Assembly (NCBI RefSeq): GCF_900116515.1
Contig: NZ_FPBA01000007.1
Location: forward strand, 1-64,000
Source of the DNA: Geodermatophilus amargosae
GTDB taxonomy: Bacteria > Actinomycetota > Actinomycetes > Mycobacteriales > Geodermatophilaceae
Length of the DNA stretch: 64,000 nucleotides
Reading direction: 5' to 3'
Shown here: positions 1 through 64,000 of the stretch, in pieces
Position numbering within the stretch: the first letter of the stretch is position 1
How the letters are laid out: each line of letters starts with the position of its first letter
Program-made: the position numbers and the translations under genes
Notes under the pieces: model-generated
What the model saw: the letters and a program-made list of their open reading frames with translations, nothing else
The model's database searches: none
Told to the model about the DNA's origin: nothing

Positions 1-420
1 GCAGGAGGCAGCGTCGGTGACCGCGTGCACCGAGACGCCGATCTGGCAGTTGGCGACCTTGCCCAGGGTGCCTGAGTACTGCCGGGCCACCCCGGGCGAG
101 GCGGTGCCGAACTTGGGGAAGCCGGTGTCATCGACCACCCACGCGTCCGGGCTGATCACCTCCACTGCGCGCTCGGCCAGCCGCTTGCGGACCTCGGCCA
201 CCGGCCAGGTGGAGGAGGAGACGAACTGCTGCAGCCCCTGGTGATCCACCCCGAGGCGCTCGGCCATCGGCTGCATCGACTTGCGCCGCCCATCCAGCAG
301 CAGCCCGCGCAGATACGTCACACCCTTGTCCCGCTGATCCACCCGGGCCAGCGGCGCGAACACCTCCGCGGCGAACTCCTCCAGCCGCCCGCGGACCGCG
401 GCCAACTCCGCCGGAGTCAT
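1..420 (-). CDS. IS701-family transposase, N-terminal part (runs off window)
   Basis: The reading frame starts at ATG 420 and runs through position 1 without a stop, giving about 140 residues. It begins MTPAELAAVRGRLEEF and contains VDDTGFPKFG followed by GVARQYSG near residue 105. These are the signature of the IS701 DDE transposase family, and the first Asp of DDTGFPK is the first catalytic aspartate. The preceding stretch (YLRGLLLDGRRKSMQPMAE, HQGLQQFVSSS) is also typical of the family. The enzyme moves its insertion sequence by cut-and-paste. Only the first third lies in the window, so intactness cannot be judged. No terminal inverted repeat was identified upstream of the start. Confidence 0.85.
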   Translation of the reverse strand, partial: MTPAELAAVRGRLEEFAAEVFAPLARVDQRDKGVTYLRGLLLDGRRKSMQPMAERLGVDHQGLQQFVSSSTWPVAEVRKRLAERAVEVISPDAWVVDDTGFPKFGTASPGVARQYSGTLGKVANCQIGVSVHAVTDAASC

Positions 421-1250
421 CCACCCATCGCAGCGCCGGCCGTCGAATCAGACAAGACCTAACGAAGCACTACTAGGAGATGGTCACCTGCGCGCCGGTG
501 CTCCTGCTCCACGTAGTGCGGAAACCCACGCGGTCAAATGTCGAGGGGATGGTCGAGTTCCTCAGGCTCCGCCATCCCACCCGACCGAAGGAAAGTTTGA
601 GTCAGGTGAGTAGCGTGATCGTTCGTGCATTGCCTGCACCCTGCGAGGTGTCGCGGGCAGGCCTTCCGACGGGTGGCCATCCTGCCGGCCCGGAGTCTTC
701 TTCCGATCCCTCTGGTTCCCCCTCAAGACCACTCCGTTAGGTCAGTTGAGGAAGTTGTCCCGGATGGCGGCGCGTGCAGTTCCGGGCATCTGGAGTCGCT
801 CTCCCTCAACCGCACTCGTGGGTAGGGGGTGGAGCGGTCGTGGAAGAGACTGCGAAGGTCTTCGACGACCCCACGCTCTTACACACCCGTTGTGGTGCAG
901 ACGAAAAAGGTAGGTGTACGTATCCACCGCATACGTCTTTGTTGGCGTCATAACCCACCGACGTGTTGGCCGGGAACGACACGCTCGGGACTGCTGCGCG
1001 TAGTCCAGGTTGACCCTGGACAACGAGCGAGCACAGACCCCGTAACGGGACACCGTCGTGGAGTCACTCGACTTCACCGATTCGTGCACCGCGACACTGC
1101 CACCACTGACCGTGGCACTCAACGGCACCAGGGTGAACAGGAGTCGCGAGAGCCGGAGCAGCCCGTGTCACGTTCAGCTGTGAGCAGGTCAGTCCAGTCA
1201 AGAGGGGCCATCCCGAACTGCCCGGAAACGACCCCCTCCTGGGTAGTGGA
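421..1250. other. Gene-free stretch, about 830 bp
   Basis: Between the transposase start and the glycosidase stop there is no convincing coding frame. The longest open frames (742-1128 on minus, 829-1275 on plus) show no recognisable motif and have arginine/serine-rich composition of the shadow type. One 9-base word, CTAGGAGAT at 473, recurs at 2518 and 2531 near the other end of the glycosidase gene. Otherwise nothing is seen. Confidence 0.5.
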
Positions 1251-2444
1251 TCAGCGCGCCCAATACCTCACGTAGTCGGCCTCGACAACTGCCGGGTCGG
1301 TCGTGTTCAGCGAGCCGCCAATATTCGTCTCCGACTGAAGAACCCAACGCATCGGGACCTTCGGGATGAAGTTCGGGTCAGTCACCGTCGCCACCAGCGT
1401 GGAGTCCTGCCAGAACCTGATGCTGGTCGGCGTCCACTCGGTGCGGTACGTGTGCCACTGACCGTCAGCGACAGCGGCCGGGGCGTACTGCGTGGTCGCC
1501 GGGTGGAACACCGAGTTGTAGTTTCCCAGCTGCTTGGACGCCGGGCGGGGCCGGGTACCGGTGGCCAGGTTGTCGGCTTCGGGCCAGTCGATCTCGCCGT
1601 GCGCCCAATCGTCGGTGTTCGGCCACAGCAGCCACGCGAGCTTGTAGTTGGCCGACGGGTCGGTTACCCGCATCCGGGTCTCGAAGGTGCCGTAGAGCTG
1701 GCCGGACCACGCATCGGTGCCGCCGGCGATGGGCGGTAGCACAGCTGACACGTAGTGCGCACCGTTGTAGTGCAGCCGCTGTGAGAGCACACCGTTGGCC
1801 ACCGAGGTGGTCCGGTTGGTGTCGTAGATGCCGCGCTTGGAGGTGTCCCCGGGGGCGGTCCCGTCGTAGTGGCCCCAAGTCGAGTAGACCGAGCGGAAGG
1901 AGCCGAGCGCAGCGGCTCGGTCGAAGTTCTCCTGGAACGTCGGCGGGGGAGCTGGCGCCGGAGTCGGCTCGGTGGGCGTGGTCGGGGTGGTGACGCTGCC
2001 GAACGTGCCATTCGACAGGTAGGCGCCCGTGATACTGACGATCGTCCCCGATGACTGCAACGGCTTGGTGCCCAGCACCCGGACCTTGATGGTGTGCGTA
2101 CCGGCAGCCAGGGTCACTGACCACCGAACACCGTCGTTACGGGTGCCGTAGTAGTTGAGCCGGGTCTCGGGACCGCCGTCCACACTCACACCGGCGTAGC
2201 CGTGGTTGAGGGCCCGGAAGCCGCGCAGGTCGAAGCGGGAGCCACCGGTACCGGCCGTGACCGCCACTGTGGCCGTCGAACCGGTGACGTTGGACCACTT
2301 CTCCGTGCCGGTCGTCGACCAGCCACTGCTGTAGGAGAACACGGTGCTCGAGCCCGTTGCCGGGGCAGCTTGGGCAGCGGCGGTCATGCCCACGGTCATG
2401 GCGAGGGCGGAGACGGTAGTCACAGCCCATCGGGATAGTTTCAC
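1251..2444 (-). CDS. Secreted GH16-family glycoside hydrolase with N-terminal carbohydrate-binding-like domain
   Basis: About 397 residues from GTG 2444. This start is chosen because GGAG lies 5 nt upstream and the product then begins with an ideal signal peptide (basic KLSRW, hydrophobic core, AQA/AP cleavage near residue 27); a longer ATG start at 2483 is possible. Residues ~30-145 form a beta-rich module resembling CBM6/35-type domains. A Pro/Thr linker (~148-168) leads to the GH16 fold. The catalytic signature HGEIDWPEADN gives nucleophile E284, D286 and acid/base E289. GH16 enzymes cut beta-1,3 or beta-1,3-1,4 glucans and related polysaccharides outside the cell; the exact substrate cannot be read from sequence. 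It stands alone among mobile debris. Confidence 0.85.
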   Translation of the reverse strand: MKLSRWAVTTVSALAMTVGMTAAAQAAPATGSSTVFSYSSGWSTTGTEKWSNVTGSTATVAVTAGTGGSRFDLRGFRALNHGYAGVSVDGGPETRLNYYGTRNDGVRWSVTLAAGTHTIKVRVLGTKPLQSSGTIVSITGAYLSNGTFGSVTTPTTPTEPTPAPAPPPTFQENFDRAAALGSFRSVYSTWGHYDGTAPGDTSKRGIYDTNRTTSVANGVLSQRLHYNGAHYVSAVLPPIAGGTDAWSGQLYGTFETRMRVTDPSANYKLAWLLWPNTDDWAHGEIDWPEADNLATGTRPRPASKQLGNYNSVFHPATTQYAPAAVADGQWHTYRTEWTPTSIRFWQDSTLVATVTDPNFIPKVPMRWVLQSETNIGGSLNTTDPAVVEADYVRYWAR

Positions 2445-2525
2445 AGCGACTCCAGTTGCGAGGGTGGGGGTGATTCCTGGCATTTCCCCGTACCGCTACC
2501 TGTGAGATAGCTGTGAACTAGGAGA

Positions 2526-2837
2526 TCACGCTAGGAGATGACCACGAGGGTCGGATTTGCACCTAAATTTTGCCTGGTCGCGCACCTGAATAGTGTGGAA
2601 GCCGCAGTCGGCGCAGGTGTAGACGACGCCGTTCCCGAGGTTGCCTTGACGGAGCTGGAGATTCTCGGGCCTGTTGTCATCCCGCACCCCATTGATGTGA
2701 TGCACGGAATCGTCGGGACGCACGGGGCCGCGTTGCTGTACCGGTTGCTGTATCGCTCCCCCGCGCCCAGACGTGTTGATCGGGCCAGCCTCTTGGCCGG
2801 ACTCTCGCGACGACCGACTCGAGCGGACGCCCGGCAA
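2526..2837 (-). pseudogene. HNH endonuclease-like remnant
   Basis: The C-terminal half reads VHHINGVRDDNRPENLQL followed by a Cys-x2-Cys pair (YTCADCG). This matches the tail of small HNH-type proteins common in actinobacterial phages and islands, in which the His-His and Asn residues belong to the beta-beta-alpha metal fold. The N-terminal ~35 codons have no such character and coincide with a diverged DNA repeat (2730-2835) that has another copy at 6569. The frame therefore looks like a truncated HNH gene fused to unrelated DNA. I call it a remnant. A short functional protein starting internally cannot be excluded. Confidence 0.5.
2730..2835. repeat. Diverged ~105-bp repeat, copy 1
   Basis: This segment, from CGCGTTGCTGTACCGG to GGACGCCCGG, aligns by eye over its whole length with 6569-6672 in the same orientation, with scattered substitutions and a few one-base indels. 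The flanks do not match. The indels break any shared reading frame, so it is probably a non-coding element or a relic of an older gene. Confidence 0.6.
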
Positions 2838-3234
2838 CTGGGCGTGGCCCCACCTCGCGTCCTTACTCCAGGTGCCTCATCGGGTTTGTGGACACAAACG
2901 GTGAACCATGTGCGTCAACGGTGACGAGGAACGGCAGACGTCCGCCGCGGGGCGGCGGATTGTCGCCGGGTGACCCGAGTATCGCCCGGTGACGCTCTCC
3001 TGCGGTGTAGAGGAGCCGCGCACTCACCTCCTGTCGTCGAGTGGGACAACCTGGAAGAGCACACCGAGCGCTTCGTCGAATCTCCCGAGTTCCGGCAGTG
3101 GCAAGCCCTCGGCGGCCCGATTCCGGGAAGGCTCCCGTCGTCCGGCACGACACCTCAGCGCGTGGATCATGGCCCGATGCTGATCACCGAGGATCGGGAT
3201 GGTGTTCCGGTTCTGCGCATCGAGCACGGCCGGG
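2838..3234. other. Gene-free stretch, about 400 bp
   Basis: Open frames on both strands overlap here, but none has a recognisable motif, an upstream ribosome site or coherent composition. One minus-strand inverted pair (GGCGGCAAT-like purine runs near 2945-2960) is too weak to call. Nothing supported is seen. Confidence 0.4.
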
Positions 3235-4731
3235 TCAGCGCTGGTGTCGCTTGGTGGCGTACATGGCGGCGTCGGCTTCCCGAACTACCCGTTGGTGGGC
3301 ATGGGCGGGATCGGCGCCGCTTTCTACATGGCCGATCCCGATGCTCATGTGCACAGGGATCGTGGTCTCCTCGACGACCAACGGATCCTGAAAGGCGTCG
3401 CGCAGCCGCCCGACCAGGAGCTCGGCGTGGGCTCGGTCGGTGTGCTCACACACGACGCCGAACTCGTCGCCGCCCAGTCGTGCTGCGGTGTCGCTGCTCC
3501 GTAGCACCGTCTGCAGGCGCTCGGCGAAGGCGACGAGCACGAGGTCACCGGTGTGGTGGCCGAGCGTGTCGTTGATGGTCTTGAAGTCGTCGAGGTCGAT
3601 GATCAGCACGGATGTCGGGGTGTCTGCGCGCGATCCGCGCTCCAAGGCGTGCTGCAGCCGGTCGTGAAACAACAACCTGTTGGGTAGTCCGGTCAGTGGG
3701 TCGTGCAGCGAGCGGTGCAGCAGCTGCGCCTCGAGGGCTTTTCGGTCGGTGATGTCCTCGACGATCATGACCAGATGAGGCGGGTCGCCCGCAGAGCTGC
3801 CGTCCACCCAGGAGGCGGTCACCTGCACGGGGAACTCATCCCCGTCGGCGTGCATCAGCCTGGTCTCGAGGCGCATTGGCTGGCGGTGTTCGGCCAGCAG
3901 CGTCGCATGCGCCTGGCTGGCGCCTGCTTGGCCGGCGGGGTGCACCAGGTCCAGCACTGATTGGCCGTGCAAGACCTCGGCGGCCATGCCGAGCATCCGG
4001 CACAGCGCGGGGTTGGCGTCGACCAGAACCCCGGCGGGCGTGGTGAGGGCGATTCCCATCGGCGCGTTGGTGAACGCGCTGCGCCGGTCCGCCGGAGGGA
4101 ACACGCGCGTCGCCTCGTTCAGGGCCCACCTCCAGGCGTGAGGCACTACTTGCCCGATAGTCGCCGGGACCGGCGCCCGGGACTGCACGGACTGTTCCGA
4201 CCGAGCCCTGCAAGCGAGATGCCCAACGCGCACGGGAGGTGGCGGCCTGGTCGTCGCGGGCGCCCGACGGGCGGACGCTGTGGACCGGTAGTGGCCTGCA
4301 CCCAGGCCGTGCACCCCACCGCGGGCGCGATGAGCGGGATGCCGCCGCACAGACAGGTGCGCGAGCACGAAACGCTTGTCATGGCCCTCGCAGCAGGCTC
4401 GGCAGATCCCGACAGCCGGTGTGTTGAGCCGTCGTGCGTCAGCGCCCGCGTGTTGAACCACGGCCTCGACGTGCTCGAGGGGGTGACAAGTGGCTCGGTG
4501 TTGGTTTCGATCGAGCAGGCGACAGGCGGTTGGTTCTCCGCCACCGGGCGCGCTGCGACTCTCCGAGTCGGCACGCCGAAGAGCGTTGTCGACCATGCGG
4601 TCCTCATCCTGCTGGCAGTTGGAGAGGGCTCTGCCGACGAGGAGGGCAGACAACGGCGCGAGGAGCAGCCAGCTGGCCAGGATCAACCAGAGCACCGAAT
4701 CTCCACCCTCCGGCCGAGATACTCGGTTCAC
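3235..4731 (-). CDS. PAS-GGDEF diguanylate cyclase; N-terminal half doubtful
   Basis: The last ~280 residues are a coherent sensor-cyclase: a PAS domain (~218-333, AFTNAPMGIAL to IVEDITDRK) and a GGDEF domain (~338-498). The GGDEF signature is intact at 420-424. An RSSD inhibitory (I) site lies exactly five residues before it, and the DLDDF metal-binding stretch is near 379. It should make cyclic di-GMP from GTP and be product-inhibited; no EAL domain follows. Residues 13-35 form a membrane helix resembling small stand-alone membrane proteins. Residues ~45-215 are His/Arg/Pro-rich and unlike any domain, as if the frame were open by chance. The true cyclase may start near GTG 4146, making the upstream part a separate or decayed gene. 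Confidence 0.7.
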   Translation of the reverse strand: MNRVSRPEGGDSVLWLILASWLLLAPLSALLVGRALSNCQQDEDRMVDNALRRADSESRSAPGGGEPTACRLLDRNQHRATCHPLEHVEAVVQHAGADARRLNTPAVGICRACCEGHDKRFVLAHLSVRRHPAHRARGGVHGLGAGHYRSTASARRAPATTRPPPPVRVGHLACRARSEQSVQSRAPVPATIGQVVPHAWRWALNEATRVFPPADRRSAFTNAPMGIALTTPAGVLVDANPALCRMLGMAAEVLHGQSVLDLVHPAGQAGASQAHATLLAEHRQPMRLETRLMHADGDEFPVQVTASWVDGSSAGDPPHLVMIVEDITDRKALEAQLLHRSLHDPLTGLPNRLLFHDRLQHALERGSRADTPTSVLIIDLDDFKTINDTLGHHTGDLVLVAFAERLQTVLRSSDTAARLGGDEFGVVCEHTDRAHAELLVGRLRDAFQDPLVVEETTIPVHMSIGIGHVESGADPAHAHQRVVREADAAMYATKRHQR

Positions 4732-5187
4732 CCGTAATGGTCAACGGCTGCCATCGGGTTACCGACGTATGTGGTGGACCTGCGGTCGTGCGGTGCCGCG
4801 GGTGGACCCCAGGCCAGGCGCGGCGCCGGAAAGTGGGGTGTCGACGACCTTTCGAGGGTGGTGAGCGGACCCGGGCACCGCGGGACGTCGCGGTGCGGCG
4901 CGACCCCTGATCATTCGTGACCCTTCACGTGAGTGGTGGGTCGACGAGCGAATCCGACGAGGAACTGTCTCGCAGACTTAGCCAATTGTCAACTACAGAG
5001 GACGGCCAACGGATTCTGTGGACGGTGGACCGATCTACCGGTCATCCGTCGCACATCGGAGGACGGCTGCCCTCAGTGCATCGACAGCTGCTACCGGTAG
5101 CTCACGCTCAGTACATGAAGTGCCGCCTGAGGTTGGGCGAACTTGCTGGTCAGGGCAGAGTCGGCTAGAGATCCCGGGAGACAGGGT
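4732..5187. other. Gene-free stretch, about 455 bp
   Basis: This lies between the divergent starts of the cyclase frame and the small HTH gene. No coding frame with recognisable content was found on either strand. It should hold both promoters, but I could not assign a box with confidence apart from the palindrome just downstream. Confidence 0.4.
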
Positions 5188-5200
5188 TTACAGTCTGTTA
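5188..5200. promoter_or_regulatory. Palindrome abutting the HTH gene start (candidate operator)
   Basis: TTACAG-T-CTGTTA is a 13-bp inverted repeat with five of six pairs matching, ending 3 nt before the ATG at 5204. Its position suggests an autoregulatory operator for the HTH protein. That is inference from position and symmetry only. Confidence 0.35.
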
Positions 5201-5203
5201 CTG

Positions 5204-5614
5204 ATGGACGCCTTCCAGCAGGCCGTGGACCAAGCGCGCCGGCAGCTCATCCGCGAGGAGGGGCAGAACGTGTCGGTGCGGGAGCTGATCCGCCGCGCGG
5301 GGTTTGACAACTCCCGTCGGGCCTCCGTCGCCCGTCACCTGAATCCGAACCAGCCGTGGCCAAAGGGGCACAGGGTGCCGCCGGAGACCGTGCGGGCGCT
5401 GGCGGCGGTCCTGCCGATCAGTGAGTCGGACCTGATGCAGGCCGCGCAGGTGGCAGCCGGCTACCGGGTGCGCGACGAGGAGCCGCGGGACCTGGGTTTC
5501 GAAGTGGCCCGGTATCTGAGCGACGAGGAGGTGTCGGAGGAGAAAAAGGCGCGGTTGCGGGCACAGCTACTACAACTCGTCGCCGAGGACCTCCAGCGAT
5601 CCTCCCGGGCGTGA
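5204..5614 (+). CDS. Small helix-turn-helix DNA-binding protein
   Basis: 136 residues from ATG 5204. The frame stays open for 62 codons upstream, but that part has random composition. The stretch NVSVRELIRRAGFDNSRRAS, then PETVRALAAVLPISESDLMQ, has the look of an XRE-like HTH followed by a second helical pair, as in actinobacterial one-domain regulators. The C-terminal third is acidic and helical (SDEEVSEEKKARLRAQLLQL) and may form an oligomerisation helix. There is no obvious ribosome site, which fits a leaderless message. Its target is unknown. The palindrome touching the start codon hints at self-repression. Confidence 0.7.
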   Translation: MDAFQQAVDQARRQLIREEGQNVSVRELIRRAGFDNSRRASVARHLNPNQPWPKGHRVPPETVRALAAVLPISESDLMQAAQVAAGYRVRDEEPRDLGFEVARYLSDEEVSEEKKARLRAQLLQLVAEDLQRSSRA

Positions 5615-5696
5615 GCCCAACCTCGCCGTCCCGTTGATCGACTGCGGATGCGCCCACCGGCGGAACGCGTCGCTGCTGGCCTGCGGAGCCCCCAGT

Positions 5697-5975
5697 TCAG
5701 CTCGAGCGGTAGACGTCCCGGCGACGGTCGACCCTGAAGACGACGATCTCACGCGGTTTCTCCAGGACCCGGTACAGCACGCGGTAGGTCCCGCGTCGAG
5801 CCGACCAGATTCCGGCCAGCTCGCCGCGGAGCGGCTTGCCGGCCCCGCGAATTCATGACGAGCGTCGTGGTACCGAAGTCGACGACCGCTGCGGCAACCG
5901 CCTCCGGCAGCTCTCGGCGAGCGCCCGTCCCGGCGGTGGCGTGAGGATCAGCTCATGGGGCTGCCCATCGCTCAC
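5697..5975 (-). pseudogene. RelE/ParE-type toxin, frameshifted
   Basis: Joining three frames gives a recognisable RelE-like toxin: HELILTPPPGRALAE, then LPEAVAAAVVDF, then GKPLRGELAGIWSARRGTYR followed by VLYRVLEKPREIVVFRVD to the TGA at 5699. The GIWSARRGTYRVLYR core with its basic and tyrosine residues is typical of mRNA-cleaving RelE toxins. Continuous translation from GTG 5975 breaks after ALAES (a base appears missing near 5917) and again near 5850. As written the gene cannot make toxin. It overlaps the antitoxin stop in a GTGA junction, the usual coupled order. Confidence 0.75.
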
Positions 5976-6237
5976 GGCCGCAGCCGACCAACCGCCTCCA
6001 CACCGCTCGTCGCGTCTCCCCGCGCGTAGGCGGCACCCGCTTCACGGATGTCGGTGAGCGCCTCTGCATCAGTGAGGACCGGCAGCGTCTCCTCGAGGGC
6101 ATCCAGGTCGTCGGGACTGATCAGGACTGCTGCCGCGCGCCCGTTCCGCGTGATCACGACGCGCTCGTGCTGGTGCTCCACCCGGTCGATGACCTCAGAC
6201 GGTGGTCGCGGACCACCCGCAGGGACTCGGTGCTCAT
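5972..6237 (-). pseudogene. Phd/YefM-type antitoxin, frameshifted
   Basis: From ATG 6237 the frame reads MSTESLRVVRDH and then shifts. The next frame continues SEVIDRVEHQHERVVITRNG and AAAVLISPDDLDALEETL to the TGA at 5974. The joined product is a standard ~88-residue Phd/YefM antitoxin, with the DNA-binding N-terminus and the ERVVITRNGRAAAVLIS core. One base seems to be missing around 6204-6208 between DH and SEV. No in-frame start exists close upstream in the second frame, so an intact shorter protein is unlikely. With the broken toxin beside it, the locus looks decayed rather than mis-sequenced once. Confidence 0.75.
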
Positions 6238-6370
6238 GGCCACGATCGGGCGCTTCAGAGCCCGCAGCGTCCAGACCTGCTGGCTCGCAGAAGAGCCCCC
6301 CGAGACCTCCGCCGGGTGCCGTCCTCGGCGAGTGAGGTGGCCTCACGGTCAAACACCCCAGGAAGCAGTC

Positions 6371-6403
6371 GGGGCCGTTAGAGATCTCTCCAGAAACGGC
6401 CCC
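6371..6403. terminator. Hairpin, terminator-like
   Basis: GGGGCCGTT (6371-6379) pairs perfectly with AACGGCCCC (6395-6403). The loop itself contains the palindrome AGAGATCTCT. No T-run follows, which is common for high-GC terminators. It sits just beyond a tRNA-like fragment on the minus strand, so it may instead be part of an old integration-site structure. Confidence 0.45.
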
Positions 6404-6423
6404 TGAGCTGCGATTTCCCACTG

Positions 6424-6470
6424 TCGAACTGACAGGATGTGAACTTGCGACCCCTTGACCCCCAGTCACG
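6424..6470 (-). other. tRNA-like 3' fragment, possible attachment-site relic
   Basis: On the minus strand an anticodon-arm-like segment (loop CTGGGGG) is followed by a five-base variable region and a T-arm-like GCAAG-TTCACAT-CCTGT, then CAGTTCG. The arms are imperfect, and no D-arm or 5' acceptor is present. It is not a functional tRNA. Integrative elements often leave such 3' tRNA pieces. The call is tentative. Confidence 0.3.
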
Positions 6471-6568
6471 TGCGAGGCGTTCGCCATGGATCGCGAAGGT
6501 CCTATCTGTCCAGCTCAGACGCCTATGGCGTCGTCGCCGTCCAATCCGACTCGCTGCCGTTCGGAGCG

Positions 6569-6672
6569 CGTTGCTGTACCGGCTGCTATCGCCTCCCCCG
6601 CGCCCGGGCGTGTCGATCCAGCCAGCTCCTGGCCTGAGTCGCGCGACGCCTCGACCCGGCGGACGCCCGGCG
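6569..6672. repeat. Diverged ~105-bp repeat, copy 2
   Basis: Second copy of the segment at 2730-2835, same orientation, starting GCGCGTTGCTGTACCGG and ending GGACGCCCGG. Similarity is clear by eye, with dispersed mismatches and small indels. Here it has no HNH sequence next to it. Confidence 0.6.
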
Positions 6673-7123
6673 CAAGACCGCGTGCCACGGTCTGATCGAC
6701 GCAGTCGTCCCTTCGGGGTGCGGCAGTAGGTGCGGGGTCGCCATGGCCAGGTGTGCCCGGTGACCGCGGGCAGGCCCAGAGACGTCGACGAGGTCCCGTC
6801 AAGCGCGCTGGTCGCGGGCTCGTGAAAGCGCTCGGGAGTCCCGCATATCCTGTTGATGACGCCGAGCGAGGATGGCCGCTGCTTCCGCCCGAGAATCCGA
6901 AGACGTACGACGACCCCGCCGGTGCTGCCGACGCACGCGTCCTCGCCGTCATTCCCAGTCCACTCGAGGGTCGGACCCCTCGTGATGCCCAGTCGGTGTC
7001 GGGCCGGGGCTTCTCGCGGGCTCGTGGTGGATGAGCTGGTCGAGGAGGAAGTCGACGTCCCGCTCGTGAGAAACGGCGGCCGGCACGTGGACAGCTCGGC
7101 CCAGGGGCGGACGTGCGCCGTAC
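6673..7123. other. Gene-free stretch, about 450 bp
   Basis: No supported gene lies between the repeat copy and the YihY/BrkB gene. Open frames on both strands have no motifs. The promoter of the downstream membrane-protein gene should be here, but no clear box was found. Confidence 0.4.
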
Positions 7124-8137
7124 GTGGTGCACTGCGCCGTGGCCCTCGCCGACACGCTCGACCGTCTGCAGCGCCGTCATCCCGCCGCCGGCTTCCCGAT
7201 CGCCGTCGTCTACAAGTACGTCGACGACTCAGGCCCGTACCTGGCCGCGCTGATCACCTACTACGCGTTCGTCTCGATGTTCCCGCTGCTGCTGCTCTCC
7301 TCGACGATCCTGGGTCACGTCCTGGCCGGGAATCCGGAGTTGCAGCAGCGCCTGATCGAGTCGGCACTCAGCCAGTTCCCCGTCGTGGGCGACCAATTGG
7401 GCCAGCCCCGCGGACTCAGCGGCGGCACACTCGGCGTCGTCATCGGCGTGCTGGGCGCGCTGTACGGCGGGCTCGGGGTGGCCCAGGCGGTACAGCACGC
7501 CATGAACACCGCGTGGGCGGTGCCGCGCAACAACCGGCCGAACCCGTTCCTGGCCCGCGGCCGCAGCCTGCTGCTGCTGGCCACCGCTGGGCTGGCGGTG
7601 ATCGGCACGACGACCCTGTCCACGCTCGGCGCGAACGACGTCGGCTCCCTCGGCGTGGTCGTCCGGGCCCTGGCCCTCACCGCCTCGGTCCTGGTCAACG
7701 CCCTGGTCTTCGTCTTCGCCTTCCGGCTGGGCACCGCCCGGCACCTCACCGTGCGCCAAGTGCTCCCCGGGGCGGTCACCGCCGCCGTCCTGTGGCAGCT
7801 GCTGCAGACCTTCGGGGTGACCTACGTCGGTCACGTGGTCGGTACCGCCAGCGCCGTCAACGGGGTGTTCGCCCTCGTCCTCGGGATGCTCGCGTTCCTC
7901 TACCTCGCCGCGGTCGTCGCCGTCCTGTGCGTGGAGGTCAACGTGGTCCGGGTCGACCGGCTCTACCCCCGCGCGCTGCTCACCCCCTTCACCGACGCGG
8001 TCGACCTCACCCCCGGCGACCGGCGCAGCTACACCGGCCAGGCGAAGGCCGAGCGCCAGAAGGGATTCGAGACCGTCCACGTCACCTTCGACCCACCCGA
8101 CGGCGATGGCGAGGATCCCGACCGCCCGGCCGGGTGA
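7124..8137 (+). CDS. YihY/BrkB-family inner-membrane protein
   Basis: 337 residues from GTG 7124. The N-terminal YVDDSGPYLAALITYYAFVSMFP is the family signature, and about six hydrophobic segments follow (around residues 36-60, 95-120, 140-160, 180-205, 215-240 and 245-270). The ~65-residue C-terminal tail is hydrophilic and probably cytoplasmic. The family was once named ribonuclease BN, but it is now regarded as a membrane protein of uncertain, perhaps transport-related, function. It is the first intact housekeeping-like gene after the debris, with no operon partner. Confidence 0.85.
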   Translation: MVHCAVALADTLDRLQRRHPAAGFPIAVVYKYVDDSGPYLAALITYYAFVSMFPLLLLSSTILGHVLAGNPELQQRLIESALSQFPVVGDQLGQPRGLSGGTLGVVIGVLGALYGGLGVAQAVQHAMNTAWAVPRNNRPNPFLARGRSLLLLATAGLAVIGTTTLSTLGANDVGSLGVVVRALALTASVLVNALVFVFAFRLGTARHLTVRQVLPGAVTAAVLWQLLQTFGVTYVGHVVGTASAVNGVFALVLGMLAFLYLAAVVAVLCVEVNVVRVDRLYPRALLTPFTDAVDLTPGDRRSYTGQAKAERQKGFETVHVTFDPPDGDGEDPDRPAG

Positions 8138-8422
8138 CCCGCAGACCCCGCCGGGGAGCCACGCCGCCACGGATCCCGGCCCGTTCGACGCGAGCCGATC
8201 CAGCCCGGTGTTCCTGCAGCCGCCTGCGGAGACACCTGTTTCGCGTCTGCTCGGCGCCGACGGCCGTAGGTGGACGAGGGTCGTCGTCCACCGTCGGACC
8301 CGTGTCCGCCTGCGGGTGGCGTTCCTCGGGTGTTCCTCGGCAGGTCCGTCGACGCCGGTCGACGCCCAGCAGCCGCCAACGGTGGACGCGCCGGTCAGTC
8401 ACCCGATGCGACCGCGGTGGTG
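8138..8422. other. Gene-free stretch between convergent genes
   Basis: About 285 bp between the stop of the YihY-like gene and the stop of the Lsr2 paralogue. No gene and no strong terminator hairpin was recognised. Confidence 0.4.
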
Positions 8423-8761
8423 TCAGTTGCCGGCGGCTCGGTACTGCTCGACGACATCGGCCCTGATCCGGCCGTGCGGGGACACCGTGATGCCCCGCCC
8501 AGCCGCCCACGCGCGCACAGCAGCCGGGTCGACACCCTCGTAAGCCGGCTTCGCCGGCGCAGCGGCGCGACGACCTCCGCTCGACGACACCTTCCGGGCG
8601 ACCGCCACGGAGCGGCAGACCGCCTCACACATCGCCGCGGCGTTCTCGCCGCTCAGGTCGAGCTCGTACTCGGTCTGGTCGAGGGCGAACCTCACGGTCG
8701 TGCTGGCCGGCGTCTCGCCGTCCAGGTCATCAACCAGTACGACCTCGGTCCTGGTAGCCAC
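8423..8761 (-). CDS. lsr2: Lsr2-family nucleoid-associated protein
   Basis: 112 residues from GTG 8761. The N-terminus (VVLVDDLDGETPASTTVRFA, then LDQTEYELDLS) is the Lsr2 dimerisation domain. A basic linker (RKVSSSGGRRAAAPAK) follows, then the C-terminal DNA-binding module VRAWAAGRGITVS ending HGRIRADVVEQYRAAG. Lsr2 binds AT-rich DNA by an RGR-type AT-hook and silences horizontally acquired genes. Here the hook reads HGR instead of RGR, which may alter binding. Actinobacteria usually carry a main lsr2 plus paralogues. Its place inside an accessory region suggests a paralogue carried with, or controlling, foreign DNA. Confidence 0.88.
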   Translation of the reverse strand: MATRTEVVLVDDLDGETPASTTVRFALDQTEYELDLSGENAAAMCEAVCRSVAVARKVSSSGGRRAAAPAKPAYEGVDPAAVRAWAAGRGITVSPHGRIRADVVEQYRAAGN

Positions 8762-8954
8762 GAGCCCGAGAGGCCAGCGGTGATCAGGAAGTCAAGATCG
8801 AAGCGCCATGGCGAGTGAGACATCGGGCCGGCACGAGTAGGAGCGATGGGCCGCATGTGTCGAGCCTGCCCAGCGAGTGGGACGCGGGGTCAGGACGACC
8901 TGCATCCAATGAAGTCACGTCGGGGATCAGTCCTCAGCCCGCCACGTTGGCCAT
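8762..8954. other. Upstream region of the Lsr2 paralogue
   Basis: Together with 8983-9095 this makes about 310 bp without a gene, interrupted only by the tRNA-Gly 3' fragment. No tRNA 5' half (acceptor GCGGGTG or D-arm) could be found in the ~75 bases before that fragment. Confidence 0.4.
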
Positions 8955-8982
8955 GCCGGTTCGATCCCGGTCACCCGCTCCA
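8955..8982 (+). other. 3' end of a tRNA-Gly (attachment-site relic)
   Basis: A perfect T-arm, GCCGG-TTCGATC-CCGGT, is followed by acceptor strand CACCCGC, discriminator T and CCA. This is the exact 3' end expected of a bacterial tRNA-Gly whose 5' strand would be GCGGGTG. The rest of the tRNA is absent. Such 3' pieces are what tyrosine-integrase elements duplicate on insertion, and a truncated integrase lies about 110 bp downstream. Confidence 0.65.
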
Positions 8983-9095
8983 CCGTTCACGCCGGTCAAC
9001 CGGCCTGTCAGGTCTCCTGGAGAAGATCCCGAGAACCCCCAGACAGCCCGTTTGAACCCCTTCATCACCTCTGTGTTTCGTTGCGTGGGTCATGA

Positions 9096-9725
9096 ATGAG
9101 TCACGCCGCTCAGCTCGAGCTGGCCTGGTGGGCCGCCCTGCCGGGCCGTCGGTTGGAACCCCGTGACCCAGTTGGGTCACGGGACACCCCTCTCGGCCTG
9201 GCACCCCGGCGGCACCTCCCAGCAGGCGCAGGGCGACCGCGAGCCCAGCACCGAGCAGCAGCGCGAGAGGTGACGTCCCGCCCGGTGGTCGAGGTCCGGC
9301 CGCCCAAGTACGGCAGCGAGCGAGTCGCGTTCTTGGCACCCGGACTCGTCGAGATGCTGGCAGCACACGTCGCTGCGCACGGCGCAGACGGCGCGCACGG
9401 CGCAGACGGCGCAGACGGCGCAGACGGCGGCTGGATGTTCACCGGAGAAGGCGATCAACCGCCGCACCAGAACACCGTCGGCCACCGCTGGCGCACCGCC
9501 ACCGCAGCCGCCGGGATCTCCGGGCTGCGTCTGCACGACCTCCGGCACTTCTACGCCTCGGGGCTGATCGCCTCCGGCTGCGACGTCGTCACGGTCCAAC
9601 GCGCCCTCGGGCACGCCTCGGCGACGACCACGCTGTCGACCTACTCGCACCTGTGGCCGAGCGCTGAGGACCGCACACGTGCCGCCGCGCAGACGCTGCT
9701 CGCCGAGTCCTGCCGACCGGAGTAA
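9096..9725 (+). pseudogene. Tyrosine recombinase/integrase, C-terminal catalytic remnant
   Basis: From about 9270 the frame encodes the second half of a phage-type integrase: RPPKYGSERVAFL, then LRLHDLRHFYASGL (the HxxR pair), LGHASATTTLSTYSHLW (second His and the catalytic Tyr) and a helical end. The first ~60 residues have no integrase character. The core-binding domain and the first catalytic Arg (usually in a GLRxGE motif) are missing. The gene is therefore a 5'-truncated remnant. An Ala-Asp-Gly-rich microsatellite (9375-9430) expands the loop before WMFTGEG. It lies beside a tRNA-Gly 3' fragment, consistent with a decayed integrated element. Confidence 0.7.
9375..9430. repeat. 9-bp minisatellite inside integrase remnant
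   Basis: Five consecutive 9-mers follow GGCGCAGAC or the variant GGCGCGCAC, with partial units at each end, coding for repeated Gly-Ala-Asp/His. This is a length-variable slippage tract. Confidence 0.8.
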
Positions 9726-9994
9726 CACTGGATACCGCTGACGAGTCCAGCGCTCGACCTCCGGTACTCCTCCGCCGCGGCCCTGACCGCCTTCCGGCTG
9801 CGACGCCGCAGCCGTCTACCGATACCTCGACGGGCACGTGCGACGAGCGCTTCCCGTCATGGCTCCGGCCCGTCATCAAGGCCGCCCGGGACAGCGCGAT
9901 GTGGCCGCGGCGCAGACCTGGAGCGTGAAATCCCGTTGACTGGGTGTTGACTGGAGGCGCACTGCAGGCCGCTGAGCTGCGGAAACAGGCCGGA

Positions 9995-11068
9995 TCACAC
10001 GTTGAAACGGAACTCCACGACGTCGCCGTCGGCCATGACGTAGTCCTTGCCCTCGATCCGCACCCAGCCGCGGGACTTGGCCTCGGTCATCGAGCCGGCC
10101 TGCATGAGGTGGTCGTAGGACACGACCTCGGCCTTGATGAAGCCGCGCTGGAAGTCGGTGTGGATGACGCCGGCGGCCTGGGGCGCGGTAGCGCCGACCG
10201 GGATGGTCCAGGCGCGCGCCTCCTTCGGGCCCGCGGTGAGGTAGGTCTGCAGCCCGAGGGTGCGGAAGCCGACCTTCGCCAGTTGGTCGAGACCCGGCTC
10301 GTTCTGTCCGATCGACTCGAGCAGCTCGGCGGCCTCCTCGGCGGGCAGCTCGGCGAGCTCGGACTCGGTCTTGGCGTCGAGCAGGATCGCCTCGGCCGGC
10401 GCCACCAGCGCCCGCAGCTCGGAGATCAGCTCCTCGTTGGCCAGCTCGTCGGCGTCGACGTTGAAGACGTAGAGGAACGGCTTGGTCGTCAGCAGCGTCA
10501 GCTCGCGCAGCGGCGCGGGGTCAACGCCCGCGGCGAACAGCGTCTTGCCGGTGTCCAGCACGTCCCGGGCGGCTACAGCGGCGGCCAGCAGCGCCGCCCG
10601 CTCCTTGTCCTTGCGCGACTCCTTCTCCAGCCGCGGGATGGCCTTCTCCAGCGTCTGCAGGTCGGCGAGGACGAGCTCGGTGTTGATCGTCTCGATGTCG
10701 TCGCCCGGGTCGACCTTGCCCTCGACGTGCACCACGTCGGGGTCGCTGAACACCCGGATCACCTGGCAGATCGCGTCGCTCTCGCGGATGTTGGCGAGGA
10801 ACTTGTTGCCCAGCCCCTGCCCCTCGCTGGCGCCGCGGACGATGCCGGCGATGTCGACGAACGACACCGTCGCGGGCACCACCTTCTGCGACGAGAACAG
10901 CCCGGCCAGCTTCCCCAGCCGCTCGTCGGGCACCCCGACGACGCCGACGTTCGGCTCGATCGTGGCGAAGGGGTAGTTGGCCGCCAGGACGTCGTTCTTG
11001 GTCAGCGCGTTGAACAGCGTCGACTTGCCGACGTTGGGCAGCCCGACGATCCCGATGGTGAGACTCAC
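9995..11068 (-). CDS. ychF: Redox-regulated ATPase YchF (Obg-like P-loop protein)
   Basis: 357 residues from GTG 11068 (VSLTIGIVG). The longer open frame to 11158 adds 30 random residues and is rejected. The P-loop GLPNVGKST is at ~9-17 and the DIAGIVRGASEGQGLGN switch region follows. A coiled-coil insertion (~130-200) and a C-terminal TGS domain (~275-357, ARAWTIPVGATAPQAAGVIH) complete the standard architecture. YchF prefers ATP over GTP, associates with ribosomes and modulates stress responses. In mycobacteria it lies next to the ispH/DUF6542 block, which here is some 22 kb away. Confidence 0.95.
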   Translation of the reverse strand: MSLTIGIVGLPNVGKSTLFNALTKNDVLAANYPFATIEPNVGVVGVPDERLGKLAGLFSSQKVVPATVSFVDIAGIVRGASEGQGLGNKFLANIRESDAICQVIRVFSDPDVVHVEGKVDPGDDIETINTELVLADLQTLEKAIPRLEKESRKDKERAALLAAAVAARDVLDTGKTLFAAGVDPAPLRELTLLTTKPFLYVFNVDADELANEELISELRALVAPAEAILLDAKTESELAELPAEEAAELLESIGQNEPGLDQLAKVGFRTLGLQTYLTAGPKEARAWTIPVGATAPQAAGVIHTDFQRGFIKAEVVSYDHLMQAGSMTEAKSRGWVRIEGKDYVMADGDVVEFRFNV

Positions 11069-11184
11069 GGGGGTCCAGCCTACGGGGGTCCCGGCGGCTC
11101 CGGACCACGTGCGCAGGGCGCCTGCGGATGGGCGTGGAACACGTGCGACGCTCGTCACACCCCGCGCACCCTGGAGGCTCCCCC

Positions 11185-12720
11185 ATGGTCCTGTCCCCGA
11201 CGACGACGTCGCGGCACGCCACCGCTGCCGGTCCGCTCCCCGCGCACACCCGCGTGGCGATCGTCGGCAGCGGCTTCTCCGGCATCGGCACCGCGGTCGC
11301 CCTGCAGGAGGCCGGCATCGACGACTTCGTCGTCCTCGAGCGGGCCGACAGCCTCGGTGGGACCTGGCGGGACAACAGCTACCCGGGCGCGGCCGTCGAC
11401 GTGCCCAGCCACCTCTACTCGTTCTCCTTCGCGCCCAAGAAGGACTGGTCGCACGTCTACTCCCGGCAGCCGGAGCTCCGCGAGTACCTGGAGCAGGTCG
11501 CCACCGACCACGGCGTCCTCCCCCGCCTGTACTGCGGCACGGACGTCGTCGCCGGCCGGTGGGACGACGACGCGCTGGTCTGGCAGCTGGAGACCTCGCG
11601 CGGCAGCCTCACCGCCGACGTCGTGGTGAGCGGCGCCGGCGGGCTGGTCGAGCCGCACCTGCCCGAGGTGCCCGGCATCGAGACGTTCCAGGGCCCGTCG
11701 TTCCACTCCGCCCGCTGGGACCACTCGGTCGACCTCACCGGCAAGCGCGTCGCCGTCGTGGGCACCGGCGCCTCGGCCGCGCAGTTCGTGCCGGAGCTGC
11801 AGAAGGTGGCGGCGGAGGTCGTGGTCTTCCAGCGCACGCCGCCGTGGGTGATCCCGCGCCAGGACCGCGTCTACACCGAGCGCGAGCACCGGGTGCACGC
11901 GAGCGTGCCGGGCTTCCTGCGGCTGGCCCGCGGCGGCCAGTACGTCGTCCGCGAGGCCCGGCTCGGCGTGTGGACCGGCGCCGGGCGGCTGCGGAAGCTC
12001 TTCGAGAGCCAGGCGCTGAAGTTCCTCGAGCAGCAGGTGCCCGACCCGGAGCTGCGCGCGAAGCTCACGCCGGACTACGGCCTCGGCTGCAAGCGGGTGA
12101 TCGTCAGCGACGACTACCTGCCGGCGCTGGGCCGGCCGAACGTGGAGGTGGTCGCCTCGCCGGTCACCGCAGTCCGCCCGCACGCGGTGGTCGACGCCGA
12201 CGGGACCGAGCACGAGGTCGACGTCATCGTCTACGGCACCGGGTTCCGGGTCATGGACATCCCGCTGGGGCACCGGCTGGTCGGCCGCGAGGGGACCACG
12301 CTCCGGGAGGAGTGGGACCGCTCCGGCGTCCAGGCGCACCGCGGCACCACCGTCGCGGGCTTCCCGAACCTGTTCCTGCTGCTCGGGCCGAACACCGCGC
12401 TCGGGCACACCTCCGTCGTCCTCATGATCGAGGCGCAGATCGGCTACGTCGTCGAGGCGCTGCGGCGGATGCAGGAGACCGGAGCCGGCGCGCTGGAGGT
12501 CCGCCGGTCGGCGCAGGAGGCCTACAACGCCCGGCTGCAGTCCGAGCTCAGCGGCACCGTGTGGAACGCCGGCGGCTGCCGGTCCTGGTACCGCGACGAG
12601 CAGGGCCGCAACTTCACCCTCTGGCCGACCCGCACGTCGGCGTTCATGCGGCTGATGCGGCGCTTCGACGCCGACTCCTACGAGCTGCGCAGCGCGCGCC
12701 GCGTCCCCGTCCCCGCCTGA
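11185..12720 (+). CDS. Flavin-dependent monooxygenase, Baeyer-Villiger type
   Basis: 511 residues from ATG 11185, with GGAGG 7 nt upstream. FAD-binding GSGFSGIG lies at 28-35 and the second dinucleotide (NADPH) motif GTGASA at ~193-198. Between them, residues 168-179 read FQGPSFHSARWD, fitting the Baeyer-Villiger fingerprint FxGxxxHxxxW[P/D]. Such enzymes insert oxygen next to a carbonyl, turning ketones into esters, with NADPH and O2. The following gene is an alpha/beta hydrolase 34 bp downstream. This monooxygenase-esterase pairing is familiar from ketone degradation, so a two-step ketone-to-acid-plus-alcohol route is plausible. The substrate cannot be deduced. Confidence 0.88.
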   Translation: MVLSPTTTSRHATAAGPLPAHTRVAIVGSGFSGIGTAVALQEAGIDDFVVLERADSLGGTWRDNSYPGAAVDVPSHLYSFSFAPKKDWSHVYSRQPELREYLEQVATDHGVLPRLYCGTDVVAGRWDDDALVWQLETSRGSLTADVVVSGAGGLVEPHLPEVPGIETFQGPSFHSARWDHSVDLTGKRVAVVGTGASAAQFVPELQKVAAEVVVFQRTPPWVIPRQDRVYTEREHRVHASVPGFLRLARGGQYVVREARLGVWTGAGRLRKLFESQALKFLEQQVPDPELRAKLTPDYGLGCKRVIVSDDYLPALGRPNVEVVASPVTAVRPHAVVDADGTEHEVDVIVYGTGFRVMDIPLGHRLVGREGTTLREEWDRSGVQAHRGTTVAGFPNLFLLLGPNTALGHTSVVLMIEAQIGYVVEALRRMQETGAGALEVRRSAQEAYNARLQSELSGTVWNAGGCRSWYRDEQGRNFTLWPTRTSAFMRLMRRFDADSYELRSARRVPVPA

Positions 12721-12754
12721 CCCCGTCCGACCGATCCCTGGAGCCCCCTCCCCC

Positions 12755-13816
12755 ATGCGCACCCGTTCCCTCGCCGCCGCCGGTGCCGTCGCCGTCGCGG
12801 CCGGTGCCGTCGTCGCCCGCCGCCGGGCCGCCGGCCGCAGCGCCACCGGCCGCAGCGCCACCGGCCGCGACGCCACGCCGCCCGCCTCGACTCCTCCGCT
12901 GCCGCAGGGCCGCGTCCGCACGGTGACCACCGAGGACGGCATCGACCTGCACGTCGAGGAGTTCGGCGCGGAGCGGCCCGTCGCGACCGTCGTCCTCGCC
13001 CACGGGTACGTGCAGTCCTCGCGGCTGTGGGCCGGGCAGGTCCGCGACCTGCTCGAGGCCCGGCCCGACCTGAAGGTGGTCACCTACGACCACCGCGGGC
13101 ACGGTTCCTCCGGCCGGACGCCGCGGGACAAGGCCACCATCGAGCAGCTCGGCCGCGACCTGGCCGGGGTGCTCGACGCGGTGGCACCCGACGGGCCGGT
13201 CGTCCTCGGCGGCCACTCGATGGGCGGCATGACGCTCATGGCGCTGGCCGAGCAACGCCCCGAGCTGTTCGGCGACCGGGTGGTCGGCGTCGCCTTCGTC
13301 GGCACCAGCTCCGGCGGGCTCGACGCCGTCACCTACGGCATGCCGGCGCCGCTGGCCCGCGTGGTGAAGAAGCTGCTGCCGGTGCTCAACGAGCAGGCGG
13401 TCAAGGCCGAGCTGGCCGGGAAGAAGCGCGCGGTCGGCGCCATGGACATGTGGCTGATCTTCAGCGGCGACGCCGACCCGGCGGACGTGCAGGCGGCGAT
13501 GGAGGTGCACCGCACCACCCCGGCCGAGACGGTGGCCGCCTTCCTGCCCACCTTCTCCGACCACGACCGCCGCCAGGCCCTCGAGTCGCTCACCGAGGTG
13601 CCGGTGCTGATCACCGTCGGGGACGCCGACCGGCTCTGCCCCGTCGAGCACAGCCGCGCGCTCGCCGACGCGCTGCCCACGGCCGAGCTCGCCGTCTACC
13701 CCGGCGCCGGGCACATGGTGCAGCTGGAGCGCCGTCCCGAGGTCAGCCGGCGGCTGCTCGCGCTGGTCGACCGGGCGCTCGCCCCGGCACCCGAGGTCCA
13801 GGCCCGCACCGCCTGA
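12755..13816 (+). CDS. Alpha/beta-fold hydrolase (esterase-like)
   Basis: 353 residues from ATG 12755. The first ~25 residues are an Ala/Val-rich hydrophobic segment ending in RRR, probably an uncleaved membrane anchor. A repetitive RSATGR linker follows. The hydrolase fold has an oxyanion HGY motif at ~83, nucleophile elbow GHSMGG with Ser155, acid Asp290 or Asp292 (VGDADRL) and His320 (GAGHMVQ). It probably cleaves an ester or lipid substrate at the membrane. It follows the monooxygenase in the same direction and likely shares its transcript. A bidirectional terminator lies immediately after it. Confidence 0.85.
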   Translation: MRTRSLAAAGAVAVAAGAVVARRRAAGRSATGRSATGRDATPPASTPPLPQGRVRTVTTEDGIDLHVEEFGAERPVATVVLAHGYVQSSRLWAGQVRDLLEARPDLKVVTYDHRGHGSSGRTPRDKATIEQLGRDLAGVLDAVAPDGPVVLGGHSMGGMTLMALAEQRPELFGDRVVGVAFVGTSSGGLDAVTYGMPAPLARVVKKLLPVLNEQAVKAELAGKKRAVGAMDMWLIFSGDADPADVQAAMEVHRTTPAETVAAFLPTFSDHDRRQALESLTEVPVLITVGDADRLCPVEHSRALADALPTAELAVYPGAGHMVQLERRPEVSRRLLALVDRALAPAPEVQARTA

Positions 13817-13822
13817 CGGTCG

Positions 13823-13856
13823 GGCCGACCGGGCCGGGTCTCCGGCCCGGTCGGCC
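13823..13856. terminator. Bidirectional hairpin terminator
   Basis: A 15-bp perfect stem (GGCCGACCGGGCCGG and its complement) with a 4-base loop sits between the convergent hydrolase and conserved hypothetical genes and can serve both. Confidence 0.75.
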
Positions 13857-13859
13857 GGC

Positions 13860-15257
13860 TCAGCGCGCCCGGTCGTAGCCGAAGAAGCCGCGCTTCTTGA
13901 TCACCGCGGACACCTCGGGCGGCACCATCGACTCCCAGCTCGTGTCCTCGGTCGGGATCCGCTGGAGCACGTCCCGGCTGAGGATCGGCAGGTACTCGGG
14001 CCGGTGGTCGAGCCCGACGAAGCTGCCGCGCCGGTTCAGGTAGTCGTAGAGCGGCTGCAACTCCTCCCCGACGGCGACGCTGTCGACGGTCACGACCCCG
14101 CCGTCGCGCAGCATGGGGTAGACGAAGAGCCGGAGGTCGTTCTTCAGCAGCCGGCCGAAGCTCTCGAGGATCCCGCCGGGCAGGGCGGCGTGGGAGTCCT
14201 CGTCGAAGAGGTCGATGAGGCTCGGGACGCCCATGACCATCCCGATCCGGCCGTCGGTGCGCCAGGCGAGATAGGCGGCCAGCCGGTGGTGGGCGACGTA
14301 GTCGGAGATCAGCACCGTCAGGCCGCAGGCGGCCAGCAGGTCGGCGCGGGCGAGGAAGTCGCGCCGGTCGACGACGTCCCCACCGGCCCGCAGGTTGGCC
14401 ATGGTCAGCTCGCCGAGCAGGAGGATCTCCCGGCCGGCGACCGCCGGGTCGGCCTCGAACTGCGCGCGGGCGGCCTCGAGCATGGCGATGTTGACCACCG
14501 TCGGCGGCCGGAAGCTGCCGCGCTCGACCAGGATCGCCTTCTTGCGCAGCACCTCGCTGGGCTGCAGCACGTTGCGGTCGGGCCCGAACATGGCCGCGCC
14601 GCTCAGACCGAGCTGGACCAGCTTGAGCGCCATCACGCGGTTGTCGACGGCGCGGAACTCGATGCCGGACAGCTCGATCAGGTCGACCTCGATGCGGCCG
14701 GTGGTCAGCCGGTCGAGCAGGCTCTCCACCAGCCTCTCCGGCTGGTGGTGCTGGAAGAAGGCCGCGTGCAGCAGGTTGACGCCGGCGACGCCGAGCGCCT
14801 CCTGCTGCAGCGCCGCCTCGTCGTCGAGCATCCGGACGTGCAGGACGACCTGGCTGGGTTCGTCGCGCGGGTGTGCCTGGAACTTCACGCCCATCCAGCC
14901 GTGGCACTCGTTGCCGCCGCGGTAGCTGCGGGCGACGACGGTGTCGGCGAACGCGAAGAACGACGTCTCGTCGCCGCGGTCGTCGCCGAGCCGGTCGACG
15001 TCGAGCTGGAACTCGTGGTCGAGCATCGCCTGCAGCCGGCCCTTGGAGACGTAGCGGTCGGACTTGCCGTAGACGGCGTCGCTGACGGCCATGTCGTAGG
15101 CCGACATCGTCTTGGCCACGGTGCCCGCCGCCCCGCCCGCGCGGAAGAACCAGCGGGCGACCTCCTGGCCGGCCCCGATCTCGGCGATGGTCCCGTACCA
15201 GCGCGGGTCCAGGTTGATCTGCAGTGCCTTCTGCAGCGTGTCCACGCCGGCGTCCAT
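13860..15257 (-). CDS. Conserved protein of unknown function
   Basis: 465 residues from ATG 15257, chosen because GGGAGGGGAG lies a few bases upstream; a 21-codon extension to 15320 looks random. The opening LQKALQINLDPRWYGTIAEI and GAGQEVARWFFRAGGAAGTV are strongly conserved in a bacterial family of unknown role that automated pipelines label inconsistently (even as TonB-dependent receptor, which makes no sense in a Gram-positive). No signal peptide, membrane segment or clear catalytic motif is seen. Predicted structure is mixed alpha/beta, with Rossmann-like stretches (LTVLISDYVAHH, DNRVMALKLVQLG). I do not assign a function. Confidence 0.75.
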   Translation of the reverse strand: MDAGVDTLQKALQINLDPRWYGTIAEIGAGQEVARWFFRAGGAAGTVAKTMSAYDMAVSDAVYGKSDRYVSKGRLQAMLDHEFQLDVDRLGDDRGDETSFFAFADTVVARSYRGGNECHGWMGVKFQAHPRDEPSQVVLHVRMLDDEAALQQEALGVAGVNLLHAAFFQHHQPERLVESLLDRLTTGRIEVDLIELSGIEFRAVDNRVMALKLVQLGLSGAAMFGPDRNVLQPSEVLRKKAILVERGSFRPPTVVNIAMLEAARAQFEADPAVAGREILLLGELTMANLRAGGDVVDRRDFLARADLLAACGLTVLISDYVAHHRLAAYLAWRTDGRIGMVMGVPSLIDLFDEDSHAALPGGILESFGRLLKNDLRLFVYPMLRDGGVVTVDSVAVGEELQPLYDYLNRRGSFVGLDHRPEYLPILSRDVLQRIPTEDTSWESMVPPEVSAVIKKRGFFGYDRAR

Positions 15258-15333
15258 GCGGCTCCCCTCCCGGTGCGGCCCGGGTGCAGGGCGAGCGTAG
15301 CCAGGAGGAACCTGCACCACCGCTCGATCGGCT

Positions 15334-16524
15334 TCACCGGGTCCGGACCGGCTCCGTCGCCCGGTCGGCCGCCCGCCGCAGCCCGGGCGCCAGCGATAGG
15401 GACACGAGCAGCGATGCCACCGCCAGCACCGTCACCGCCGACCCGGGTGTCAGCGCGTCGCCCAGCGCCCCGGCCAGCACCGCGCAGAGCCCCTGTCCCG
15501 TCATCCGCGCCGCCGACTCGAACCCGAGCACCTGCCCCCGCAGCTCGACCGGCGTCAGCGCGACCAGCCACTCCTGCTGCGCCAGCCCCGCCGCGTACCC
15601 CGCCGACGCGACCGCCACGAGGACGGCGGCCACCGGCACGGACGGCCCGAGCGCGAACGGCACGAACGGCGCGGCCAGCAGCAGCCGCAGCGCGGCGTTC
15701 GACCGCCGTCGCTGCACCGGCGTCAAGAACCGCCCGACCACCAGGTCGCCGGCCATCATCCCGGCCGCCCCGGCCGCCAGCAGCCAGCCGCCCCGCTCCC
15801 CCGCGTACGGCACGAACAGCGCCTCGCACCCGACCACCAGCCCGTTCGGGACGCACAGCGCCACCAGCAGCGTGCGCGACTCCCGCCGCGACAGCAGCAG
15901 CCGGTTGCCGCGCAGCGTCTCGGCCACCCCGGCCCGCCCGCTGCGGCGCGGCGGACGCTCGGCCAGCCCGAACCGCAGCACGGCCACCGCGACGGCGGAC
16001 ACCGCGGCGGCCAGCGCGAACACCTGCGTCGTCGTCAGCACGGTGAGCAGCAGGCCGCCGGTGGCGAAGCCGACCACCTGGCAGGCACCCACCGCCACGT
16101 TCATCGTCGACCGGGCCAGCGGGTAGGCGGCGGGCGGCACCAGTTCCGACAGCAGCCCCCACCGCGCCCCGGACCCGACCGAGACGACGTACGCGGCGCC
16201 GACGACGAGCAGCAGCCGCACCGCGGGGGTCAGACCGGGCAGCACCTGGAGGCACAGCGCCGCCGTGGACACCGCGCCGACGAGCACGAGCGTGCGCCGC
16301 GGGGGGCTGGCGTCGGCGGCCGACATGAGCGTTCCCGCGCCGAGGGCCTGCGCGAGCGACGGGCCGGACATCGCCACCGCCGTCAGCAGCGCCGAGCCGG
16401 TCTGCCGGTGCACGAGCGTCGCCAGGGCCAGCGACGACGTCGTCGAGGCGACCGTGGTGAGCGCGCTGCCGGTCCACAGCGCGCGGAAGGCGGGGAGCGC
16501 GAACAGCGCCCGGTAGGTGAGCAC
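15334..16524 (-). CDS. MFS-type transporter
   Basis: 396 residues from GTG 16524 (VLTYRALFALPAFRALW). About 10-12 hydrophobic segments span the whole length, and the arrangement resembles the DHA-like drug or metabolite exporters of the major facilitator superfamily. PPRRTLVLVGAVSTAAL marks the usual basic loop between helices 2 and 3. The frame remains open far upstream, antisense to other genes, but only this part is protein-like. The divergent ArsR-type regulator starts 57 bp away, so local control of the transporter is likely. The substrate is unknown. Confidence 0.85.
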   Translation of the reverse strand: MLTYRALFALPAFRALWTGSALTTVASTTSSLALATLVHRQTGSALLTAVAMSGPSLAQALGAGTLMSAADASPPRRTLVLVGAVSTAALCLQVLPGLTPAVRLLLVVGAAYVVSVGSGARWGLLSELVPPAAYPLARSTMNVAVGACQVVGFATGGLLLTVLTTTQVFALAAAVSAVAVAVLRFGLAERPPRRSGRAGVAETLRGNRLLLSRRESRTLLVALCVPNGLVVGCEALFVPYAGERGGWLLAAGAAGMMAGDLVVGRFLTPVQRRRSNAALRLLLAAPFVPFALGPSVPVAAVLVAVASAGYAAGLAQQEWLVALTPVELRGQVLGFESAARMTGQGLCAVLAGALGDALTPGSAVTVLAVASLLVSLSLAPGLRRAADRATEPVRTR

Positions 16525-16569
16525 GACCCGACCGTCCGGCGCGGAGTGTCCGGGGCCCACCGTTTCGGC

Positions 16570-16575
16570 TACCGT
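16570..16575 (+). promoter_or_regulatory. -10 box of a leaderless message (ArsR-type gene)
   Basis: TACCGT fits TANNNT and ends 6 nt before GTG 16582, so the transcript would start at or next to the first base of the start codon. No Shine-Dalgarno sequence is present. Confidence 0.5.
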
Positions 16576-16581
16576 CGAAAG

Positions 16582-17535
16582 GTGGGTGAGTTCATCGTCG
16601 ACGCCGACGTCATGGCGCGCGCCCGATTCGGCACCTCGCAGCTCACCGAGACGCTGGCCGGGCTCCGGCTGCTCCTGTCGGCGCAGGTCCCGCCGTGGCA
16701 CCGCCCGTGGCACGACGCCCACGCCGCCGCGCTGCGCCACCGCCTCGACGACGACCCGGTCGGGGCCGCCCTGCTGCGCGCCGCCTTCGGCCGCACCTGG
16801 ACCGCCGACTTCCTCACCGTCCCGCCCACGGCGCCGGACCTCTCGCTCGACGAGGAGCTCACGTTCCTCGAGTCCCTCGACGACGACGCCGTCCGCGCCG
16901 ACCTCGAGGTGGCCACCGGCCCAGTCCCGCCCGAGCTGTCGGGCACCGGCCTGGCGCGCACGGCCGCCGCCCTGCTGCGCTGGACCTGGGAGTCCACCAT
17001 CCGCGACGAGTGGCCGCGCCGGCGGCGGGTGCTGCGCGCCGACGTCGTCGCCCGGACCGCCCGGCTGAGCAGCGAGGGCTGGTCCGGCGCCATCGACGGC
17101 ATCGCGCCCGGGGTCCGCTGGCTCGCCAACGGCCGGCTGCAGGTCAACGCGCACCCGCACCCGCCGCGCGACATCCGGGGCCGCAACCTGCTGTTCATCG
17201 CCGCGCACAGCCGCGGCAGCTGGGTGAGCTGGCGGCTGCCGGACACCTACGCGGTCGTCTACCCGGTCACCGGCGCGCTCGCGTCGGGCCCCGCTCCCCT
17301 GCCCGAGCCGCTGGTCCGGCTGCTCGGCCGCGCCCGGGCCCGCGTGCTCGCCGCGCTCGACGCGCCGCGCAGCACCAGCGCGCTGGTGGCCGGCACCGGC
17401 CTGCCGCTGGGCAGCGTCGGCGGGCACCTGCGGGTGCTGCTCGACGCCGGCCTGCTCGAGCGCCGCCGGTCGGGACGCGAGGTCCTCTACTGGCGCAGCG
17501 ACGCCGGCCAGGCGCTGGTGGAGGCGTCGGCCTGA
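16582..17535 (+). CDS. ArsR/SmtB-type winged-helix transcriptional regulator
   Basis: 317 residues from GTG 16582. The last ~85 residues carry the winged helix: RARVLAALDAPRSTSALVAG, then LPLGSVGGHLRVLLDAGLLE and RRRSGREVLYWRS. The long N-terminal part (DVMARARFGTSQLTETLAGL onward) is the actinobacterial DUF5937-type sensor region that often precedes an ArsR HTH. No metal-binding cysteine cluster is visible, so the ligand is probably organic. It is divergent from an MFS transporter gene and probably represses it. Its 3' end overlaps the convergent GNAT gene by 49 bp. Confidence 0.82.
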   Translation: MGEFIVDADVMARARFGTSQLTETLAGLRLLLSAQVPPWHRPWHDAHAAALRHRLDDDPVGAALLRAAFGRTWTADFLTVPPTAPDLSLDEELTFLESLDDDAVRADLEVATGPVPPELSGTGLARTAAALLRWTWESTIRDEWPRRRRVLRADVVARTARLSSEGWSGAIDGIAPGVRWLANGRLQVNAHPHPPRDIRGRNLLFIAAHSRGSWVSWRLPDTYAVVYPVTGALASGPAPLPEPLVRLLGRARARVLAALDAPRSTSALVAGTGLPLGSVGGHLRVLLDAGLLERRRSGREVLYWRSDAGQALVEASA

Positions 17536-18026
17536 CCTGCGGCGAGCACCCGCTCCATCCGCACGCGGGGGAGCACCTCGCCGTCCACGGTCACCGACTC
17601 CACCTCGACCTGCCGGAACCCCGCGCGCTCGAACACCGGCGCCGCCCGCCAGGAGGCGTGCGTGACCAGCGCGGTCAGCCCGGCCCCGCGGGCCCGCTCC
17701 TCGACCGTCGCCAGCAGCGCCCGCGCCACCCCGCGCCCGCCGGCGGACGGGTGCACGAACAGCTGGTCCACCTCCCCGGGCACCAGCCCGTCGACGGGTC
17801 GCAGCGCCAGCGACGCGAACCCGGCCACCGCGCCGTCGACCTCGGCGACGACGACGGCGGTGACCTCGACGTAGCGCCGGTGCGCCTCGACCGTCCGCCG
17901 CGCCGCCCACGCCCTCCGTTGCGCGTCGCCGTAGTGCCCGGCGGCCGACACCTCGATCGCGGCCCGGCTGAGCGCGGCCAGCGCCGGCGCGTCGGCGACG
18001 ACGGCGGGGCGGAGGACGAGGCTCAC
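17487..18026 (-). CDS. GNAT-family N-acetyltransferase
   Basis: 179 residues from ATG 18026. The acetyl-CoA-binding signature is in VDQLFVHPSAGGRGVARALL (R/Q-x-x-G-x-A type). The N-terminal LRPAVVADAPALAALS and the later ALVTHASWRAAPVFERAGFR are typical of the fold, with the FERAGF beta-bulge motif. The ATG overlaps the response-regulator stop (ATGA), making it the last gene of a five-gene unit. The substrate is unknown; a small molecule or protein amine is expected. Its final 49 bp overlap the end of the opposing ArsR-type gene. Confidence 0.85.
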   Translation of the reverse strand: MSLVLRPAVVADAPALAALSRAAIEVSAAGHYGDAQRRAWAARRTVEAHRRYVEVTAVVVAEVDGAVAGFASLALRPVDGLVPGEVDQLFVHPSAGGRGVARALLATVEERARGAGLTALVTHASWRAAPVFERAGFRQVEVESVTVDGEVLPRVRMERVLAAGQADASTSAWPASLRQ

Positions 18027-18658
18027 CGCGCACCCGGGCCGGGCAGCAGGCCGCGCTCGACGGCGACCATCACCGCGCGGGTGCGGTCGTCGACGCCGAG
18101 CTTGGCGAACACCCGCAGCAGGTGGGTCTTCACGGTGGCCTCGCCGATGAACAGCTCCCGGCCGATCTCGGCGTTGGTCAGCCCGCGCGCCACGCCGCCC
18201 AGCACCTCCAGCTCCCGCGCGGTCGGCTCCTCGGCCGCCGGCGCCCGCATGCGCGAGACCAGCCGGGCGGCCACCGGCGGCGCCAGCACCGTCTCCCCGC
18301 GGGCGGCCGCGCGGACGGCGTCGGCCAACTGCGGCAGCGGCGCGTCCTTGAGCAGGTAGCCGGTCGCCCCGGCCGCGACGGCGCGCACGATGTCGGCGTC
18401 GGTGTCGTAGGTGGTCAGCACCAGCACCCGGACGGCGGGGTGCGAGACGGCCAGCCGCTCGATCGCCGTCACGCCGTCCATCCGCGGCATCCGCAGGTCC
18501 ATGAGCACGACGTCGGGCGACAGCGCCGCCACCATCGCCAGCGCCTCCTGCCCGTCGCCGGCCTCCCCGACGACGTCCAGGTCCTCCTGCGCGGCCAGCC
18601 AGCCGACCAGCCCGCCGCGCACCACGGGGTGGTCGTCGACCACCAGCACGCGCGTCAC
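18023..18658 (-). CDS. NarL/LuxR-type response regulator
   Basis: 211 residues from GTG 18658. The receiver domain (1-120) has acidic DD near residue 8, phospho-acceptor Asp in DVVLMDLRMP (~residue 54), Thr in VLTTYD and Lys in LLKDAPLP. The LuxR-type HTH (~145-205) reads PTARELEVLGGVARGLTNAE and IGRELFIGEATVKTHL. It is translationally coupled to the kinase gene upstream (GTGA overlap) and to the GNAT gene downstream. The two-component pair probably senses a signal linked to the adjacent ABC transporter and controls that operon. Confidence 0.95.
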   Translation of the reverse strand: MTRVLVVDDHPVVRGGLVGWLAAQEDLDVVGEAGDGQEALAMVAALSPDVVLMDLRMPRMDGVTAIERLAVSHPAVRVLVLTTYDTDADIVRAVAAGATGYLLKDAPLPQLADAVRAAARGETVLAPPVAARLVSRMRAPAAEEPTARELEVLGGVARGLTNAEIGRELFIGEATVKTHLLRVFAKLGVDDRTRAVMVAVERGLLPGPGAR

Positions 18659-19887
18659 GGGCCCGGCACCCGCACCGTCACCCGGGTGCCCGAGCCCGGC
18701 GCCGAGGCGACGTCGACCTCGCCCCCGACCTGCGCCACCCGCCCGCGCAGACCCTCCAGGCCCGAGACGGTGACCGTCGCCGGGTCGAAGCCCACGCCGT
18801 CGTCCTCCACGTGCACCGACACCTGCCCGCCCACCCGCGCCAGCCGCAGCACCACCGCGGAGGCGCCCGCGTGCCGGCGGACGTTGGTCAGCGCCTCCTG
18901 CGCCCCCCGCAGCAGCACGACCTCCTCGTCGGTGCGCAGCCCGGGTGCGCCGTCGAGCGCCGAGGTGTCCACCCGCACCTCCAGCCCGGTCTCGCGGGCG
19001 AACCGCCCGGCCAGCTGCCGCAGCGCCTCCACCAGCGTCGAGCCGTCCAGCGCCACCGGCCGGAACGCCGCGACCACCGCCCGCGCCTCGGCGAGGTTGT
19101 CGCGGGCGACCTCCTCGATCACCGCCAGCTTCTCGCGCGCGGCGCCGGGGTCGGCGGAGACGAGCGTGGCGGCGGTCTGGGACAGCACCACGATGGAGGT
19201 GTAGCCCTGCGCCAGGGTGTCGTGCACCTCCTGCGCCAGCCGCTCGCGCTCGGCCAGCACGCCGCGCTCGTGCTCGGCGGCGGCCAGCTCGGCACGGGTC
19301 GCCTGCAGTTCCTCGATCAGCGAGGCCCGCTGGGCGCTCTGGTGCAGGACCCGGCTGACCCACATGCCCATCGCCAGGCTGAACACGATGCCGATGCCGG
19401 TCTCGAGCAGGACGTCCCCGGCGGGCCGCCCGGACGCCGCCGACAGCACCGGCCCGGCCGCGCTGCCGACCCCGAGCAGCAGGGTCCACGCGATGCCGGT
19501 GAGGGTCCCCTGGACGGCGAACCAGACGTGCGGGTAGGCGAGGAAGAGCAGGAACAGCAGTTCGGGGGCGAGCCAGCCGAGCAGCGTGAAGCCGACGACC
19601 AGCACGGACAGGTAGAGCACCGCCCGCCCGCGCGCCCCGCGGCCGATGGCGGGCAGGCCCGCGACGAGGTAGGCGACGGCCAGCCCGCCCAGCACCGACA
19701 GGGCCGGTCCGCGGCGGTCGGGCTCGATGGCGTCGCCGACCGTGGCCGACAGCACCGCCAGGCTCCAGACGACGGCGGTGATGACGTGGATGCCGGCGAT
19801 GGTCGCCCGCCACCCGCGTTCGGACAGCGGCTCGCCGCCGTCGTCCTCGGGAGGGACGACGGCGGCCAGGCGGCGGGTCAGGCTCAC
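18655..19887 (-). CDS. NarL-family sensor histidine kinase
   Basis: 410 residues from GTG 19887, which overlaps the permease stop as GTGA. Six or so membrane segments occupy residues ~28-175. A coiled coil (SLIEELQATRAELAAAEHER) leads to the HisKA_3 dimerisation domain with phospho-acceptor His in LAQEVHDTLAQGY. The HATPase domain follows, with the N-box EALTNVRRHAGA and GVGFD glycine motif. Such membrane-embedded kinases with no large extracellular loop often detect membrane stress or a transporter's state. The partner regulator is the next gene. The coding order ABC-ABC-kinase-regulator resembles antibiotic-sensing BceS-like modules, but the kinase is of NarL type. Confidence 0.93.
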   Translation of the reverse strand: MSLTRRLAAVVPPEDDGGEPLSERGWRATIAGIHVITAVVWSLAVLSATVGDAIEPDRRGPALSVLGGLAVAYLVAGLPAIGRGARGRAVLYLSVLVVGFTLLGWLAPELLFLLFLAYPHVWFAVQGTLTGIAWTLLLGVGSAAGPVLSAASGRPAGDVLLETGIGIVFSLAMGMWVSRVLHQSAQRASLIEELQATRAELAAAEHERGVLAERERLAQEVHDTLAQGYTSIVVLSQTAATLVSADPGAAREKLAVIEEVARDNLAEARAVVAAFRPVALDGSTLVEALRQLAGRFARETGLEVRVDTSALDGAPGLRTDEEVVLLRGAQEALTNVRRHAGASAVVLRLARVGGQVSVHVEDDGVGFDPATVTVSGLEGLRGRVAQVGGEVDVASAPGSGTRVTVRVPGP

Positions 19888-20729
19888 GCCGCCCGGCGCC
19901 AGCGGAAGGTACGGGCGCACACCACGGTCCCGATGATCACCCATGCGGCAAGCACCAGGGCAGTGGTCCCGTGCTCCCAGCTGCCGGCCTGCTCGGCCAC
20001 GGCGGCCGAGTCGGGCAGGAACACCGACCGCATGCCCTGCACCATCCACTTGAGCGGGAACAGCGCGGCGATCTGGTCCATCCACGCCGGCAGGTCCGAG
20101 TCGATGAAGAACACGCCGGAGAGGAACTGCAGGACGACGGCGAACGCGGGGATCCCGGCGGAGGCCGAGCGGGCGCTGCCGATCACCGACGCCACCGCGA
20201 GGCCGAGGACCGTGCCGGCCAGGATGCCCAGGACGACGACCCAGGCGAAGGTCAGCCAGCGCGAGGCCTCGGTGGGCAGCGGCACGTCGTAGGCGAAGAC
20301 CGCCACGGCCAGCAGCACGGCGAGCTGGGCGATCGTCGTGACCACCACCTGGCCGGCCTTGCCGATCCCGTAGGACAGGGCGGGGGTGCCGAGCGTCTGC
20401 AGCCGGGCGAGGTCGCCGCGGTCGCGCTCCTCGGTGACCGCGGTGCCCACCGCCTGGAAGCTGGTGAGCATGACGCCGGTGGCGGCGATCCCGGCGAGGA
20501 AGTACTGCCGGAAGCCGACGCCGGGCAGCACGACCTCGTCGCCGAAGACCGAGCCGAAGATCACCAGCATGATCACCGGGTAGGCGAAGGAGAACGCCAC
20601 CTGGCCGGGGTCGCGGACGAACAGCCGCAGCTCCAGGCCGATGCGGGCCAGCCCGATGGCGGCGGCCGACGGCGGCGCGGGGAGCGTCACGGCAGGGGCG
20701 GGGACGGTGGCGGGAACGGTGGCGGTCAT
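19884..20729 (-). CDS. ABC-2-type transporter permease
   Basis: 281 residues from ATG 20729. Six membrane segments and the ABC-2 signature (VMLTSFQAVGTAVTEERDRG followed by RLQTLGTP) define a DrrB-like permease. The ATG overlaps the ATPase stop (ATGA). It forms an exporter with the ATPase encoded just before it. The N-terminal ~25 residues are a Pro/Ala-rich cytoplasmic tail. The function is likely export of a drug, lipid or peptide. The linked two-component system suggests inducible expression. Confidence 0.9.
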   Translation of the reverse strand: MTATVPATVPAPAVTLPAPPSAAAIGLARIGLELRLFVRDPGQVAFSFAYPVIMLVIFGSVFGDEVVLPGVGFRQYFLAGIAATGVMLTSFQAVGTAVTEERDRGDLARLQTLGTPALSYGIGKAGQVVVTTIAQLAVLLAVAVFAYDVPLPTEASRWLTFAWVVVLGILAGTVLGLAVASVIGSARSASAGIPAFAVVLQFLSGVFFIDSDLPAWMDQIAALFPLKWMVQGMRSVFLPDSAAVAEQAGSWEHGTTALVLAAWVIIGTVVCARTFRWRRAA

Positions 20730-21622
20730 CGGGTCTCCTCCGGGAGCGCGACCAGGCGGAGGTAGACGTCCTCCAGGCCGGGGCGGGTGACGGTCAGGCC
20801 GGGGACCTCCCCGGCGGGGTGCGCGGCGAGCAGGTCGCGCAGGACGGCGGCCGGCTCGGCGGTGACCACCGACCGCAGCGCGCCGTCCTCGGTCCAGCGC
20901 ACGGTGGCCTCGGAGCGGAGGGCGCCGCCCAGCTCGGCCGGCGGGGCCACGTCGACCAGCCGGCCGGCGCTGATGACGCCGACCCGGTCGGCCAGGTGGG
21001 CGGCCTCGTCGAGGTAGTGGGTGGTGAGCAGCACGGTCGTGCCGCGGTCGCGCAGCCCCTCGACCAGCGTCCAGAACTGCCGGCGGGCCACCGGGTCCAT
21101 GCCGGTGGTCGGCTCGTCGAGGAAGAGCAGCTCGGGCCGGCCCTGGACGCCGAGCGCCACCTCCAGCCGCCGGCGCTGCCCGCCGGAGAGCGCGGTCACC
21201 CGCTGCCGCGCGGCCTCCGCCAGCCCGACGTCGGCCAGCAGCTCGCCGGTCGGCACCGGTGTCGCGTGGTAGCGGGCGAAGTGGTCGAGGGTCTCCCGCA
21301 CGGTGAGCGCGTTGCCGGCGCCGGTGGACTGGCCGACGACGCCGATGCGGTCGCGCCAGGCCCGCCCCGCGTGCGCCGGGTCCGCGCCGAGGACGGCGAC
21401 GTCACCGCCGTCGCGGCGGCGCACACCCTCCAGGATCTCGACCGTCGTCGTCTTCCCGGCGCCGTTGGGCCCGAGGAGGGCGAAGACCTCGCCGCGGCGG
21501 ACGTCGAGGTCGATGCCGTCGACGACGGCCCGGCCGCCGTACCGCTTGACCAGCCCGCGCACGCGGACCGCGTCGTCGTGCTGGAGCACCGGGGGGACCG
21601 GCGCCGTCTGGGTCGCTGTCAT
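20726..21622 (-). CDS. ABC transporter ATP-binding protein (DrrA-like)
   Basis: 298 residues from ATG 21622. Walker A is GPNGAGKTTT (~50), the signature is LSGGQRRRLEVALG, Walker B is LLFLDEPTTGMDP, and the switch His is in LLTTHYLDEA. The ~70-residue C-terminal extension ending LRLVALPEETR is typical of DrrA-type ATPases that act with an ABC-2 permease. It is the first gene of a tightly overlapped unit running down to the GNAT gene at 17487. The 90 bp before it to the UvrA-like gene contain no clear terminator. Confidence 0.93.
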   Translation of the reverse strand: MTATQTAPVPPVLQHDDAVRVRGLVKRYGGRAVVDGIDLDVRRGEVFALLGPNGAGKTTTVEILEGVRRRDGGDVAVLGADPAHAGRAWRDRIGVVGQSTGAGNALTVRETLDHFARYHATPVPTGELLADVGLAEAARQRVTALSGGQRRRLEVALGVQGRPELLFLDEPTTGMDPVARRQFWTLVEGLRDRGTTVLLTTHYLDEAAHLADRVGVISAGRLVDVAPPAELGGALRSEATVRWTEDGALRSVVTAEPAAVLRDLLAAHPAGEVPGLTVTRPGLEDVYLRLVALPEETR

Positions 21623-21712
21623 GCTCCGAGCCTGTCGGCGCGCGGCCCCGGCCGGGACGGTCTCGCGGTGGGTGCGCCGTCCACCGGTCGGTGGACGGCG
21701 GCCGTCCGCCGG

Positions 21713-23971
<2,259 letters not shown>

Positions 23972-24033
23972 CGACCCGCTCCCTCCGACGCCGTCCTCCC
24001 TCCGACCGTCCCGGCCGCCGGAACTGAGCGGCG

Positions 24034-24840
24034 TCACCGGGACAGCCCCTGCCACCGGCGCACGCTGAGCGCGGCGAACACCGCCGTCAGCACGACCGGC
24101 CAGGCGACGGCGAGCAGCGTCGCGTGCTCGGTCGCCCACCCGTCGTCGGAGACCGGGACGCCGGTCAGCTCCCGGACGGCGGTCACCGTCGCCGCCACCG
24201 GGTTCCACGCCGCCAGGGTCCCGAGCCAGCCCGGCATCGAGGAGACCGGGACGAAGACGTTGGAGAGGAAGGCGAACGGCCAGATGAGGATCTGCACGGC
24301 GGCGACCAGCGAGGGGTCCCGGGCCAGCAGCCCCAGCCAGATGCCGACCCACAGGAACCCGACGCGCAGGAGCAGCAGCAGGCCGACCGCGGTCACGACG
24401 CCGGGACCGGGGTCCGGGCGCCAGCCCATCGCGAGCCCGGCGAGGGCGACGAGCGCGAGGCCGGCGACCGAGGCCGCGAGGTCGGCCAGGCAGCGGCCGG
24501 TCACCACGGCCGACTGCGCCATCGGCAGCGCCCGGAACCGGTCGGTCACCCCGCGCTGGGTGTCGGTGACGACGGCGGTCATCGTGCCCTCGAGCCCGAA
24601 GAGCATGACCAGGGCGAGCATCCCCGGGACCATGAAGTCGCGGTAGCTGCCGCCGGGGACGGCGATGCCGCCGCCGAGCAGGTACACGAAGACCACCATC
24701 AGCAGCACCGGGAACAGCAGCCCGACCACCAGCCCGGCCGGTTGCCGCCGCCAGTGGGCGACGTCCCGCCCGGCGACGGTGAGTGCGTCGGTGACGGCCC
24801 AGCGCAGCCGCCCGCCGGGCTCCCGCGCGACCGTCGTCAT
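24034..24840 (-). CDS. ABC-2-type transporter permease (DrrB-like)
   Basis: 268 residues from ATG 24840, overlapping the ATPase stop as ATGA. Six hydrophobic segments and the family pattern GLEGTMTAVVTDTQRGVTDR followed by FRALPMAQSAVV are typical of DrrB-type drug-export permeases. It pairs with the ATPase encoded immediately upstream. The ~60 bp to the UvrA-like gene are short enough for one transcript, which would give a DrrA-DrrB-DrrC-like order under the TetR-controlled promoter. Confidence 0.92.
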   Translation of the reverse strand: MTTVAREPGGRLRWAVTDALTVAGRDVAHWRRQPAGLVVGLLFPVLLMVVFVYLLGGGIAVPGGSYRDFMVPGMLALVMLFGLEGTMTAVVTDTQRGVTDRFRALPMAQSAVVTGRCLADLAASVAGLALVALAGLAMGWRPDPGPGVVTAVGLLLLLRVGFLWVGIWLGLLARDPSLVAAVQILIWPFAFLSNVFVPVSSMPGWLGTLAAWNPVAATVTAVRELTGVPVSDDGWATEHATLLAVAWPVVLTAVFAALSVRRWQGLSR

Positions 24841-25802
24841 GCCGGCACCTCCTCGGCCACGCGGTCCCGGCCGGTGATGCGCAGGTACGCCTCGTCGAGC
24901 GTGGTGGGCCGCAGCACCAGGTCGGCGACGCCGATGCCGGCCTCGTCGAGCGCGCGGACCACGTTCCCGACCACGCCGGCCCGCCGGGAGACCGGCACGG
25001 TCAGGCGCGCCCCCTCGCCCCTCCGGTCCGGGACCGGTGGCCCGGCCGCCACCCGCTCGGCCAGGGCCGCGGCCTCCGCCGCGCGGGCCGGGTCGGTGAC
25101 GACCAGTTCCAGCCGGTCGCCGCCGATGGCCGCCGTCAGCTCCCGCGGGGCGCCCGACGCGACCACCCGGCCGCCGTCGAGCACGGACACCTGGTCGGCC
25201 AGCCGCTCGGCCTCCTCCAGGTACTGGGTCGTGAGCAGCACCGTCGTCCCGCCCGCGACGAGGTCGCGGACCGCGGCCCACACGTCACGACGCCCGGCCG
25301 GGTCCAGCCCGGTGGTCGGCTCGTCGAGGAAGAGGACCTGCGGGGCGAGCACCAGCGCCGCGGCGATGTCCAGCCGGCGGCGCATGCCACCGGAGAACTC
25401 CCGGACCGGCTGAGCGCCGGTGTCGGGCAGGCCCACCTGCGCCAGGAGCTCCCCGGCGCGCCGCCGGGCGGTGGCGCGGTCGAGGTGGTGCAGCCGCCCG
25501 AAGAGCACGAGGTTCTGCCGGGCTCCGAGCACCTCGTCGACCGTCGCCTGCTGGCCCACCGTGCCGATCCGGCGGCGCACCTCGCGTGGCCGGGCGACGA
25601 CGTCGACGCCGGCGACCTCCACCCGCCCCCCGTCGGGCCGCAGCAGCGTGGTCGCGATCCGCACCGCCGTGGTCTTGCCGGCACCGTTGGGGCCCAGCAG
25701 CGCGCAGACCGAACCGGGCGCGACGTCGAGGTCCACCCCGTCGAGGACCGCCCTCCCGCCGTACCACTTGACCAGACCGCGGATCTCCACCGATGCTCCC
25801 AC
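24837..25802 (-). CDS. ABC transporter ATP-binding protein (DrrA-like)
   Basis: 321 residues from GTG 25802, preceded by GGAGG at 5 nt. The frame stays open to 26498 antisense to tetR, but only this part is protein-like. Walker A is GPNGAGKTTA, the signature FSGGMRRRLDIAAALV, Walker [16 protein letters not shown], with switch His replaced by Gln (LLTTQYLEEA), as in DrrA. A C-terminal accessory domain (~230-321) ends LRPTTLDEAYLRITG, the DrrA hallmark. With the next permease it should export hydrophobic or cationic drugs. The promoter region shared with tetR carries two palindromes. Confidence 0.94.
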   Translation of the reverse strand: MGASVEIRGLVKWYGGRAVLDGVDLDVAPGSVCALLGPNGAGKTTAVRIATTLLRPDGGRVEVAGVDVVARPREVRRRIGTVGQQATVDEVLGARQNLVLFGRLHHLDRATARRRAGELLAQVGLPDTGAQPVREFSGGMRRRLDIAAALVLAPQVLFLDEPTTGLDPAGRRDVWAAVRDLVAGGTTVLLTTQYLEEAERLADQVSVLDGGRVVASGAPRELTAAIGGDRLELVVTDPARAAEAAALAERVAAGPPVPDRRGEGARLTVPVSRRAGVVGNVVRALDEAGIGVADLVLRPTTLDEAYLRITGRDRVAEEVPA

Positions 25803-25810
25803 CGCTACCT

Positions 25811-25825
25811 CCGTACACCGTACGA
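25811..25825. promoter_or_regulatory. TetR-type operator, copy 1
   Basis: CCGTACACCGTACGA is an imperfect 15-bp palindrome overlapping the region just upstream of the ATPase start. It matches the perfect palindrome at 25845 in 13 of 15 positions. Repressor bound here would block the exporter operon. Confidence 0.6.
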
Positions 25826-25844
25826 CGTTGCCGGGACGCCGACA

Positions 25845-25859
25845 CCGTACGCCGTACGG
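25845..25859. promoter_or_regulatory. TetR-type operator, copy 2
   Basis: CCGTACGCCGTACGG is a perfect palindrome about an odd central base, centred 34 bp from copy 1, in the intergenic region between the exporter genes and tetR. The two sites lie roughly three helical turns apart. Confidence 0.65.
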
Positions 25860-25895
25860 AGACGGTCGTGCAAGCGCCTGGAGGAGGCTGGGGTC

Positions 25896-26651
25896 ATGGC
25901 GACGGAGTCCGCGACGGGCGGGAGCCCGGCCCGCACCATGGACCTGCTCTGGCGGACCGGCGGCGACGTCGAGCGGCGGCCCGGCCCGCGCGCCGGGCTG
26001 GACGTCGACCGGATCGTGGCCGCCGCGGTCGACCTGGCCGACCGCGAGGGCCTGCCCGCCGTCACGATGCGGCGGCTGGCCGGCGAGCTCGGCGTCGGCG
26101 CGATGACGCTCTACACGCACGTCCCGGGCAAGGGCGAGCTGGTCGACCTGATGCACGACGCCGTGCTGGGCGAGGTCTACCCGGAGCCACCGGCCGGTGA
26201 GTGGCGCGACCGGCTGACCAGCGTCGCCCGGGCCAACTGGGACCTCTACGTGCGGCACCCCTGGGCCGCCTCCGTGGGCGCCGGCCGGCCGATCCTGGGG
26301 CCCAACCTGATGCGCAAGTACGAGCTGGAGCTGACCGCCGTCGACGGCCTGGGCCTGTCCGAGGTGGAGATGGAGCTGGTGCTCACGCTGGTCGGCGGCT
26401 TCGTCCGCGGCACCGTCGGCGGCCTGCACGAGAAGGCCGCGGCCGAGCGGGACTCCGGGCTCACCGAGGACGAGTGGTGGGCGGCCACCGAGCCGCACGT
26501 CGACAAGGTCTTCGACCCCGAGCGGTTCCCCACCGCGGCGCGGGTCGGCCCCGTCGCCGGCCCGGAGCTGGGCGGCTACTCCCCCGAGCGGTCGTTCGAG
26601 TTCGGGCTGGCGCGGCTGCTCGACGGGATCGCGGTGCTCGTCGAGCGCTGA
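25896..26651 (+). CDS. TetR/AcrR-family regulator
   Basis: 251 residues from ATG 25896, with GAGGAGG 8 nt upstream. The N-terminal HTH is LDVDRIVAAAVDLADREGLP then AVTMRRLAGELGVGAMTLYT (residues ~35-80), ending in the usual YTHVPGKGELVDLM helix. The C-terminal ligand domain resembles the TetR_C class (WAASVGAGRPILGPNLMRKY). It is divergent from the DrrAB-like exporter, and two operator-like palindromes separate them, so it should repress the exporter until a drug binds. An unusual ~30-residue tail precedes the HTH (TMDLLWRTGGDVERRPGPRA), common in this subgroup. Confidence 0.92.
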   Translation: MATESATGGSPARTMDLLWRTGGDVERRPGPRAGLDVDRIVAAAVDLADREGLPAVTMRRLAGELGVGAMTLYTHVPGKGELVDLMHDAVLGEVYPEPPAGEWRDRLTSVARANWDLYVRHPWAASVGAGRPILGPNLMRKYELELTAVDGLGLSEVEMELVLTLVGGFVRGTVGGLHEKAAAERDSGLTEDEWWAATEPHVDKVFDPERFPTAARVGPVAGPELGGYSPERSFEFGLARLLDGIAVLVER

Positions 26652-26669
26652 GCCCCGGCGCCCGCGACC

Positions 26670-27269
26670 TCAGACCTCCGCGTCCAGGACCGGCCGGCCG
26701 GCCAGCGCGCCGACCACCTCGACGGCGGCGTCCCAGTAGCGCTCGTAGTGGTAGGGGTCGGCGTTGCGCTGCGTGCGGTGCGCGGCGATCGTCGGCGGCA
26801 GCGCCTGCCAGTCGGGGACCTCCTGCAGCGCCAGGAAGAAGTTGGTGGCGCTGGTGGTCGGGTCCATCCGGTCGGCGTAGCTGCCCCAGGCGCCGTTGTC
26901 CCGCTGCTGGAACAGCCCGCGGGAGTCCGGGCCGACGGCGTCGCCGCGGTCGAGGACGAGCAGCGAGGACTCCCCCATCGCGGTCATGACGCCGACCACC
27001 TGCGCGCAGGTGTCCAGCCCGAGCGCCTCGGCCGCGTTGACGATCGCCGCGGCGTTGGCCAGCTGCTCACCTCCGTAGCCGGCGACCGGGCCCTCCGGCA
27101 CGGTGGCCGGGTCGATCCGCACACCGGGTCCCGCGGCCGCGCACTCCGCGGAGCGCGGTGGGTCCGCGGTCACCTGGCGCACCACCAGGAACGCCGCGAG
27201 CAGCACGAGGAGGACGGCTCCGAGCGCGACGAGCTGCCGGCGGTGCGAGGCGAGCCCGGGTGTGTGCAC
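26670..27269 (-). CDS. Membrane-anchored lysozyme-like protein
   Basis: About 199 residues from GTG 27269; an open frame to 27371 overlaps the preceding gene and is not preferred. Near the N-terminus RRQLVALGAVLLVLLAAFLV is a membrane anchor. The rest is extracytoplasmic and contains VVGVMTAMGESSLLVLDRGD, then GLFQQRDNGAWGSYADRMDP and FFLALQEVPDWQ. This resembles the lysozyme-like (SLT) fold in actinobacterial cell-wall hydrolases, with a candidate catalytic Glu in AMGESS. Two cysteines (AECAAAG and DTCAQVV) may form a disulfide. It follows the prodomain-like gene by 37 bp and probably shares the protease transcript. Confidence 0.65.
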   Translation of the reverse strand: MHTPGLASHRRQLVALGAVLLVLLAAFLVVRQVTADPPRSAECAAAGPGVRIDPATVPEGPVAGYGGEQLANAAAIVNAAEALGLDTCAQVVGVMTAMGESSLLVLDRGDAVGPDSRGLFQQRDNGAWGSYADRMDPTTSATNFFLALQEVPDWQALPPTIAAHRTQRNADPYHYERYWDAAVEVVGALAGRPVLDAEV

Positions 27270-27306
27270 ACCCGGTCCAACGGACGGCGCACCCCAGGGG
27301 TCCCCG

Positions 27307-27552
27307 CTACTGGACGGACGCGTCCGGCGGGGGGAGCTGGACGCGCAGCTGCTCGTCGACCGACGTGACACCCGGGACGGCCAGCAGCGACGGGCGCGCG
27401 TCGGCGGGGGCCTGGCCGGTGATGACGCCGAGCGTGCCGAGGACCCGCTCGACCTCCATGCCGGAGTCGCGCAGGGCGGAGGCGACCGAGTCCAGCTCGG
27501 AGAGGTGGCCGTCGTCGACGGTCACGCTGAACCGCGCCAGCGGGGACACCAT
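27307..27552 (-). CDS. Stand-alone I9-like prodomain / candidate protease inhibitor
   Basis: 81 residues from ATG 27552. The pattern ARFSVTVDDGHLSELDSVAS, VLGTLGVITGQAPADARPSL, LAVPGVTSVDEQLRVQLPPP is that of subtilisin propeptides (I9 family): a beta-alpha-beta sandwich ending in PGV-x-SV-[ED]-E. In ordinary subtilases this domain is fused ahead of the protease to fold and inhibit it. Here it is a separate small gene 9 bp downstream of the S8 peptidase gene. It may act in trans as chaperone or inhibitor. Some related small proteins carry the misleading label ketohydroxyglutarate aldolase. The assignment rests on pattern, not search. Confidence 0.65.
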   Translation of the reverse strand: MVSPLARFSVTVDDGHLSELDSVASALRDSGMEVERVLGTLGVITGQAPADARPSLLAVPGVTSVDEQLRVQLPPPDASVQ

Positions 27553-27561
27553 GGCGGGAGG

Positions 27562-28884
27562 CTACGCCCTCCGGGACCGCCCGGAGACCGTCCCGGCGCC
27601 CTCCTGCGGCGCGAGCACCAGGCCGCTGCCCACGTCGACCGACGGCTCGGTCAGCCGCCGGCCGGCCTGGGTGAGCGTGGCCCAGAGCTCGAAGCCGCGG
27701 CGGCCGGTGGCCTCGGCCCAGAGCGCGGCCAGCCCGGCGACGTGCGGCGTGGCCATGCTGGTACCGCTGATCGTGTTGTACCGGTCGGGCATCGGCCAGG
27801 TCGACAGCACGTCCACGCCCGGCGCGGCCACGTCCACCTCCCCGCCGGGTACCGGCAGGCTGCGCGCGGAGAACCAGGCGGTGGTCAGCCGGGGGTCCAG
27901 TGCCCCCACGGCCAGGATCTCCACGCTGTTGGCCGGCGCGCCGACGAAGCCGAACTCCCCGTTCTCCCGGTCGGCGTTGTTGCCGGCCGCGGCCACGATC
28001 AGCGACCCCTGCTCCAGCGCCCGCCGGCCGGCCGCGGAGTAGGGCGGGTGCGCCTCGGCGACGTCGGCGCCCAGCGACATCGAGATCACCGCGCAGCCGT
28101 TGGCGACCGCCCAGTCGATGCCGGCCAGGATGCCGCCGTCGTCGCCGCTGCCCTCGTCGCTGAGCACCTTGCCGACGAAGACCTCCGCGTCCGACGCGAC
28201 GCCGTAGCGCGGCCCGGCCGGGGGCACCCGCGGGCCGCAGGCGGTGCCGGTGCAGTGGGTGCCGTGGCCGTGGCCGTCCTGTGCGCTGTCCACCCCGGTC
28301 ACGAACGACTCCGCGGTCACCGTCCGGCCGGCGAAGTCGGGGTGCTGCAGGTCCAGCCCGGTGTCGAGGACGGCGACCCGGATGCCCTGCCCGGTGAACG
28401 GCGACGTCGTCGCCTGCACCGCCTGGATGCCCCAGGTGGCCGCCGCGGTGTCCTCGAACGGGGGCGGCAGCGGGGGCTCCTCACCTGGCACCGGCGCGCC
28501 GGCCAGCCGGGCGGCGAGGTCGGCGACGCCGTCGCGGTAGCCCCGGACGTAGGCCGACGGGTCCTCGGGCAGGACGTGGTGGACCAGCTCGGGCGACACC
28601 GACAGCACCGGCCGTCGCGCACCGCGCAGGGCGGCCACCTGGTCGGGGCCCGCGGCGACGACCGCGATGCCCAGCCGGGCGAACACCGTGGCACCGGCGT
28701 CGCGCATCGCCTGGGCGGGGACCCGGCCGGAGGCGAAGTCGCGGGAGTCGGCGACGTCGGAGATCCCGGCCGCCGACCAGTCCACCGGCTCGTCGGCCGC
28801 GTCGGCGAAGACGACGACCTGCCGGCCGGTGGTCTGCGCCCCCGGCACGCGGGGCGGGCGGGCGGCAGTAGGCGGATCGATCAC
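27562..28884 (-). CDS. S8-family serine peptidase (subtilisin-like)
   Basis: 440 residues from ATG 28884. The catalytic triad is clear: Asp in VAVLDTGLDLQHPDF, His in GHGHGTHCTGTACG, Ser in ISGTSMATPHVAGLAALW, with oxyanion Asn in VAAAGNNADREN. No signal peptide or membrane segment is visible at the N-terminus. Residues 1-145 form an alpha/beta region (GRQVVVFADAADEPVDWSAA onward) unlike the usual I9 propeptide. The enzyme therefore seems to lack its own prodomain and perhaps acts in the cytoplasm. The adjacent small I9-like gene may supply that function. The protease starts a leftward unit with that gene and the lysozyme-like gene. Confidence 0.92.
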   Translation of the reverse strand: MIDPPTAARPPRVPGAQTTGRQVVVFADAADEPVDWSAAGISDVADSRDFASGRVPAQAMRDAGATVFARLGIAVVAAGPDQVAALRGARRPVLSVSPELVHHVLPEDPSAYVRGYRDGVADLAARLAGAPVPGEEPPLPPPFEDTAAATWGIQAVQATTSPFTGQGIRVAVLDTGLDLQHPDFAGRTVTAESFVTGVDSAQDGHGHGTHCTGTACGPRVPPAGPRYGVASDAEVFVGKVLSDEGSGDDGGILAGIDWAVANGCAVISMSLGADVAEAHPPYSAAGRRALEQGSLIVAAAGNNADRENGEFGFVGAPANSVEILAVGALDPRLTTAWFSARSLPVPGGEVDVAAPGVDVLSTWPMPDRYNTISGTSMATPHVAGLAALWAEATGRRGFELWATLTQAGRRLTEPSVDVGSGLVLAPQEGAGTVSGRSRRA

Positions 28885-29072
28885 GGCTCCCCCTCGACGA
28901 CGGCGCGGGTGGGGAGCCCGGCGGTCTCCCCGCCGTCCCCCCAGCCGCCGGGGACGGGTCCCGGCGGTGGCAGCAGTCTGTAGCGCGGGGGTGACAGATG
29001 CGAACCGGACGGCGCCACGGTGGCGTCCGGAAACCGCCAGTCAGGCCTCCCGTGCGGTGCCATGCTCGGTGC

Positions 29073-30557
29073 GTGCTCTCCTCGATCGACGCCGAACGCT
29101 GCTACCGCGCGGTCGCCAGCCGCGACGCCCGCTTCGACGGCTGGTTCTTCACCGCGGTGCGCACCACCGGCATCTACTGCCGCCCCTCGTGCCCGGCCCG
29201 CACGCCGGCCGCCGTCAACGTCTCCTTCTTCGGCAGCGCCGCCGGCGCCCAGGCAGCGGGCTACCGGGCCTGCCGCCGCTGCCGGCCCGACGCCGTCCCG
29301 GGGTCACCCGAGTGGGACGTGCGCGCCGACGTCGTCGCCCGTGCCATGCGGCTGATCGCCGACGGCGAGGTCGAGCGCTCCGGCGTCCCCGGGCTGGCCG
29401 CGCGGCTGGGCTACTCCGAGCGGCAGGTGCACCGCCTGCTGGTCGGTGAGCTCGGCGTCGGCCCGCTCGCCGTGGCCCGCGCCCAGCGCGCGCAGACCGC
29501 CCGGGTGCTCGTCGAGACCACGGACCTGCCGATGGCCGACGTCGCCTTCGCGGCCGGGTTCGCCAGCATCCGGCAGTTCAACGACACCGTCCGCGAGGTC
29601 TTCGCCTGCACGCCGTCAGAGCTGCGCCACTGCCGGCCCGGCAGCGACGGCGGGACACCGGGCTGGCTGACCCTGCGGCTGGCCGCCCGCGCCCCGTTCG
29701 ACGCCGCCGAGGTGCTGCACTTCCTCGGCGCGCACGCCGTCCCGGGCCTCGAGGAGTGGGACGGGACGACGTTCTCGCGGGTGCTCGACCTGCCCGCCGG
29801 GCCCGGCGTCGTCCGCCTCTCCCCCGCGCCCGACGGCGGCCCCGCGGTGACCGCCCGGCTGCTGCTCACCGACCTGCGCGACCTGCGAGCCGCCGTCCCC
29901 CGCTGCCGGCGGCTGCTCGACCTCGACGCCGACCCCACCGCCGTCGACGAGGTCCTCGGGGTCGACCCCGCGCTGGCGCCCCTGGTGGCCGGCGCGCCGG
30001 GCCGGCGGGTGCCCGCCTCGCCCGACGGCCCGGAGTCGGCGGTGCGCGCGGTGCTCGGCCAGCAGGTCTCGGTGGCCGGTGCCCGCACGCTGACCGCGCG
30101 GGTCCTGACGCTGGCCGGGACGCCGCTCGCCGAGCCGGTCGGCACCCTCACCCACGCCTTCCCGAGACCAGAGGCGCTGGCCGACGCCGACCTGTCCGCC
30201 GTCGGCCTCACGGGCGCCCGACGCCGCACGCTGGGCGGCCTGGCCGCCGCCATGGCCGAGGGCCGCGTCGTCCTGGACCCGGGGTGCGACCGCGAGGCGG
30301 TCGCCCGCGACCTGCTGGCGCTGCCCGGCATCGGCCCGTGGACGGCGTCGCTGGTGGTCATGCGCGGCCTCGGCGACCCCGACGTGTGGCTGCCCGGTGA
30401 CCTCGCGCTGCGCCGCGCGCTGGCCTCCCTCGGCAGCTCCGACGCCGAGGCCGCCACCCGCTGGCGGCCGTGGCGCTCGTACGCCGCGATGCACCTCTGG
30501 GCGCTCGCCGCCCCCACACTGTTCACCCGCTCCCCCGCTGATCGGAGTGCGTCATGA
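29073..30557 (+). CDS. Fused Ada-type regulator and AlkA DNA-3-methyladenine glycosylase
   Basis: 494 residues from GTG 29073. Residues 1-75 are the Ada metal-binding domain, with Cys36, Cys40, Cys67 and Cys70 (YCRPSC and CRRC); Cys36 corresponds to the methyl-accepting cysteine. An AraC HTH follows (~85-185, LAARLGYSERQVHRLLVGEL and MADVAFAAGFASIRQFND). The rest is AlkA: N-terminal domain, then HhH-GPD, LPGIGPWTASLVVMRGLG, with catalytic Asp in LPGDLAL. One protein thus senses methyl damage, activates transcription and removes methylated bases. The gene overlaps the following methyltransferase by 4 bp. The divergent protease gene lies 188 bp away. Confidence 0.95.
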   Translation: MLSSIDAERCYRAVASRDARFDGWFFTAVRTTGIYCRPSCPARTPAAVNVSFFGSAAGAQAAGYRACRRCRPDAVPGSPEWDVRADVVARAMRLIADGEVERSGVPGLAARLGYSERQVHRLLVGELGVGPLAVARAQRAQTARVLVETTDLPMADVAFAAGFASIRQFNDTVREVFACTPSELRHCRPGSDGGTPGWLTLRLAARAPFDAAEVLHFLGAHAVPGLEEWDGTTFSRVLDLPAGPGVVRLSPAPDGGPAVTARLLLTDLRDLRAAVPRCRRLLDLDADPTAVDEVLGVDPALAPLVAGAPGRRVPASPDGPESAVRAVLGQQVSVAGARTLTARVLTLAGTPLAEPVGTLTHAFPRPEALADADLSAVGLTGARRRTLGGLAAAMAEGRVVLDPGCDREAVARDLLALPGIGPWTASLVVMRGLGDPDVWLPGDLALRRALASLGSSDAEAATRWRPWRSYAAMHLWALAAPTLFTRSPADRSAS

Positions 30558-31084
30558 CCCCGTCCGCCCGCTTCGCCACGGTGGCCACCCCACCGGGCCC
30601 CTTCACCGTCGTCGTCACTCCCGGACCCGACGGCGGCGACGTCGTCCTGGCCGCGGGGTGGACCGACGACGTCACCGAGCTGCTGCCCGTCGTCCACCGG
30701 GCGCTGCGGCCCACCTGGGTCGAGCGGGCCGAGCACCTGCCCGTCCTGGACGCGGTCGAGGCGCACGCCGCCGGCGACCTCGGCGCGATCGACGACATCC
30801 CGGTGCGGCAGCGCTCCGGGCCGTTCCTCGAGGACGCCTGGGAGGTGCTGCGGACCGTGCCGCCCGGGCAGCCGGACACCTACGCCGCGTTCGCCGCACG
30901 GTGCGGGCGCCCCTCGGCCGTGCGGGCGGCGGCCAACGCTTGCGCCCGCAACGCCGCCGCGCTGTTCGTCCCGTGCCACCGGGTGCTCGGCTCCGACGGC
31001 GGCCTGGGCGGGTTCCGCTGGGGCACGCCGGTCAAGCGCTGGCTGCTCGACCACGAGGCCGAGCACGCCCCCGTCCCCGTCTGA
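30554..31084 (+). CDS. ogt: Methylated-DNA--protein-cysteine methyltransferase
   Basis: 176 residues from ATG 30554, overlapping the Ada-AlkA stop as ATGA. The active-site motif is FVPCHRVLGSDG, with Cys141 as methyl acceptor. The helix-turn-helix ahead of it (TYAAFAARCGRPSAVRAAAN) and the following GGFRWGTPVKRWLLDHE are standard for the family. It repairs O6-methylguanine by suicidal methyl transfer. Coupling to an Ada-AlkA fusion gives a compact adaptive-response operon covering regulation, base excision and direct reversal. A 27-bp hairpin begins in its stop codon. Confidence 0.95.
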   Translation: MTPSARFATVATPPGPFTVVVTPGPDGGDVVLAAGWTDDVTELLPVVHRALRPTWVERAEHLPVLDAVEAHAAGDLGAIDDIPVRQRSGPFLEDAWEVLRTVPPGQPDTYAAFAARCGRPSAVRAAANACARNAAALFVPCHRVLGSDGGLGGFRWGTPVKRWLLDHEAEHAPVPV

Positions 31085-31144
31085 GGCATAGGAAGCGATC
31101 CGCACGTCCCGCGCCCCGGGACGTGCGGATCGCTTCCTATGCCT
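31084..31144. terminator. Long perfect hairpin at the ogt stop codon
   Basis: A 27-bp perfect stem (31084-31110 with 31118-31144) with the 7-base loop GCGCCCC begins on the last base of the ogt TGA. It is much longer than a normal terminator stem and ends 43 bp before rmuC. It should terminate the repair operon, but its length also suggests a cruciform or repeat element. Confidence 0.75.
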
Positions 31145-31187
31145 GCGCCTCCCGGGAGTTGTCGGTGCCGTCCTGCACCCTGATCCG

Positions 31188-32285
31188 GTGGACGCCGCCT
31201 CGCTCCTGCTCGGCCTGCTCCTCGGGGTACTGCTCGGAACGGCCGTGGCGCTCGGGGTGGTGGCACTGCTGGCCCGGCGCCGGCCGACCGACGACGGCCT
31301 CGAGCCGCTGCACGAGTCGCTGGACCACCTGCACCGGCTGCTGGCCGGCATCGAGCGCGACCGCGCCACCGCGCACGGCGAGCTGCGCGAGCAGATGGGC
31401 ACCGTCGGGCAGACCAGCGCGCTGCTGCGCCAGGAGACCGCGGCGCTGGTCACCGCGCTGCGCACGCCGCACGTCCGCGGCCGCTGGGGCGAGGTCCAGC
31501 TGCGCCGGGTGGTCGAGGTGGCCGGCCTGCTCGAGCACTGCGACTTCGTCGAGCAGCCGTCCTCCACCAACGACGAGGGCGCCGGCGTGCGGCCCGACCT
31601 CGTGGTCACCCTCTCCGACGGCCGGCAGGTCGTCGTCGACGCGAAGGTCCCCTTCACCGGCTACATCGAGGCGGTGCAGGCCACCGACCAGGCCGTCCGG
31701 GACCAGCGGATCGCCGCCCACGCCCGGCAGCTGCGCACCCACGTCGACCAGCTGGCCGCCCGCCGCTACCCCACCGCCTTCCGGCCCGCGGCGCCGTTCA
31801 CCGTCCTGTTCGTCCCCTCCGACGGCTTCCTCACCACCGCGCTGGAGGCCGAGCCGACCCTTCTCGAGTACGGCTTCGGCCGCGACGTCGTCATCGCCAC
31901 GCCCAGCACGCTGCTCGCCCTGCTGCGCACCGTGGCGCACTCCTGGCGGCAGGAGCGGCTGGCCCGCGACGCCGACCAGGTCATCGAGGTGGGCCGCCGG
32001 CTGCACGCGCGGCTGACCACGCTGTCGGGCCACCTGACCCGGCTCGGCTCCGCGCTGGGCTCCACGCTGACCCGCTACAACGAGACGGTCGGCTCCTACG
32101 AGCGCTCGGTGCTCGCCGCCGCCCGCCGCTTCGACGACCTCGGGGTCGGCGAGGCGCCGGTGCCCACGCCGCAGCCGGTCGAGGCGGTCGTGCGGCAACT
32201 ACGGCCGGCCGGCGAGGACGCGCCGCAGCTCCCCCAGGCCGACGACGACGCGCCGCGGCGCTGGCGGCTCACCGACGGCGGCTGA
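31188..32285 (+). CDS. rmuC: DNA recombination protein RmuC homologue
   Basis: 365 residues from GTG 31188. A membrane helix (LLLGLLLGVLLGTAVALGVV, ~5-28) is followed by a coiled coil (~40-90). The RmuC nuclease-like core starts at RGRWGEVQLRRVVEVAGLLE and includes RPDLVVTLSDGRQVVVDAKV, with the DAK motif, and FVPSDGFLTTALEAEPTLLE. E. coli RmuC limits recombination at inverted repeats and is predicted to carry a PD-(D/E)xK-like fold. The last ~50 residues are a low-complexity acidic tail. It lies between the alkylation-repair operon and a DUF6542 gene. Confidence 0.93.
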   Translation: MDAASLLLGLLLGVLLGTAVALGVVALLARRRPTDDGLEPLHESLDHLHRLLAGIERDRATAHGELREQMGTVGQTSALLRQETAALVTALRTPHVRGRWGEVQLRRVVEVAGLLEHCDFVEQPSSTNDEGAGVRPDLVVTLSDGRQVVVDAKVPFTGYIEAVQATDQAVRDQRIAAHARQLRTHVDQLAARRYPTAFRPAAPFTVLFVPSDGFLTTALEAEPTLLEYGFGRDVVIATPSTLLALLRTVAHSWRQERLARDADQVIEVGRRLHARLTTLSGHLTRLGSALGSTLTRYNETVGSYERSVLAAARRFDDLGVGEAPVPTPQPVEAVVRQLRPAGEDAPQLPQADDDAPRRWRLTDGG

Positions 32286-32292
32286 GCGCGTC

Positions 32293-32330
32293 CGGACGGC
32301 GCTCCCGCTGGGCTCGGGAGGCACCGTCCG
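32293..32330. terminator. Hairpin after rmuC
   Basis: CGGACGG pairs with CCGTCCG, and inside it CTCCC pairs with GGGAG, with a small asymmetric bulge. It starts 7 nt after the rmuC stop. It is a probable terminator. Confidence 0.6.
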
Positions 32331-32489
32331 CCACACCAGCCCCGGGGCTCACCGAGAGTTGCCAAATCGACACGGCGACCTGTCGCGAGTCGGGACCTCC
32401 ACGTTCCCCGCAGCAGACCCCTCCGTCGCTACCGTGAGGACCGACAGCGGCCCGTGGCGGGCCGGAGCGTCCGGACGGGGAGGTACGCC

Positions 32490-33224
32490 ATGGCCTCGGC
32501 GAGCACAGCCGACACCTGGCGGGACAGCGGAGTGGGCGGCCAGCGCCCCTACGCCGTCCCGCGGGCCGCGCATCCCGACGCGACCGGCCCGGACCGCTCG
32601 ATGCGCATGGGCCTCCCGCCCGTGCCGCCGCCCCCGCCGCGCAGCCGTCCCGGCGGAGGCGGCACCGGCCGCGGCTCCGGGTCCAGCAGCAGCGGCTACG
32701 GCCGCCCCGCCGCCGAGGCCCGCCCCCCGGCGCGTCCCGCCCAGCAGCGCGCCCCCCACCCCGGCGTCCACCCGCTCGGCGACCGCGCGGGGGCCGCTGC
32801 GCCCTCTCGCCCCCGTGGTGCGCGGCCGGCCGGCCGCGCGGCCGAGCGGGCCGCCGCCGAGCCCGCCGCCGGCAGCCGGCTGCGCGGGGTGCTCGCCGTC
32901 CTCGGCGTCTTCGTCATCACGCTCGCCGGCGGCGCCATCGACTCGTTCCTCGGCGTGGGCCTGGGCACGCTGACCCTCGTCACGCTGGTCGCGGCCACCG
33001 CCGTCGCCACGCTCCTGGTCCGCCGCCGCGACCTGCTCACGGTCGTCGTCGCCCCGCCGCTGGTCTTCGTCGCGGTCGCCCTGGTCAACATCGGCCTCGC
33101 GCCGTCGGCCTCGTTCACCCTGCCGACGCTCGCGACCGTCCTCATCCGCGGCTTCCCCACGATGGCCGTCGCCACCGGCGTCGCCCTGGTGCTGGCGATC
33201 GTCCGCTGGGCCGCCCGGCGCTGA
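32490..33224 (+). CDS. DUF6542-type membrane protein
   Basis: 244 residues from ATG 32490, with GGGGAGG 5 nt upstream. The first ~130 residues are Pro/Arg/Gly-rich and disordered. Four membrane segments follow (~133-153, 158-178, 187-207 and 222-240), with the conserved LLVRRRDLLTVVVAPPLVFV in the loop between the second and third. This matches the actinobacterial DUF6542 family, whose M. tuberculosis member (Rv1111c) also lies beside ispH. Function is unknown. It converges on ispH across a perfect hairpin. Confidence 0.8.
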   Translation: MASASTADTWRDSGVGGQRPYAVPRAAHPDATGPDRSMRMGLPPVPPPPPRSRPGGGGTGRGSGSSSSGYGRPAAEARPPARPAQQRAPHPGVHPLGDRAGAAAPSRPRGARPAGRAAERAAAEPAAGSRLRGVLAVLGVFVITLAGGAIDSFLGVGLGTLTLVTLVAATAVATLLVRRRDLLTVVVAPPLVFVAVALVNIGLAPSASFTLPTLATVLIRGFPTMAVATGVALVLAIVRWAARR

Positions 33225-33239
33225 CCCCCACGACGGACA

Positions 33240-33273
33240 GCGAGCCCCCCTCCCGGCCGGGAGGGGGGCTCGC
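33240..33273. terminator. Bidirectional terminator between DUF6542 gene and ispH
   Basis: Thirty-four bases form a perfect palindrome (17-bp arms, GCGAGCCCCCCTCCCGG and its complement) midway between two convergent stop codons. The run of six or so G/C bases may replace the usual T-tract. Confidence 0.8.
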
Positions 33274-33290
33274 GTCGTCTCGCGGCGCCG

Positions 33291-34247
33291 CTACCGGGCG
33301 GTGCGGCCGGGGCGCAGCTCGTGCGGGAGCGCGAAGACCAGGCGCTCCTCGGCGGCCTTCACCGTCTCGACGTCGGGGTAGTCGCGGGCGGCGAGCCAGT
33401 CGAGCACCTCGCTGACCAGCACCTCGGGCACCGACGCGCCGCTCGTGACGCCGACCGTGCCCACGCCCTCGAGCCACGCCGGGTCGATCTCGGCGGCGTA
33501 GTCGACCAGGTGCGCGGCGCGGGCGCCGGCCTCGAGGGCCACCTCCACCAGCCGCACCGAGTTCGACGAGTTGGTCGAGCCGACGACGATCACCAGGTCG
33601 CACTCGGCGGCCATCTGCTTCACCGCCTGCTGACGGTTCTGCGTGGCGTAGCAGATGTCGTCACTGGGCGGGGACTGCAGGCCGGGGAAGCGGTTCTTCA
33701 GCTGGTCCACCGTGGCCAGGGTCTCGTCGACCGAGAGCGTGGTCTGCGACAGCCACACGACCTTCTCGGGGTCGCGCACCTGGACGGTGGCGACGTCGTC
33801 GGCGCCGTCGACGAGCTGGATGTGCGACGGCGCCTCACCGGCGGTGCCCTCGACCTCCTCGTGGCCGCGGTGGCCGATCAGCAGGATGTCGTAGTCGTCG
33901 CGGGCGAACCGCTTGGCCTCCTGGTGCACCTTGGTCACCAGCGGGCAGGTGGCGTCGATGGTGCGCAGCTGCCGCGCGGCGGCCTCCTGGTGCACCGCCG
34001 GGGAGACGCCGTGGGCGCTGAAGACGACGACCGAGCCCTCGGGCACCTCGTCGGTCTCGTCGACGAACACCGCGCCGCGCCGCTCGAGGGTGGCCACCAC
34101 GTGCTTGTTGTGGACGATCTGCTTGCGGACGTAGACCGGTGCGCCGTGGATCTCCAGCGCCCGCTCGACGGCCACCACCGCCCGGTCGACACCGGCGCAG
34201 TAGCCCCGGGGATCGGCCAGCAGGACCCGTCCGCGCTGATCAGCCAT
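33291..34247 (-). CDS. ispH: 4-hydroxy-3-methylbut-2-enyl diphosphate reductase
   Basis: 318 residues from ATG 34247. The three [4Fe-4S] cysteines are present: Cys17 ([12 protein letters not shown]), Cys101 ([11 protein letters not shown]) and Cys199 ([10 protein letters not shown]). The substrate-binding residues also stand ([29 protein letters not shown]). It performs the last step of the MEP pathway, reducing HMBPP to IPP and DMAPP. The message looks leaderless, with a TACGAT box 6 nt before the ATG. The divergent gene is the lipid-droplet protein homologue and xseAB follow it, the same order as in mycobacteria. Confidence 0.98.
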
Positions 34248-34253
34248 GCACCC

Positions 34254-34259
34254 ATCGTA
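34254..34259 (-). promoter_or_regulatory. -10 box of leaderless ispH
   Basis: On the minus strand TACGAT is followed by six bases and the ispH ATG at 34247, placing the transcript start at the start codon. No Shine-Dalgarno sequence is present. Confidence 0.55.
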
Positions 34260-34390
34260 GGTGGCGCGCCGTCGGCTGCCGGGCTCCCGACGAGACCCTC
34301 GACACGCCGTCAGCGTGCAGCGCCGCCCGACCGGGTGTCTGCCTCCGGGGCCACGCTGCCGTTCCGCGCGCCCTGCGGCAGGCTGGGGTC

Positions 34391-36211
34391 ATGTCCCGTG
34401 AGATCCCCGAGCCGATCCGTGCCGCCGCCGGTCTGGCCGCCACCGTCCTGGACGAGGCCCTCCGGCTGCCCTCGACGTTGCCGGGACTGCCGGTGCGCCT
34501 CATCGGCCTGGCCCTGCAGACGGCGATGAAGTTCCAGCAGCAGTGGTCGGGACTGGTCGCCCGCGGCGACGAGGTCCTCACCGGGCTGCGCGGTTACCGC
34601 GAGCCCGGCCTGGCCACCTTCGACGACGAGGAGGACGCGGCCGCCGGCGGCGCCCCCCTCGTGGCGCAGCCGATCGACGTGCTGCACAACTCCGCGTTCG
34701 ACCGCGCTCCCGACGTCGACACCGTCGGTGACGGCCTGTCCGACGACGTCTCCGACGCCGGGGTCGCGACCCTCACCGACGACCCGGCCGCCGACGCGGT
34801 CGTGGCCGCCGTCGAGGACACCGCCGCCGCGCTGGACGAGACCGACGCCGTCGCACAGCTCACCGGTGTCGACGTCATGGAGATCGACGTCGACACCGAC
34901 GCCGCCGGCCTGGTCGACGACGAGCTCGCCGGGCTGCCGCAGGACCCGTCGCCGGCCTCGGTCGTCGCCGCGGTCGAGGACGTCACCGACCTGGTCCAGG
35001 GCGCCGAGGAGGCCGAGTCCGCGCTGGACGCCGCCGACTCCGCGCTGACCGCCGAGGACGCCCTGGAGAGCGCGCTGCTCGAGGCCCAGGGCACCGACGC
35101 CCCCGCGGGCACCGACACCCTCGACGACACCCCGGCCGCGAGCGACCCCGGCGGCTCCCCCGTCGGCGAGCTCGCCGGCGCGCCCGACGTCGGCAGCGAC
35201 GACACGACGATCCCCGACGCCGCCGACTCCGGCGTCGCCGACACCGACATCGGCCTGGCCGACAGCGCCCCGGCCGACAGCCCGGCCGACGCCGGCACCG
35301 GGACCGCCCCGGACGCGGGCGTGCTGGGTGAGGACGCGGAGTCCGGCGCAACCGAGGACGCCGCCACGGAGGTCGACGTCCTCACGCCGGACGGCGGGAT
35401 CGCCACGGTCGAGGGCACCGTCACCGACGAGGGCGTCGCCGCCCCCGAGGACGGCGGCGCGGAGTCCACCGGCGCCGCCGAGAGCACCGCTGAGGACGCC
35501 GGCACTGCCGAGGGCTCCGGCACTGCCGAGGGCTCCGGCACTGCCGAGGGCTCCGGCACTGCCGAGGACACCGGCACTGCCGAGGACTCCGGCACTGCCG
35601 AGGGCTCCGGCACTGCCGAGGGCTCCGGCACTGCCGAGGGCTCTGCGACCGGCGGGGGCAGCGACGTCGTCACCGACGAGCACGCGCGCGTCGACGAGGA
35701 GATGGGCGCCGGGCCCGGCCCCGGCGAGGACAGCGGCGCGGCGACCGACGTGGTCGAGCCGGAGCCCGCCACGGACACCGCCACGGACACCGCCACGGAC
35801 ACCGCTGCCGAGGCCACCGACGAGGGCGGCACGCCCGTCGCGGCTGCCACCGGTGTGCGCACTGACGTCGGCGGGACCGACACCGCCGAGGAGGACGCGG
35901 CGATCGCCGAGGGTGCCGCCGTGGACGCCGTCGGCGAGACGTCGGCCGCGCCCACCGACGACCCCGAGGGCGGCAGCGAGCTGTCCGGCTCGCAGGCCGC
36001 CGGCGCCGCGCCGATCGACGGCTACGACGCCTTCACGATCGCCCAGCTGCGCGGCCGGCTGCGCGGCTACCAGCTGGCCACGGTGTCCGACCTGCTGGCC
36101 TACGAGGAGGCCACCCGGGCCCGCGCGCCGTTCCTCACCATGCTGCGCAACCGGCTGGAGAAGCTCGAGCAGCAGGCCGCCGACAACAGCCCGCTCCAGC
36201 CTCGCGGCTGA
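34391..36211 (+). CDS. Lipid-droplet-associated-protein homologue with a large acidic repeat insert
   Basis: 606 residues from ATG 34391. Residues 1-80 ([58 protein letters not shown]) match the amphipathic N-terminus of the actinobacterial lipid-droplet-associated proteins encoded beside xseA (Rv1109c position). Such helices coat triacylglycerol droplets. Residues ~85-540 are extremely rich in Asp, Glu, Ala and Thr and contain eight 6-residue repeats (371-418). The last ~60 residues ([40 protein letters not shown]) are again helical and basic. Usual homologues are only ~200 residues long, so the central insert is the oddity. Confidence 0.78.
35501..35644 (+). repeat. Eight 18-bp tandem repeats in coding sequence
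   Basis: Eight units of GGCACTGCCGAGGGCTCC (or one- to two-base variants), each coding Gly-Thr-Ala-Glu-Gly/Asp-Ser/Thr, inside the acidic region of the lipid-droplet protein gene. Near-identity at DNA level indicates recent expansion. Confidence 0.9.
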
Positions 36212-36212
36212 C

Positions 36213-36275
36213 GAAGGACCACCCCCTCCCCACGCCTCGCAGGTTCGGCGCGGGTCCCTGGAGGGCGGCCGTTCC
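36213..36275 (+). repeat. Dispersed intergenic element, copy A
   Basis: Begins GAAGGACC directly after a stop codon and continues CCCTCCCCACGCCTCGC, then a G-rich half ending GGCCGTTCC. The same architecture occurs at 43147 (plus) and 49355 (minus). The two halves are partly complementary (CCCTCC against GGAGGG), so it can fold. Confidence 0.65.
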
Positions 36276-36286
36276 GGCAGTGCTGT

Positions 36287-36316
36287 GGCCCGGGTCCCCG
36301 TTCGGGGGCCCGGGCC
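36287..36316. terminator. Hairpin before xseA
   Basis: GGCCCGGGTCCCCG pairs with CGGGGGCCCGGGCC across a TT loop, with one wobble pair. It separates the lipid-droplet gene from xseA. Confidence 0.7.
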
Positions 36317-36350
36317 GCTGTCGTCGGTGCCTGCTGGCAGGCTCGGGCGC

Positions 36351-37571
36351 ATGACCGCCCCCTCCTCCCCCGAGGCGCCCTGGCCGGTGCGCACGGTGGC
36401 CCGCAAGGTCGCCGAGTGGATCGGCCGGCTCGGCGAGGTCTGGGTCGAGGGGCAGGTCGCCCAGCTCTCCCGGCGGGGCGCCGCCACGGTGTTCCTCACC
36501 CTGCGCGACCCGGCCGCCGACCTGTCGGTGCCGGTCACCTGCGCCCGCGACGTCGCCGACCGGCCCGGCCTCGAGCTCACCGAGGGCGCCCGCGTGATCG
36601 TGCGGGCGCGGCCGGACTACTACATCGCCCGCGGGTCCTTCTCGCTGCGCGCCACCGAGATCCGCGCCGTCGGCCTCGGTGAGCTGCTCGCCCGCATCGA
36701 GCGGATCCGGAAGCTCCTGGCCGCCGAGGGCCTCTTCGACGCCGCCCGCAAGCGGCCGTTGCCGTTCGCCCCCGCCGTCGTCGGCGTGGTCACCGGCAAG
36801 GACTCCGCCGCCGAGCGCGACGTGCTGGTCACCGCCCGGCGGCGCTGGCCGGCGGTGCGCTTCGCCGTCCACCACAGCCTGGTGCAGGGCGTCAACGCCG
36901 CCGCGTCGGTCATCGACGGGCTGCAGCGGCTGGACCGCGACCCCGAGGTCGAGGTGATCGTCCTCGCCCGCGGCGGCGGCTCGGTCGAGGACCTGCTGCC
37001 CTTCTCCGACGAGGGCCTGGTGCGCGCCATCGCCGCCTGCCGCACCCCGGTGGTCACCGCCGTCGGCCACGAGACCGACACCACGCTGGTCGACCACGTC
37101 GCCGACGTCCGCGCGGCCACCCCCACCGACGCCGCCCACCGCGTGGTGCCCGAGATCGGCGAGCAGCGGCGACTGGTCGACGGGCTGCGCGCCCGCGCCC
37201 GGCACCTGGTCACCATGCGCGTCGAGCAGTCCGAGCGGTGGCTGGAGGGGGTCCGCAGCCGGCCGGTGCTCGCCGACCCCGAGCGGCTGCTGCACGGCCG
37301 GGCCGAGGACGTCGTCGCGCTGCGCGACCGGGCCCGCCGCACGCTCACCCACCGCGTCGAGACCGCCGAGCGCGACCTCGACCACGCCCGCGCACGGGTC
37401 ACCGCCCTCTCCCCGCAGGCGACGCTGCAGCGCGGCTACGCGCTGGTGCAGCGGGCCGACGGCGCGCTGGTCCGCGACCCCGGGGAGGTGGGCGACGACG
37501 AGCGGCTGTCGGTGCGGGTCGCGGGCGGCCGGCTGCCGGTGCGCGTCGACAGGCAGGATGGGACCCCGTGA
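36351..37571 (+). CDS. xseA: Exodeoxyribonuclease VII large subunit
   Basis: 406 residues from ATG 36351. The N-terminal OB-fold ([20 protein letters not shown]) binds single-stranded DNA. The catalytic core holds the family motifs [37 protein letters not shown], and [20 protein letters not shown] followed by [11 protein letters not shown] coiled coil (~270-350) carries XseB, and the C-terminal [15 protein letters not shown] is typical. With XseB it degrades single-stranded DNA from both ends. The start has no Shine-Dalgarno; CAGGCT 6 nt upstream could be a leaderless -10. Its stop overlaps the xseB GTG. Confidence 0.97.
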
Positions 37572-37783
37572 GCGATGCACCCGAGCAGCCGACGCAGACC
37601 TACGAGCAGGCCCGCGAGGAGCTGGCCGACGTGGTCCGCCGGCTGGAGGCCGGGGGGCTCACGCTCGAGGAGTCACTCGGTCTCTGGGAGCGCGGCGAGC
37701 AGCTCGCCGAGCTGTGCCGGCACTGGCTCGACCGCGCCCGCGAACGGCTGGCCGCGGCGGCGCCGGGCGACCAGGAGAAGTGA
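37568..37783 (+). CDS. xseB: Exodeoxyribonuclease VII small subunit
   Basis: 71 residues from GTG 37568 in a GTGA overlap with xseA. The pattern [40 protein letters not shown] is the conserved XseB helical hairpin. Several XseB copies wrap the XseA coiled coil and are needed for nuclease activity. Length and overlap are standard. The convergent DUF4245 gene ends 20 bp downstream. Confidence 0.96.
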
Positions 37784-37803
37784 GCGACCGGCAGGACTGA
37801 GGC

Positions 37804-38415
37804 TCAGCTCGGCTGGGACACCGGCGCGACGGCCGCGGCGACCGTCTGCAGCTCGTCGTCGTCGGCCGAGCCGGTGACCAGGGTCGTGACGTCGCCGTCC
37901 TCCCGGGTGAGCACCGTCTCGCCGCGCTCGCTGGTGAGCCGGGTCCAGGTGCGGCCGCCCAGGTCGACGCTGCCGTCGTCCTGCGCGCCGTCGAGGACGG
38001 AGGTCAGCGGCTCGGCGTCGGCGTCGTCGGTGATCAGGAAGCCCGCGTACTCGTCCGACGGTGTCACGTAACCGATCTCGAGGGTGACCGGCGCCCCCTC
38101 GGCGGCATCGGGAGCGTCGGTGCGGGCGCTGGTGGGCCGGTAGCCGTCGGGCAGCCCCGACGGCACCTCGACCGGGTAGGACGCCCGCTCGGTGGCCAGC
38201 CGGACGCTGTTCGTGGGGTCGATCGGGCGCACCGGGTCGGTGCCGCTCTGCCGGAAGGTGACCCAGCCGACGGCGAGCAGGCAGATGACCACCAGCGGCA
38301 GCAGCGAGCGGATCATGTTCGCCGCGCTCATCCGGTTGGCCCGCTCGACCGCGGTCGGGGCGGGCGGGGGCAGCTTCTCGGGGGCCTGCTGGCCCGACGG
38401 GCCGGAAGTGGTCAT
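37804..38415 (-). CDS. DUF4245-type membrane-anchored protein
   Basis: 203 residues from ATG 38415; the open frame continues far upstream opposite glpX, but that part is shadow. A Pro-rich cytoplasmic start is followed by one membrane helix ([17 protein letters not shown], ~38-56). The extracytoplasmic domain contains [39 protein letters not shown] and [12 protein letters not shown], the DUF4245 pattern. The family is actinobacterial, of unknown function, and in M. tuberculosis (Rv1100) lies between glpX and xseB, exactly as here. GATCCT upstream may be the -10 of a leaderless message. Confidence 0.85.
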
Positions 38416-38544
38416 GCCCCTAGGATCACACCACCGATCCAGAACCCTGCCGCCCCGCACACGCGACCCCGCGCGCCCGACCGGCACCGCGGACCGGTGC
38501 AGCGGACGGCGGGCACCGGCAACGGTGCCGATGTTGGAGGTCCC

Positions 38545-39609
38545 GTGACGCTTCCCGTGCCCGACGGCCCCGTGCCCCCGATCCCCCGCGCCAGCACCTT
38601 CCGCACCGACCGCCCGGCACCCGACCGCAACCTGGCCCTCGAGCTGGTCCGGGTCACCGAGGCCGCCGCGATGGCCGCCGGCCGCTGGGTCGGCCGCGGG
38701 GACAAGAACGGCGGCGACGGCGCCGCGGTCGACGCGATGCGGGCCCTGATCGGCACGGTGAGCATGCGCGGCGTCGTCGTGATCGGCGAGGGCGAGAAGG
38801 ACCAGGCGCCGATGCTCTACAACGGCGAGCAGGTCGGCGACGGCTACGGCCCCGAGTGCGACGTCGCCGTCGACCCGATCGACGGCACGACGCTGATGGC
38901 CAAGGGCATGCCCAACGCCATCGCGGTCATGGCCGTGGCCGACCGCGGTGCCATGTACGACCCGTCGGCCGTGTTCTACATGGAGAAGATCGCCACCGGC
39001 CCGGCCGCCGCCGACGTCGTCGACATCACCGTCCCGGTCGCCGAGAACATCCGCCGGGTCGCCAAGGCCAAGCACGGCCGGGTCGAGGACGTCACCGTCT
39101 GCATCCTCGACCGGCCACGCCACGAGCAGCTGGTGCACGAGGTCCGCGAGGCCGGGGCGCGCATCCGGTTCATCTCCGACGGCGACGTCGCCGGCGCGAT
39201 CGCCGCCGCCCGCGAGGGCACCGGCGTCGACCTGCTCCTGGGCATCGGCGGCACGCCGGAGGGGATCATCGCCGCCTGCGCGCTCAAGTGCATGGGCGGT
39301 GCGCTGCAGGGCCGGCTGTGGCCCAAGGACGACGAGGAGCGGCAGAAGGCGGTCGACGCTGGCCACGACCTCGACCGGGTGCTCTCCATCGACGACCTCG
39401 TCCGCGGCGACGTCTTCTTCGTCGCCACCGGCATCACCGACGGCGAGCTGCTGCGCGGCGTGCAGTACCGCGCCGGCGGCTGCACGACGCAGTCGCTGGT
39501 CATGCGCTCGCGGTCGGGCACGATCCGCTCGATCGACAGCCTGCACTCGCTGGAGAAGCTGCGCGCCTACTCCGCGGTCCCCTTCGACCGCTCCGACGAC
39601 GAGGACTGA
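38545..39609 (+). CDS. glpX: Fructose-1,6-bisphosphatase class II
   Basis: 354 residues from GTG 38545 (VTLPVPDGP), with GGAGG 4 nt upstream; a longer frame from 38497 is not favoured. Family motifs include [28 protein letters not shown], the metal-binding [16 protein letters not shown] and [20 protein letters not shown]. It hydrolyses fructose-1,6-bisphosphate to fructose-6-phosphate in gluconeogenesis and is the main such enzyme in many actinobacteria (Rv1099c type). fumC follows after two lineage-specific genes. A strong hairpin lies 18 bp after the stop. Confidence 0.97.
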
Positions 39610-39627
39610 GCGGGTCCCCGGACGCCG

Positions 39628-39659
39628 GACGGCCCCGGGGCGAGCGCCCCGGGGCCGTC
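39628..39659. terminator. Bidirectional terminator after glpX
   Basis: A 14-bp perfect stem (GACGGCCCCGGGGC and its complement) with the loop GAGC lies between glpX and the convergent Cys-domain gene. Confidence 0.8.
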
Positions 39660-39677
39660 GTGCGTGCGGTGCCGGCG

Positions 39678-40847
39678 TCAGCCGAGCCGAGTCTCGCAGT
39701 TGGCCACCTCGTAGCTGACCCGGCCGGCGCAGGTACCGGCGTACTGCTCCCACTGCGAGTCCGAGGGCGAGGTGCCCCACAGGTCGTCGCAGGCGGCGAA
39801 GTCGCCGGCGAAGCAGGAGTCGGCCAGCGGCTGGTACCGCCCGTCCGGGTCCTCACCCAGGTCCTGCGGCGGCACCGGCTCGGCGGCCGGCGTGGGGGTC
39901 CCCTCACCCAGCCGCGCCACGCACGAGCCGGCCTGGTAGTCCAGCCGCCCGGCGCAGGTCCCGGCGTACTGCTCGTAGTCCGACCCGGACGGCGTCACCG
40001 GCCACAGGTCGTCGCAGGCGGAGAAGTCGCCGTTGAAGCAGTTCTCGGCCAGCGGCTGGAACTCGCCGTCGGGGTCCTCGCCGAGGCCCTGCGGCGGCAG
40101 CGGCGCCGAGGTCGAGCCCGCGCCGCCGCCGCCACCGGCCGTCGTCGAGGACGAGGACGACGAGCTGCTCGACGAGCTCGACGAGGACGACGGGCTCGAG
40201 GACGACGACGAGCTCGCCGACGACGAGGAGCTGGTGCGCGTCGGGTCGGCGATCGTCGAGCCACCGTCGTCGCGGAGCAGGAAGAACAGGCCGACGCCCG
40301 CGGCGGCGAGCAGGAGCACGCCGGCGATCACCGAGGCGATCACGACGTTCTTCTTGTTGCCCTTCTGCGGCGGCTGGCCGTAGCCGGCCTGCCCGTGGGG
40401 CTGGCCGTACTGCTGCCCGTACTGCTGGTCCGGGGCATAGCCGGGCTGCCCGTACGCCTGCTGCCCGTACGCCTGCTGCCCGTACGCCTGCTGCCCGTAC
40501 GCCTGCTGCCCGTACGCCTGCTGTCCGTAGGGCTGGCCGTACTGCTGTCCGTACTGCTGACCGGGGTCGTAGCCGGGCTGGCCGTAGGGCTGCTGCGGGA
40601 ACTGCTGCGTCGGGTCGTAGCCCGGCTGGCCCTACTGCTGGTCGGGGCCGTGACCGGGCTGGGCGATCGGCGAGGTCTGGTCACGCTCGCCCGGCTGGCC
40701 GTACTGGCCCGGCTGGAACTGCGAGGTCGGGGGCGCCGGCTGGCCGAGCTGCTGCGTCGGGTCGTCGGACTGCCCCCAGCCCTGCTGCCCGGGCTGCTCG
40801 CCCTGGGGATCGTTGCCACCCTGCGGCGGATACGGCGGCTGGGACAT
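39678..40847 (-). pseudogene. Membrane-anchored Cys-domain protein interrupted by an amber codon
   Basis: From ATG 40847 (AGGAG 8 nt upstream) the frame gives a Pro/Gln/Gly/Tyr-rich N-terminus (MSQPPYPPQGGNDPQGEQ) and meets TAG at 40634-40632. The same frame then stays open to 39678. It continues with PGYDP and GQQAY repeats, a membrane helix ([20 protein letters not shown]), a poly-Ser stalk and two copies of a ~55-residue Cys domain ([33 protein letters not shown]). The TAG stands where sister repeats have TAC, so one G-to-C change (plus strand) explains it. If 40343 served as start, only the anchored domains would be made. The cysteine domain recurs in the next gene. Confidence 0.7.
40446..40520. 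repeat. Five perfect 15-bp tandem repeats
   Basis: Five identical copies of CTGCCCGTACGCCTG (plus strand), coding on the minus strand for Gln-Ala-Tyr-Gly-Gln units, with degenerate neighbours on both sides. It lies inside the interrupted Cys-domain gene. Confidence 0.9.
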
Positions 40848-41038
40848 GGTGCGGACTCCTCGGTTCACGTAGATGCGCTGGTCAGGCTAGGTCGGGCGGG
40901 AGAGGGCGACCAGCACCGGCTGGTCACGGGACGGCTCCTCACCGGTCGCTCCGCGTGGTCGGATGCGCCCACCGTGCCCGGGCCACTGCACCCCGGCTCG
41001 GGCGCGACCGGTACGCGGGCGCGAGGTCCCGCGGGTGC

Positions 41039-41599
41039 TCAGTCGAGCTCGGTGCAGTAGGGCACCGTCCACGCCTTGACGCGGCCGCCGCAGGTGGTGG
41101 CGTACTCCTCGTACTGCGACAGCGGCGGGGACTCCACGAACAGGTCGTCGCAGGACTGCAGGTCGCCGTCGAAGCAGCCCTGCGCGTAGGCGTCGAGGAC
41201 GGGGTCGGGCCCGAGCTCGCCCGGCGGCACCGGCTCGGACTGCTCGACGGGCCCCGGCACCCCTCCGCCGCCGTAGTACCCGGACGGAACGCTGCCGCCG
41301 TAGAGGGCCTCGCCCATCGCCTCGCCCATCGCCTCACCGGCCGCGCGGCCGACGTCGTCGGCGGCACCGCGGAGCACCAGCGCGCCGATGACGGCGGCGA
41401 GCAGCAGGCCGAGGACGATCCCGCCCGCGAGGAGCGCCGCGGGCAGCACCCGCGACGGCGCGGCGGCCGGCGCGGGCGGGGCGGGGACGGCGACCGGACG
41501 GCCGGCGGCGGGGTCCCAGGTCCCCCACGGCGTCCAGCCGCCGACGGGCACGGTGCCCGGCGTCGTGCCGGGCGTGTCCGGGGCGTAGGGGTGGGTCAC
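41039..41599 (-). CDS. Membrane-anchored Cys-domain protein (paralogue)
   Basis: 186 residues from GTG 41599, with GGAGG 4 nt upstream. A Pro/Thr-rich cytoplasmic start is followed by a membrane helix (LPAALLAGGIVLGLLLAAVI, ~52-74), a spacer with repeated GEAM, and one copy of the domain LGPDPVLDAYAQGCFDGDLQ..CDDLF..YEEYATTCGG. This matches the two domains of the interrupted neighbour, with four conserved cysteines that may pair outside the membrane. The domain is frequent in actinobacterial surface proteins of unknown role. The two genes run in the same direction 191 bp apart and look like a local duplication with different N-termini. Confidence 0.7.
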   Translation of the reverse strand: MTHPYAPDTPGTTPGTVPVGGWTPWGTWDPAAGRPVAVPAPPAPAAAPSRVLPAALLAGGIVLGLLLAAVIGALVLRGAADDVGRAAGEAMGEAMGEALYGGSVPSGYYGGGGVPGPVEQSEPVPPGELGPDPVLDAYAQGCFDGDLQSCDDLFVESPPLSQYEEYATTCGGRVKAWTVPYCTELD

Positions 41600-41703
41600 G
41601 GGGCCTCCTCGGGCCGGGAGTGTCGGCGCACGCTAACGACCCGACCGGCCCCGTCCCGGGTCCCACCCCGGGCCTGGGAGGGGTGGGACGGACGGGGTCC
41701 TCC

Positions 41704-41709
41704 TAAGGT
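41704..41709 (+). promoter_or_regulatory. -10 box upstream of fumC
   Basis: TAAGGT ends 5 nt before GTG 41715. Transcription from it would give either a leaderless message from 41715 or a ~39-nt leader to the preferred start at 41754. Confidence 0.45.
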
Positions 41710-41753
41710 CACGCGTGCAGCACCGATCCCACCGACACCACACGGGAGCCAGC

Positions 41754-43148
41754 GTGGCCGCCGAGCAGGACCACCGCATCGAACGAGACTCCATGGGGGA
41801 GGTCCGCGTCCCCGCCTGGGCCAAGTGGCGGGCCCAGACCCAGCGCGCCGTCGAGAACTTCCCCATCTCCGGCACCCCCATCGAGCGCGAGCTCATCGCC
41901 GCCCTGGCCGCCATCAAGGGCGCCGCGGCCCGCGTCAACGCCGACCTCGGCGTCCTCGACGGCGACGTCGCGCAGGCGATCACCGACGCCGCCGCCGAGG
42001 TGGCCTCCGGCACGTGGGACGACCACTTCCCCATCGACGTCTTCCAGACCGGCTCGGGGACGTCGAGCAACATGAACACCAACGAGGTCATCGCCACCCT
42101 CGCCACCGAGGCGACGGGCACCGCGGTGCACCCGAACGACCACGTCAACGCCTCGCAGTCGTCCAACGACGTCTTCCCCTCGGCGATCCACGTGGCCGCC
42201 ACCCGCGCGATCGTGCGCGACCTGGTGCCGGCGCTGCAGCACCTGGAGGCCTCGCTGTCGCGCAAGGCCACCGAGTTCGCCGAGGTCGTCAAGAGCGGCC
42301 GCACGCACCTCATGGACGCCACCCCGGTGACGCTCGGCCAGGAGTTCGGCGGGTACGCGGCCGCGGTCCGGTACGGCGTCGAGCGGCTGCAGGCGTCCCT
42401 GCCGCGGATCGGCGAGCTGCCGCTGGGCGGCACCGCCGTCGGGACCGGCATCAACACCCCGCCCGGCTTCGCCGCCGCGATCATCGAGAAGCTCGCCGCC
42501 GAGCTGGAGCTGCCGCTCAGCGAGGCGCGCGACCACTTCGAGGCGCAGAGCTCGCGTGACGGCCTGGTCGAGGCCTCCGGGCAGCTGAAGACGATCGCCG
42601 TCGGCCTCGTGAAGATCGCCAACGACCTGCGCTGGATGGGCTCGGGCCCGCGCACGGGCCTCGGCGAGATCCAGCTCCCCGACCTGCAGCCGGGCAGCTC
42701 GATCATGCCCGGCAAGGTGAACCCGGTGATCCCCGAGGCGACCATCCAGGTCGCCGCCCAGGTCATCGGCAACGACGCCGCGGTCACCTACGCCGGCACC
42801 ACCGGCGTCTTCGAGCTCAACGTGACCCTGCCGCTCATGGCCCGCAACGTGCTCGAGTCGATCCGGCTGCTGGCCAACGTCAGCCGGATCCTGGCCGACC
42901 GCTGCGTCGACGGGATCGTGGCCAACGTCGAGCAGTGCCGGACCTACGCGGAGTCCTCGCCGTCCATCGTGACGCCGCTGAACAAGTACATCGGCTACGA
43001 GGAGGCCGCGAAGGTCGCCAAGCAGTCGCTGGCCGAGCAGAAGACGATCCGCCAGGTCGTGCTCGAGCGCGGCTACGTCGACCAGGGCAAGCTCACCGAG
43101 GCCCAGCTCGACGAGGCGCTCGACGTCCTTTCGATGACCCACCCCTGA
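41754..43148 (+). CDS. fumC: Fumarate hydratase class II
   Basis: 464 residues from GTG 41754, supported by GGGAG 5 nt upstream; GTG 41715 would add 13 His/Arg-rich residues. The signature [15 protein letters not shown] is present, with upstream substrate-binding motifs [26 protein letters not shown] and [16 protein letters not shown]. It interconverts fumarate and malate in the TCA cycle as a homotetramer. It lies near glpX, as in mycobacteria (Rv1098c/Rv1099c). A copy of the dispersed intergenic element starts in its stop codon, and gltA follows 151 bp later. Confidence 0.98.
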
Positions 43149-43203
43149 AGGACCCCGTCCTCCCCACCCTTCGCGAGCTCAGGGCGGGGCCCTGGACGGG
43201 GCC
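43147..43203 (+). repeat. Dispersed intergenic element, copy B
   Basis: GAAGGACCCCGTCCTCC, then CCACCCTTCGCGAGCTC and AGGGCGGGGCCCTGGACGGGG. It aligns with copies A (36213) and C (49355, minus). It begins inside the fumC stop codon. Confidence 0.65.
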
Positions 43204-43299
43204 ACAGGGCGTGGCGGGGTGGGCCGGGACCCCGGCCCACCCAGTCGCGGGACGCTCCCTGTCGTCGTGATCGCCCGACGGCGATAGCGTCGGCACACC

Positions 43300-44601
<1,302 letters not shown>

Positions 44602-44612
44602 CCCGGGCCACC

Positions 44613-44810
44613 ATGGGCAGCGAGCCGCCCGGTGAGGACCTGCTGGTCCTGCCCCCGATCCCGCTGGCCACCGGGCGGCTGCTGCGCGACGACGACGACC
44701 GGCCGGTGCCGATCACCGCCGTCGAACTGGTGGTGTCGACCGAGGACGGCGTCGAGCACCGCATCCCGCTCGTGGCGCGGCACGGCGCCTGGTGGCCACC
44801 CGACCGCTGA
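44613..44810 (+). CDS. Small hypothetical protein downstream of gltA
   Basis: 65 residues from ATG 44613, starting 11 bp after gltA: MGSEPPGEDLLVLPPIPLAT, then TAVELVVSTEDGVEHRIPLV. It looks protein-like (balanced composition, alternating hydrophobic strands) and ends WWPPDR. I do not recognise a family. Position suggests co-transcription with gltA. Confidence 0.5.
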   Translation: MGSEPPGEDLLVLPPIPLATGRLLRDDDDRPVPITAVELVVSTEDGVEHRIPLVARHGAWWPPDR

Positions 44811-44815
44811 CCCCT

Positions 44816-44835
44816 GGCGGCCGGTCCCGGCCGCC
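44816..44835. terminator. Hairpin after the gltA unit
   Basis: GGCGGCCGG pairs with CCGGCCGCC over a two-base loop, six bases after the small gene's stop. Confidence 0.55.
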
Positions 44836-44994
44836 GGCCCCTGCGGTGTCCCCCGGGTGGGCGCACCTCCTCCCCCGCAGGGGTGAGACCCGTTCCCCCG
44901 TCCCTCCTCCGGGTCCCCCGGACGGTCGATCTGACGGCGAGCGCTCCACCACGGAGCGCGGCCACGCCGATCGAGACCGCCCGGGGGACCCACC

Positions 44995-46881
44995 GTGCCA
45001 GCACCACGCACGTCCGCATCCCCCCGGCGTGAGCTCACCGCCCGCGAGGCCGAGGCGCTGCGCGCGCTGCTGGCCGCCCGCGCCGCGGCCGGCGCCCCGG
45101 GTGCCCCCCGCCCGTCCGCCGCGCGTCCCGCGCCGCGGAGGAAGAGCTCGGCCAGGAAGCGGAAGCAGGCCGCCCGTCGCCGGCCGGCCGTCCGGACGCC
45201 CCGCGAGCGCGGCCCCTGGCGGGCCCGGCTGCTGCTCGTCGGCCTGGCCACGCTGCTCGTGCCCGTCCTGACCGTCCTGCTGGCGCCGGCCACCTCCGCC
45301 CCCGGTTCGGCCGGCGTGGCCGCCGACCCGGCGGGACTGGCCCTGGCCGCGCGCAGCACGCTGCTGCAGGACGCCGACGCCTACCGCCGGCTGCAGGCGG
45401 AGGTCACCGCGCGGCAGGCCGAGCTGCAGGCGGCGGTCGAGGCCGAGCGGAGCGCGCGGGCCGCCGTCGCCACCGAGCAGGTCACCGTCGGCTCCGCCGC
45501 GGCCGACCTCTACCGCGCCTCCGCCGAGACCCGCATGCCGGTGCTCGGCCTGTCCGCCGACGCCCCGGACACCACCCCCGACGTCCTCTACCGCCAGGCG
45601 CTGGCCGACCGGGCCGCCGGGGACCGGGAGGCCGCCGTGGTCCGCGCCGAGCGCGCCGAGGCCGCCGTACAGGACGCCGCCGCTCGGGTGGCCGCCGCGC
45701 AGGACGCCGTCGACGCCGCGACCGCGCAGGCCCGCACCGTGCTGGCCGGCGTCCGCGACACCGTGGACGGGCTCGGTCCCGCCGTCGCCGCGCAGCTGGC
45801 CGCGCTGGACACCGTCCCCGCCGCCGGCGCGCAGCAGGAGCGCAACACCGCCGCGCTGCTGCGCTGGCAGTCCTACCTCGCCGAGCTCGCCGCCGCCGGG
45901 ATCGCGCCGCCGCCGGCCGCCGCGCTGGCCGACCCCGCGTCGTTGCCCGACGGCTTCTCCCCCGCGCTCGACGACGCCGGCCAGGCCGTGCCCGGCGTCG
46001 CGTGGGCCGTCGTCGGCAACCGGCCGGTCACCGTCCTGCCCGCGGAGACCGTCGCCGCGGTGAGCAGCGCGCTGTCGCGGCTGGGCCGCCCGTACGCCGC
46101 CGGCGCCGCCGGCCCGGACGCCTTCGACTGCGGCGGGCTGACCGCCTCGGCCTGGCTGCTCGCCGGCTACGACCTGCCCGCCACCGCGGCGGGCCAGTGG
46201 GCCGCGGCCGCCGTCGTGCCCGCCTCGCAGCTGCAGGTCGGTGACCTGGTCGTGTCCGACGGCGGCGCCGACGTCGCCGTCCACCTCGGCGAGGGCGAGG
46301 TCGTGGGCGCCTCGGCGGCGACCTACCAGGTCGGCGTCCGCCCGCTGCCCGGCGACGCCCGTGCGGTGCGGGTGACCCTGCCCGCCCCGGCGACGCCGAA
46401 CGCGCCGCTGCCGGCGTCGGCGTCCGGTCTCGGCGCCTGCGGTGCCCTGCCGGCGCCGGCCGGCCCGGTCAGCCCCGCGTGGGGTGGGTGGTCCAACGGC
46501 CGCATCCCGGCCGAGGCGCTGTGCCCGGTCGCCCGCGGCCACGCGCTGCGCTGCGACGCCGCGGCCGGGTACGCCGCGATGGGCCGAGCCTACGAGGCGG
46601 CCTTCGGCAGCCCGCTGTGCATCACCGACTCCTACCGGTCCCTGGCCGCGCAGGTCGACGCCTTCCGCCGTAAGCCGGCGCTGGCCGCGGTGCCGGGGAC
46701 GTCCAACCACGGCTGGGCGCTGGCGGTGGACCTCTGCGGCGGGATCGACGTCGCGGGCACGCCGCAGTGGACCTGGATGACCGAGCACGCCGGCCGGTTC
46801 GGCTTCGTCAACCCCGACTGGGCGCAGCCCGGCGGCGAGAAGCCCGAGCCCTGGCACTGGGAGTTCGGCGCACTCCTCTAG
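44995..46881 (+). CDS. Two-domain peptidoglycan hydrolase: NlpC/P60 plus VanY-type carboxypeptidase
   Basis: 628 residues from GTG 44995. A basic cytoplasmic tail (~1-75) and one membrane helix (~77-101) anchor the protein. A long Ala/Glu-rich coiled coil (~115-260) follows, as in RipA-like hydrolases. The NlpC/P60 domain has catalytic Cys379 (DAFDCGGLTASAW) and a His in VAVHLGEGEVVGAS. The C-terminal ~140 residues are a VanY-type D,D-carboxypeptidase domain with ITDSYRSLAAQVDAF, zinc motif SNHGWALAVD (His572, Asp579) and EPWHWEF. One protein can therefore attack two bonds in the peptide stem. It lies alone, convergent with the flagellar-side hypotheticals. A role in division or in letting the flagellum through the wall is possible but unproven. 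Confidence 0.87.
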   Translation: MPAPRTSASPRRELTAREAEALRALLAARAAAGAPGAPRPSAARPAPRRKSSARKRKQAARRRPAVRTPRERGPWRARLLLVGLATLLVPVLTVLLAPATSAPGSAGVAADPAGLALAARSTLLQDADAYRRLQAEVTARQAELQAAVEAERSARAAVATEQVTVGSAAADLYRASAETRMPVLGLSADAPDTTPDVLYRQALADRAAGDREAAVVRAERAEAAVQDAAARVAAAQDAVDAATAQARTVLAGVRDTVDGLGPAVAAQLAALDTVPAAGAQQERNTAALLRWQSYLAELAAAGIAPPPAAALADPASLPDGFSPALDDAGQAVPGVAWAVVGNRPVTVLPAETVAAVSSALSRLGRPYAAGAAGPDAFDCGGLTASAWLLAGYDLPATAAGQWAAAAVVPASQLQVGDLVVSDGGADVAVHLGEGEVVGASAATYQVGVRPLPGDARAVRVTLPAPATPNAPLPASASGLGACGALPAPAGPVSPAWGGWSNGRIPAEALCPVARGHALRCDAAAGYAAMGRAYEAAFGSPLCITDSYRSLAAQVDAFRRKPALAAVPGTSNHGWALAVDLCGGIDVAGTPQWTWMTEHAGRFGFVNPDWAQPGGEKPEPWHWEFGALL

Positions 46882-46894
46882 CGAGCCCGTGCCG

Positions 46895-47647
46895 CTACAG
46901 CCAGCGGAGGCCGGGCAGGGCGGCCAACGGCAGGCGGACGCAGGCCTCCCCGGCCTCACCGAGCCGGGCGGACACGGCGGCCGAGGCGCACGCCAGCGGC
47001 CGCAGCGGCGTGACGACGACGTGCGGCTCGGCCAGCCGCAGCCCCGACTCGGCGATCCGGCCGAGCAGCTGCTGCGGCGCGGCCAGCGCGGCGGAGGCCA
47101 GCATCGGCGCGCCGGGGTGCGACCACAGCGCCACGGGTCCCTCGACCCGCAGCACTCCCCCGGCCTCGGCGGCGCGAGCGGTGGCGGCGGTGCGGGTCCG
47201 GGTCACGACGGCGACGTCGGTCGGGTCCGAGGGCGTCCACGCGACCGTGCGGTCCCCGCGCCGGACGACGACCCGCCAGCCGACGGCGGTCTGCGCCCGG
47301 CAGGTCCAGTCCAGGACGGCGACGCCGCTGCCGGCCGCCGCGGCGTCGCTGACCGGGCGGGCGGCGACGAAGGCGGTGAGCGCGGCGGCCACGCCGTCCT
47401 CGGTCGGGGCCACGCCGGCATCGCTCATGTCCTCGGCGAGGTCGTGCAGGGTCACCCGCACACGGCGCTCGTCCTCGGCGAGGACAAGCACCGGCCCGCG
47501 GGCGGGGTCGGCGAGCACGGCGGCGCGCAGGCGGCCGGTGACCAGGCCCGGCAGCACCGCGTCGGCGGCGGCGCGGACGTCGTCGACGGCGACCGGCGCC
47601 GGCCGGAGCCGGTGCAGGAGGCCCGACGAGGGGCGGCCGAGCGTCAC
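46895..47647 (-). CDS. Hypothetical protein
   Basis: 250 residues from GTG 47647, overlapping the preceding gene as GTGA. I do not recognise the family. The middle (GPVLVLAEDERRVRVTLHDL, GWRVVVRRGDRTVAWTPSDP) suggests beta strands. There is no signal peptide, membrane segment or catalytic signature. It is coupled to the 114-residue gene before it, and the pair lies at the edge of the flagellar locus, downstream of the sigma-like gene. A link to motility is only positional. Confidence 0.55.
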   Translation of the reverse strand: MTLGRPSSGLLHRLRPAPVAVDDVRAAADAVLPGLVTGRLRAAVLADPARGPVLVLAEDERRVRVTLHDLAEDMSDAGVAPTEDGVAAALTAFVAARPVSDAAAAGSGVAVLDWTCRAQTAVGWRVVVRRGDRTVAWTPSDPTDVAVVTRTRTAATARAAEAGGVLRVEGPVALWSHPGAPMLASAALAAPQQLLGRIAESGLRLAEPHVVVTPLRPLACASAAVSARLGEAGEACVRLPLAALPGLRWL

Positions 47648-47988
47648 GGGCGGCGCCCGCCCAGGGTGGCGCGCAGGGTGGGCGGCAGGTCGGCGAGGTC
47701 GAGGACGCTGTCGAGCTCCGCGGCCGACAGCCGCACCGGCAGGACGTCGTCGGCCCAGCCGGTCACCCGGCGCACGCGGGCGGCCGGACCGGGCCACACC
47801 GCGTCGCGGGCGGCGGCCACGTGCAGCTCGGTGAGGACGTCGGCGAGGTGGACGGCGGCGACCGGGTGCACGCCGGGCTCCTCCACGGCGGCGCGGACGA
47901 CGCCGGCCAGCAGCCCGCGGTCCCCCTCGGACAACCAGTGCGGGAGCAGGACGGCGGCGTCCGGACCTCCGGTCGGCGCGATGCTCAC
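47644..47988 (-). CDS. Hypothetical protein
   Basis: 114 residues from GTG 47988: MSIAPTGGPDAAVLLPHWLS and VAAVHLADVLTELHVAAARD are helical and leucine-rich; it ends RATLGGRRP. No family is recognised. The GTGA junction with the following 250-residue gene shows they are translated together. Confidence 0.55.
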   Translation of the reverse strand: MSIAPTGGPDAAVLLPHWLSEGDRGLLAGVVRAAVEEPGVHPVAAVHLADVLTELHVAAARDAVWPGPAARVRRVTGWADDVLPVRLSAAELDSVLDLADLPPTLRATLGGRRP

Positions 47989-48142
47989 CGCACACCTCCC
48001 CCCGTCGGCGCGGCCGGTCCCGGGTGCCCGGCGCCGGGAGCGGCGGGGCGGCGGGGACTCGCGGTCACGTCCTCGATATCGGCAGTCCTGCGCCCGGATG
48101 GACCCGTCGGCGGCGGACTGCTGCGTTCCGTTTACCGGGACG

Positions 48143-49240
48143 TCACTCGGACAACTCGGCGAGCCGGTCCTTGAGGACCCGCTCGACGCGGTCGGCGTGC
48201 ACGTTCATGTTGCGCACCGACGTCGCGAGGTCGGCCGAGACCTGCGTCTTGGTCTGCCCGCCCCAGGTGGTCAGGTACCAGGTGGCCCAGCCCAGGACGT
48301 TGGGCTGCGCGGCCCGCTGGCCGCGCGCGGCGGTCGGGTCCGGGGCGCAGGCGGCGGTCAGCGCGTGCGACAGCAGCGTCTGGTCGGCCTCGTCCATGAT
48401 CTGGTCGGGCGCCTCGTGCGAGTCGGGCAGCAGCACCTCGGTCGCGTCCGGGCCGCCGTCGAGCGACTGCAGGTTGCGCAGCCCGTTGAGGGTGGCGACG
48501 GTCTGCGAGTTGCGCCGCAGCGTGGCCACGCTCTGGCCCATGTAAGCGGCGAGCTCGCGCTCGGTGGGCCGGCGCTGGTGCTCGGCCTGGAAGGCGGCGA
48601 CGGCCTTCTGCTGCCGGTTCTCGGTGTCGGCGGCGGTGCGGCCGTGGGCGTTGCGGCCCAGGTCGTGCACCCACTTGGACAGCTGGGTGGCGAGGAAGGC
48701 GCCGAACGGGACGCCCTTGGTCTCGTCGTACTGGCCGACCGCCTTGAGGATCCACTCGGCGACCTGCTGGCTGAGGTCGTCGGGGTCGGGCAGGTGCAGC
48801 CGGATCGTGCTCATGTTGCGCTGCAGCCGCTTGAGGCTCAGCGGCTGGTAGTGCCGGCACAGGTCCTCGAGGAAGGCCGGCGGCAGGTCGCGCGGTGCGC
48901 GCCGGCGGACCCCGGCCTCGGCGCGCAGGCCCACGGTGGTGCAGTCGCGGCCGGCGCACCAGGCGCGGATCCAGTCGGCGAGCACCTGGCCCTGGCCGCA
49001 CGGGCCGTCGACCCGGTAGAGCCCCTCGCCCTCGTCGTGGCTGACCGTCACGCCGTCGGGCAGCTCGGCCCGGAACTCGGCCAGCGGGAGGTCGCGGTCG
49101 ACGCGGAAGTGCACCCGGTCGCGCGCGGTGATCGGGACCTTCGCGAAGCCCTCGGCCTCGGGGACGCCGCCGAAGACGAGCGGCGCGCGGGTGCCTGCGT
49201 CGGCCGGCTGGTCGGGGGTGTTCTGCACTGCGGAGGTCAC
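48143..49240 (-). CDS. Atypical sigma-70-like protein
   Basis: 365 residues from ATG 49240. Residues ~155-200 (VAEWILKAVGQYDETKGVPF, then GAFLATQLSKWVHDLGRNAH) resemble sigma region 2. RPTERELAAYMGQSVATLRR (~224-243) resembles the region 3 HTH. TKTQVSADLATSVRNMNVHA (~330-350) resembles region 4. The match is loose: region 2.4 is poorly conserved and a ~45-residue insert precedes region 4. The ~120-residue N-terminus (with a CxxxxxC and WIRAWCAGRDC) has no sigma counterpart. It may be a divergent sigma factor or a derived regulator. It lies in the flagellar locus, which also encodes a standard FliA-type sigma. Confidence 0.6.
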   Translation of the reverse strand: MTSAVQNTPDQPADAGTRAPLVFGGVPEAEGFAKVPITARDRVHFRVDRDLPLAEFRAELPDGVTVSHDEGEGLYRVDGPCGQGQVLADWIRAWCAGRDCTTVGLRAEAGVRRRAPRDLPPAFLEDLCRHYQPLSLKRLQRNMSTIRLHLPDPDDLSQQVAEWILKAVGQYDETKGVPFGAFLATQLSKWVHDLGRNAHGRTAADTENRQQKAVAAFQAEHQRRPTERELAAYMGQSVATLRRNSQTVATLNGLRNLQSLDGGPDATEVLLPDSHEAPDQIMDEADQTLLSHALTAACAPDPTAARGQRAAQPNVLGWATWYLTTWGGQTKTQVSADLATSVRNMNVHADRVERVLKDRLAELSE

Positions 49241-49289
49241 CGGGTACTCCAGGTCGATCGCGGGGGAGGCGACGGCGAGGTGAAGCGCT

Positions 49290-49355
49290 GGAACGGCCCT
49301 CCTGCAGGGGCCCGCCCCGAGCGTCAGCGAGGGGTGGGGGGCAGGAGGGTCCTTC
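49290..49355 (-). repeat. Dispersed intergenic element, copy C
   Basis: On the minus strand it reads GAAGGACCCTCCTGCCC, CCACCCCTCGC, then a G-rich half, GGAGGGCCGTTCC. It is the best full-length match to copy A, including the GGCCGTTCC end. It begins 2 nt after the stop of the hypothetical gene at 49358. Confidence 0.65.
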
Positions 49356-49357
49356 GT

Positions 49358-49768
49358 CTAGGCGAGAGCGAGCAGGCCCGAGGGGACGACGACGTCCTCG
49401 CCGGCCTGGAGCAGGACCTCCGCGGCGGCGCGCTCGGCCGCGGCGGGCTCGGCGGCGTAGACCGGCATGTGGTCGTACAGGACCGTGAACAGGTCACTGA
49501 CGAAGGTGTAGGCGGCCTGCGCCTGCGGCGAGAACCGCGCGATCGCCTCGCGGGGACCCAGCTCGACGCCGACGGTCACGCGGACGACGCGCTCGTCCTT
49601 GCCCAGGCCGGTGACCGAGAAGGCGACCGCCGGGTGCGCGGCGGCCAGCGCGGCCAGCTCGGCCAGGCAACGCCGGGTCGACCCGCGCCGCGGCCGCAGC
49701 TGGACGTGGACGACGACCGTCTCGTCGGCCTGCTGGGTCTGTGCCATCACGCTGTGCTGCATCCTCAT
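49358..49768 (-). CDS. Hypothetical protein in the flagellar locus
   Basis: 136 residues from ATG 49768 with GGGGG just upstream; starts at 49762 or 49747 are alternatives. DETVVVHVQLRPRRGSTRRC, LAELAALAAAHPAVAFSVTG and ERVVRVTVGVELGPREAIAR suggest a small alpha/beta fold with two beta-alpha-beta units. No family is recognised. A sigma-28-like sequence lies about 30 bp upstream. Confidence 0.55.
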   Translation of the reverse strand: MRMQHSVMAQTQQADETVVVHVQLRPRRGSTRRCLAELAALAAAHPAVAFSVTGLGKDERVVRVTVGVELGPREAIARFSPQAQAAYTFVSDLFTVLYDHMPVYAAEPAAAERAAAEVLLQAGEDVVVPSGLLALA

Positions 49769-49796
49769 CGCCCCCTGTGTCGTGCTCGAGGGCAAC

Positions 49797-49823
49797 TCTG
49801 GCGCATGAGCGGACGGTGATGAG
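49797..49823 (-). promoter_or_regulatory. Weak sigma-28-like promoter candidate
   Basis: CTCA, 17 bases, GCCAGA on the minus strand, resembling the CTCA-N15-17-GCCGAA consensus described for actinobacterial FliA, but with two mismatches in the -10 part. Confidence 0.3.
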
Positions 49824-49962
49824 CACACAACTCGCCGTGCCCTGCGCAATCTGCGGGGTCGCCTTCGTCAGGTCTTGCCCACAGGAGGGGCCGCCCAGGT
49901 CCGGCGGGTCCACGCATCGGCGAGTGTTGCCGAGCCGCGGACCCGCCGTCGGTGGCGTGTCG

Positions 49963-50277
49963 TCAGCGCGCCGGCACCTCCGGCGAGGCGGACCGCTCGC
50001 CGGCCGGCGGGACCCGGGGGGTGGGGGCATCCGGGGCGGGGGCGTCAGGAGCCTGCGGGGCGAACGCGGCGAGGGCGCCGAGCGTGTCGGCGGTGACCTG
50101 GGCGGCGAGCAGGTTGGCCTCGGCGATCTGCCGGTAGACCTCCTCGCGGTGGATGGTCACCTCACGGGGGGCCTTGAAGCCGAGGCGGACGGTGCCGCCG
50201 CGGACCTCGACGACGTGCACCTCGATGTCGTCGCCGATGCGGATGGTCTCGCCGACGCTGCGGGTCAGTGTGAGCAC
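49963..50277 (-). CDS. csrA: Carbon storage regulator CsrA
   Basis: 104 residues from GTG 50277. The first ~60 residues are a standard CsrA: MLTLTRSVGETIRIGDDIEV and VRLGFKAPREVTIHREEVYR, with the RNA-binding strand residues (Arg6, and the REEV region). CsrA dimers bind GGA motifs in mRNA leaders and block translation. An unusual ~40-residue Ala/Pro-rich tail follows (PQAPDAPAPDAPTPRVPPAG). fliW lies directly upstream, the arrangement in which FliW sequesters CsrA. The likely target is the fliC leader, which has GGA motifs at its Shine-Dalgarno. Confidence 0.95.
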   Translation of the reverse strand: MLTLTRSVGETIRIGDDIEVHVVEVRGGTVRLGFKAPREVTIHREEVYRQIAEANLLAAQVTADTLGALAAFAPQAPDAPAPDAPTPRVPPAGERSASPEVPAR

Positions 50278-50361
50278 GGGTACCCCTCCATGGGTGTCAG
50301 TACGGCCTCCGTGGCGTGCCCGCCGGGAGCGGGCCCGGACGGCGGGTGCCGTCCCCTCCTC

Positions 50362-50763
50362 TTATCGGCGCAGTGGACGCCGGATGGGATGACGGCTGTC
50401 GGGGAGCACGACCTGGGTGGCCCGCCAGGTGGCCGGGTCCACCACGATCGGCGCGCGCAGGTTCGCCGTCGCGGCGGCCGGCCCCTCGGCCGGCACCGTC
50501 ACCAGGCAGAACAGCTGGGCGCGGGCCGGGTCGATGCCGAGCTCGGCGAGCGCGGGCTGCGGCAGGACCGGGTCGTAGTCCGGGAAGTACCGGGCCGGGG
50601 CGATGGCCAGGAACCGCGGACCGCCGGCGTCGAGGGACTGCAGCCAGAACAGCAGGCCGTCGCCGTCGGCCGTGACGAGCACGTAGTCACGGAACTCGGG
50701 GAAGCCGGGCAGCGGGGACACCATGCCCAGCAGCGGCAGGGTGACGACGGGGGCGAGCGTCAC
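50362..50763 (-). CDS. fliW: Flagellar assembly factor FliW
   Basis: 133 residues from GTG 50763, overlapping the flgL stop. LPLLGMVSPLPGFPEFRDYV and FLAIAPARYFPDYDPVLPQP match FliW; LFCLVTVPAEGPAAATANLR and APIVVDPATWRATQVVL complete the small beta-barrel. FliW binds flagellin or CsrA in turn: when flagellin accumulates, CsrA is freed and shuts off flagellin translation. It lies in the unit flgN-flgK-flgL-fliW-csrA. Confidence 0.95.
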   Translation of the reverse strand: MTLAPVVTLPLLGMVSPLPGFPEFRDYVLVTADGDGLLFWLQSLDAGGPRFLAIAPARYFPDYDPVLPQPALAELGIDPARAQLFCLVTVPAEGPAAATANLRAPIVVDPATWRATQVVLPDSRHPIRRPLRR

Positions 50764-51665
50764 CGCAGGAAGTCCACGAGCGAGGGCCGGATGACCTGCG
50801 CGGTCGCCTGCAGCGCCGCCTGGTAGCCGGTCTGCTGGAACTGCAGCTGCATGATCGTCTTCGGCAGGTCGACGTCCTCGACGTTGGCCAGCTGCTTGGT
50901 CAGCGCCAGCTGCCGGTCGGTGTTGACCTGCGCGGCGTTGTCGATGCGGGCGGCCCGGGCGCCGACGGTGGACGCGGCGGTGAGCAGCCGGTCGATGGCG
51001 GCGTCGAGGTCGGCGAGGTCGTCCTGCACCGAGACGCCGGCGCCGACGTCGGTGGCGATCTTCCCGACGACGGTGAACAGGTCGCCGCCGGGTGGGCCGA
51101 AGGCCTCGAGGCCGGTGGTGTCGATGCGGACCTGCTCGTCGTTGGAGATCCGCCGCTTGATGGGGACGACGCCGGTGCCGTCGGCGCTGCCGACGCCGAC
51201 CCAGGTGCCGTCGGCCTCGTAGGCCTTGTTGCCGCTGGTCGCACCGCCGAAGACCGGGCGGCCGTCGACGTTCTCGTTGGCCAGGCCGAGCAGGCTGTCG
51301 CGCAGCGCGGAGACCTCGGCGGCGATCGCGGTGCGGCCGGCGTCGGTCATGCTGCCGTCGTTGGCGGCCTGCACCGTCAGGTCCCGCACGCGGCGGACCT
51401 GCGCGACCATCGAGGTCAGTGCGGTGTCGGTCGTCTCCATCCAGCTCTGCGCGTCGGAGATGTTGCGCGCGTGCTGGGTCGTGGCGGCCTGGTCCTTGCG
51501 GATCTGCAGGGACCGGTTGACGGCGGTCGGCGAGTCCGACGGGCGGCTGACCACCTTGCCGGAGGTGAGCTGCTCCTGGAGCTTGCCCAGGTCGCCGAGG
51601 TTGCGGTTGAGCCCCTGCAGGGCGGTCTGCGCGATCGCCCGCTGCGTGATGCGCATGCCGGTCAC
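50760..51665 (-). CDS. flgL: Flagellar hook-associated protein FlgL
   Basis: 301 residues from GTG 51665 (GTGA overlap with flgK); ATG 51656 (MRITQRAI) is an equally good start three codons in. The N-terminal helix MRITQRAIAQTALQGLNRNL with LQEQLTSGKVVSRPSDSP is the flagellin-like D0/D1 signature, and the C-terminus (DLPKTIMQLQFQQTGYQAAL, then QVIRPSLVDFLR) matches. It forms the HAP3 junction between hook and filament and lies downstream of flgK. Confidence 0.95.
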   Translation of the reverse strand: MTGMRITQRAIAQTALQGLNRNLGDLGKLQEQLTSGKVVSRPSDSPTAVNRSLQIRKDQAATTQHARNISDAQSWMETTDTALTSMVAQVRRVRDLTVQAANDGSMTDAGRTAIAAEVSALRDSLLGLANENVDGRPVFGGATSGNKAYEADGTWVGVGSADGTGVVPIKRRISNDEQVRIDTTGLEAFGPPGGDLFTVVGKIATDVGAGVSVQDDLADLDAAIDRLLTAASTVGARAARIDNAAQVNTDRQLALTKQLANVEDVDLPKTIMQLQFQQTGYQAALQATAQVIRPSLVDFLR

Positions 51666-53080
51666 CGACCCACGAGGCCGGTGCGGCTGATCAGGGTGTC
51701 CAGGGCCTGGTCGATCGCGCTCACCATGCGGGCGGCGGCGCTGTACGCGTGCTGGAACGACATCATGGTGGTCATCTCCTCGTCGAGGCTGACACCGGAG
51801 ACCGACTCGCGGGCGGCGTCGACCTGCGCGGACACCACCGACTGGACCTCGGCGTTGCGCGTGGCGACCGAGGACTCGACGCCGAGGGCCACCACCAGCC
51901 TGCGGTAGCTCGCGTCCAGGCCGGCGGGGTCCAGGCTGAGCTGGAAGAAGGCGTCGGCGTTGTCGCCGTCGGCGGACGGCCTGCCGCCGGTCCCGGCCGG
52001 TGCGGTGCGCGCCGCGGCGACCTGCTCGGGGGTGAGCGGGCGCACGGTCAGGTTGGCCGCGGTGATCGCGGTGCCGCCGGCCCCGTCGTCGAACAGCGCC
52101 TGGCCCTGCACTCCGGTGAGGTCGTACCCGGCGGTGTGCGCCGTGTTGAAGGCCGTCGCGACCGAGCGGGCGAACTCGTCGAGCTGGGTGCGGTAGCCCG
52201 GGACCGTCCGGGTGAGGGCGGTGAGCTGGCCCGCGGCGGCGCCGCCGGTCCGCAGCGTCGAGCCGCCGGGCTGGGTGACCAGGCGGGGCGCGTCCGTGCC
52301 GATGCCGTCGGCGTCGTCGCTGCCGGCCAGCCGGACGGCGGTGACGGTGGCGCCCGCCACCAGGCTGGTGCCGCCGACGGTCACGTCGACGACGCCGTCG
52401 GCCCGCGGCGCCGCGGTGGCGCCGATGCTCTGGGACAGCTGCAGCACGAGCGCGTCGCGCCGGTCGGAGAGCTCGTTGACCGGCAGGCCGGAGAGCGTGG
52501 CCTGGCGGATCGCCCCGTTGAGGTCGGCCACCGAGGCGGCGGCGGTGTTGACGTCGGAGACCAGCGCCTGCAGGCCGTCACGGGTCTGTCCCCACTGCTG
52601 GTCCAGCGCCGCGCGGGTGGTGCGGATGCCGTCGGCGAGGACGTCGAGCCGCTCGAGGACCTGGCTGCGCGAGGCAGGCGTCAGCGGGCTGTCCGACAGG
52701 TCGGAGAAGCCGGACCAGACGTCGGAGAGCATGCTCTGCAGGCCCTTGTCGCCGGGCTCGCGGAACGCGTCCTCGATCTGGGAGAGCGCGTCGGCCTCGG
52801 CGGTCAGCCGCGAGGTGGCCGAGCTCTCCAGCTGGGCGCGCGCCTCGAGGAAGGCGTCGCGCACGCGCTGCACCTTGTCCGCGCTGACGCCCCCGCCGAC
52901 CTCGGTGCTGACCGAGTGGATCGCCGGGACGGCGGTGCCGCCCATGGCGGCCTGGTCGACGCGCTGGCGGGAGTAGCCGGCGGTGTTGACGTTGGCGATG
53001 TTCTGGCCGGTGACGTCGAGGCCGCGCCGCGCGGCCCACAGCGCCGTCGACGCGGTGTTGAGACCGGAGAAGGTACTCAC
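51662..53080 (-). CDS. flgK: Flagellar hook-associated protein FlgK
   Basis: 472 residues from GTG 53080, overlapping the flgN stop as GTGA. The N-terminus STFSGLNTASTALWAARRGL followed by DVTGQNIANVNTAGYSRQRV is the rod/hook-family motif. The C-terminus (SGVSLDEEMTTMMSFQHAYS, AAARMVSAIDQALDTLI) is the matching helix. The central part is shorter than in enterobacteria. It makes the first hook-filament junction ring. Its chaperone is encoded just upstream. Confidence 0.96.
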   Translation of the reverse strand: MSTFSGLNTASTALWAARRGLDVTGQNIANVNTAGYSRQRVDQAAMGGTAVPAIHSVSTEVGGGVSADKVQRVRDAFLEARAQLESSATSRLTAEADALSQIEDAFREPGDKGLQSMLSDVWSGFSDLSDSPLTPASRSQVLERLDVLADGIRTTRAALDQQWGQTRDGLQALVSDVNTAAASVADLNGAIRQATLSGLPVNELSDRRDALVLQLSQSIGATAAPRADGVVDVTVGGTSLVAGATVTAVRLAGSDDADGIGTDAPRLVTQPGGSTLRTGGAAAGQLTALTRTVPGYRTQLDEFARSVATAFNTAHTAGYDLTGVQGQALFDDGAGGTAITAANLTVRPLTPEQVAAARTAPAGTGGRPSADGDNADAFFQLSLDPAGLDASYRRLVVALGVESSVATRNAEVQSVVSAQVDAARESVSGVSLDEEMTTMMSFQHAYSAAARMVSAIDQALDTLISRTGLVGR

Positions 53081-53598
53081 AGGGCTCCGTCCAGGGTGAC
53101 GGCACGGGAGGACCCGTACTCGGAACGGCCGGTGGAGCCGTAGGTGCCGGCCGAGGGCTGGCGCACCGACAGCAGCGCGTCCCCGATCGCGGCGAGGCCG
53201 CCCTCGATGAGCTCCCGGTTGGCGTCGGACAGGCTGCGCAGGTCGGTGACGAGGACCAGCAGCGCCTCGTGGTGCTTGGCGAGCAGGTCGTTCCACGGGG
53301 CCGGCGCGGCGTCGGCGAGCTGCCGCAGCGACGGGTTGACCCCCGTGCCCAGCCGGACGGCGAGCGCCTCGGTCGCGGCGGCCCGCTCGACCTCGAGGAC
53401 GCGCAGCTGGTCGAGGACCACCTCGATCTCGTGCGCGATCCGGGCCAGCCAGCGGGTCTTGCCCGACAGGATCAGGTACTGCTTCTCCTCTGCCTTGAAC
53501 AGCAGCAGGTCGAGCAGCTCCTGCTCGCGCCACAGCAGCGTCGACAGGTGCTGGAAGTCCACGTCCGCCACCGCCTCCCTCGTCTCCCGGCGGGGCAT
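53077..53598 (-). CDS. flgN: FlgN-family chaperone
   Basis: 173 residues from ATG 53598; GTG 53571 (VADVDFQHL) is an alternative. HLSTLLWREQELLDLLLFKA and EEKQYLILSGKTRWLARIAH are the FlgN helical signature, in which LWREQELLDLLLFK is typical. The last ~30 residues are a loose Ser/Gly tail. FlgN binds FlgK and FlgL before export, and its gene heads their operon here. The divergent FliA-type sigma gene starts 122 bp away, so the two units share a control region. Confidence 0.88.
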   Translation of the reverse strand: MPRRETREAVADVDFQHLSTLLWREQELLDLLLFKAEEKQYLILSGKTRWLARIAHEIEVVLDQLRVLEVERAAATEALAVRLGTGVNPSLRQLADAAPAPWNDLLAKHHEALLVLVTDLRSLSDANRELIEGGLAAIGDALLSVRQPSAGTYGSTGRSEYGSSRAVTLDGAL

Positions 53599-53720
53599 CC
53601 CGCCGTCCGCGCCATCGCGGTCAGACGGTCGGCACCGGGCAAGCGGCCCTCAAGCCGAGTTCCCAGGATTGGCAGGAGTTGTGCGTCCCGGTCGCCGGGG
53701 CCCCTGCCGAGGTAGGGACC

Positions 53721-54770
53721 GTGCCAGCAGCCCGCTCCCCGGTGACCGACCGCCCGGTCGCCGCGCGCCCCGCTCCCCCGCAGCCGTCCGCCACCGGGCG
53801 GAAGGACGCCGTGCGGTCGGAGGCCACGCGCCCCGAGGCCGTGCGCCCCGAGGCCGTGCGCCCAGAGGCCAGGCGCTCCGAGGCCGAGGTCGAGGTGATC
53901 GTGACCGAGCACCTCCCGCTGTGCTCGTTCGCGGTCAACGCGGTGGCCTCGCGGATCTCCCTGCCCGGCCACGTCAGCCGGGAGGACCTCCTCTCCTGCG
54001 CCAAGGTGGCCCTGGTCGAGGTGGCCCGCCGGTTCGACCCGTCGGCCGGTGCCACCTTCGCCACCTACGCCCTCCCCCGCCTGCAGGGCGCCGTCCTCGA
54101 CGAGCTGCGCTCGGGCGACTGGGCCAGCCGCTCGGTGCGGGCGGCCGCCCGCCGCACCGACGCCGCGGCCGACGCGCTCACCATCCGGCTGGGCCGCCCG
54201 CCCACGCGCGAGGAGCTCGCCGAGAGCCTGGGCGTGCGCCGCGAGGAACTCGAGGCGCTGCAGGTCGACGTCCACCGCGCCGTCATGGTCAGCATCGACG
54301 CCGAGGCCGGCGGCGACGGCGGCACCCTCGACCTGCCCGACCCCGGCGAGTCCCCGGAGCGGGCGGTACTGCGCGGTGAGCGGGCGCGGTACCTGCAGGA
54401 CGCCATCCGCGCGCTGCCCGACCGGCTCGACGAGGTCGTGGAGCGCAACTTCTTCGGCGGGGAGTCGCTCACCGACATCGCCGCCGACCTCGGCGTCACG
54501 CTCTCCCGCGTCTCGCAGATGCGCGCCCGCGCGCTGACCCTGCTGCACGCGGCGATGAGCGAGGTCTGGGAGGGCCGATCGGTGCCCGCCGACGGCGGCG
54601 TGCGCGCCCGCAACCAGCAGCGGCTCTACGTCGAGCGGGTCACGGGGCGCGTGCCCGCCGACCGCGCGGTGCCGCCCATCCCCGCGCCGCGGCCGGCCCC
54701 CGCCCGGGCTGTCACCCAGGCCGTCACCCAGGCCACCGCCCTGCGGTACGGCGTCGCCCGCCCCGCCTGA
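53721..54770 (+). CDS. fliA: FliA/WhiG-type sigma factor (sigma-28 family)
   Basis: 349 residues from GTG 53721, with GAGG 8 nt upstream; TTG 53679 would add 14 residues. After a Pro/Arg tail with RPEAV repeats, region 2 begins near 60: SREDLLSCAKVALVEVARRF, then FATYALPRLQGAVLDELRSG. Region 3 has PTREELAESLGVRREELEAL, and region 4 reads LPDRLDEVVERNFFGGESLT, then DIAADLGVTLSRVSQMRARA. The order and motifs are those of FliA. It should direct late flagellar genes such as fliC. The ~60-residue C-terminal extension is unusual. Confidence 0.93.
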   Translation: MPAARSPVTDRPVAARPAPPQPSATGRKDAVRSEATRPEAVRPEAVRPEARRSEAEVEVIVTEHLPLCSFAVNAVASRISLPGHVSREDLLSCAKVALVEVARRFDPSAGATFATYALPRLQGAVLDELRSGDWASRSVRAAARRTDAAADALTIRLGRPPTREELAESLGVRREELEALQVDVHRAVMVSIDAEAGGDGGTLDLPDPGESPERAVLRGERARYLQDAIRALPDRLDEVVERNFFGGESLTDIAADLGVTLSRVSQMRARALTLLHAAMSEVWEGRSVPADGGVRARNQQRLYVERVTGRVPADRAVPPIPAPRPAPARAVTQAVTQATALRYGVARPA

Positions 54771-54790
54771 GCCCACCCGCAACCGGCACG

Positions 54791-54834
54791 ACAGGAGCGC
54801 CCGGGTCCCCCTCACGGGACCCGGGCGCTCCTGT
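54791..54834. terminator. Strong hairpin after fliA
   Basis: A 19-bp perfect stem (ACAGGAGCGCCCGGGTCCC and its complement) with a 6-base loop, 20 bp after the sigma-gene stop. Confidence 0.85.
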
Positions 54835-54865
54835 GTCCGTGCCCCTCGGGAGGACAGCACGACGA

Positions 54866-54903
54866 GAACGGGCGCGGACCCCGGCAGGGTCCCGCGCCCG
54901 TTC
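54866..54903. terminator. Hairpin after the glycosyltransferase gene
   Basis: GAACGGGCGCGGACCC pairs with GGGTCCCGCGCCCGTTC with one bulged base. It lies just beyond the stop of the minus-strand glycosyltransferase gene and is a likely terminator for it. Confidence 0.7.
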
Positions 54904-54923
54904 GTCGTCGCGGGGAGTTGCGG

Positions 54924-56003
54924 TCAGGCGCCGAGGCGGTCGGCCCGACTGCGGTTGTCGCGCGCGCGTCGCCAGGCGGCGGCCCAGAGCTCGGCGGTGT
55001 GCTCGGTCAGGTGCCGGGCCAGGACCTGCTCCCGCGCCGCGGCGGCCTGCTCGTGACGCCAGTCCGGGTCCTCGACCGCCCGGCTGATTGCGGTGGCCCA
55101 GTCCCGCGGGCGCTTGGCGCGGTAGCCCAGGCCGAGCCGCTCGTACTCCGCGCTCGGCGACCGCACGCAGAAGACCCCGCGTGCGGAGTACTCGAGCACC
55201 TTGAGCCAGCTCTTGCAGTTGTTGAAGGTGTCGATGCGCAGCGGAGCGACACCGACGTCGAACCGCTCCCCGATGGCTGCGGAATAGCCGTCGACGTCCA
55301 TGATCCACGGGATCTCGAGCGGCTCGTCCGTCAGTCGCAGCAGCTCACGTGCGTTGCCCACCTGACCCAAGACGCAGAAGCGGCTGCGACCGGCGGTCCG
55401 GTCCAGCGCCTGCTGCAGGCCGGACTCCATCTCCTGCAGGTCGTAGGGGTGGGTCCCCACGGAGCCGGTCCAGCCGATGGTGACCACGTCGGGCTGCCGC
55501 TCGTAGGCCGGCGGGAGCTCGGCGACACGTCGCGGGATCGCGTTGGGGACCACCGTTCCGTGCTCGCGCCGCCCGTACTCCTGCAGCAACCTCGGTGTTG
55601 ACACCGTCACGAGGTCGGCCTCCCGAGCGCAGGTCTCCGCGATCCGCCCCACACCCCTCCGGACGAGCAGGTCGTGCCCCCGGTGTCCCGGTGGGACGGC
55701 GGTGAGGTGGTCGTCGAGCTCGACGACCACGGCGACCCCTTGCGCCTGGAGCAACCGCAGGCAGTCGAGCATCTCCCGGGTCTTGGGGAGCTGGAGGACG
55801 ACGACGTCGGCGCCCTGGGCGTCGACCTCACGGACCACCAGTGGGCCGTCCGGGTCGGCGGGGTCGGAGGCCATGACCGTCCTCAGGCCGTGCTGGAGGG
55901 CGACCTCGACACCGAGGCCGGCCTCCAGGACGGCCCGGGCCGGCTCCGCCATGCGGTGGAAGAGGGAGCCCGTGAACACGGTGTGGGCCAAGAGCACGTT
56001 CAT
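54924..56003 (-). CDS. GT-B-type glycosyltransferase, possibly for flagellin
   Basis: 359 residues from ATG 56003. The N-terminal half is a Rossmann-like domain ([40 protein letters not shown]). The C-terminal half has [20 protein letters not shown] and [20 protein letters not shown], then [16 protein letters not shown], the usual GT4-like nucleotide-sugar site including the FN-x-CKS-x-LK-x-LEY pattern. No signal peptide or membrane segment is present. It faces away from fliC, and the two start codons are 360 bp apart. Glycosyltransferases next to flagellin genes often decorate flagellin, so that is the best guess. A role in cell-surface glycan synthesis remains possible. Confidence 0.78.
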
Positions 56004-56268
56004 GATCAGGAGACGTCCTCACTGCGCTCTCCTGGAGCGCTCGGTCGCGGCGGCCGCGGCAGGGTGGAGCCGGGCTGGGGACAGATCACGCGAGGGGTCC
56101 GACACGGACGTCCCCGGGCCGGTCCACGATCTCCGCGGCGTCCGGTCACCGCCGTCCGCCCGTCCGTGACACGCCGCCGGACGCCCCGTCCGTCACTCGC
56201 GCCCGTCGGACCTTGCAGACCGCCCACCCCGACCGGGGGAAGCAAACTCAAAAACGTGGCGGGTTCGC
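56004..56268. other. Upstream region shared by glycosyltransferase and fliC
   Basis: The divergent starts are 360 bp apart. No further gene is seen. The right part carries the sigma-28-like promoter and the fliC leader. The left part should hold the glycosyltransferase promoter, for which no clear box was found. Confidence 0.5.
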
Positions 56269-56297
56269 CTCAAGGTCGGTGCCGGTCCGGCCGTAGA
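56269..56297 (+). promoter_or_regulatory. Sigma-28-like promoter of fliC
   Basis: CTCA, 17 bases, GCCGTAGA, matching the CTCA-N15-17-GCCG pattern known for actinobacterial FliA promoters. It lies ~70 bp before the fliC ATG. The same TCAAGGTC word after the -35 occurs ahead of flgB. Confidence 0.65.
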
Positions 56298-56316
56298 CCC
56301 GTGTGCACGACCGCAG

Positions 56317-56358
56317 CACGGATGCAGCGGAAACCGAACGGCCCGATTCCAAGGAGGA
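56317..56358 (+). promoter_or_regulatory. Candidate CsrA sites in the fliC leader
   Basis: CACGGATG (56317-56324) is close to the CsrA consensus ACARGGAUG. Other GGA motifs are at 56329, 56353 and 56356, the last two inside the Shine-Dalgarno AAGGAGGA. An upstream site plus a site at the ribosome-binding region is how CsrA represses flagellin in Bacillus. Confidence 0.45.
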
Positions 56359-56363
56359 ACACC

Positions 56364-57197
56364 ATGGGTCTGCGCGTCAACAACAACATCGCCGCGTTCA
56401 ACGCCTACCGGAACCTGAACGTGACCGATGGCGCGATGAGCAAGTCGCTGGAGAAGCTCTCCAGCGGTCTGCGCATCAACCGGGCCGCCGACGACGCGGC
56501 CGGCCTGGCGATCTCCGAGGGCCTGCGCTCGCAGATCGGCGGTCTGAAGGTCGCCGTCCGCAACGCCCAGGACGGCATCTCGGTCGTCCAGACCGCTGAG
56601 GGCGCTCTCACCGAGACGCACTCGATCCTGCAGCGCATGCGCGACCTCGCGGTGCAGGCGGCCAACGACGGCGCCGTGGGGGGCACGGACAAGGCCAAGG
56701 CGAACGCCGAGTACCAGGAGCTCGCCAAGGAGCTCGACGACATCGCCACCAAGACCAAGTTCAACGGCACGGCCCTGCTGGACGGCACCTACACCACCAA
56801 GGCCTTCCAGGTCGGCGCCAACGCGAGCGAGACGCTCTCCGTCAGCATCGCCGACATGAGCGCTTCGGGTACCGCGGGGCTCTTCGCCGGCGCGGTCGGC
56901 GACATCACCTCGGCTGCGAACGCCACCACGGCGATCACGGCCGTGACCGCCGCCGTCGAGAAGGTCTCCACCGCGCGGGCGAACCTCGGCGCGTCCCAGA
57001 ACCGGCTCGAGCACAAGATCAACAACCTGAACGCCACCGTTGAGAACCTGACCGCGTCGGAGAGCCGCATCCGCGACACCGACATGGCGGCCGAGATGGT
57101 GTCCTTCACCCGGTCGCAGATCCTGTCGCAGGCCGGCACGGCGATGCTGGCCCAGGCCAACCAGAGCTCGCAGGGCGTCCTGCAGCTCCTCCGCTGA
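56364..57197 (+). CDS. fliC: Flagellin
   Basis: 277 residues from ATG 56364, with AAGGAGG 6 nt upstream. The N-terminal D0/D1 ([40 protein letters not shown]) and C-terminal half ([37 protein letters not shown]) are highly conserved. The variable middle is short (~residues 145-200), giving a small flagellin. It polymerises into the filament after export with FliS. Regulation is probably by FliA (promoter at 56269) and by CsrA/FliW on the leader. fliD follows after a terminator, so fliC can be made in excess. Confidence 0.98.
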
Positions 57198-57239
57198 CGC
57201 GGGGCCTGAGCGGCTGACCAGCTCGAACAGCACCACCCG

Positions 57240-57271
57240 GTGAGGGGGGAGGCCACGGCCTCCCCCCTCAC
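57240..57271. terminator. Terminator after fliC
   Basis: A 15-bp perfect stem (GTGAGGGGGGAGGCC and its complement) with a two-base loop, 42 bp after the fliC stop. Confidence 0.85.
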
Positions 57272-57332
57272 TGCACACCGAGCCGGGTCACACCCGCCCC
57301 ATCCGCACCACCCGACCCTGGAGGACGCAGCG

Positions 57333-58652
57333 ATGGTGAGCCTGAGCGTCGACGGCCTGATCTCGGGCATGGACACGACGAACCTCATCACCCAGCTCGT
57401 CGCCGCCGAGGGCACCGTCCAGAACCAGCTCAAGACCCGGCTGAGCGAGACGCAGCAGGCGGCCGACGCCTACCGCTCGATCAACACGAAGATGGACGCG
57501 CTCCGCTCGGCCGCGGAGACCCTGGGCAAGGACGCCACCTGGACCGCCGCCAAGGCGACCAGCTCGAGCACCGCCGTCGCCGTCGCCGTGACCGGCACGC
57601 CGCAGACCGGCTCGATCACCTTCACGGTCAACTCCGTCGCGGCCGCGCATACCGTCGTGGGCGCGACGCAGACCTCGGCCACCACCGCCGGCGCCTACAC
57701 GAGCCTCACCGTGCGCACGGCCGCCGGCGACAAGCCCGTCACGGGCCTCGGCACCGGCTCCCTGAACGACACCGCGGCCGCCATCAACAAGGGCGACTAC
57801 GGCCTCAACGCCACGGTCCTGCAGGTCAGGCCCGGCGAGTACGCACTCCAGGTCTCCTCCAGGACGACCGGCACGAACGGCAGCTTCTCCCTCGGCACCG
57901 GCTTCAGCACCCTCCGCCAGGGCGCGAACGCGAAGATCACCCTGGGCGAGACCACCGCCACGACCACCGGTCTGGCGATCGAGTCGGCCACCAACACCTT
58001 CACCGGCGTCATCCCCGGCGGGACGCTCACCATCAGCGCCGCGAGCAGCGCCTCGGTCACCGTCGACGTCTCCGCCGACCCCGACGCGGTGGCTGCGAAG
58101 GTCCAGGCCTTCGTCGAGGCCGCCAACGTCGCGCTCACCGAGATCGCCAAGCAGTCGGCCAACGGGAGCGGCTCCATCGCGGCCCTGCGCGGCGACAGCG
58201 ACCTGCGCCGGCTCACCGACCAGATCCTCACCGCGGTGTCCGACGTCGTCGGCTCGATGGGCTCTCCCGGCACCTCCGGCGTCCAGCTCACCCGCGACGG
58301 GAAGGTGTCGTTCACCAAGGACACGTTCCTGACCAGGCTGCAGGCCGACCCCGCCAAGGTCCGGGAGCTGTTCACCGGCGTCGCCGCCGACGGCGGACCC
58401 GACGGCGTGGCCACCCGCGTGCAGGCACTGGCCAAGCAGACGACGAACGCGACCACCGGCACGCTGACCCTGCTGGCCAAGGGCCGCGAGGCGCTCGTGA
58501 CCGACCTCAAGGGCCGCATCGCCGACTGGGACCTGCGTCTGGCCGCCCGCAAGGAAGCCCTGACCAAGCAGTTCACCGCCATGGAGACCGCACTCAGCTC
58601 GCTGAAGTCGCAGTCCACCTGGCTGGCCGGCCAGCTCTCCTCCCTGGCCTGA
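57333..58652 (+). CDS. fliD: Flagellar filament cap protein FliD
   Basis: 439 residues from ATG 57333, with GGAGG 8 nt upstream. The N-terminus SVDGLISGMDTTNLITQLVA and the C-terminal LKGRIADWDLRLAARKEALT followed by KQFTAMETALSSLKSQSTWL are the FliD signatures. The middle is Thr/Ala-rich beta structure, as in the variable D2/D3 domains. FliD forms the cap under which flagellin is added. fliS follows 51 bp later and is probably co-transcribed. Confidence 0.96.
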   Translation: MVSLSVDGLISGMDTTNLITQLVAAEGTVQNQLKTRLSETQQAADAYRSINTKMDALRSAAETLGKDATWTAAKATSSSTAVAVAVTGTPQTGSITFTVNSVAAAHTVVGATQTSATTAGAYTSLTVRTAAGDKPVTGLGTGSLNDTAAAINKGDYGLNATVLQVRPGEYALQVSSRTTGTNGSFSLGTGFSTLRQGANAKITLGETTATTTGLAIESATNTFTGVIPGGTLTISAASSASVTVDVSADPDAVAAKVQAFVEAANVALTEIAKQSANGSGSIAALRGDSDLRRLTDQILTAVSDVVGSMGSPGTSGVQLTRDGKVSFTKDTFLTRLQADPAKVRELFTGVAADGGPDGVATRVQALAKQTTNATTGTLTLLAKGREALVTDLKGRIADWDLRLAARKEALTKQFTAMETALSSLKSQSTWLAGQLSSLA

Positions 58653-58703
58653 TCCCGACCCTCCTGATCCCCGCTCCCCCGTCCCCGATCCAGGAGCTCT
58701 CCG

Positions 58704-59102
58704 ATGAGTGCCGCCTCCCTCCGCTCCCGCTACCTCGACGACGCCGTGAGCACCGCCTCGCCGCAGCAGGTGCTGGTGATGCTCTACGACCGCCTGGCCC
58801 TCGACCTGGAGCGCGCGCAGACCGCACTGGCCGCGGGCCGGCGCAGCGACGCCCGCGAGCAGGTCCGCCACGCCCAGGAGATCGTCTTCGAGCTGCTCGG
58901 CAGCCTGCGGGTCGACGCCTGGGAGGGCGGCCCCCGCCTCGCCGCGCTCTACAACTGGTTGATCGCCGAGCTCAACCAGGCGATGGTCAAGCAGGACAGC
59001 GGCCGGATCGCCTCCTGCCTCAAGGTCGTCGAGCCCCTGCGCGACGCCTGGCGGCAGGCCGCCCTGAGCCTGGCGGCCGGCACCGCAGCGGGCACCGCAT
59101 GA
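58704..59102 (+). CDS. fliS: Flagellin export chaperone FliS
   Basis: 132 residues from ATG 58704. RYLDDAVSTASPQQVLVMLY and DRLALDLERAQTALAAGRRS form the FliS four-helix signature (RY-x-x-x-x-V-x-TASP-x-x-L-x-x-MLY-D). FliS caps the flagellin C-terminus before export and can also affect FliW. The stop overlaps the next ATG (ATGA). Confidence 0.95.
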   Translation: MSAASLRSRYLDDAVSTASPQQVLVMLYDRLALDLERAQTALAAGRRSDAREQVRHAQEIVFELLGSLRVDAWEGGPRLAALYNWLIAELNQAMVKQDSGRIASCLKVVEPLRDAWRQAALSLAAGTAAGTA

Positions 59103-59443
59103 CCGCGGCGCACTCCGCGGACGAGCAGCGCCGCGCGGAGTGGACCACCGTCCTCGAGGAGATGGAGGTCGAGGTCCTCGACGCCGAGCGCTCCATCCGC
59201 GGCAACCGCGCCGAGGAGATCGCCGCATGGGGCCGGCGCATGGCCGACTGGACCCCGCCGTCGGCGCTGGGCCCGGTGCCCGTGGACCTGCGCGAGCGGG
59301 CCGCCCACCTGCTGCAGCACCAGCTCGCCGTGGCCGAGGAGCTCGTCGAGCGGATCACCCAGTCCCAGCGCCAGCGCGACGTCGCCGCGCGCATGGCCTA
59401 CCGGCCCCGCCCGGTGGCCGCCTTCATCGACCGGGCCCTCTAG
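59099..59443 (+). CDS. FliT-like flagellar protein (hypothetical)
   Basis: 114 residues from ATG 59099, coupled to fliS. The sequence is a run of charged helices (EEMEVEVLDAERSIRGNRAE, LLQHQLAVAEELVERITQSQ). It is the right size and place for FliT, the export chaperone of FliD. Similarity is only general, so the name is positional. It ends the filament unit, and a hairpin follows. Confidence 0.6.
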   Translation: MTAAHSADEQRRAEWTTVLEEMEVEVLDAERSIRGNRAEEIAAWGRRMADWTPPSALGPVPVDLRERAAHLLQHQLAVAEELVERITQSQRQRDVAARMAYRPRPVAAFIDRAL

Positions 59444-59484
59444 CCGCCCCACGCCACCTGGCACATCTCGACAGCACGCGACCC

Positions 59485-59514
59485 GGCCGGGTCCGCCTCA
59501 CGGCGGGCCCGGCC
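59485..59514. terminator. Hairpin after the fliS unit
   Basis: GGCCGGGTCCGCC pairs with GGCGGGCCCGGCC over TCAC, with one wobble pair. Confidence 0.7.
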
Positions 59515-59643
59515 GTCGTCGTCCCCGCGCCAGGAGGGCCGCTCGCGCGCTGCAGGCGGCTCGTGTGGCGGCAGGGTCTCCACCCGCCCCCTCCGGCCCG
59601 TCCGCGCCGCCCGTCACACCCGCCACCGCAGTCCCGGGGAGTG

Positions 59644-59670
59644 GTCAAGGTCTGACGGGGCGCTGCCGAT
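59644..59670 (+). promoter_or_regulatory. Sigma-28-like promoter of the flgB operon
   Basis: GTCA, 17 bases, GCCGAT, with the same TCAAGGTC word and spacing as the fliC promoter. It differs from CTCA in the first base. It would drive flgB-flgC-fliE-fliF-fliG-fliH. Confidence 0.5.
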
Positions 59671-59801
59671 GTCGCCTCTGCACGGACAGCACAACCCTCG
59701 CCACGGATCGGCGGCCCCTCCCCTGCGCTCGCGCGCGGGGATCCCCGACGTACCCGGAGGCCAGTCGTGCCCTGCCGTCCTGCCCGCCGGCGGTCCGCCC
59801 G

Positions 59802-60152
59802 ATGCTGATCAGCGACACCACGATGACGACGCTGCACGCGGCGCTGACCGGCCTGGCCCAGCGCCAGCGGGTGACCGCGGACAACATCGCCAACGTCCAG
59901 ACCCCGGGCTTCCTGGCCGGCCGCACCGACTTCGAGTCCTCGCTGCGCACCGAGCTGCGGCAGGGCCGGACGCCGACGGTCTCCGGTGGCTCGATCGCCC
60001 GCTCGCTCGAGCCCACCCGGGAGGACGGCAACAACGTGAACCTCGACAGCGAGACGGTCATCGCCACCGAGACCGGCCTGCGCTACCAGTTCGCCCTCAC
60101 CGCGCTCGACGGCAAGTACAGCGGTCTGCGCACGGCCCTCAGGACGTCCTGA
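59802..60152 (+). CDS. flgB: Flagellar basal-body rod protein FlgB
   Basis: 116 residues from ATG 59802; the open frame continues upstream without protein character. LHAALTGLAQRQRVTADNIA with NVQTPGFLAGRTDFESSLR is the rod-protein N-terminal motif, and the C-terminal ETGLRYQFALTALDGKYSGL is the paired helix. It is part of the proximal rod through the cell wall. flgC starts 1 bp after its stop. No strong Shine-Dalgarno was seen. Confidence 0.94.
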   Translation: MLISDTTMTTLHAALTGLAQRQRVTADNIANVQTPGFLAGRTDFESSLRTELRQGRTPTVSGGSIARSLEPTREDGNNVNLDSETVIATETGLRYQFALTALDGKYSGLRTALRTS

Positions 60153-60153
60153 C

Positions 60154-60552
60154 GTGTTCGACAGCCTCGACATCTCCGGGTCCGGGGTCTCCGTCCACCG
60201 CCGGTGGATGGACGCCGTCTCGGACAACATCGCCAACATCAACACGGTCAGCTCGACCGACGGCGAGGCGTTCAAGGAGCGCATGGTCGTCGCGCAGGCC
60301 GTGGAATACGGCTCCGGCGAGGGCGGCGTCCGCGTCGCCCGCGCCGAGTTCGGCAGCGGCGAGGGCCGGCTCGTGTACGAGCCCGACCACCCGCTGGCCG
60401 ACTCCGAGGGCTACGTCCGCTACCCGGACATCGACCTCGGCGACCAGATGACGCAGCTGATCATGGCCCAGCGCGGCTACCAGGCGAACCTGGCGTCCCT
60501 GGAGCGGGCGACCACCGCCTACCAGGCCGCCCTCCAGCTCGGGAAGGGCTGA
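60154..60552 (+). CDS. flgC: Flagellar basal-body rod protein FlgC
   Basis: 132 residues from GTG 60154. [20 protein letters not shown] followed by IANINTV is the rod motif, and [20 protein letters not shown] with [20 protein letters not shown] is the FlgC C-terminus. It assembles with FlgB, FlgF and FlgG as the rod. It lies between flgB and fliE with 1-2 bp gaps. Confidence 0.95.
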
Positions 60553-60554
60553 CC

Positions 60555-60884
60555 GTGACCTCCCCCATCGGCGGCATCTCGCTGCCCACCATCCCCGGCG
60601 TCGGCGCGCTCGGCGGCACCTCCGGCGTCAGCGCGGTCGTCCCCGCGGCGACCCCGGGCAGCGCCGACGGCTTCGCCGCGGCGCTCACCGGCGCGCTCGA
60701 CGAGCTGGGCAGCCTGCAGGCCTCGAAGGACCAGATGGCCGTGCAGGCCGCCACCGGTGACCTGCGCGACGTGCACGACTACATGATCGCCGCCCAGGAG
60801 GCCTCCGTGGCGACGGAGATGGTCGTGACCATCAAGAACAAGGCCGTCGAGGCCTTCACCGAGATCATGAGGATGCCCGTCTGA
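60555..60884 (+). CDS. fliE: Flagellar hook-basal body complex protein FliE
   Basis: 109 residues from GTG 60555. The C-terminal half ([56 protein letters not shown]) is the FliE signature. It links the MS ring to the rod. Its TGA shares one base with the fliF ATG (TGATG). Confidence 0.95.
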
Positions 60885-62485
60885 TGCCCGCCGCACTGGC
60901 TGGGCCGCTGGCGAAGCTGCGCAGCACGCTCGCCACCATCAGCCTGGGCCAGAAGGTCGTCATCGGCCTGCTGGTCCTCGGGCTGGCGCTCGGCGGCTTC
61001 TTCTTCTACCGGTGGATCACGACGCCGACCATGGCGCCGCTGTTCTCCAACCTCGCCTCGGCCGACGCCTCCGCGATCGTCGACGAGCTCAACGCCGCCG
61101 GCGTCTCCTACGAGCTCTCCGACGGCGGCCAGACGATCCTCGTGGCCAACGAGCAGGTGTACGACCTGCGGCTGCAGATGAGCGGCAAGGGGCTGCCGGC
61201 CGGCTCCGACACCGGCTACGCGCTGCTCGACGAGCAGGGCATCACCACCAGCGAGTTCCAGCAGCAGGTCCAGTACCAGCGCGCCATCGAGGGCGAGCTG
61301 TCGAACACCCTCGAGGCGCTCGACGGCGTGCAGACCGCCGTCGTGCACGTCGCGCTGCCCGAGGACGAGGTGTTCGCCAGCGACGAGGGGGAGCCGACCG
61401 CGTCGGTGCTGCTGGACCTGACGCCGGGCACGCAGCTCTCCGGCGAGCAGATCCAGTCGATCACCAACCTGGTCTCCTCGAGCATCGAGGGGATGGACCC
61501 CGAGCAGGTCACCGTCTCCGACTCCAGCGGCCAGCTGCTCTCGGCCGCCGGGCAGGGCGTGACCTCCGCCTCCGGGGACGCGCGCTCGCAGATGGAGACC
61601 GACTACGAGACCCGGCTGGCGTCCAACGCGCAGGCCATCCTCGACACCGTCCTCGGCCCCGGCCACGCCCGCGTCGCGGTGCGCGCCGACCTGGACATGT
61701 CGCAGCGCGACAGCACCGCCACGACCTACGGCTACACCGAGGGCACGCCGCCGGTGTCCGAGCAGACCTCGAACGAGCAGTACACCGGCAACGGCACCGC
61801 CGTCGGCGGCGTGCTCGGCCCGGAGAACACCGCGGACGCCGCGGACGGCGCTGCCGGCGGCACCTCGGACTACTCGACCGAGTCGACGACGGCCAACAAC
61901 GCCGTGGACCAGACGGTGACCAACACCGTCACCGCGCCCGGCGAGGTCAACCGGCTCACCGTCGCCGTCGTCCTGGACGACACCGTGGCCGGCGGCCTCA
62001 ACCAGGGGCAGGTGCAGGCCCTCATCGGCAACGCCGTCGGCCTGGACCCGGCGCGCGGCGACGGCATCAGCGTCGCCTCGCTGGCCTTCGACACCACGGC
62101 CGCCGACCAGGCCGCCGCGGAGATGACCGCGGCCCGCGAGGCCGAGCAGCAGGCCCAGATGTGGTCGCTGATCAGGAACGGCGCCATCGGCCTGGGCATC
62201 GCCCTGCTCGTGCTCGTCGTCTGGCTGCGCTCGCGCCGCCGCGACGACGACGAGGACGAGGACGACGACGACGAGCCGCTGGCCCTCGACGAGGGCCTGA
62301 TCGCCGAGCTCGAGCGGCTGCGGGTGTCCAGCTCGCGGGACGACACCGCCGTCCTGGACAACCGGGCGCTGGAACTGGAGGCCGCGGAGCGGCAGCGGGT
62401 GCGGGGGGAGATCGCCACGATGGTCAGCGAACGTCCGGACGAGGTGGCGCAGATGCTGCGCGGCTGGCTGAGTGATGTGAAGTGA
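60884..62485 (+). CDS. fliF: Flagellar MS-ring protein FliF
   Basis: 533 residues from ATG 60884. The first membrane helix (VVIGLLVLGLALGGFFFYRW) is at ~25-44. The YscJ-like ring-building region has QVQYQRAIEGELSNTLEALD and VQTAVVHVALPEDEVF, and a second domain carries RVAVRADLDMSQRD. The second helix (~430-450, IGLGIALLVLVVWL) is followed by an unusually acidic DDDEDEDDDDE stretch. The C-terminal ~35 residues (IATMVSERPDEVAQMLRGWL) bind FliG. It forms the basal MS ring that houses the export gate. The fliG GTG overlaps its stop. Confidence 0.97.
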   Translation: MPAALAGPLAKLRSTLATISLGQKVVIGLLVLGLALGGFFFYRWITTPTMAPLFSNLASADASAIVDELNAAGVSYELSDGGQTILVANEQVYDLRLQMSGKGLPAGSDTGYALLDEQGITTSEFQQQVQYQRAIEGELSNTLEALDGVQTAVVHVALPEDEVFASDEGEPTASVLLDLTPGTQLSGEQIQSITNLVSSSIEGMDPEQVTVSDSSGQLLSAAGQGVTSASGDARSQMETDYETRLASNAQAILDTVLGPGHARVAVRADLDMSQRDSTATTYGYTEGTPPVSEQTSNEQYTGNGTAVGGVLGPENTADAADGAAGGTSDYSTESTTANNAVDQTVTNTVTAPGEVNRLTVAVVLDDTVAGGLNQGQVQALIGNAVGLDPARGDGISVASLAFDTTAADQAAAEMTAAREAEQQAQMWSLIRNGAIGLGIALLVLVVWLRSRRRDDDEDEDDDDEPLALDEGLIAELERLRVSSSRDDTAVLDNRALELEAAERQRVRGEIATMVSERPDEVAQMLRGWLSDVK

Positions 62486-63561
62486 CGCTCGCATCGGTCG
62501 AGCAGTTGGTGGGCGCGGGCGGGACCAACCTGCCCGCCCTGCCGCCGGCTCCGCCCCGCCCCGAGATGCCGGGCCTGCGCAAGGCCGCCGTCTTCCTCGC
62601 CCAGATGAACAAGGAGAAGGCGGGGCTGCTGCTGTCCAAGCTGCGCCCGCGCGAGGTCGAGGCGCTCACCCGCGAGATCATGAAGCTCGGCTCGGTCGAG
62701 CCGACCGACGTCGACGGCGTGCTCGCGGAGTTCCACGAGCTCATGGCCGCGCAGCGCTTCGTCGGCCGCGGGGGCGTCGACTTCGCCCGCGAGATACTGG
62801 CCGCGGGTCTCGGCGAGGACAAGGCCGAGGGCATCCTCGCCCGGCTCAACGTCGTCTACACCGAGGTCCCGTTCGCCTCGCTGCGCAACGCCGACGTCCG
62901 CCAGCTGGTCACCTTCCTCAAGGACGAGCACCCGCAGGTCATCGCCCTGGTGCTGGCCCACCTCTCGGCCGCGCAGTCGGCCGAGGTGCTCTCCGGCTTC
63001 TCCCCCGAGCAGCAGGCGGAGGTGGCCCACCGGATCGCCACGATGGACCGCACCTCGCCGGAGATGGTCCGCCTGGTGGAGGAGGAGCTCGGCCGCCGGA
63101 TGGGGTCGCTGCTCGCCCACCAGGACATGTCCACCGTCGGCGGCGTCGAGACCCTCGTCGAGATCATCAACCGCTCCCCGCGGCCGACCGAGCGCTCGAT
63201 CCTCGAGTGGCTCGACACCTCCGACCCGGAGCTGGCCGAGCAGGTGCGGGCGCAGATGTTCGTCTTCGAGGACATCACCACGATCGACGACCGCTCGATG
63301 CAGCTGGTGCTGCGCGAGGTGGAGGCCAACGACCTGGCCACCGCGCTCAAGGGCGTGCGCCCCGACGTCCGCGACAAGGTGGTGCGGAACCTCTCCGAGC
63401 GCGCCGCCGAGAACCTCGCCGAGGAGATCGAGCTGCTCGGCCCGGTCCGTGCCCGCACGGTCGAGGAGGCCCAGGGCAAGATCGTCGCGGTCATCCGCAC
63501 GCTCGAGGAGCAGGGCGTCGTGACCATCTCGCGGGGCGGGGACGATGAGTTCGTCGCGTGA
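62482..63561 (+). CDS. fliG: Flagellar motor switch protein FliG
   Basis: 359 residues from GTG 62482, overlapping fliF by 4 bp. The N-terminal domain has RKAAVFLAQMNKEKAGLLLS. The middle domain carries the EHPQ motif (LKDEHPQVIALVLAHLS). The C-terminal torque domain is QMFVFEDITTIDDRSMQLVL, then REVEANDLATALKGVRPDVR with the charged residues that meet the stator. It couples stator to rotor and sets rotation sense with FliM and FliN. The last 17 bp overlap fliH. Confidence 0.97.
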   Translation: MTLASVEQLVGAGGTNLPALPPAPPRPEMPGLRKAAVFLAQMNKEKAGLLLSKLRPREVEALTREIMKLGSVEPTDVDGVLAEFHELMAAQRFVGRGGVDFAREILAAGLGEDKAEGILARLNVVYTEVPFASLRNADVRQLVTFLKDEHPQVIALVLAHLSAAQSAEVLSGFSPEQQAEVAHRIATMDRTSPEMVRLVEEELGRRMGSLLAHQDMSTVGGVETLVEIINRSPRPTERSILEWLDTSDPELAEQVRAQMFVFEDITTIDDRSMQLVLREVEANDLATALKGVRPDVRDKVVRNLSERAAENLAEEIELLGPVRARTVEEAQGKIVAVIRTLEEQGVVTISRGGDDEFVA

Positions 63562-64000
63562 CACGGGGCGGGAGTCGGTGCTGCTGCGCGGGGCCTCGGC
63601 CGTCGCCGCGGCCCCCTACCGCTCGGTCCCCGGGACGACGGTGCCGCCGCGCCCGCGGCCGGCGCCGCAGCCGGCCGGGCCCTCCTCCGTCGTCGCCTCC
63701 GCGCCCGAGGTCGTCGTCGAGCGGCGCAGCACCGTCCGCCGCGCCGCCGACGTCCCGGTGCCCAACGGCCGGGGTGCGCTGCGGCTCGGCGACGTCTACG
63801 CCGAGGAGCTCGCCCGGCTGCGCGAGTTCGCGCGGGCCGAGGGGCACAGCGCCGGCTACGCCGAGGGCCTGGCCGAGGCGGGCCGGGTCGTCGCCGAGGC
63901 CGAGGCAGAGGCGGCCGCCCGGCTGGCCGACGTGCAGGCCCGCTGGGAGCGCCGGATGGCCTCGGCCACCGCGGCCCTCGGCGCCGCCGTCACCGCGCTC
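63545..64000 (+). CDS. fliH: FliH-like flagellar export ATPase regulator, partial
   Basis: The frame opens at ATG 63545, inside the end of fliG, and runs off the window after 152 codons without a stop. After a Pro/Arg-rich start (PPRPRPAPQPAGPSS) it reads RLGDVYAEELARLREFARAE, then GHSAGYAEGLAEAGRVVAEA and a long Ala/Glu helix. The GxxxGxxxG-like GHSAGYAEGLAEAG pattern and position after fliG identify FliH, which inhibits and targets the FliI ATPase. The C-terminal domain is beyond the window. Confidence 0.85.
   Translation, partial: MSSSRDTGRESVLLRGASAVAAAPYRSVPGTTVPPRPRPAPQPAGPSSVVASAPEVVVERRSTVRRAADVPVPNGRGALRLGDVYAEELARLREFARAEGHSAGYAEGLAEAGRVVAEAEAEAAARLADVQARWERRMASATAALGAAVTAL

What the first reader, a model, noticed from the sequence alone, without database searches (positions are those of the whole stretch)
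27307..28884. Subtilisin whose prodomain seems to be a separate gene
The S8 peptidase (27562-28884) has an intact Asp/His/Ser triad but no signal peptide and no I9-type propeptide. Nine bases downstream an 81-codon gene has the I9 pattern (VLGTLGVITG ... VPGVTSVDEQ). Split prodomain/protease pairs acting in trans are rare; the small protein could be a folding helper or a dedicated inhibitor, with a lysozyme-like gene third in the unit.
Basis: partly seen in the sequence, partly recalled or inferred. Interest (0 to 1): 0.7.

Follow-up and report, generated by a model that had tools for sequence, protein, structure and literature searches.

The report
Intracellular subtilisin with separate propeptide-like inhibitor
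A soil actinobacterium makes a subtilisin-type protease that seems to stay inside the cell, together with a small separate protein built like the shut-off domain of such enzymes; the pair travels together through many actinobacteria and is probably an enzyme and its own dedicated inhibitor.

Summary
The two genes are real and at the stated coordinates. The 81-aa protein has the subtilase-prodomain (I9) fold: AlphaFold2 pLDDT 85, 21 of the 22 best structural rows are subtilase prodomains, and its profile finds prodomains in cis before S8 domains of other actinobacterial proteases. Pfam Inhibitor_I9 does not detect it. So this is not a split prodomain but a zymogen plus a second, separate prodomain-like protein. 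Of 112 family genomes, 49 hold the protease and all 49 hold the small gene; the pair reaches Arthrobacter, Kocuria and Rhodococcus. In the window's family the small gene seems to have its own leaderless promoter (TANNNT at the fixed distance in 47 of 47 main-clade loci); in the window the protease's stop codon is part of it. Best reading: a cytosolic I9-type inhibitor of an intracellular subtilisin. The lysozyme-like gene accompanies the pair only in the window's own clade. Inhibition is untested.

The parts
27562..28884 (-). S8 (subtilisin-like) peptidase, 440 aa, no signal peptide seen; D174/H207/N302/S376
   Evidence: (Peptidase_S8 E 1.6e-43)
28570..28833 (-). N-terminal domain of the peptidase (residues 18-105), I9-like prodomain in cis; model elements beta18-26, beta44-46, alpha57-62, beta65-68, beta73-76, alpha80-87, beta93-102
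   Evidence: fold; sequence evidence inconclusive
28447..28569 (-). linker between the cis domain and the catalytic domain (residues 106-146), with a conserved Y-R-D-G-V helix; low model confidence
27595..28446 (-). catalytic domain (residues about 147-430)
27559..27564 (-). TAGCCT, -10 hexamer (TANNNT) of a proposed leaderless promoter for the small gene; its TAG is the stop codon of the peptidase gene; 6 nt from the ATG
27307..27552 (-). 81-aa stand-alone I9/prodomain-like protein
27310..27336 (-). conserved C-terminal tail of the small protein (residues 73-81, L-P-P-P-D-x-x-V-Q), proposed to enter the active-site cleft
   Evidence: conservation; docking inferred

Best explanation
The locus encodes a cytosolic subtilisin zymogen and its dedicated cytosolic inhibitor. 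The peptidase carries its own I9-like prodomain in cis, which presumably helps it fold and is then processed. The 81-aa protein is a second, stand-alone I9-fold protein. It would bind the matured enzyme like a propeptide, acidic residue 66 capping the helices beside the active site and the L-P-P-P-D-x-x-V-Q tail lying along the substrate cleft as a poorly cleavable inhibitor. In the window's family it is probably transcribed from its own leaderless promoter at the end of the protease gene, so inhibitor can be made independently of, and in excess over, enzyme. Activity would appear when the inhibitor is degraded or titrated. Shown: gene pair, catalytic residues, predicted I9 fold of the small protein, strict association, conserved tail, conserved -10-like element. 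Inferred: the cis prodomain (fold model only), promoter activity, binding, inhibition, trigger, cellular role.
Against: No inhibition or binding was measured, and no usable complex was modelled. The one-chain model of the pair (stop codon read as Gly) has mean pLDDT 69.7, with residues 111-131, 133-158, 302-313, 328-372, 410-426 and 430-445 under 50, so it says nothing about where the small protein binds. Sequence evidence that the N-terminal domain is I9 is weak: no PDB hit for the close set; for the widened set the best hit is a subtilase propeptide at E 0.53 only; Pfam I9 in 1 of 26 at E 0.16; profile match to the small protein 4.7%, 5.6% and 53.8% and to the cis prodomains under 1%. The small-protein profile alone finds no propeptide in the PDB. 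Outside the family the -10 element is not general: 12 of 40 have TANNNT at -11 to -14, 18 of 40 have a Shine-Dalgarno-like sequence, 8 of 40 overlap the protease by 4 nt, which suggests coupled translation. Inside the family the three diverged loci L078-L080 lack it. The last residue is not Q in 15 of 90. One small gene has no S8 motif within the fetched 6.5 kb (L122). Two of the 11 weak profile hits are other proteins (L134 DUF222/HNH; L137, not identified by a search).
Confidence: 0.6

Rival explanations
1. Trans-acting folding helper: the small protein is needed for the peptidase to fold, as ORF2 is for the Aeromonas sobria protease ASP, and inhibits it only in passing; the N-terminal domain of the peptidase has lost that role.
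For: Gene order and C-terminal-tail arrangement match ASP/ORF2, where the helper gene lies just downstream and its C-terminus sits at the catalytic site (PMC5638518, passages). Eight of 40 pairs outside the family overlap by 4 nt, which suits co-translational folding.
Against: ASP is called propeptide-deficient (title of a reference listed in PMC5638518), whereas this peptidase is modelled with an I9-like domain in cis. A separate leaderless promoter (47 of 47 main-clade loci) does not suit a helper needed one to one at synthesis.
Confidence: 0.22
2. Toxin-antidote-like module: the peptidase is a cytosolic death or dormancy effector and the I9 protein its labile antidote.
For: No signal peptides seen; strict co-occurrence; both genes decayed together in L040, L081 and L127, and no intact protease beside a broken small gene among the loci examined; separate leaderless expression of the small gene, leaderless mRNAs being over-represented among toxin-antitoxin modules in M. 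tuberculosis (PMC3898074, passages); in Arthrobacter the pair lies near a nuclease gene and a matrixin gene.
Against: I did not look for mobility or plasmid carriage, and there are no toxicity data. The protease is broken beside an intact small gene in L039/L144 and L178, which such a module allows but does not require.
Confidence: 0.1
3. The resemblance is only the common ferredoxin-like fold (ACT, ribosomal S6, NapD); the small protein is another kind of accessory or regulatory subunit.
Against: Prodomains fill 21 of the top 22 structural rows; remote homology leads to domains lying just before S8 domains and to propeptides in the PDB; an S8 peptidase is the neighbour apart from L122 and the weak hits.
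Confidence: 0.06

Closest known systems
[quoted passage not shown]
   Same: Small prodomain-fold proteins encoded apart from any protease; potent subtilase inhibitors. In yeast the target protease also has its own propeptide (recalled).
   Different: Eukaryotic. The paper says they lack significant sequence similarity to propeptides; here remote homology to bacterial cis prodomains is detectable and the gene sits directly behind its presumed target.
Plasmodium SUB1-ProM with SUB1 (PMC6993865, passages)
   Same: Propeptide-like protein encoded next to subtilase genes; the target has its own propeptide; measured potent selective inhibition.
   Different: Secreted protein of a eukaryotic parasite; here both proteins seem to lack a signal peptide.
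Aeromonas sobria ASP with ORF2, the external chaperone (PMC5638518, passages)
   Same: Bacterial two-gene pair, partner just downstream; C-terminus of the partner at the catalytic site; partner inhibits (IC50 84.3 nM in that paper).
   Different: ASP is secreted and called propeptide-deficient; that paper names the pair in Aeromonas and four other genera, all Gram-negative (the last recalled). Here the protease has a cis prodomain by model, and in the window's family the partner seems to have its own promoter.
Bacillus intracellular subtilisins (ISP) and intracellular proteinase inhibitor BsuPI (recalled, no call)
   Same: Cytosolic subtilisin and cytosolic inhibitor.
   Different: ISP has a short pro-extension and BsuPI another fold (recalled).

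Membership tests
MEROPS I9 / Pfam Inhibitor_I9 (small protein) | significant match to the Pfam model | tested here: not met
   no I9 hit in the window protein (E up to 10) nor among 21 relatives
[quoted passage not shown]
   (predicted structure)
MEROPS I9 / Pfam Inhibitor_I9 (small protein) | homology to prodomains found in cis before S8 domains | tested here: met
MEROPS I9 / Pfam Inhibitor_I9 (small protein) | inhibits a subtilase with the C-terminal strand in the active-site cleft | not testable with these tools
   tail conservation only
S8 subtilase (peptidase) | Asp/His/Ser triad and oxyanion Asn in an S8 domain | tested here: met
I9 prodomain in cis (peptidase residues 18-105) | prodomain fold in the usual place before the catalytic domain | tested here: met
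   block pLDDT 87-95 for residues 21-100, under 50 for parts of the catalytic domain
I9 prodomain in cis (peptidase residues 18-105) | sequence match to I9 or to solved propeptides | tested here: inconclusive
ASP/ORF2-type external chaperone pair | protease lacks its own propeptide | tested here: not met
   (fold model)
ASP/ORF2-type external chaperone pair | protease needs the partner to become active | not testable with these tools
   needs expression with and without the partner
Intracellular subtilisin | no signal peptide or membrane segment | tested here: met
   highest mean hydropathy of any 15-residue stretch in the first 50 residues is 1.53 among 89 protease rows; crude scan, no dedicated predictor

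The most novel reading that the evidence does not exclude
A widespread actinobacterial intracellular proteolytic switch: a doubly guarded subtilisin (cis prodomain plus independently transcribed trans-prodomain antidote) that works like a toxin-antidote or stress/cell-death module and is released when the antidote is lost; in some Arthrobacter it sits in a cluster with a nuclease-domain protein, a matrixin and an alpha/beta hydrolase.
Probability: 0.12. Interest if true: 0.8.

Novelty: new variant of a known kind. Interest (0 to 1): 0.5.

Why it matters
The stand-alone prodomain-like subtilase inhibitors named in the paper I read are eukaryotic (PMC6993865, passages), and the bacterial two-gene case (ASP/ORF2) replaces a missing prodomain. 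A bacterial zymogen with its own prodomain plus a second one encoded in trans, with its own promoter, would show how a cell keeps a subtilisin safely in its cytosol. It would also give a natural series (prodomain in cis, coupled in trans, independently transcribed in trans) for studying how prodomains become free inhibitors. I found no description of this pair in my literature searches, which cover open-licence papers only.

Tried and rejected
Split-prodomain reading: rejected because of the cis I9-like domain, at fold level only.

Duplication of the cis domain to give the small protein: profile comparison gives no clear support (4.7%, 5.6% and 53.8%); the small protein is closer to prodomains of other, large S8 proteases (98.1%).

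Conserved third partner: neighbours differ between the genera looked at; the lysozyme-like gene is at 10 of 52 family loci.

Small-protein profile alone against the PDB: 25 sequences up to E 10, none a propeptide. Pfam on the window's small protein and third gene: nothing.

Structure of the pair: the one-chain model was too poor in the catalytic domain to place the small protein. Absence of other families from those lists is not taken as evidence.

One of these, L168, is the same contig as L056 and had slipped into the first outside-family and conservation counts; one search repeats them without it, and I use those. The outside-family set is thus 13 loci plus 27 reached through. All loci are related by descent, so counts are not independent events.

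Dropped before counts: L040 and L081 (decayed) from the promoter count, and L078-L080 (diverged, without the element) from the 47; with these three it is 47 of 50. For L046, L050, L053, L055 and L074 I moved the start codon to the one shared by the relatives before counting. L122 (no protease) and L127 (decayed) are not in the 40. Of the weak profile hits, 11 of 26 genomes were fetched. In the phylum search eight genomes beside the window's own have a hit up to E 1e-3; two are strong, and the six weak ones were not examined.

Full report
What is there. On the minus strand the window holds an S8 peptidase gene (27562-28884, 440 aa) and, 9 nt behind it, an 81-codon gene (27307-27552). Pfam sees only Peptidase_S8 (residues 165-393, E 1.6e-43) and nothing in the small protein or in the first 146 residues of the peptidase. 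Relatives fetched by name include Geodermatophilus and Blastococcus species; by kinship the window belongs to the Geodermatophilus group, in a 5.87 Mb draft genome of 69 contigs.

The pair is a conserved unit. Of 112 genomes of the window's family, 49 hold the protease (E up to 1e-40), all 49 also hold the small gene, 1 more holds a weak small-gene hit only (G039), 62 hold neither. One of the 49 (G058) holds only remnants (L040). I fetched 53 regions and added the window; 52 of the 54 have a protease match, and in all 52 the small gene, or its remnant in L040 and L081, lies downstream on the same strand. Gaps run from -4 to 110 nt, plus one of 660 nt (50 loci). Diverged second copies in G040 and G042 keep the pairing (L078, L079); in G001 the small gene again follows a protease match that I could not read from a start codon (L080). 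In G009's second copy both genes are decayed (L081). The profile of small proteins finds 79 of 298 genomes of the order and 9 of 396 of the phylum, only three of those strongly, the window's own included. Searching the 84,980-species collection with the peptidase's N-terminal domain gave 41 loci, including Arthrobacter, Pseudarthrobacter, Kocuria, Aldersonia and Rhodococcus. One small gene, L122, has no S8 motif within the fetched 6.5 kb.

Separate expression. Before the small gene's start codon a TANNNT hexamer stands at -12, -13 or -14 in 47 of 47 main-clade family loci (22, 20 and 5), and at no other offset from -6 to -39. Chance is about 0.0012 per position at this base composition. The same scan before 49 protease starts finds none. 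A Shine-Dalgarno-like word stands before 1 of 47 small genes against 33 of 49 proteases. The three diverged loci L078-L080 lack the hexamer. In 10 loci, the window among them, the hexamer begins in the protease's stop codon, and in 2 it begins inside the protease gene. In M. tuberculosis a TANNNT motif is centred 7-12 bp before 73% of primary start sites, a quarter of genes are expressed as leaderless mRNAs, and these are over-represented among toxin-antitoxin modules (PMC3898074, passages). I infer a leaderless promoter for the small gene in this family. Outside it, 12 of 40 have the hexamer at -11 to -14, 18 of 40 have a Shine-Dalgarno-like word, and 8 of 40 overlap the protease by 4 nt, so the mode of expression varies.

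Mechanism. PMC6993865 (passages) says that subtilase propeptides cap the ends of helices of the enzyme with acidic residues (Glu69 and Asp71 in BPN') and extend a C-terminal tail. In the alignment small-protein residue 66 (D/E in 89 of 90) falls on the acidic residue of the Tk-subtilisin propeptide that I take for the first of these. P74 falls on the last residue of the propeptide chain in that alignment (a mutant form, 3vv2), so the tail P-P-D-x-x-V-Q runs on beyond the usual cleavage point. Prolines there should make it a poor substrate (inference). This suits a lasting inhibitor of the mature enzyme. That both proteins seem to lack signal peptides points to a cytosolic system, where an extra guard would be useful. 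The trigger and the physiological target are unknown; my guess is regulated turnover of the inhibitor in stress or stationary phase.

Comparison and verdict. It works most like the stand-alone I9 inhibitors of eukaryotes and SUB1-ProM, and is organised like ASP/ORF2 (PMC5638518, passages), but differs from the latter by the modelled cis prodomain. No description of the actinobacterial pair turned up. I rate it a new variant of a known kind, well supported as a gene pair and fold, untested as an inhibitor.

Noticed in passing
L169, L170, L172, L173 (Arthrobacter/Pseudarthrobacter): The pair sits in a conserved cluster: an alpha/beta hydrolase upstream (4 of 4 loci) and, downstream, a large protein with an Endonuclease_NS domain behind a stretch that looks trypsin-like by eye (4 of 4, also in L171) and a matrixin with DUF346 repeats (4 of 4, partial in L170); a BTAD-domain regulator in 3 of 4 (Pfam was run on L172 only).
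   Followed up: partly
   Followed up: partly
   Followed up: no
L122 3085-3444: Small gene without any S8 motif in the fetched 6.5 kb and without the P-P-P tail; perhaps an orphan inhibitor.
   Followed up: no
L128-L133, L138: Large actinobacterial S8 proteases have a prodomain that Pfam I9 misses but the small-protein profile finds; a source for a wider I9 model.
   Followed up: partly
window 28998-31081 (plus): Divergent neighbours: an Ada zinc-binding/AraC/AlkA fusion and a methylguanine-DNA methyltransferase, an ordinary alkylation-repair pair.
   Followed up: no
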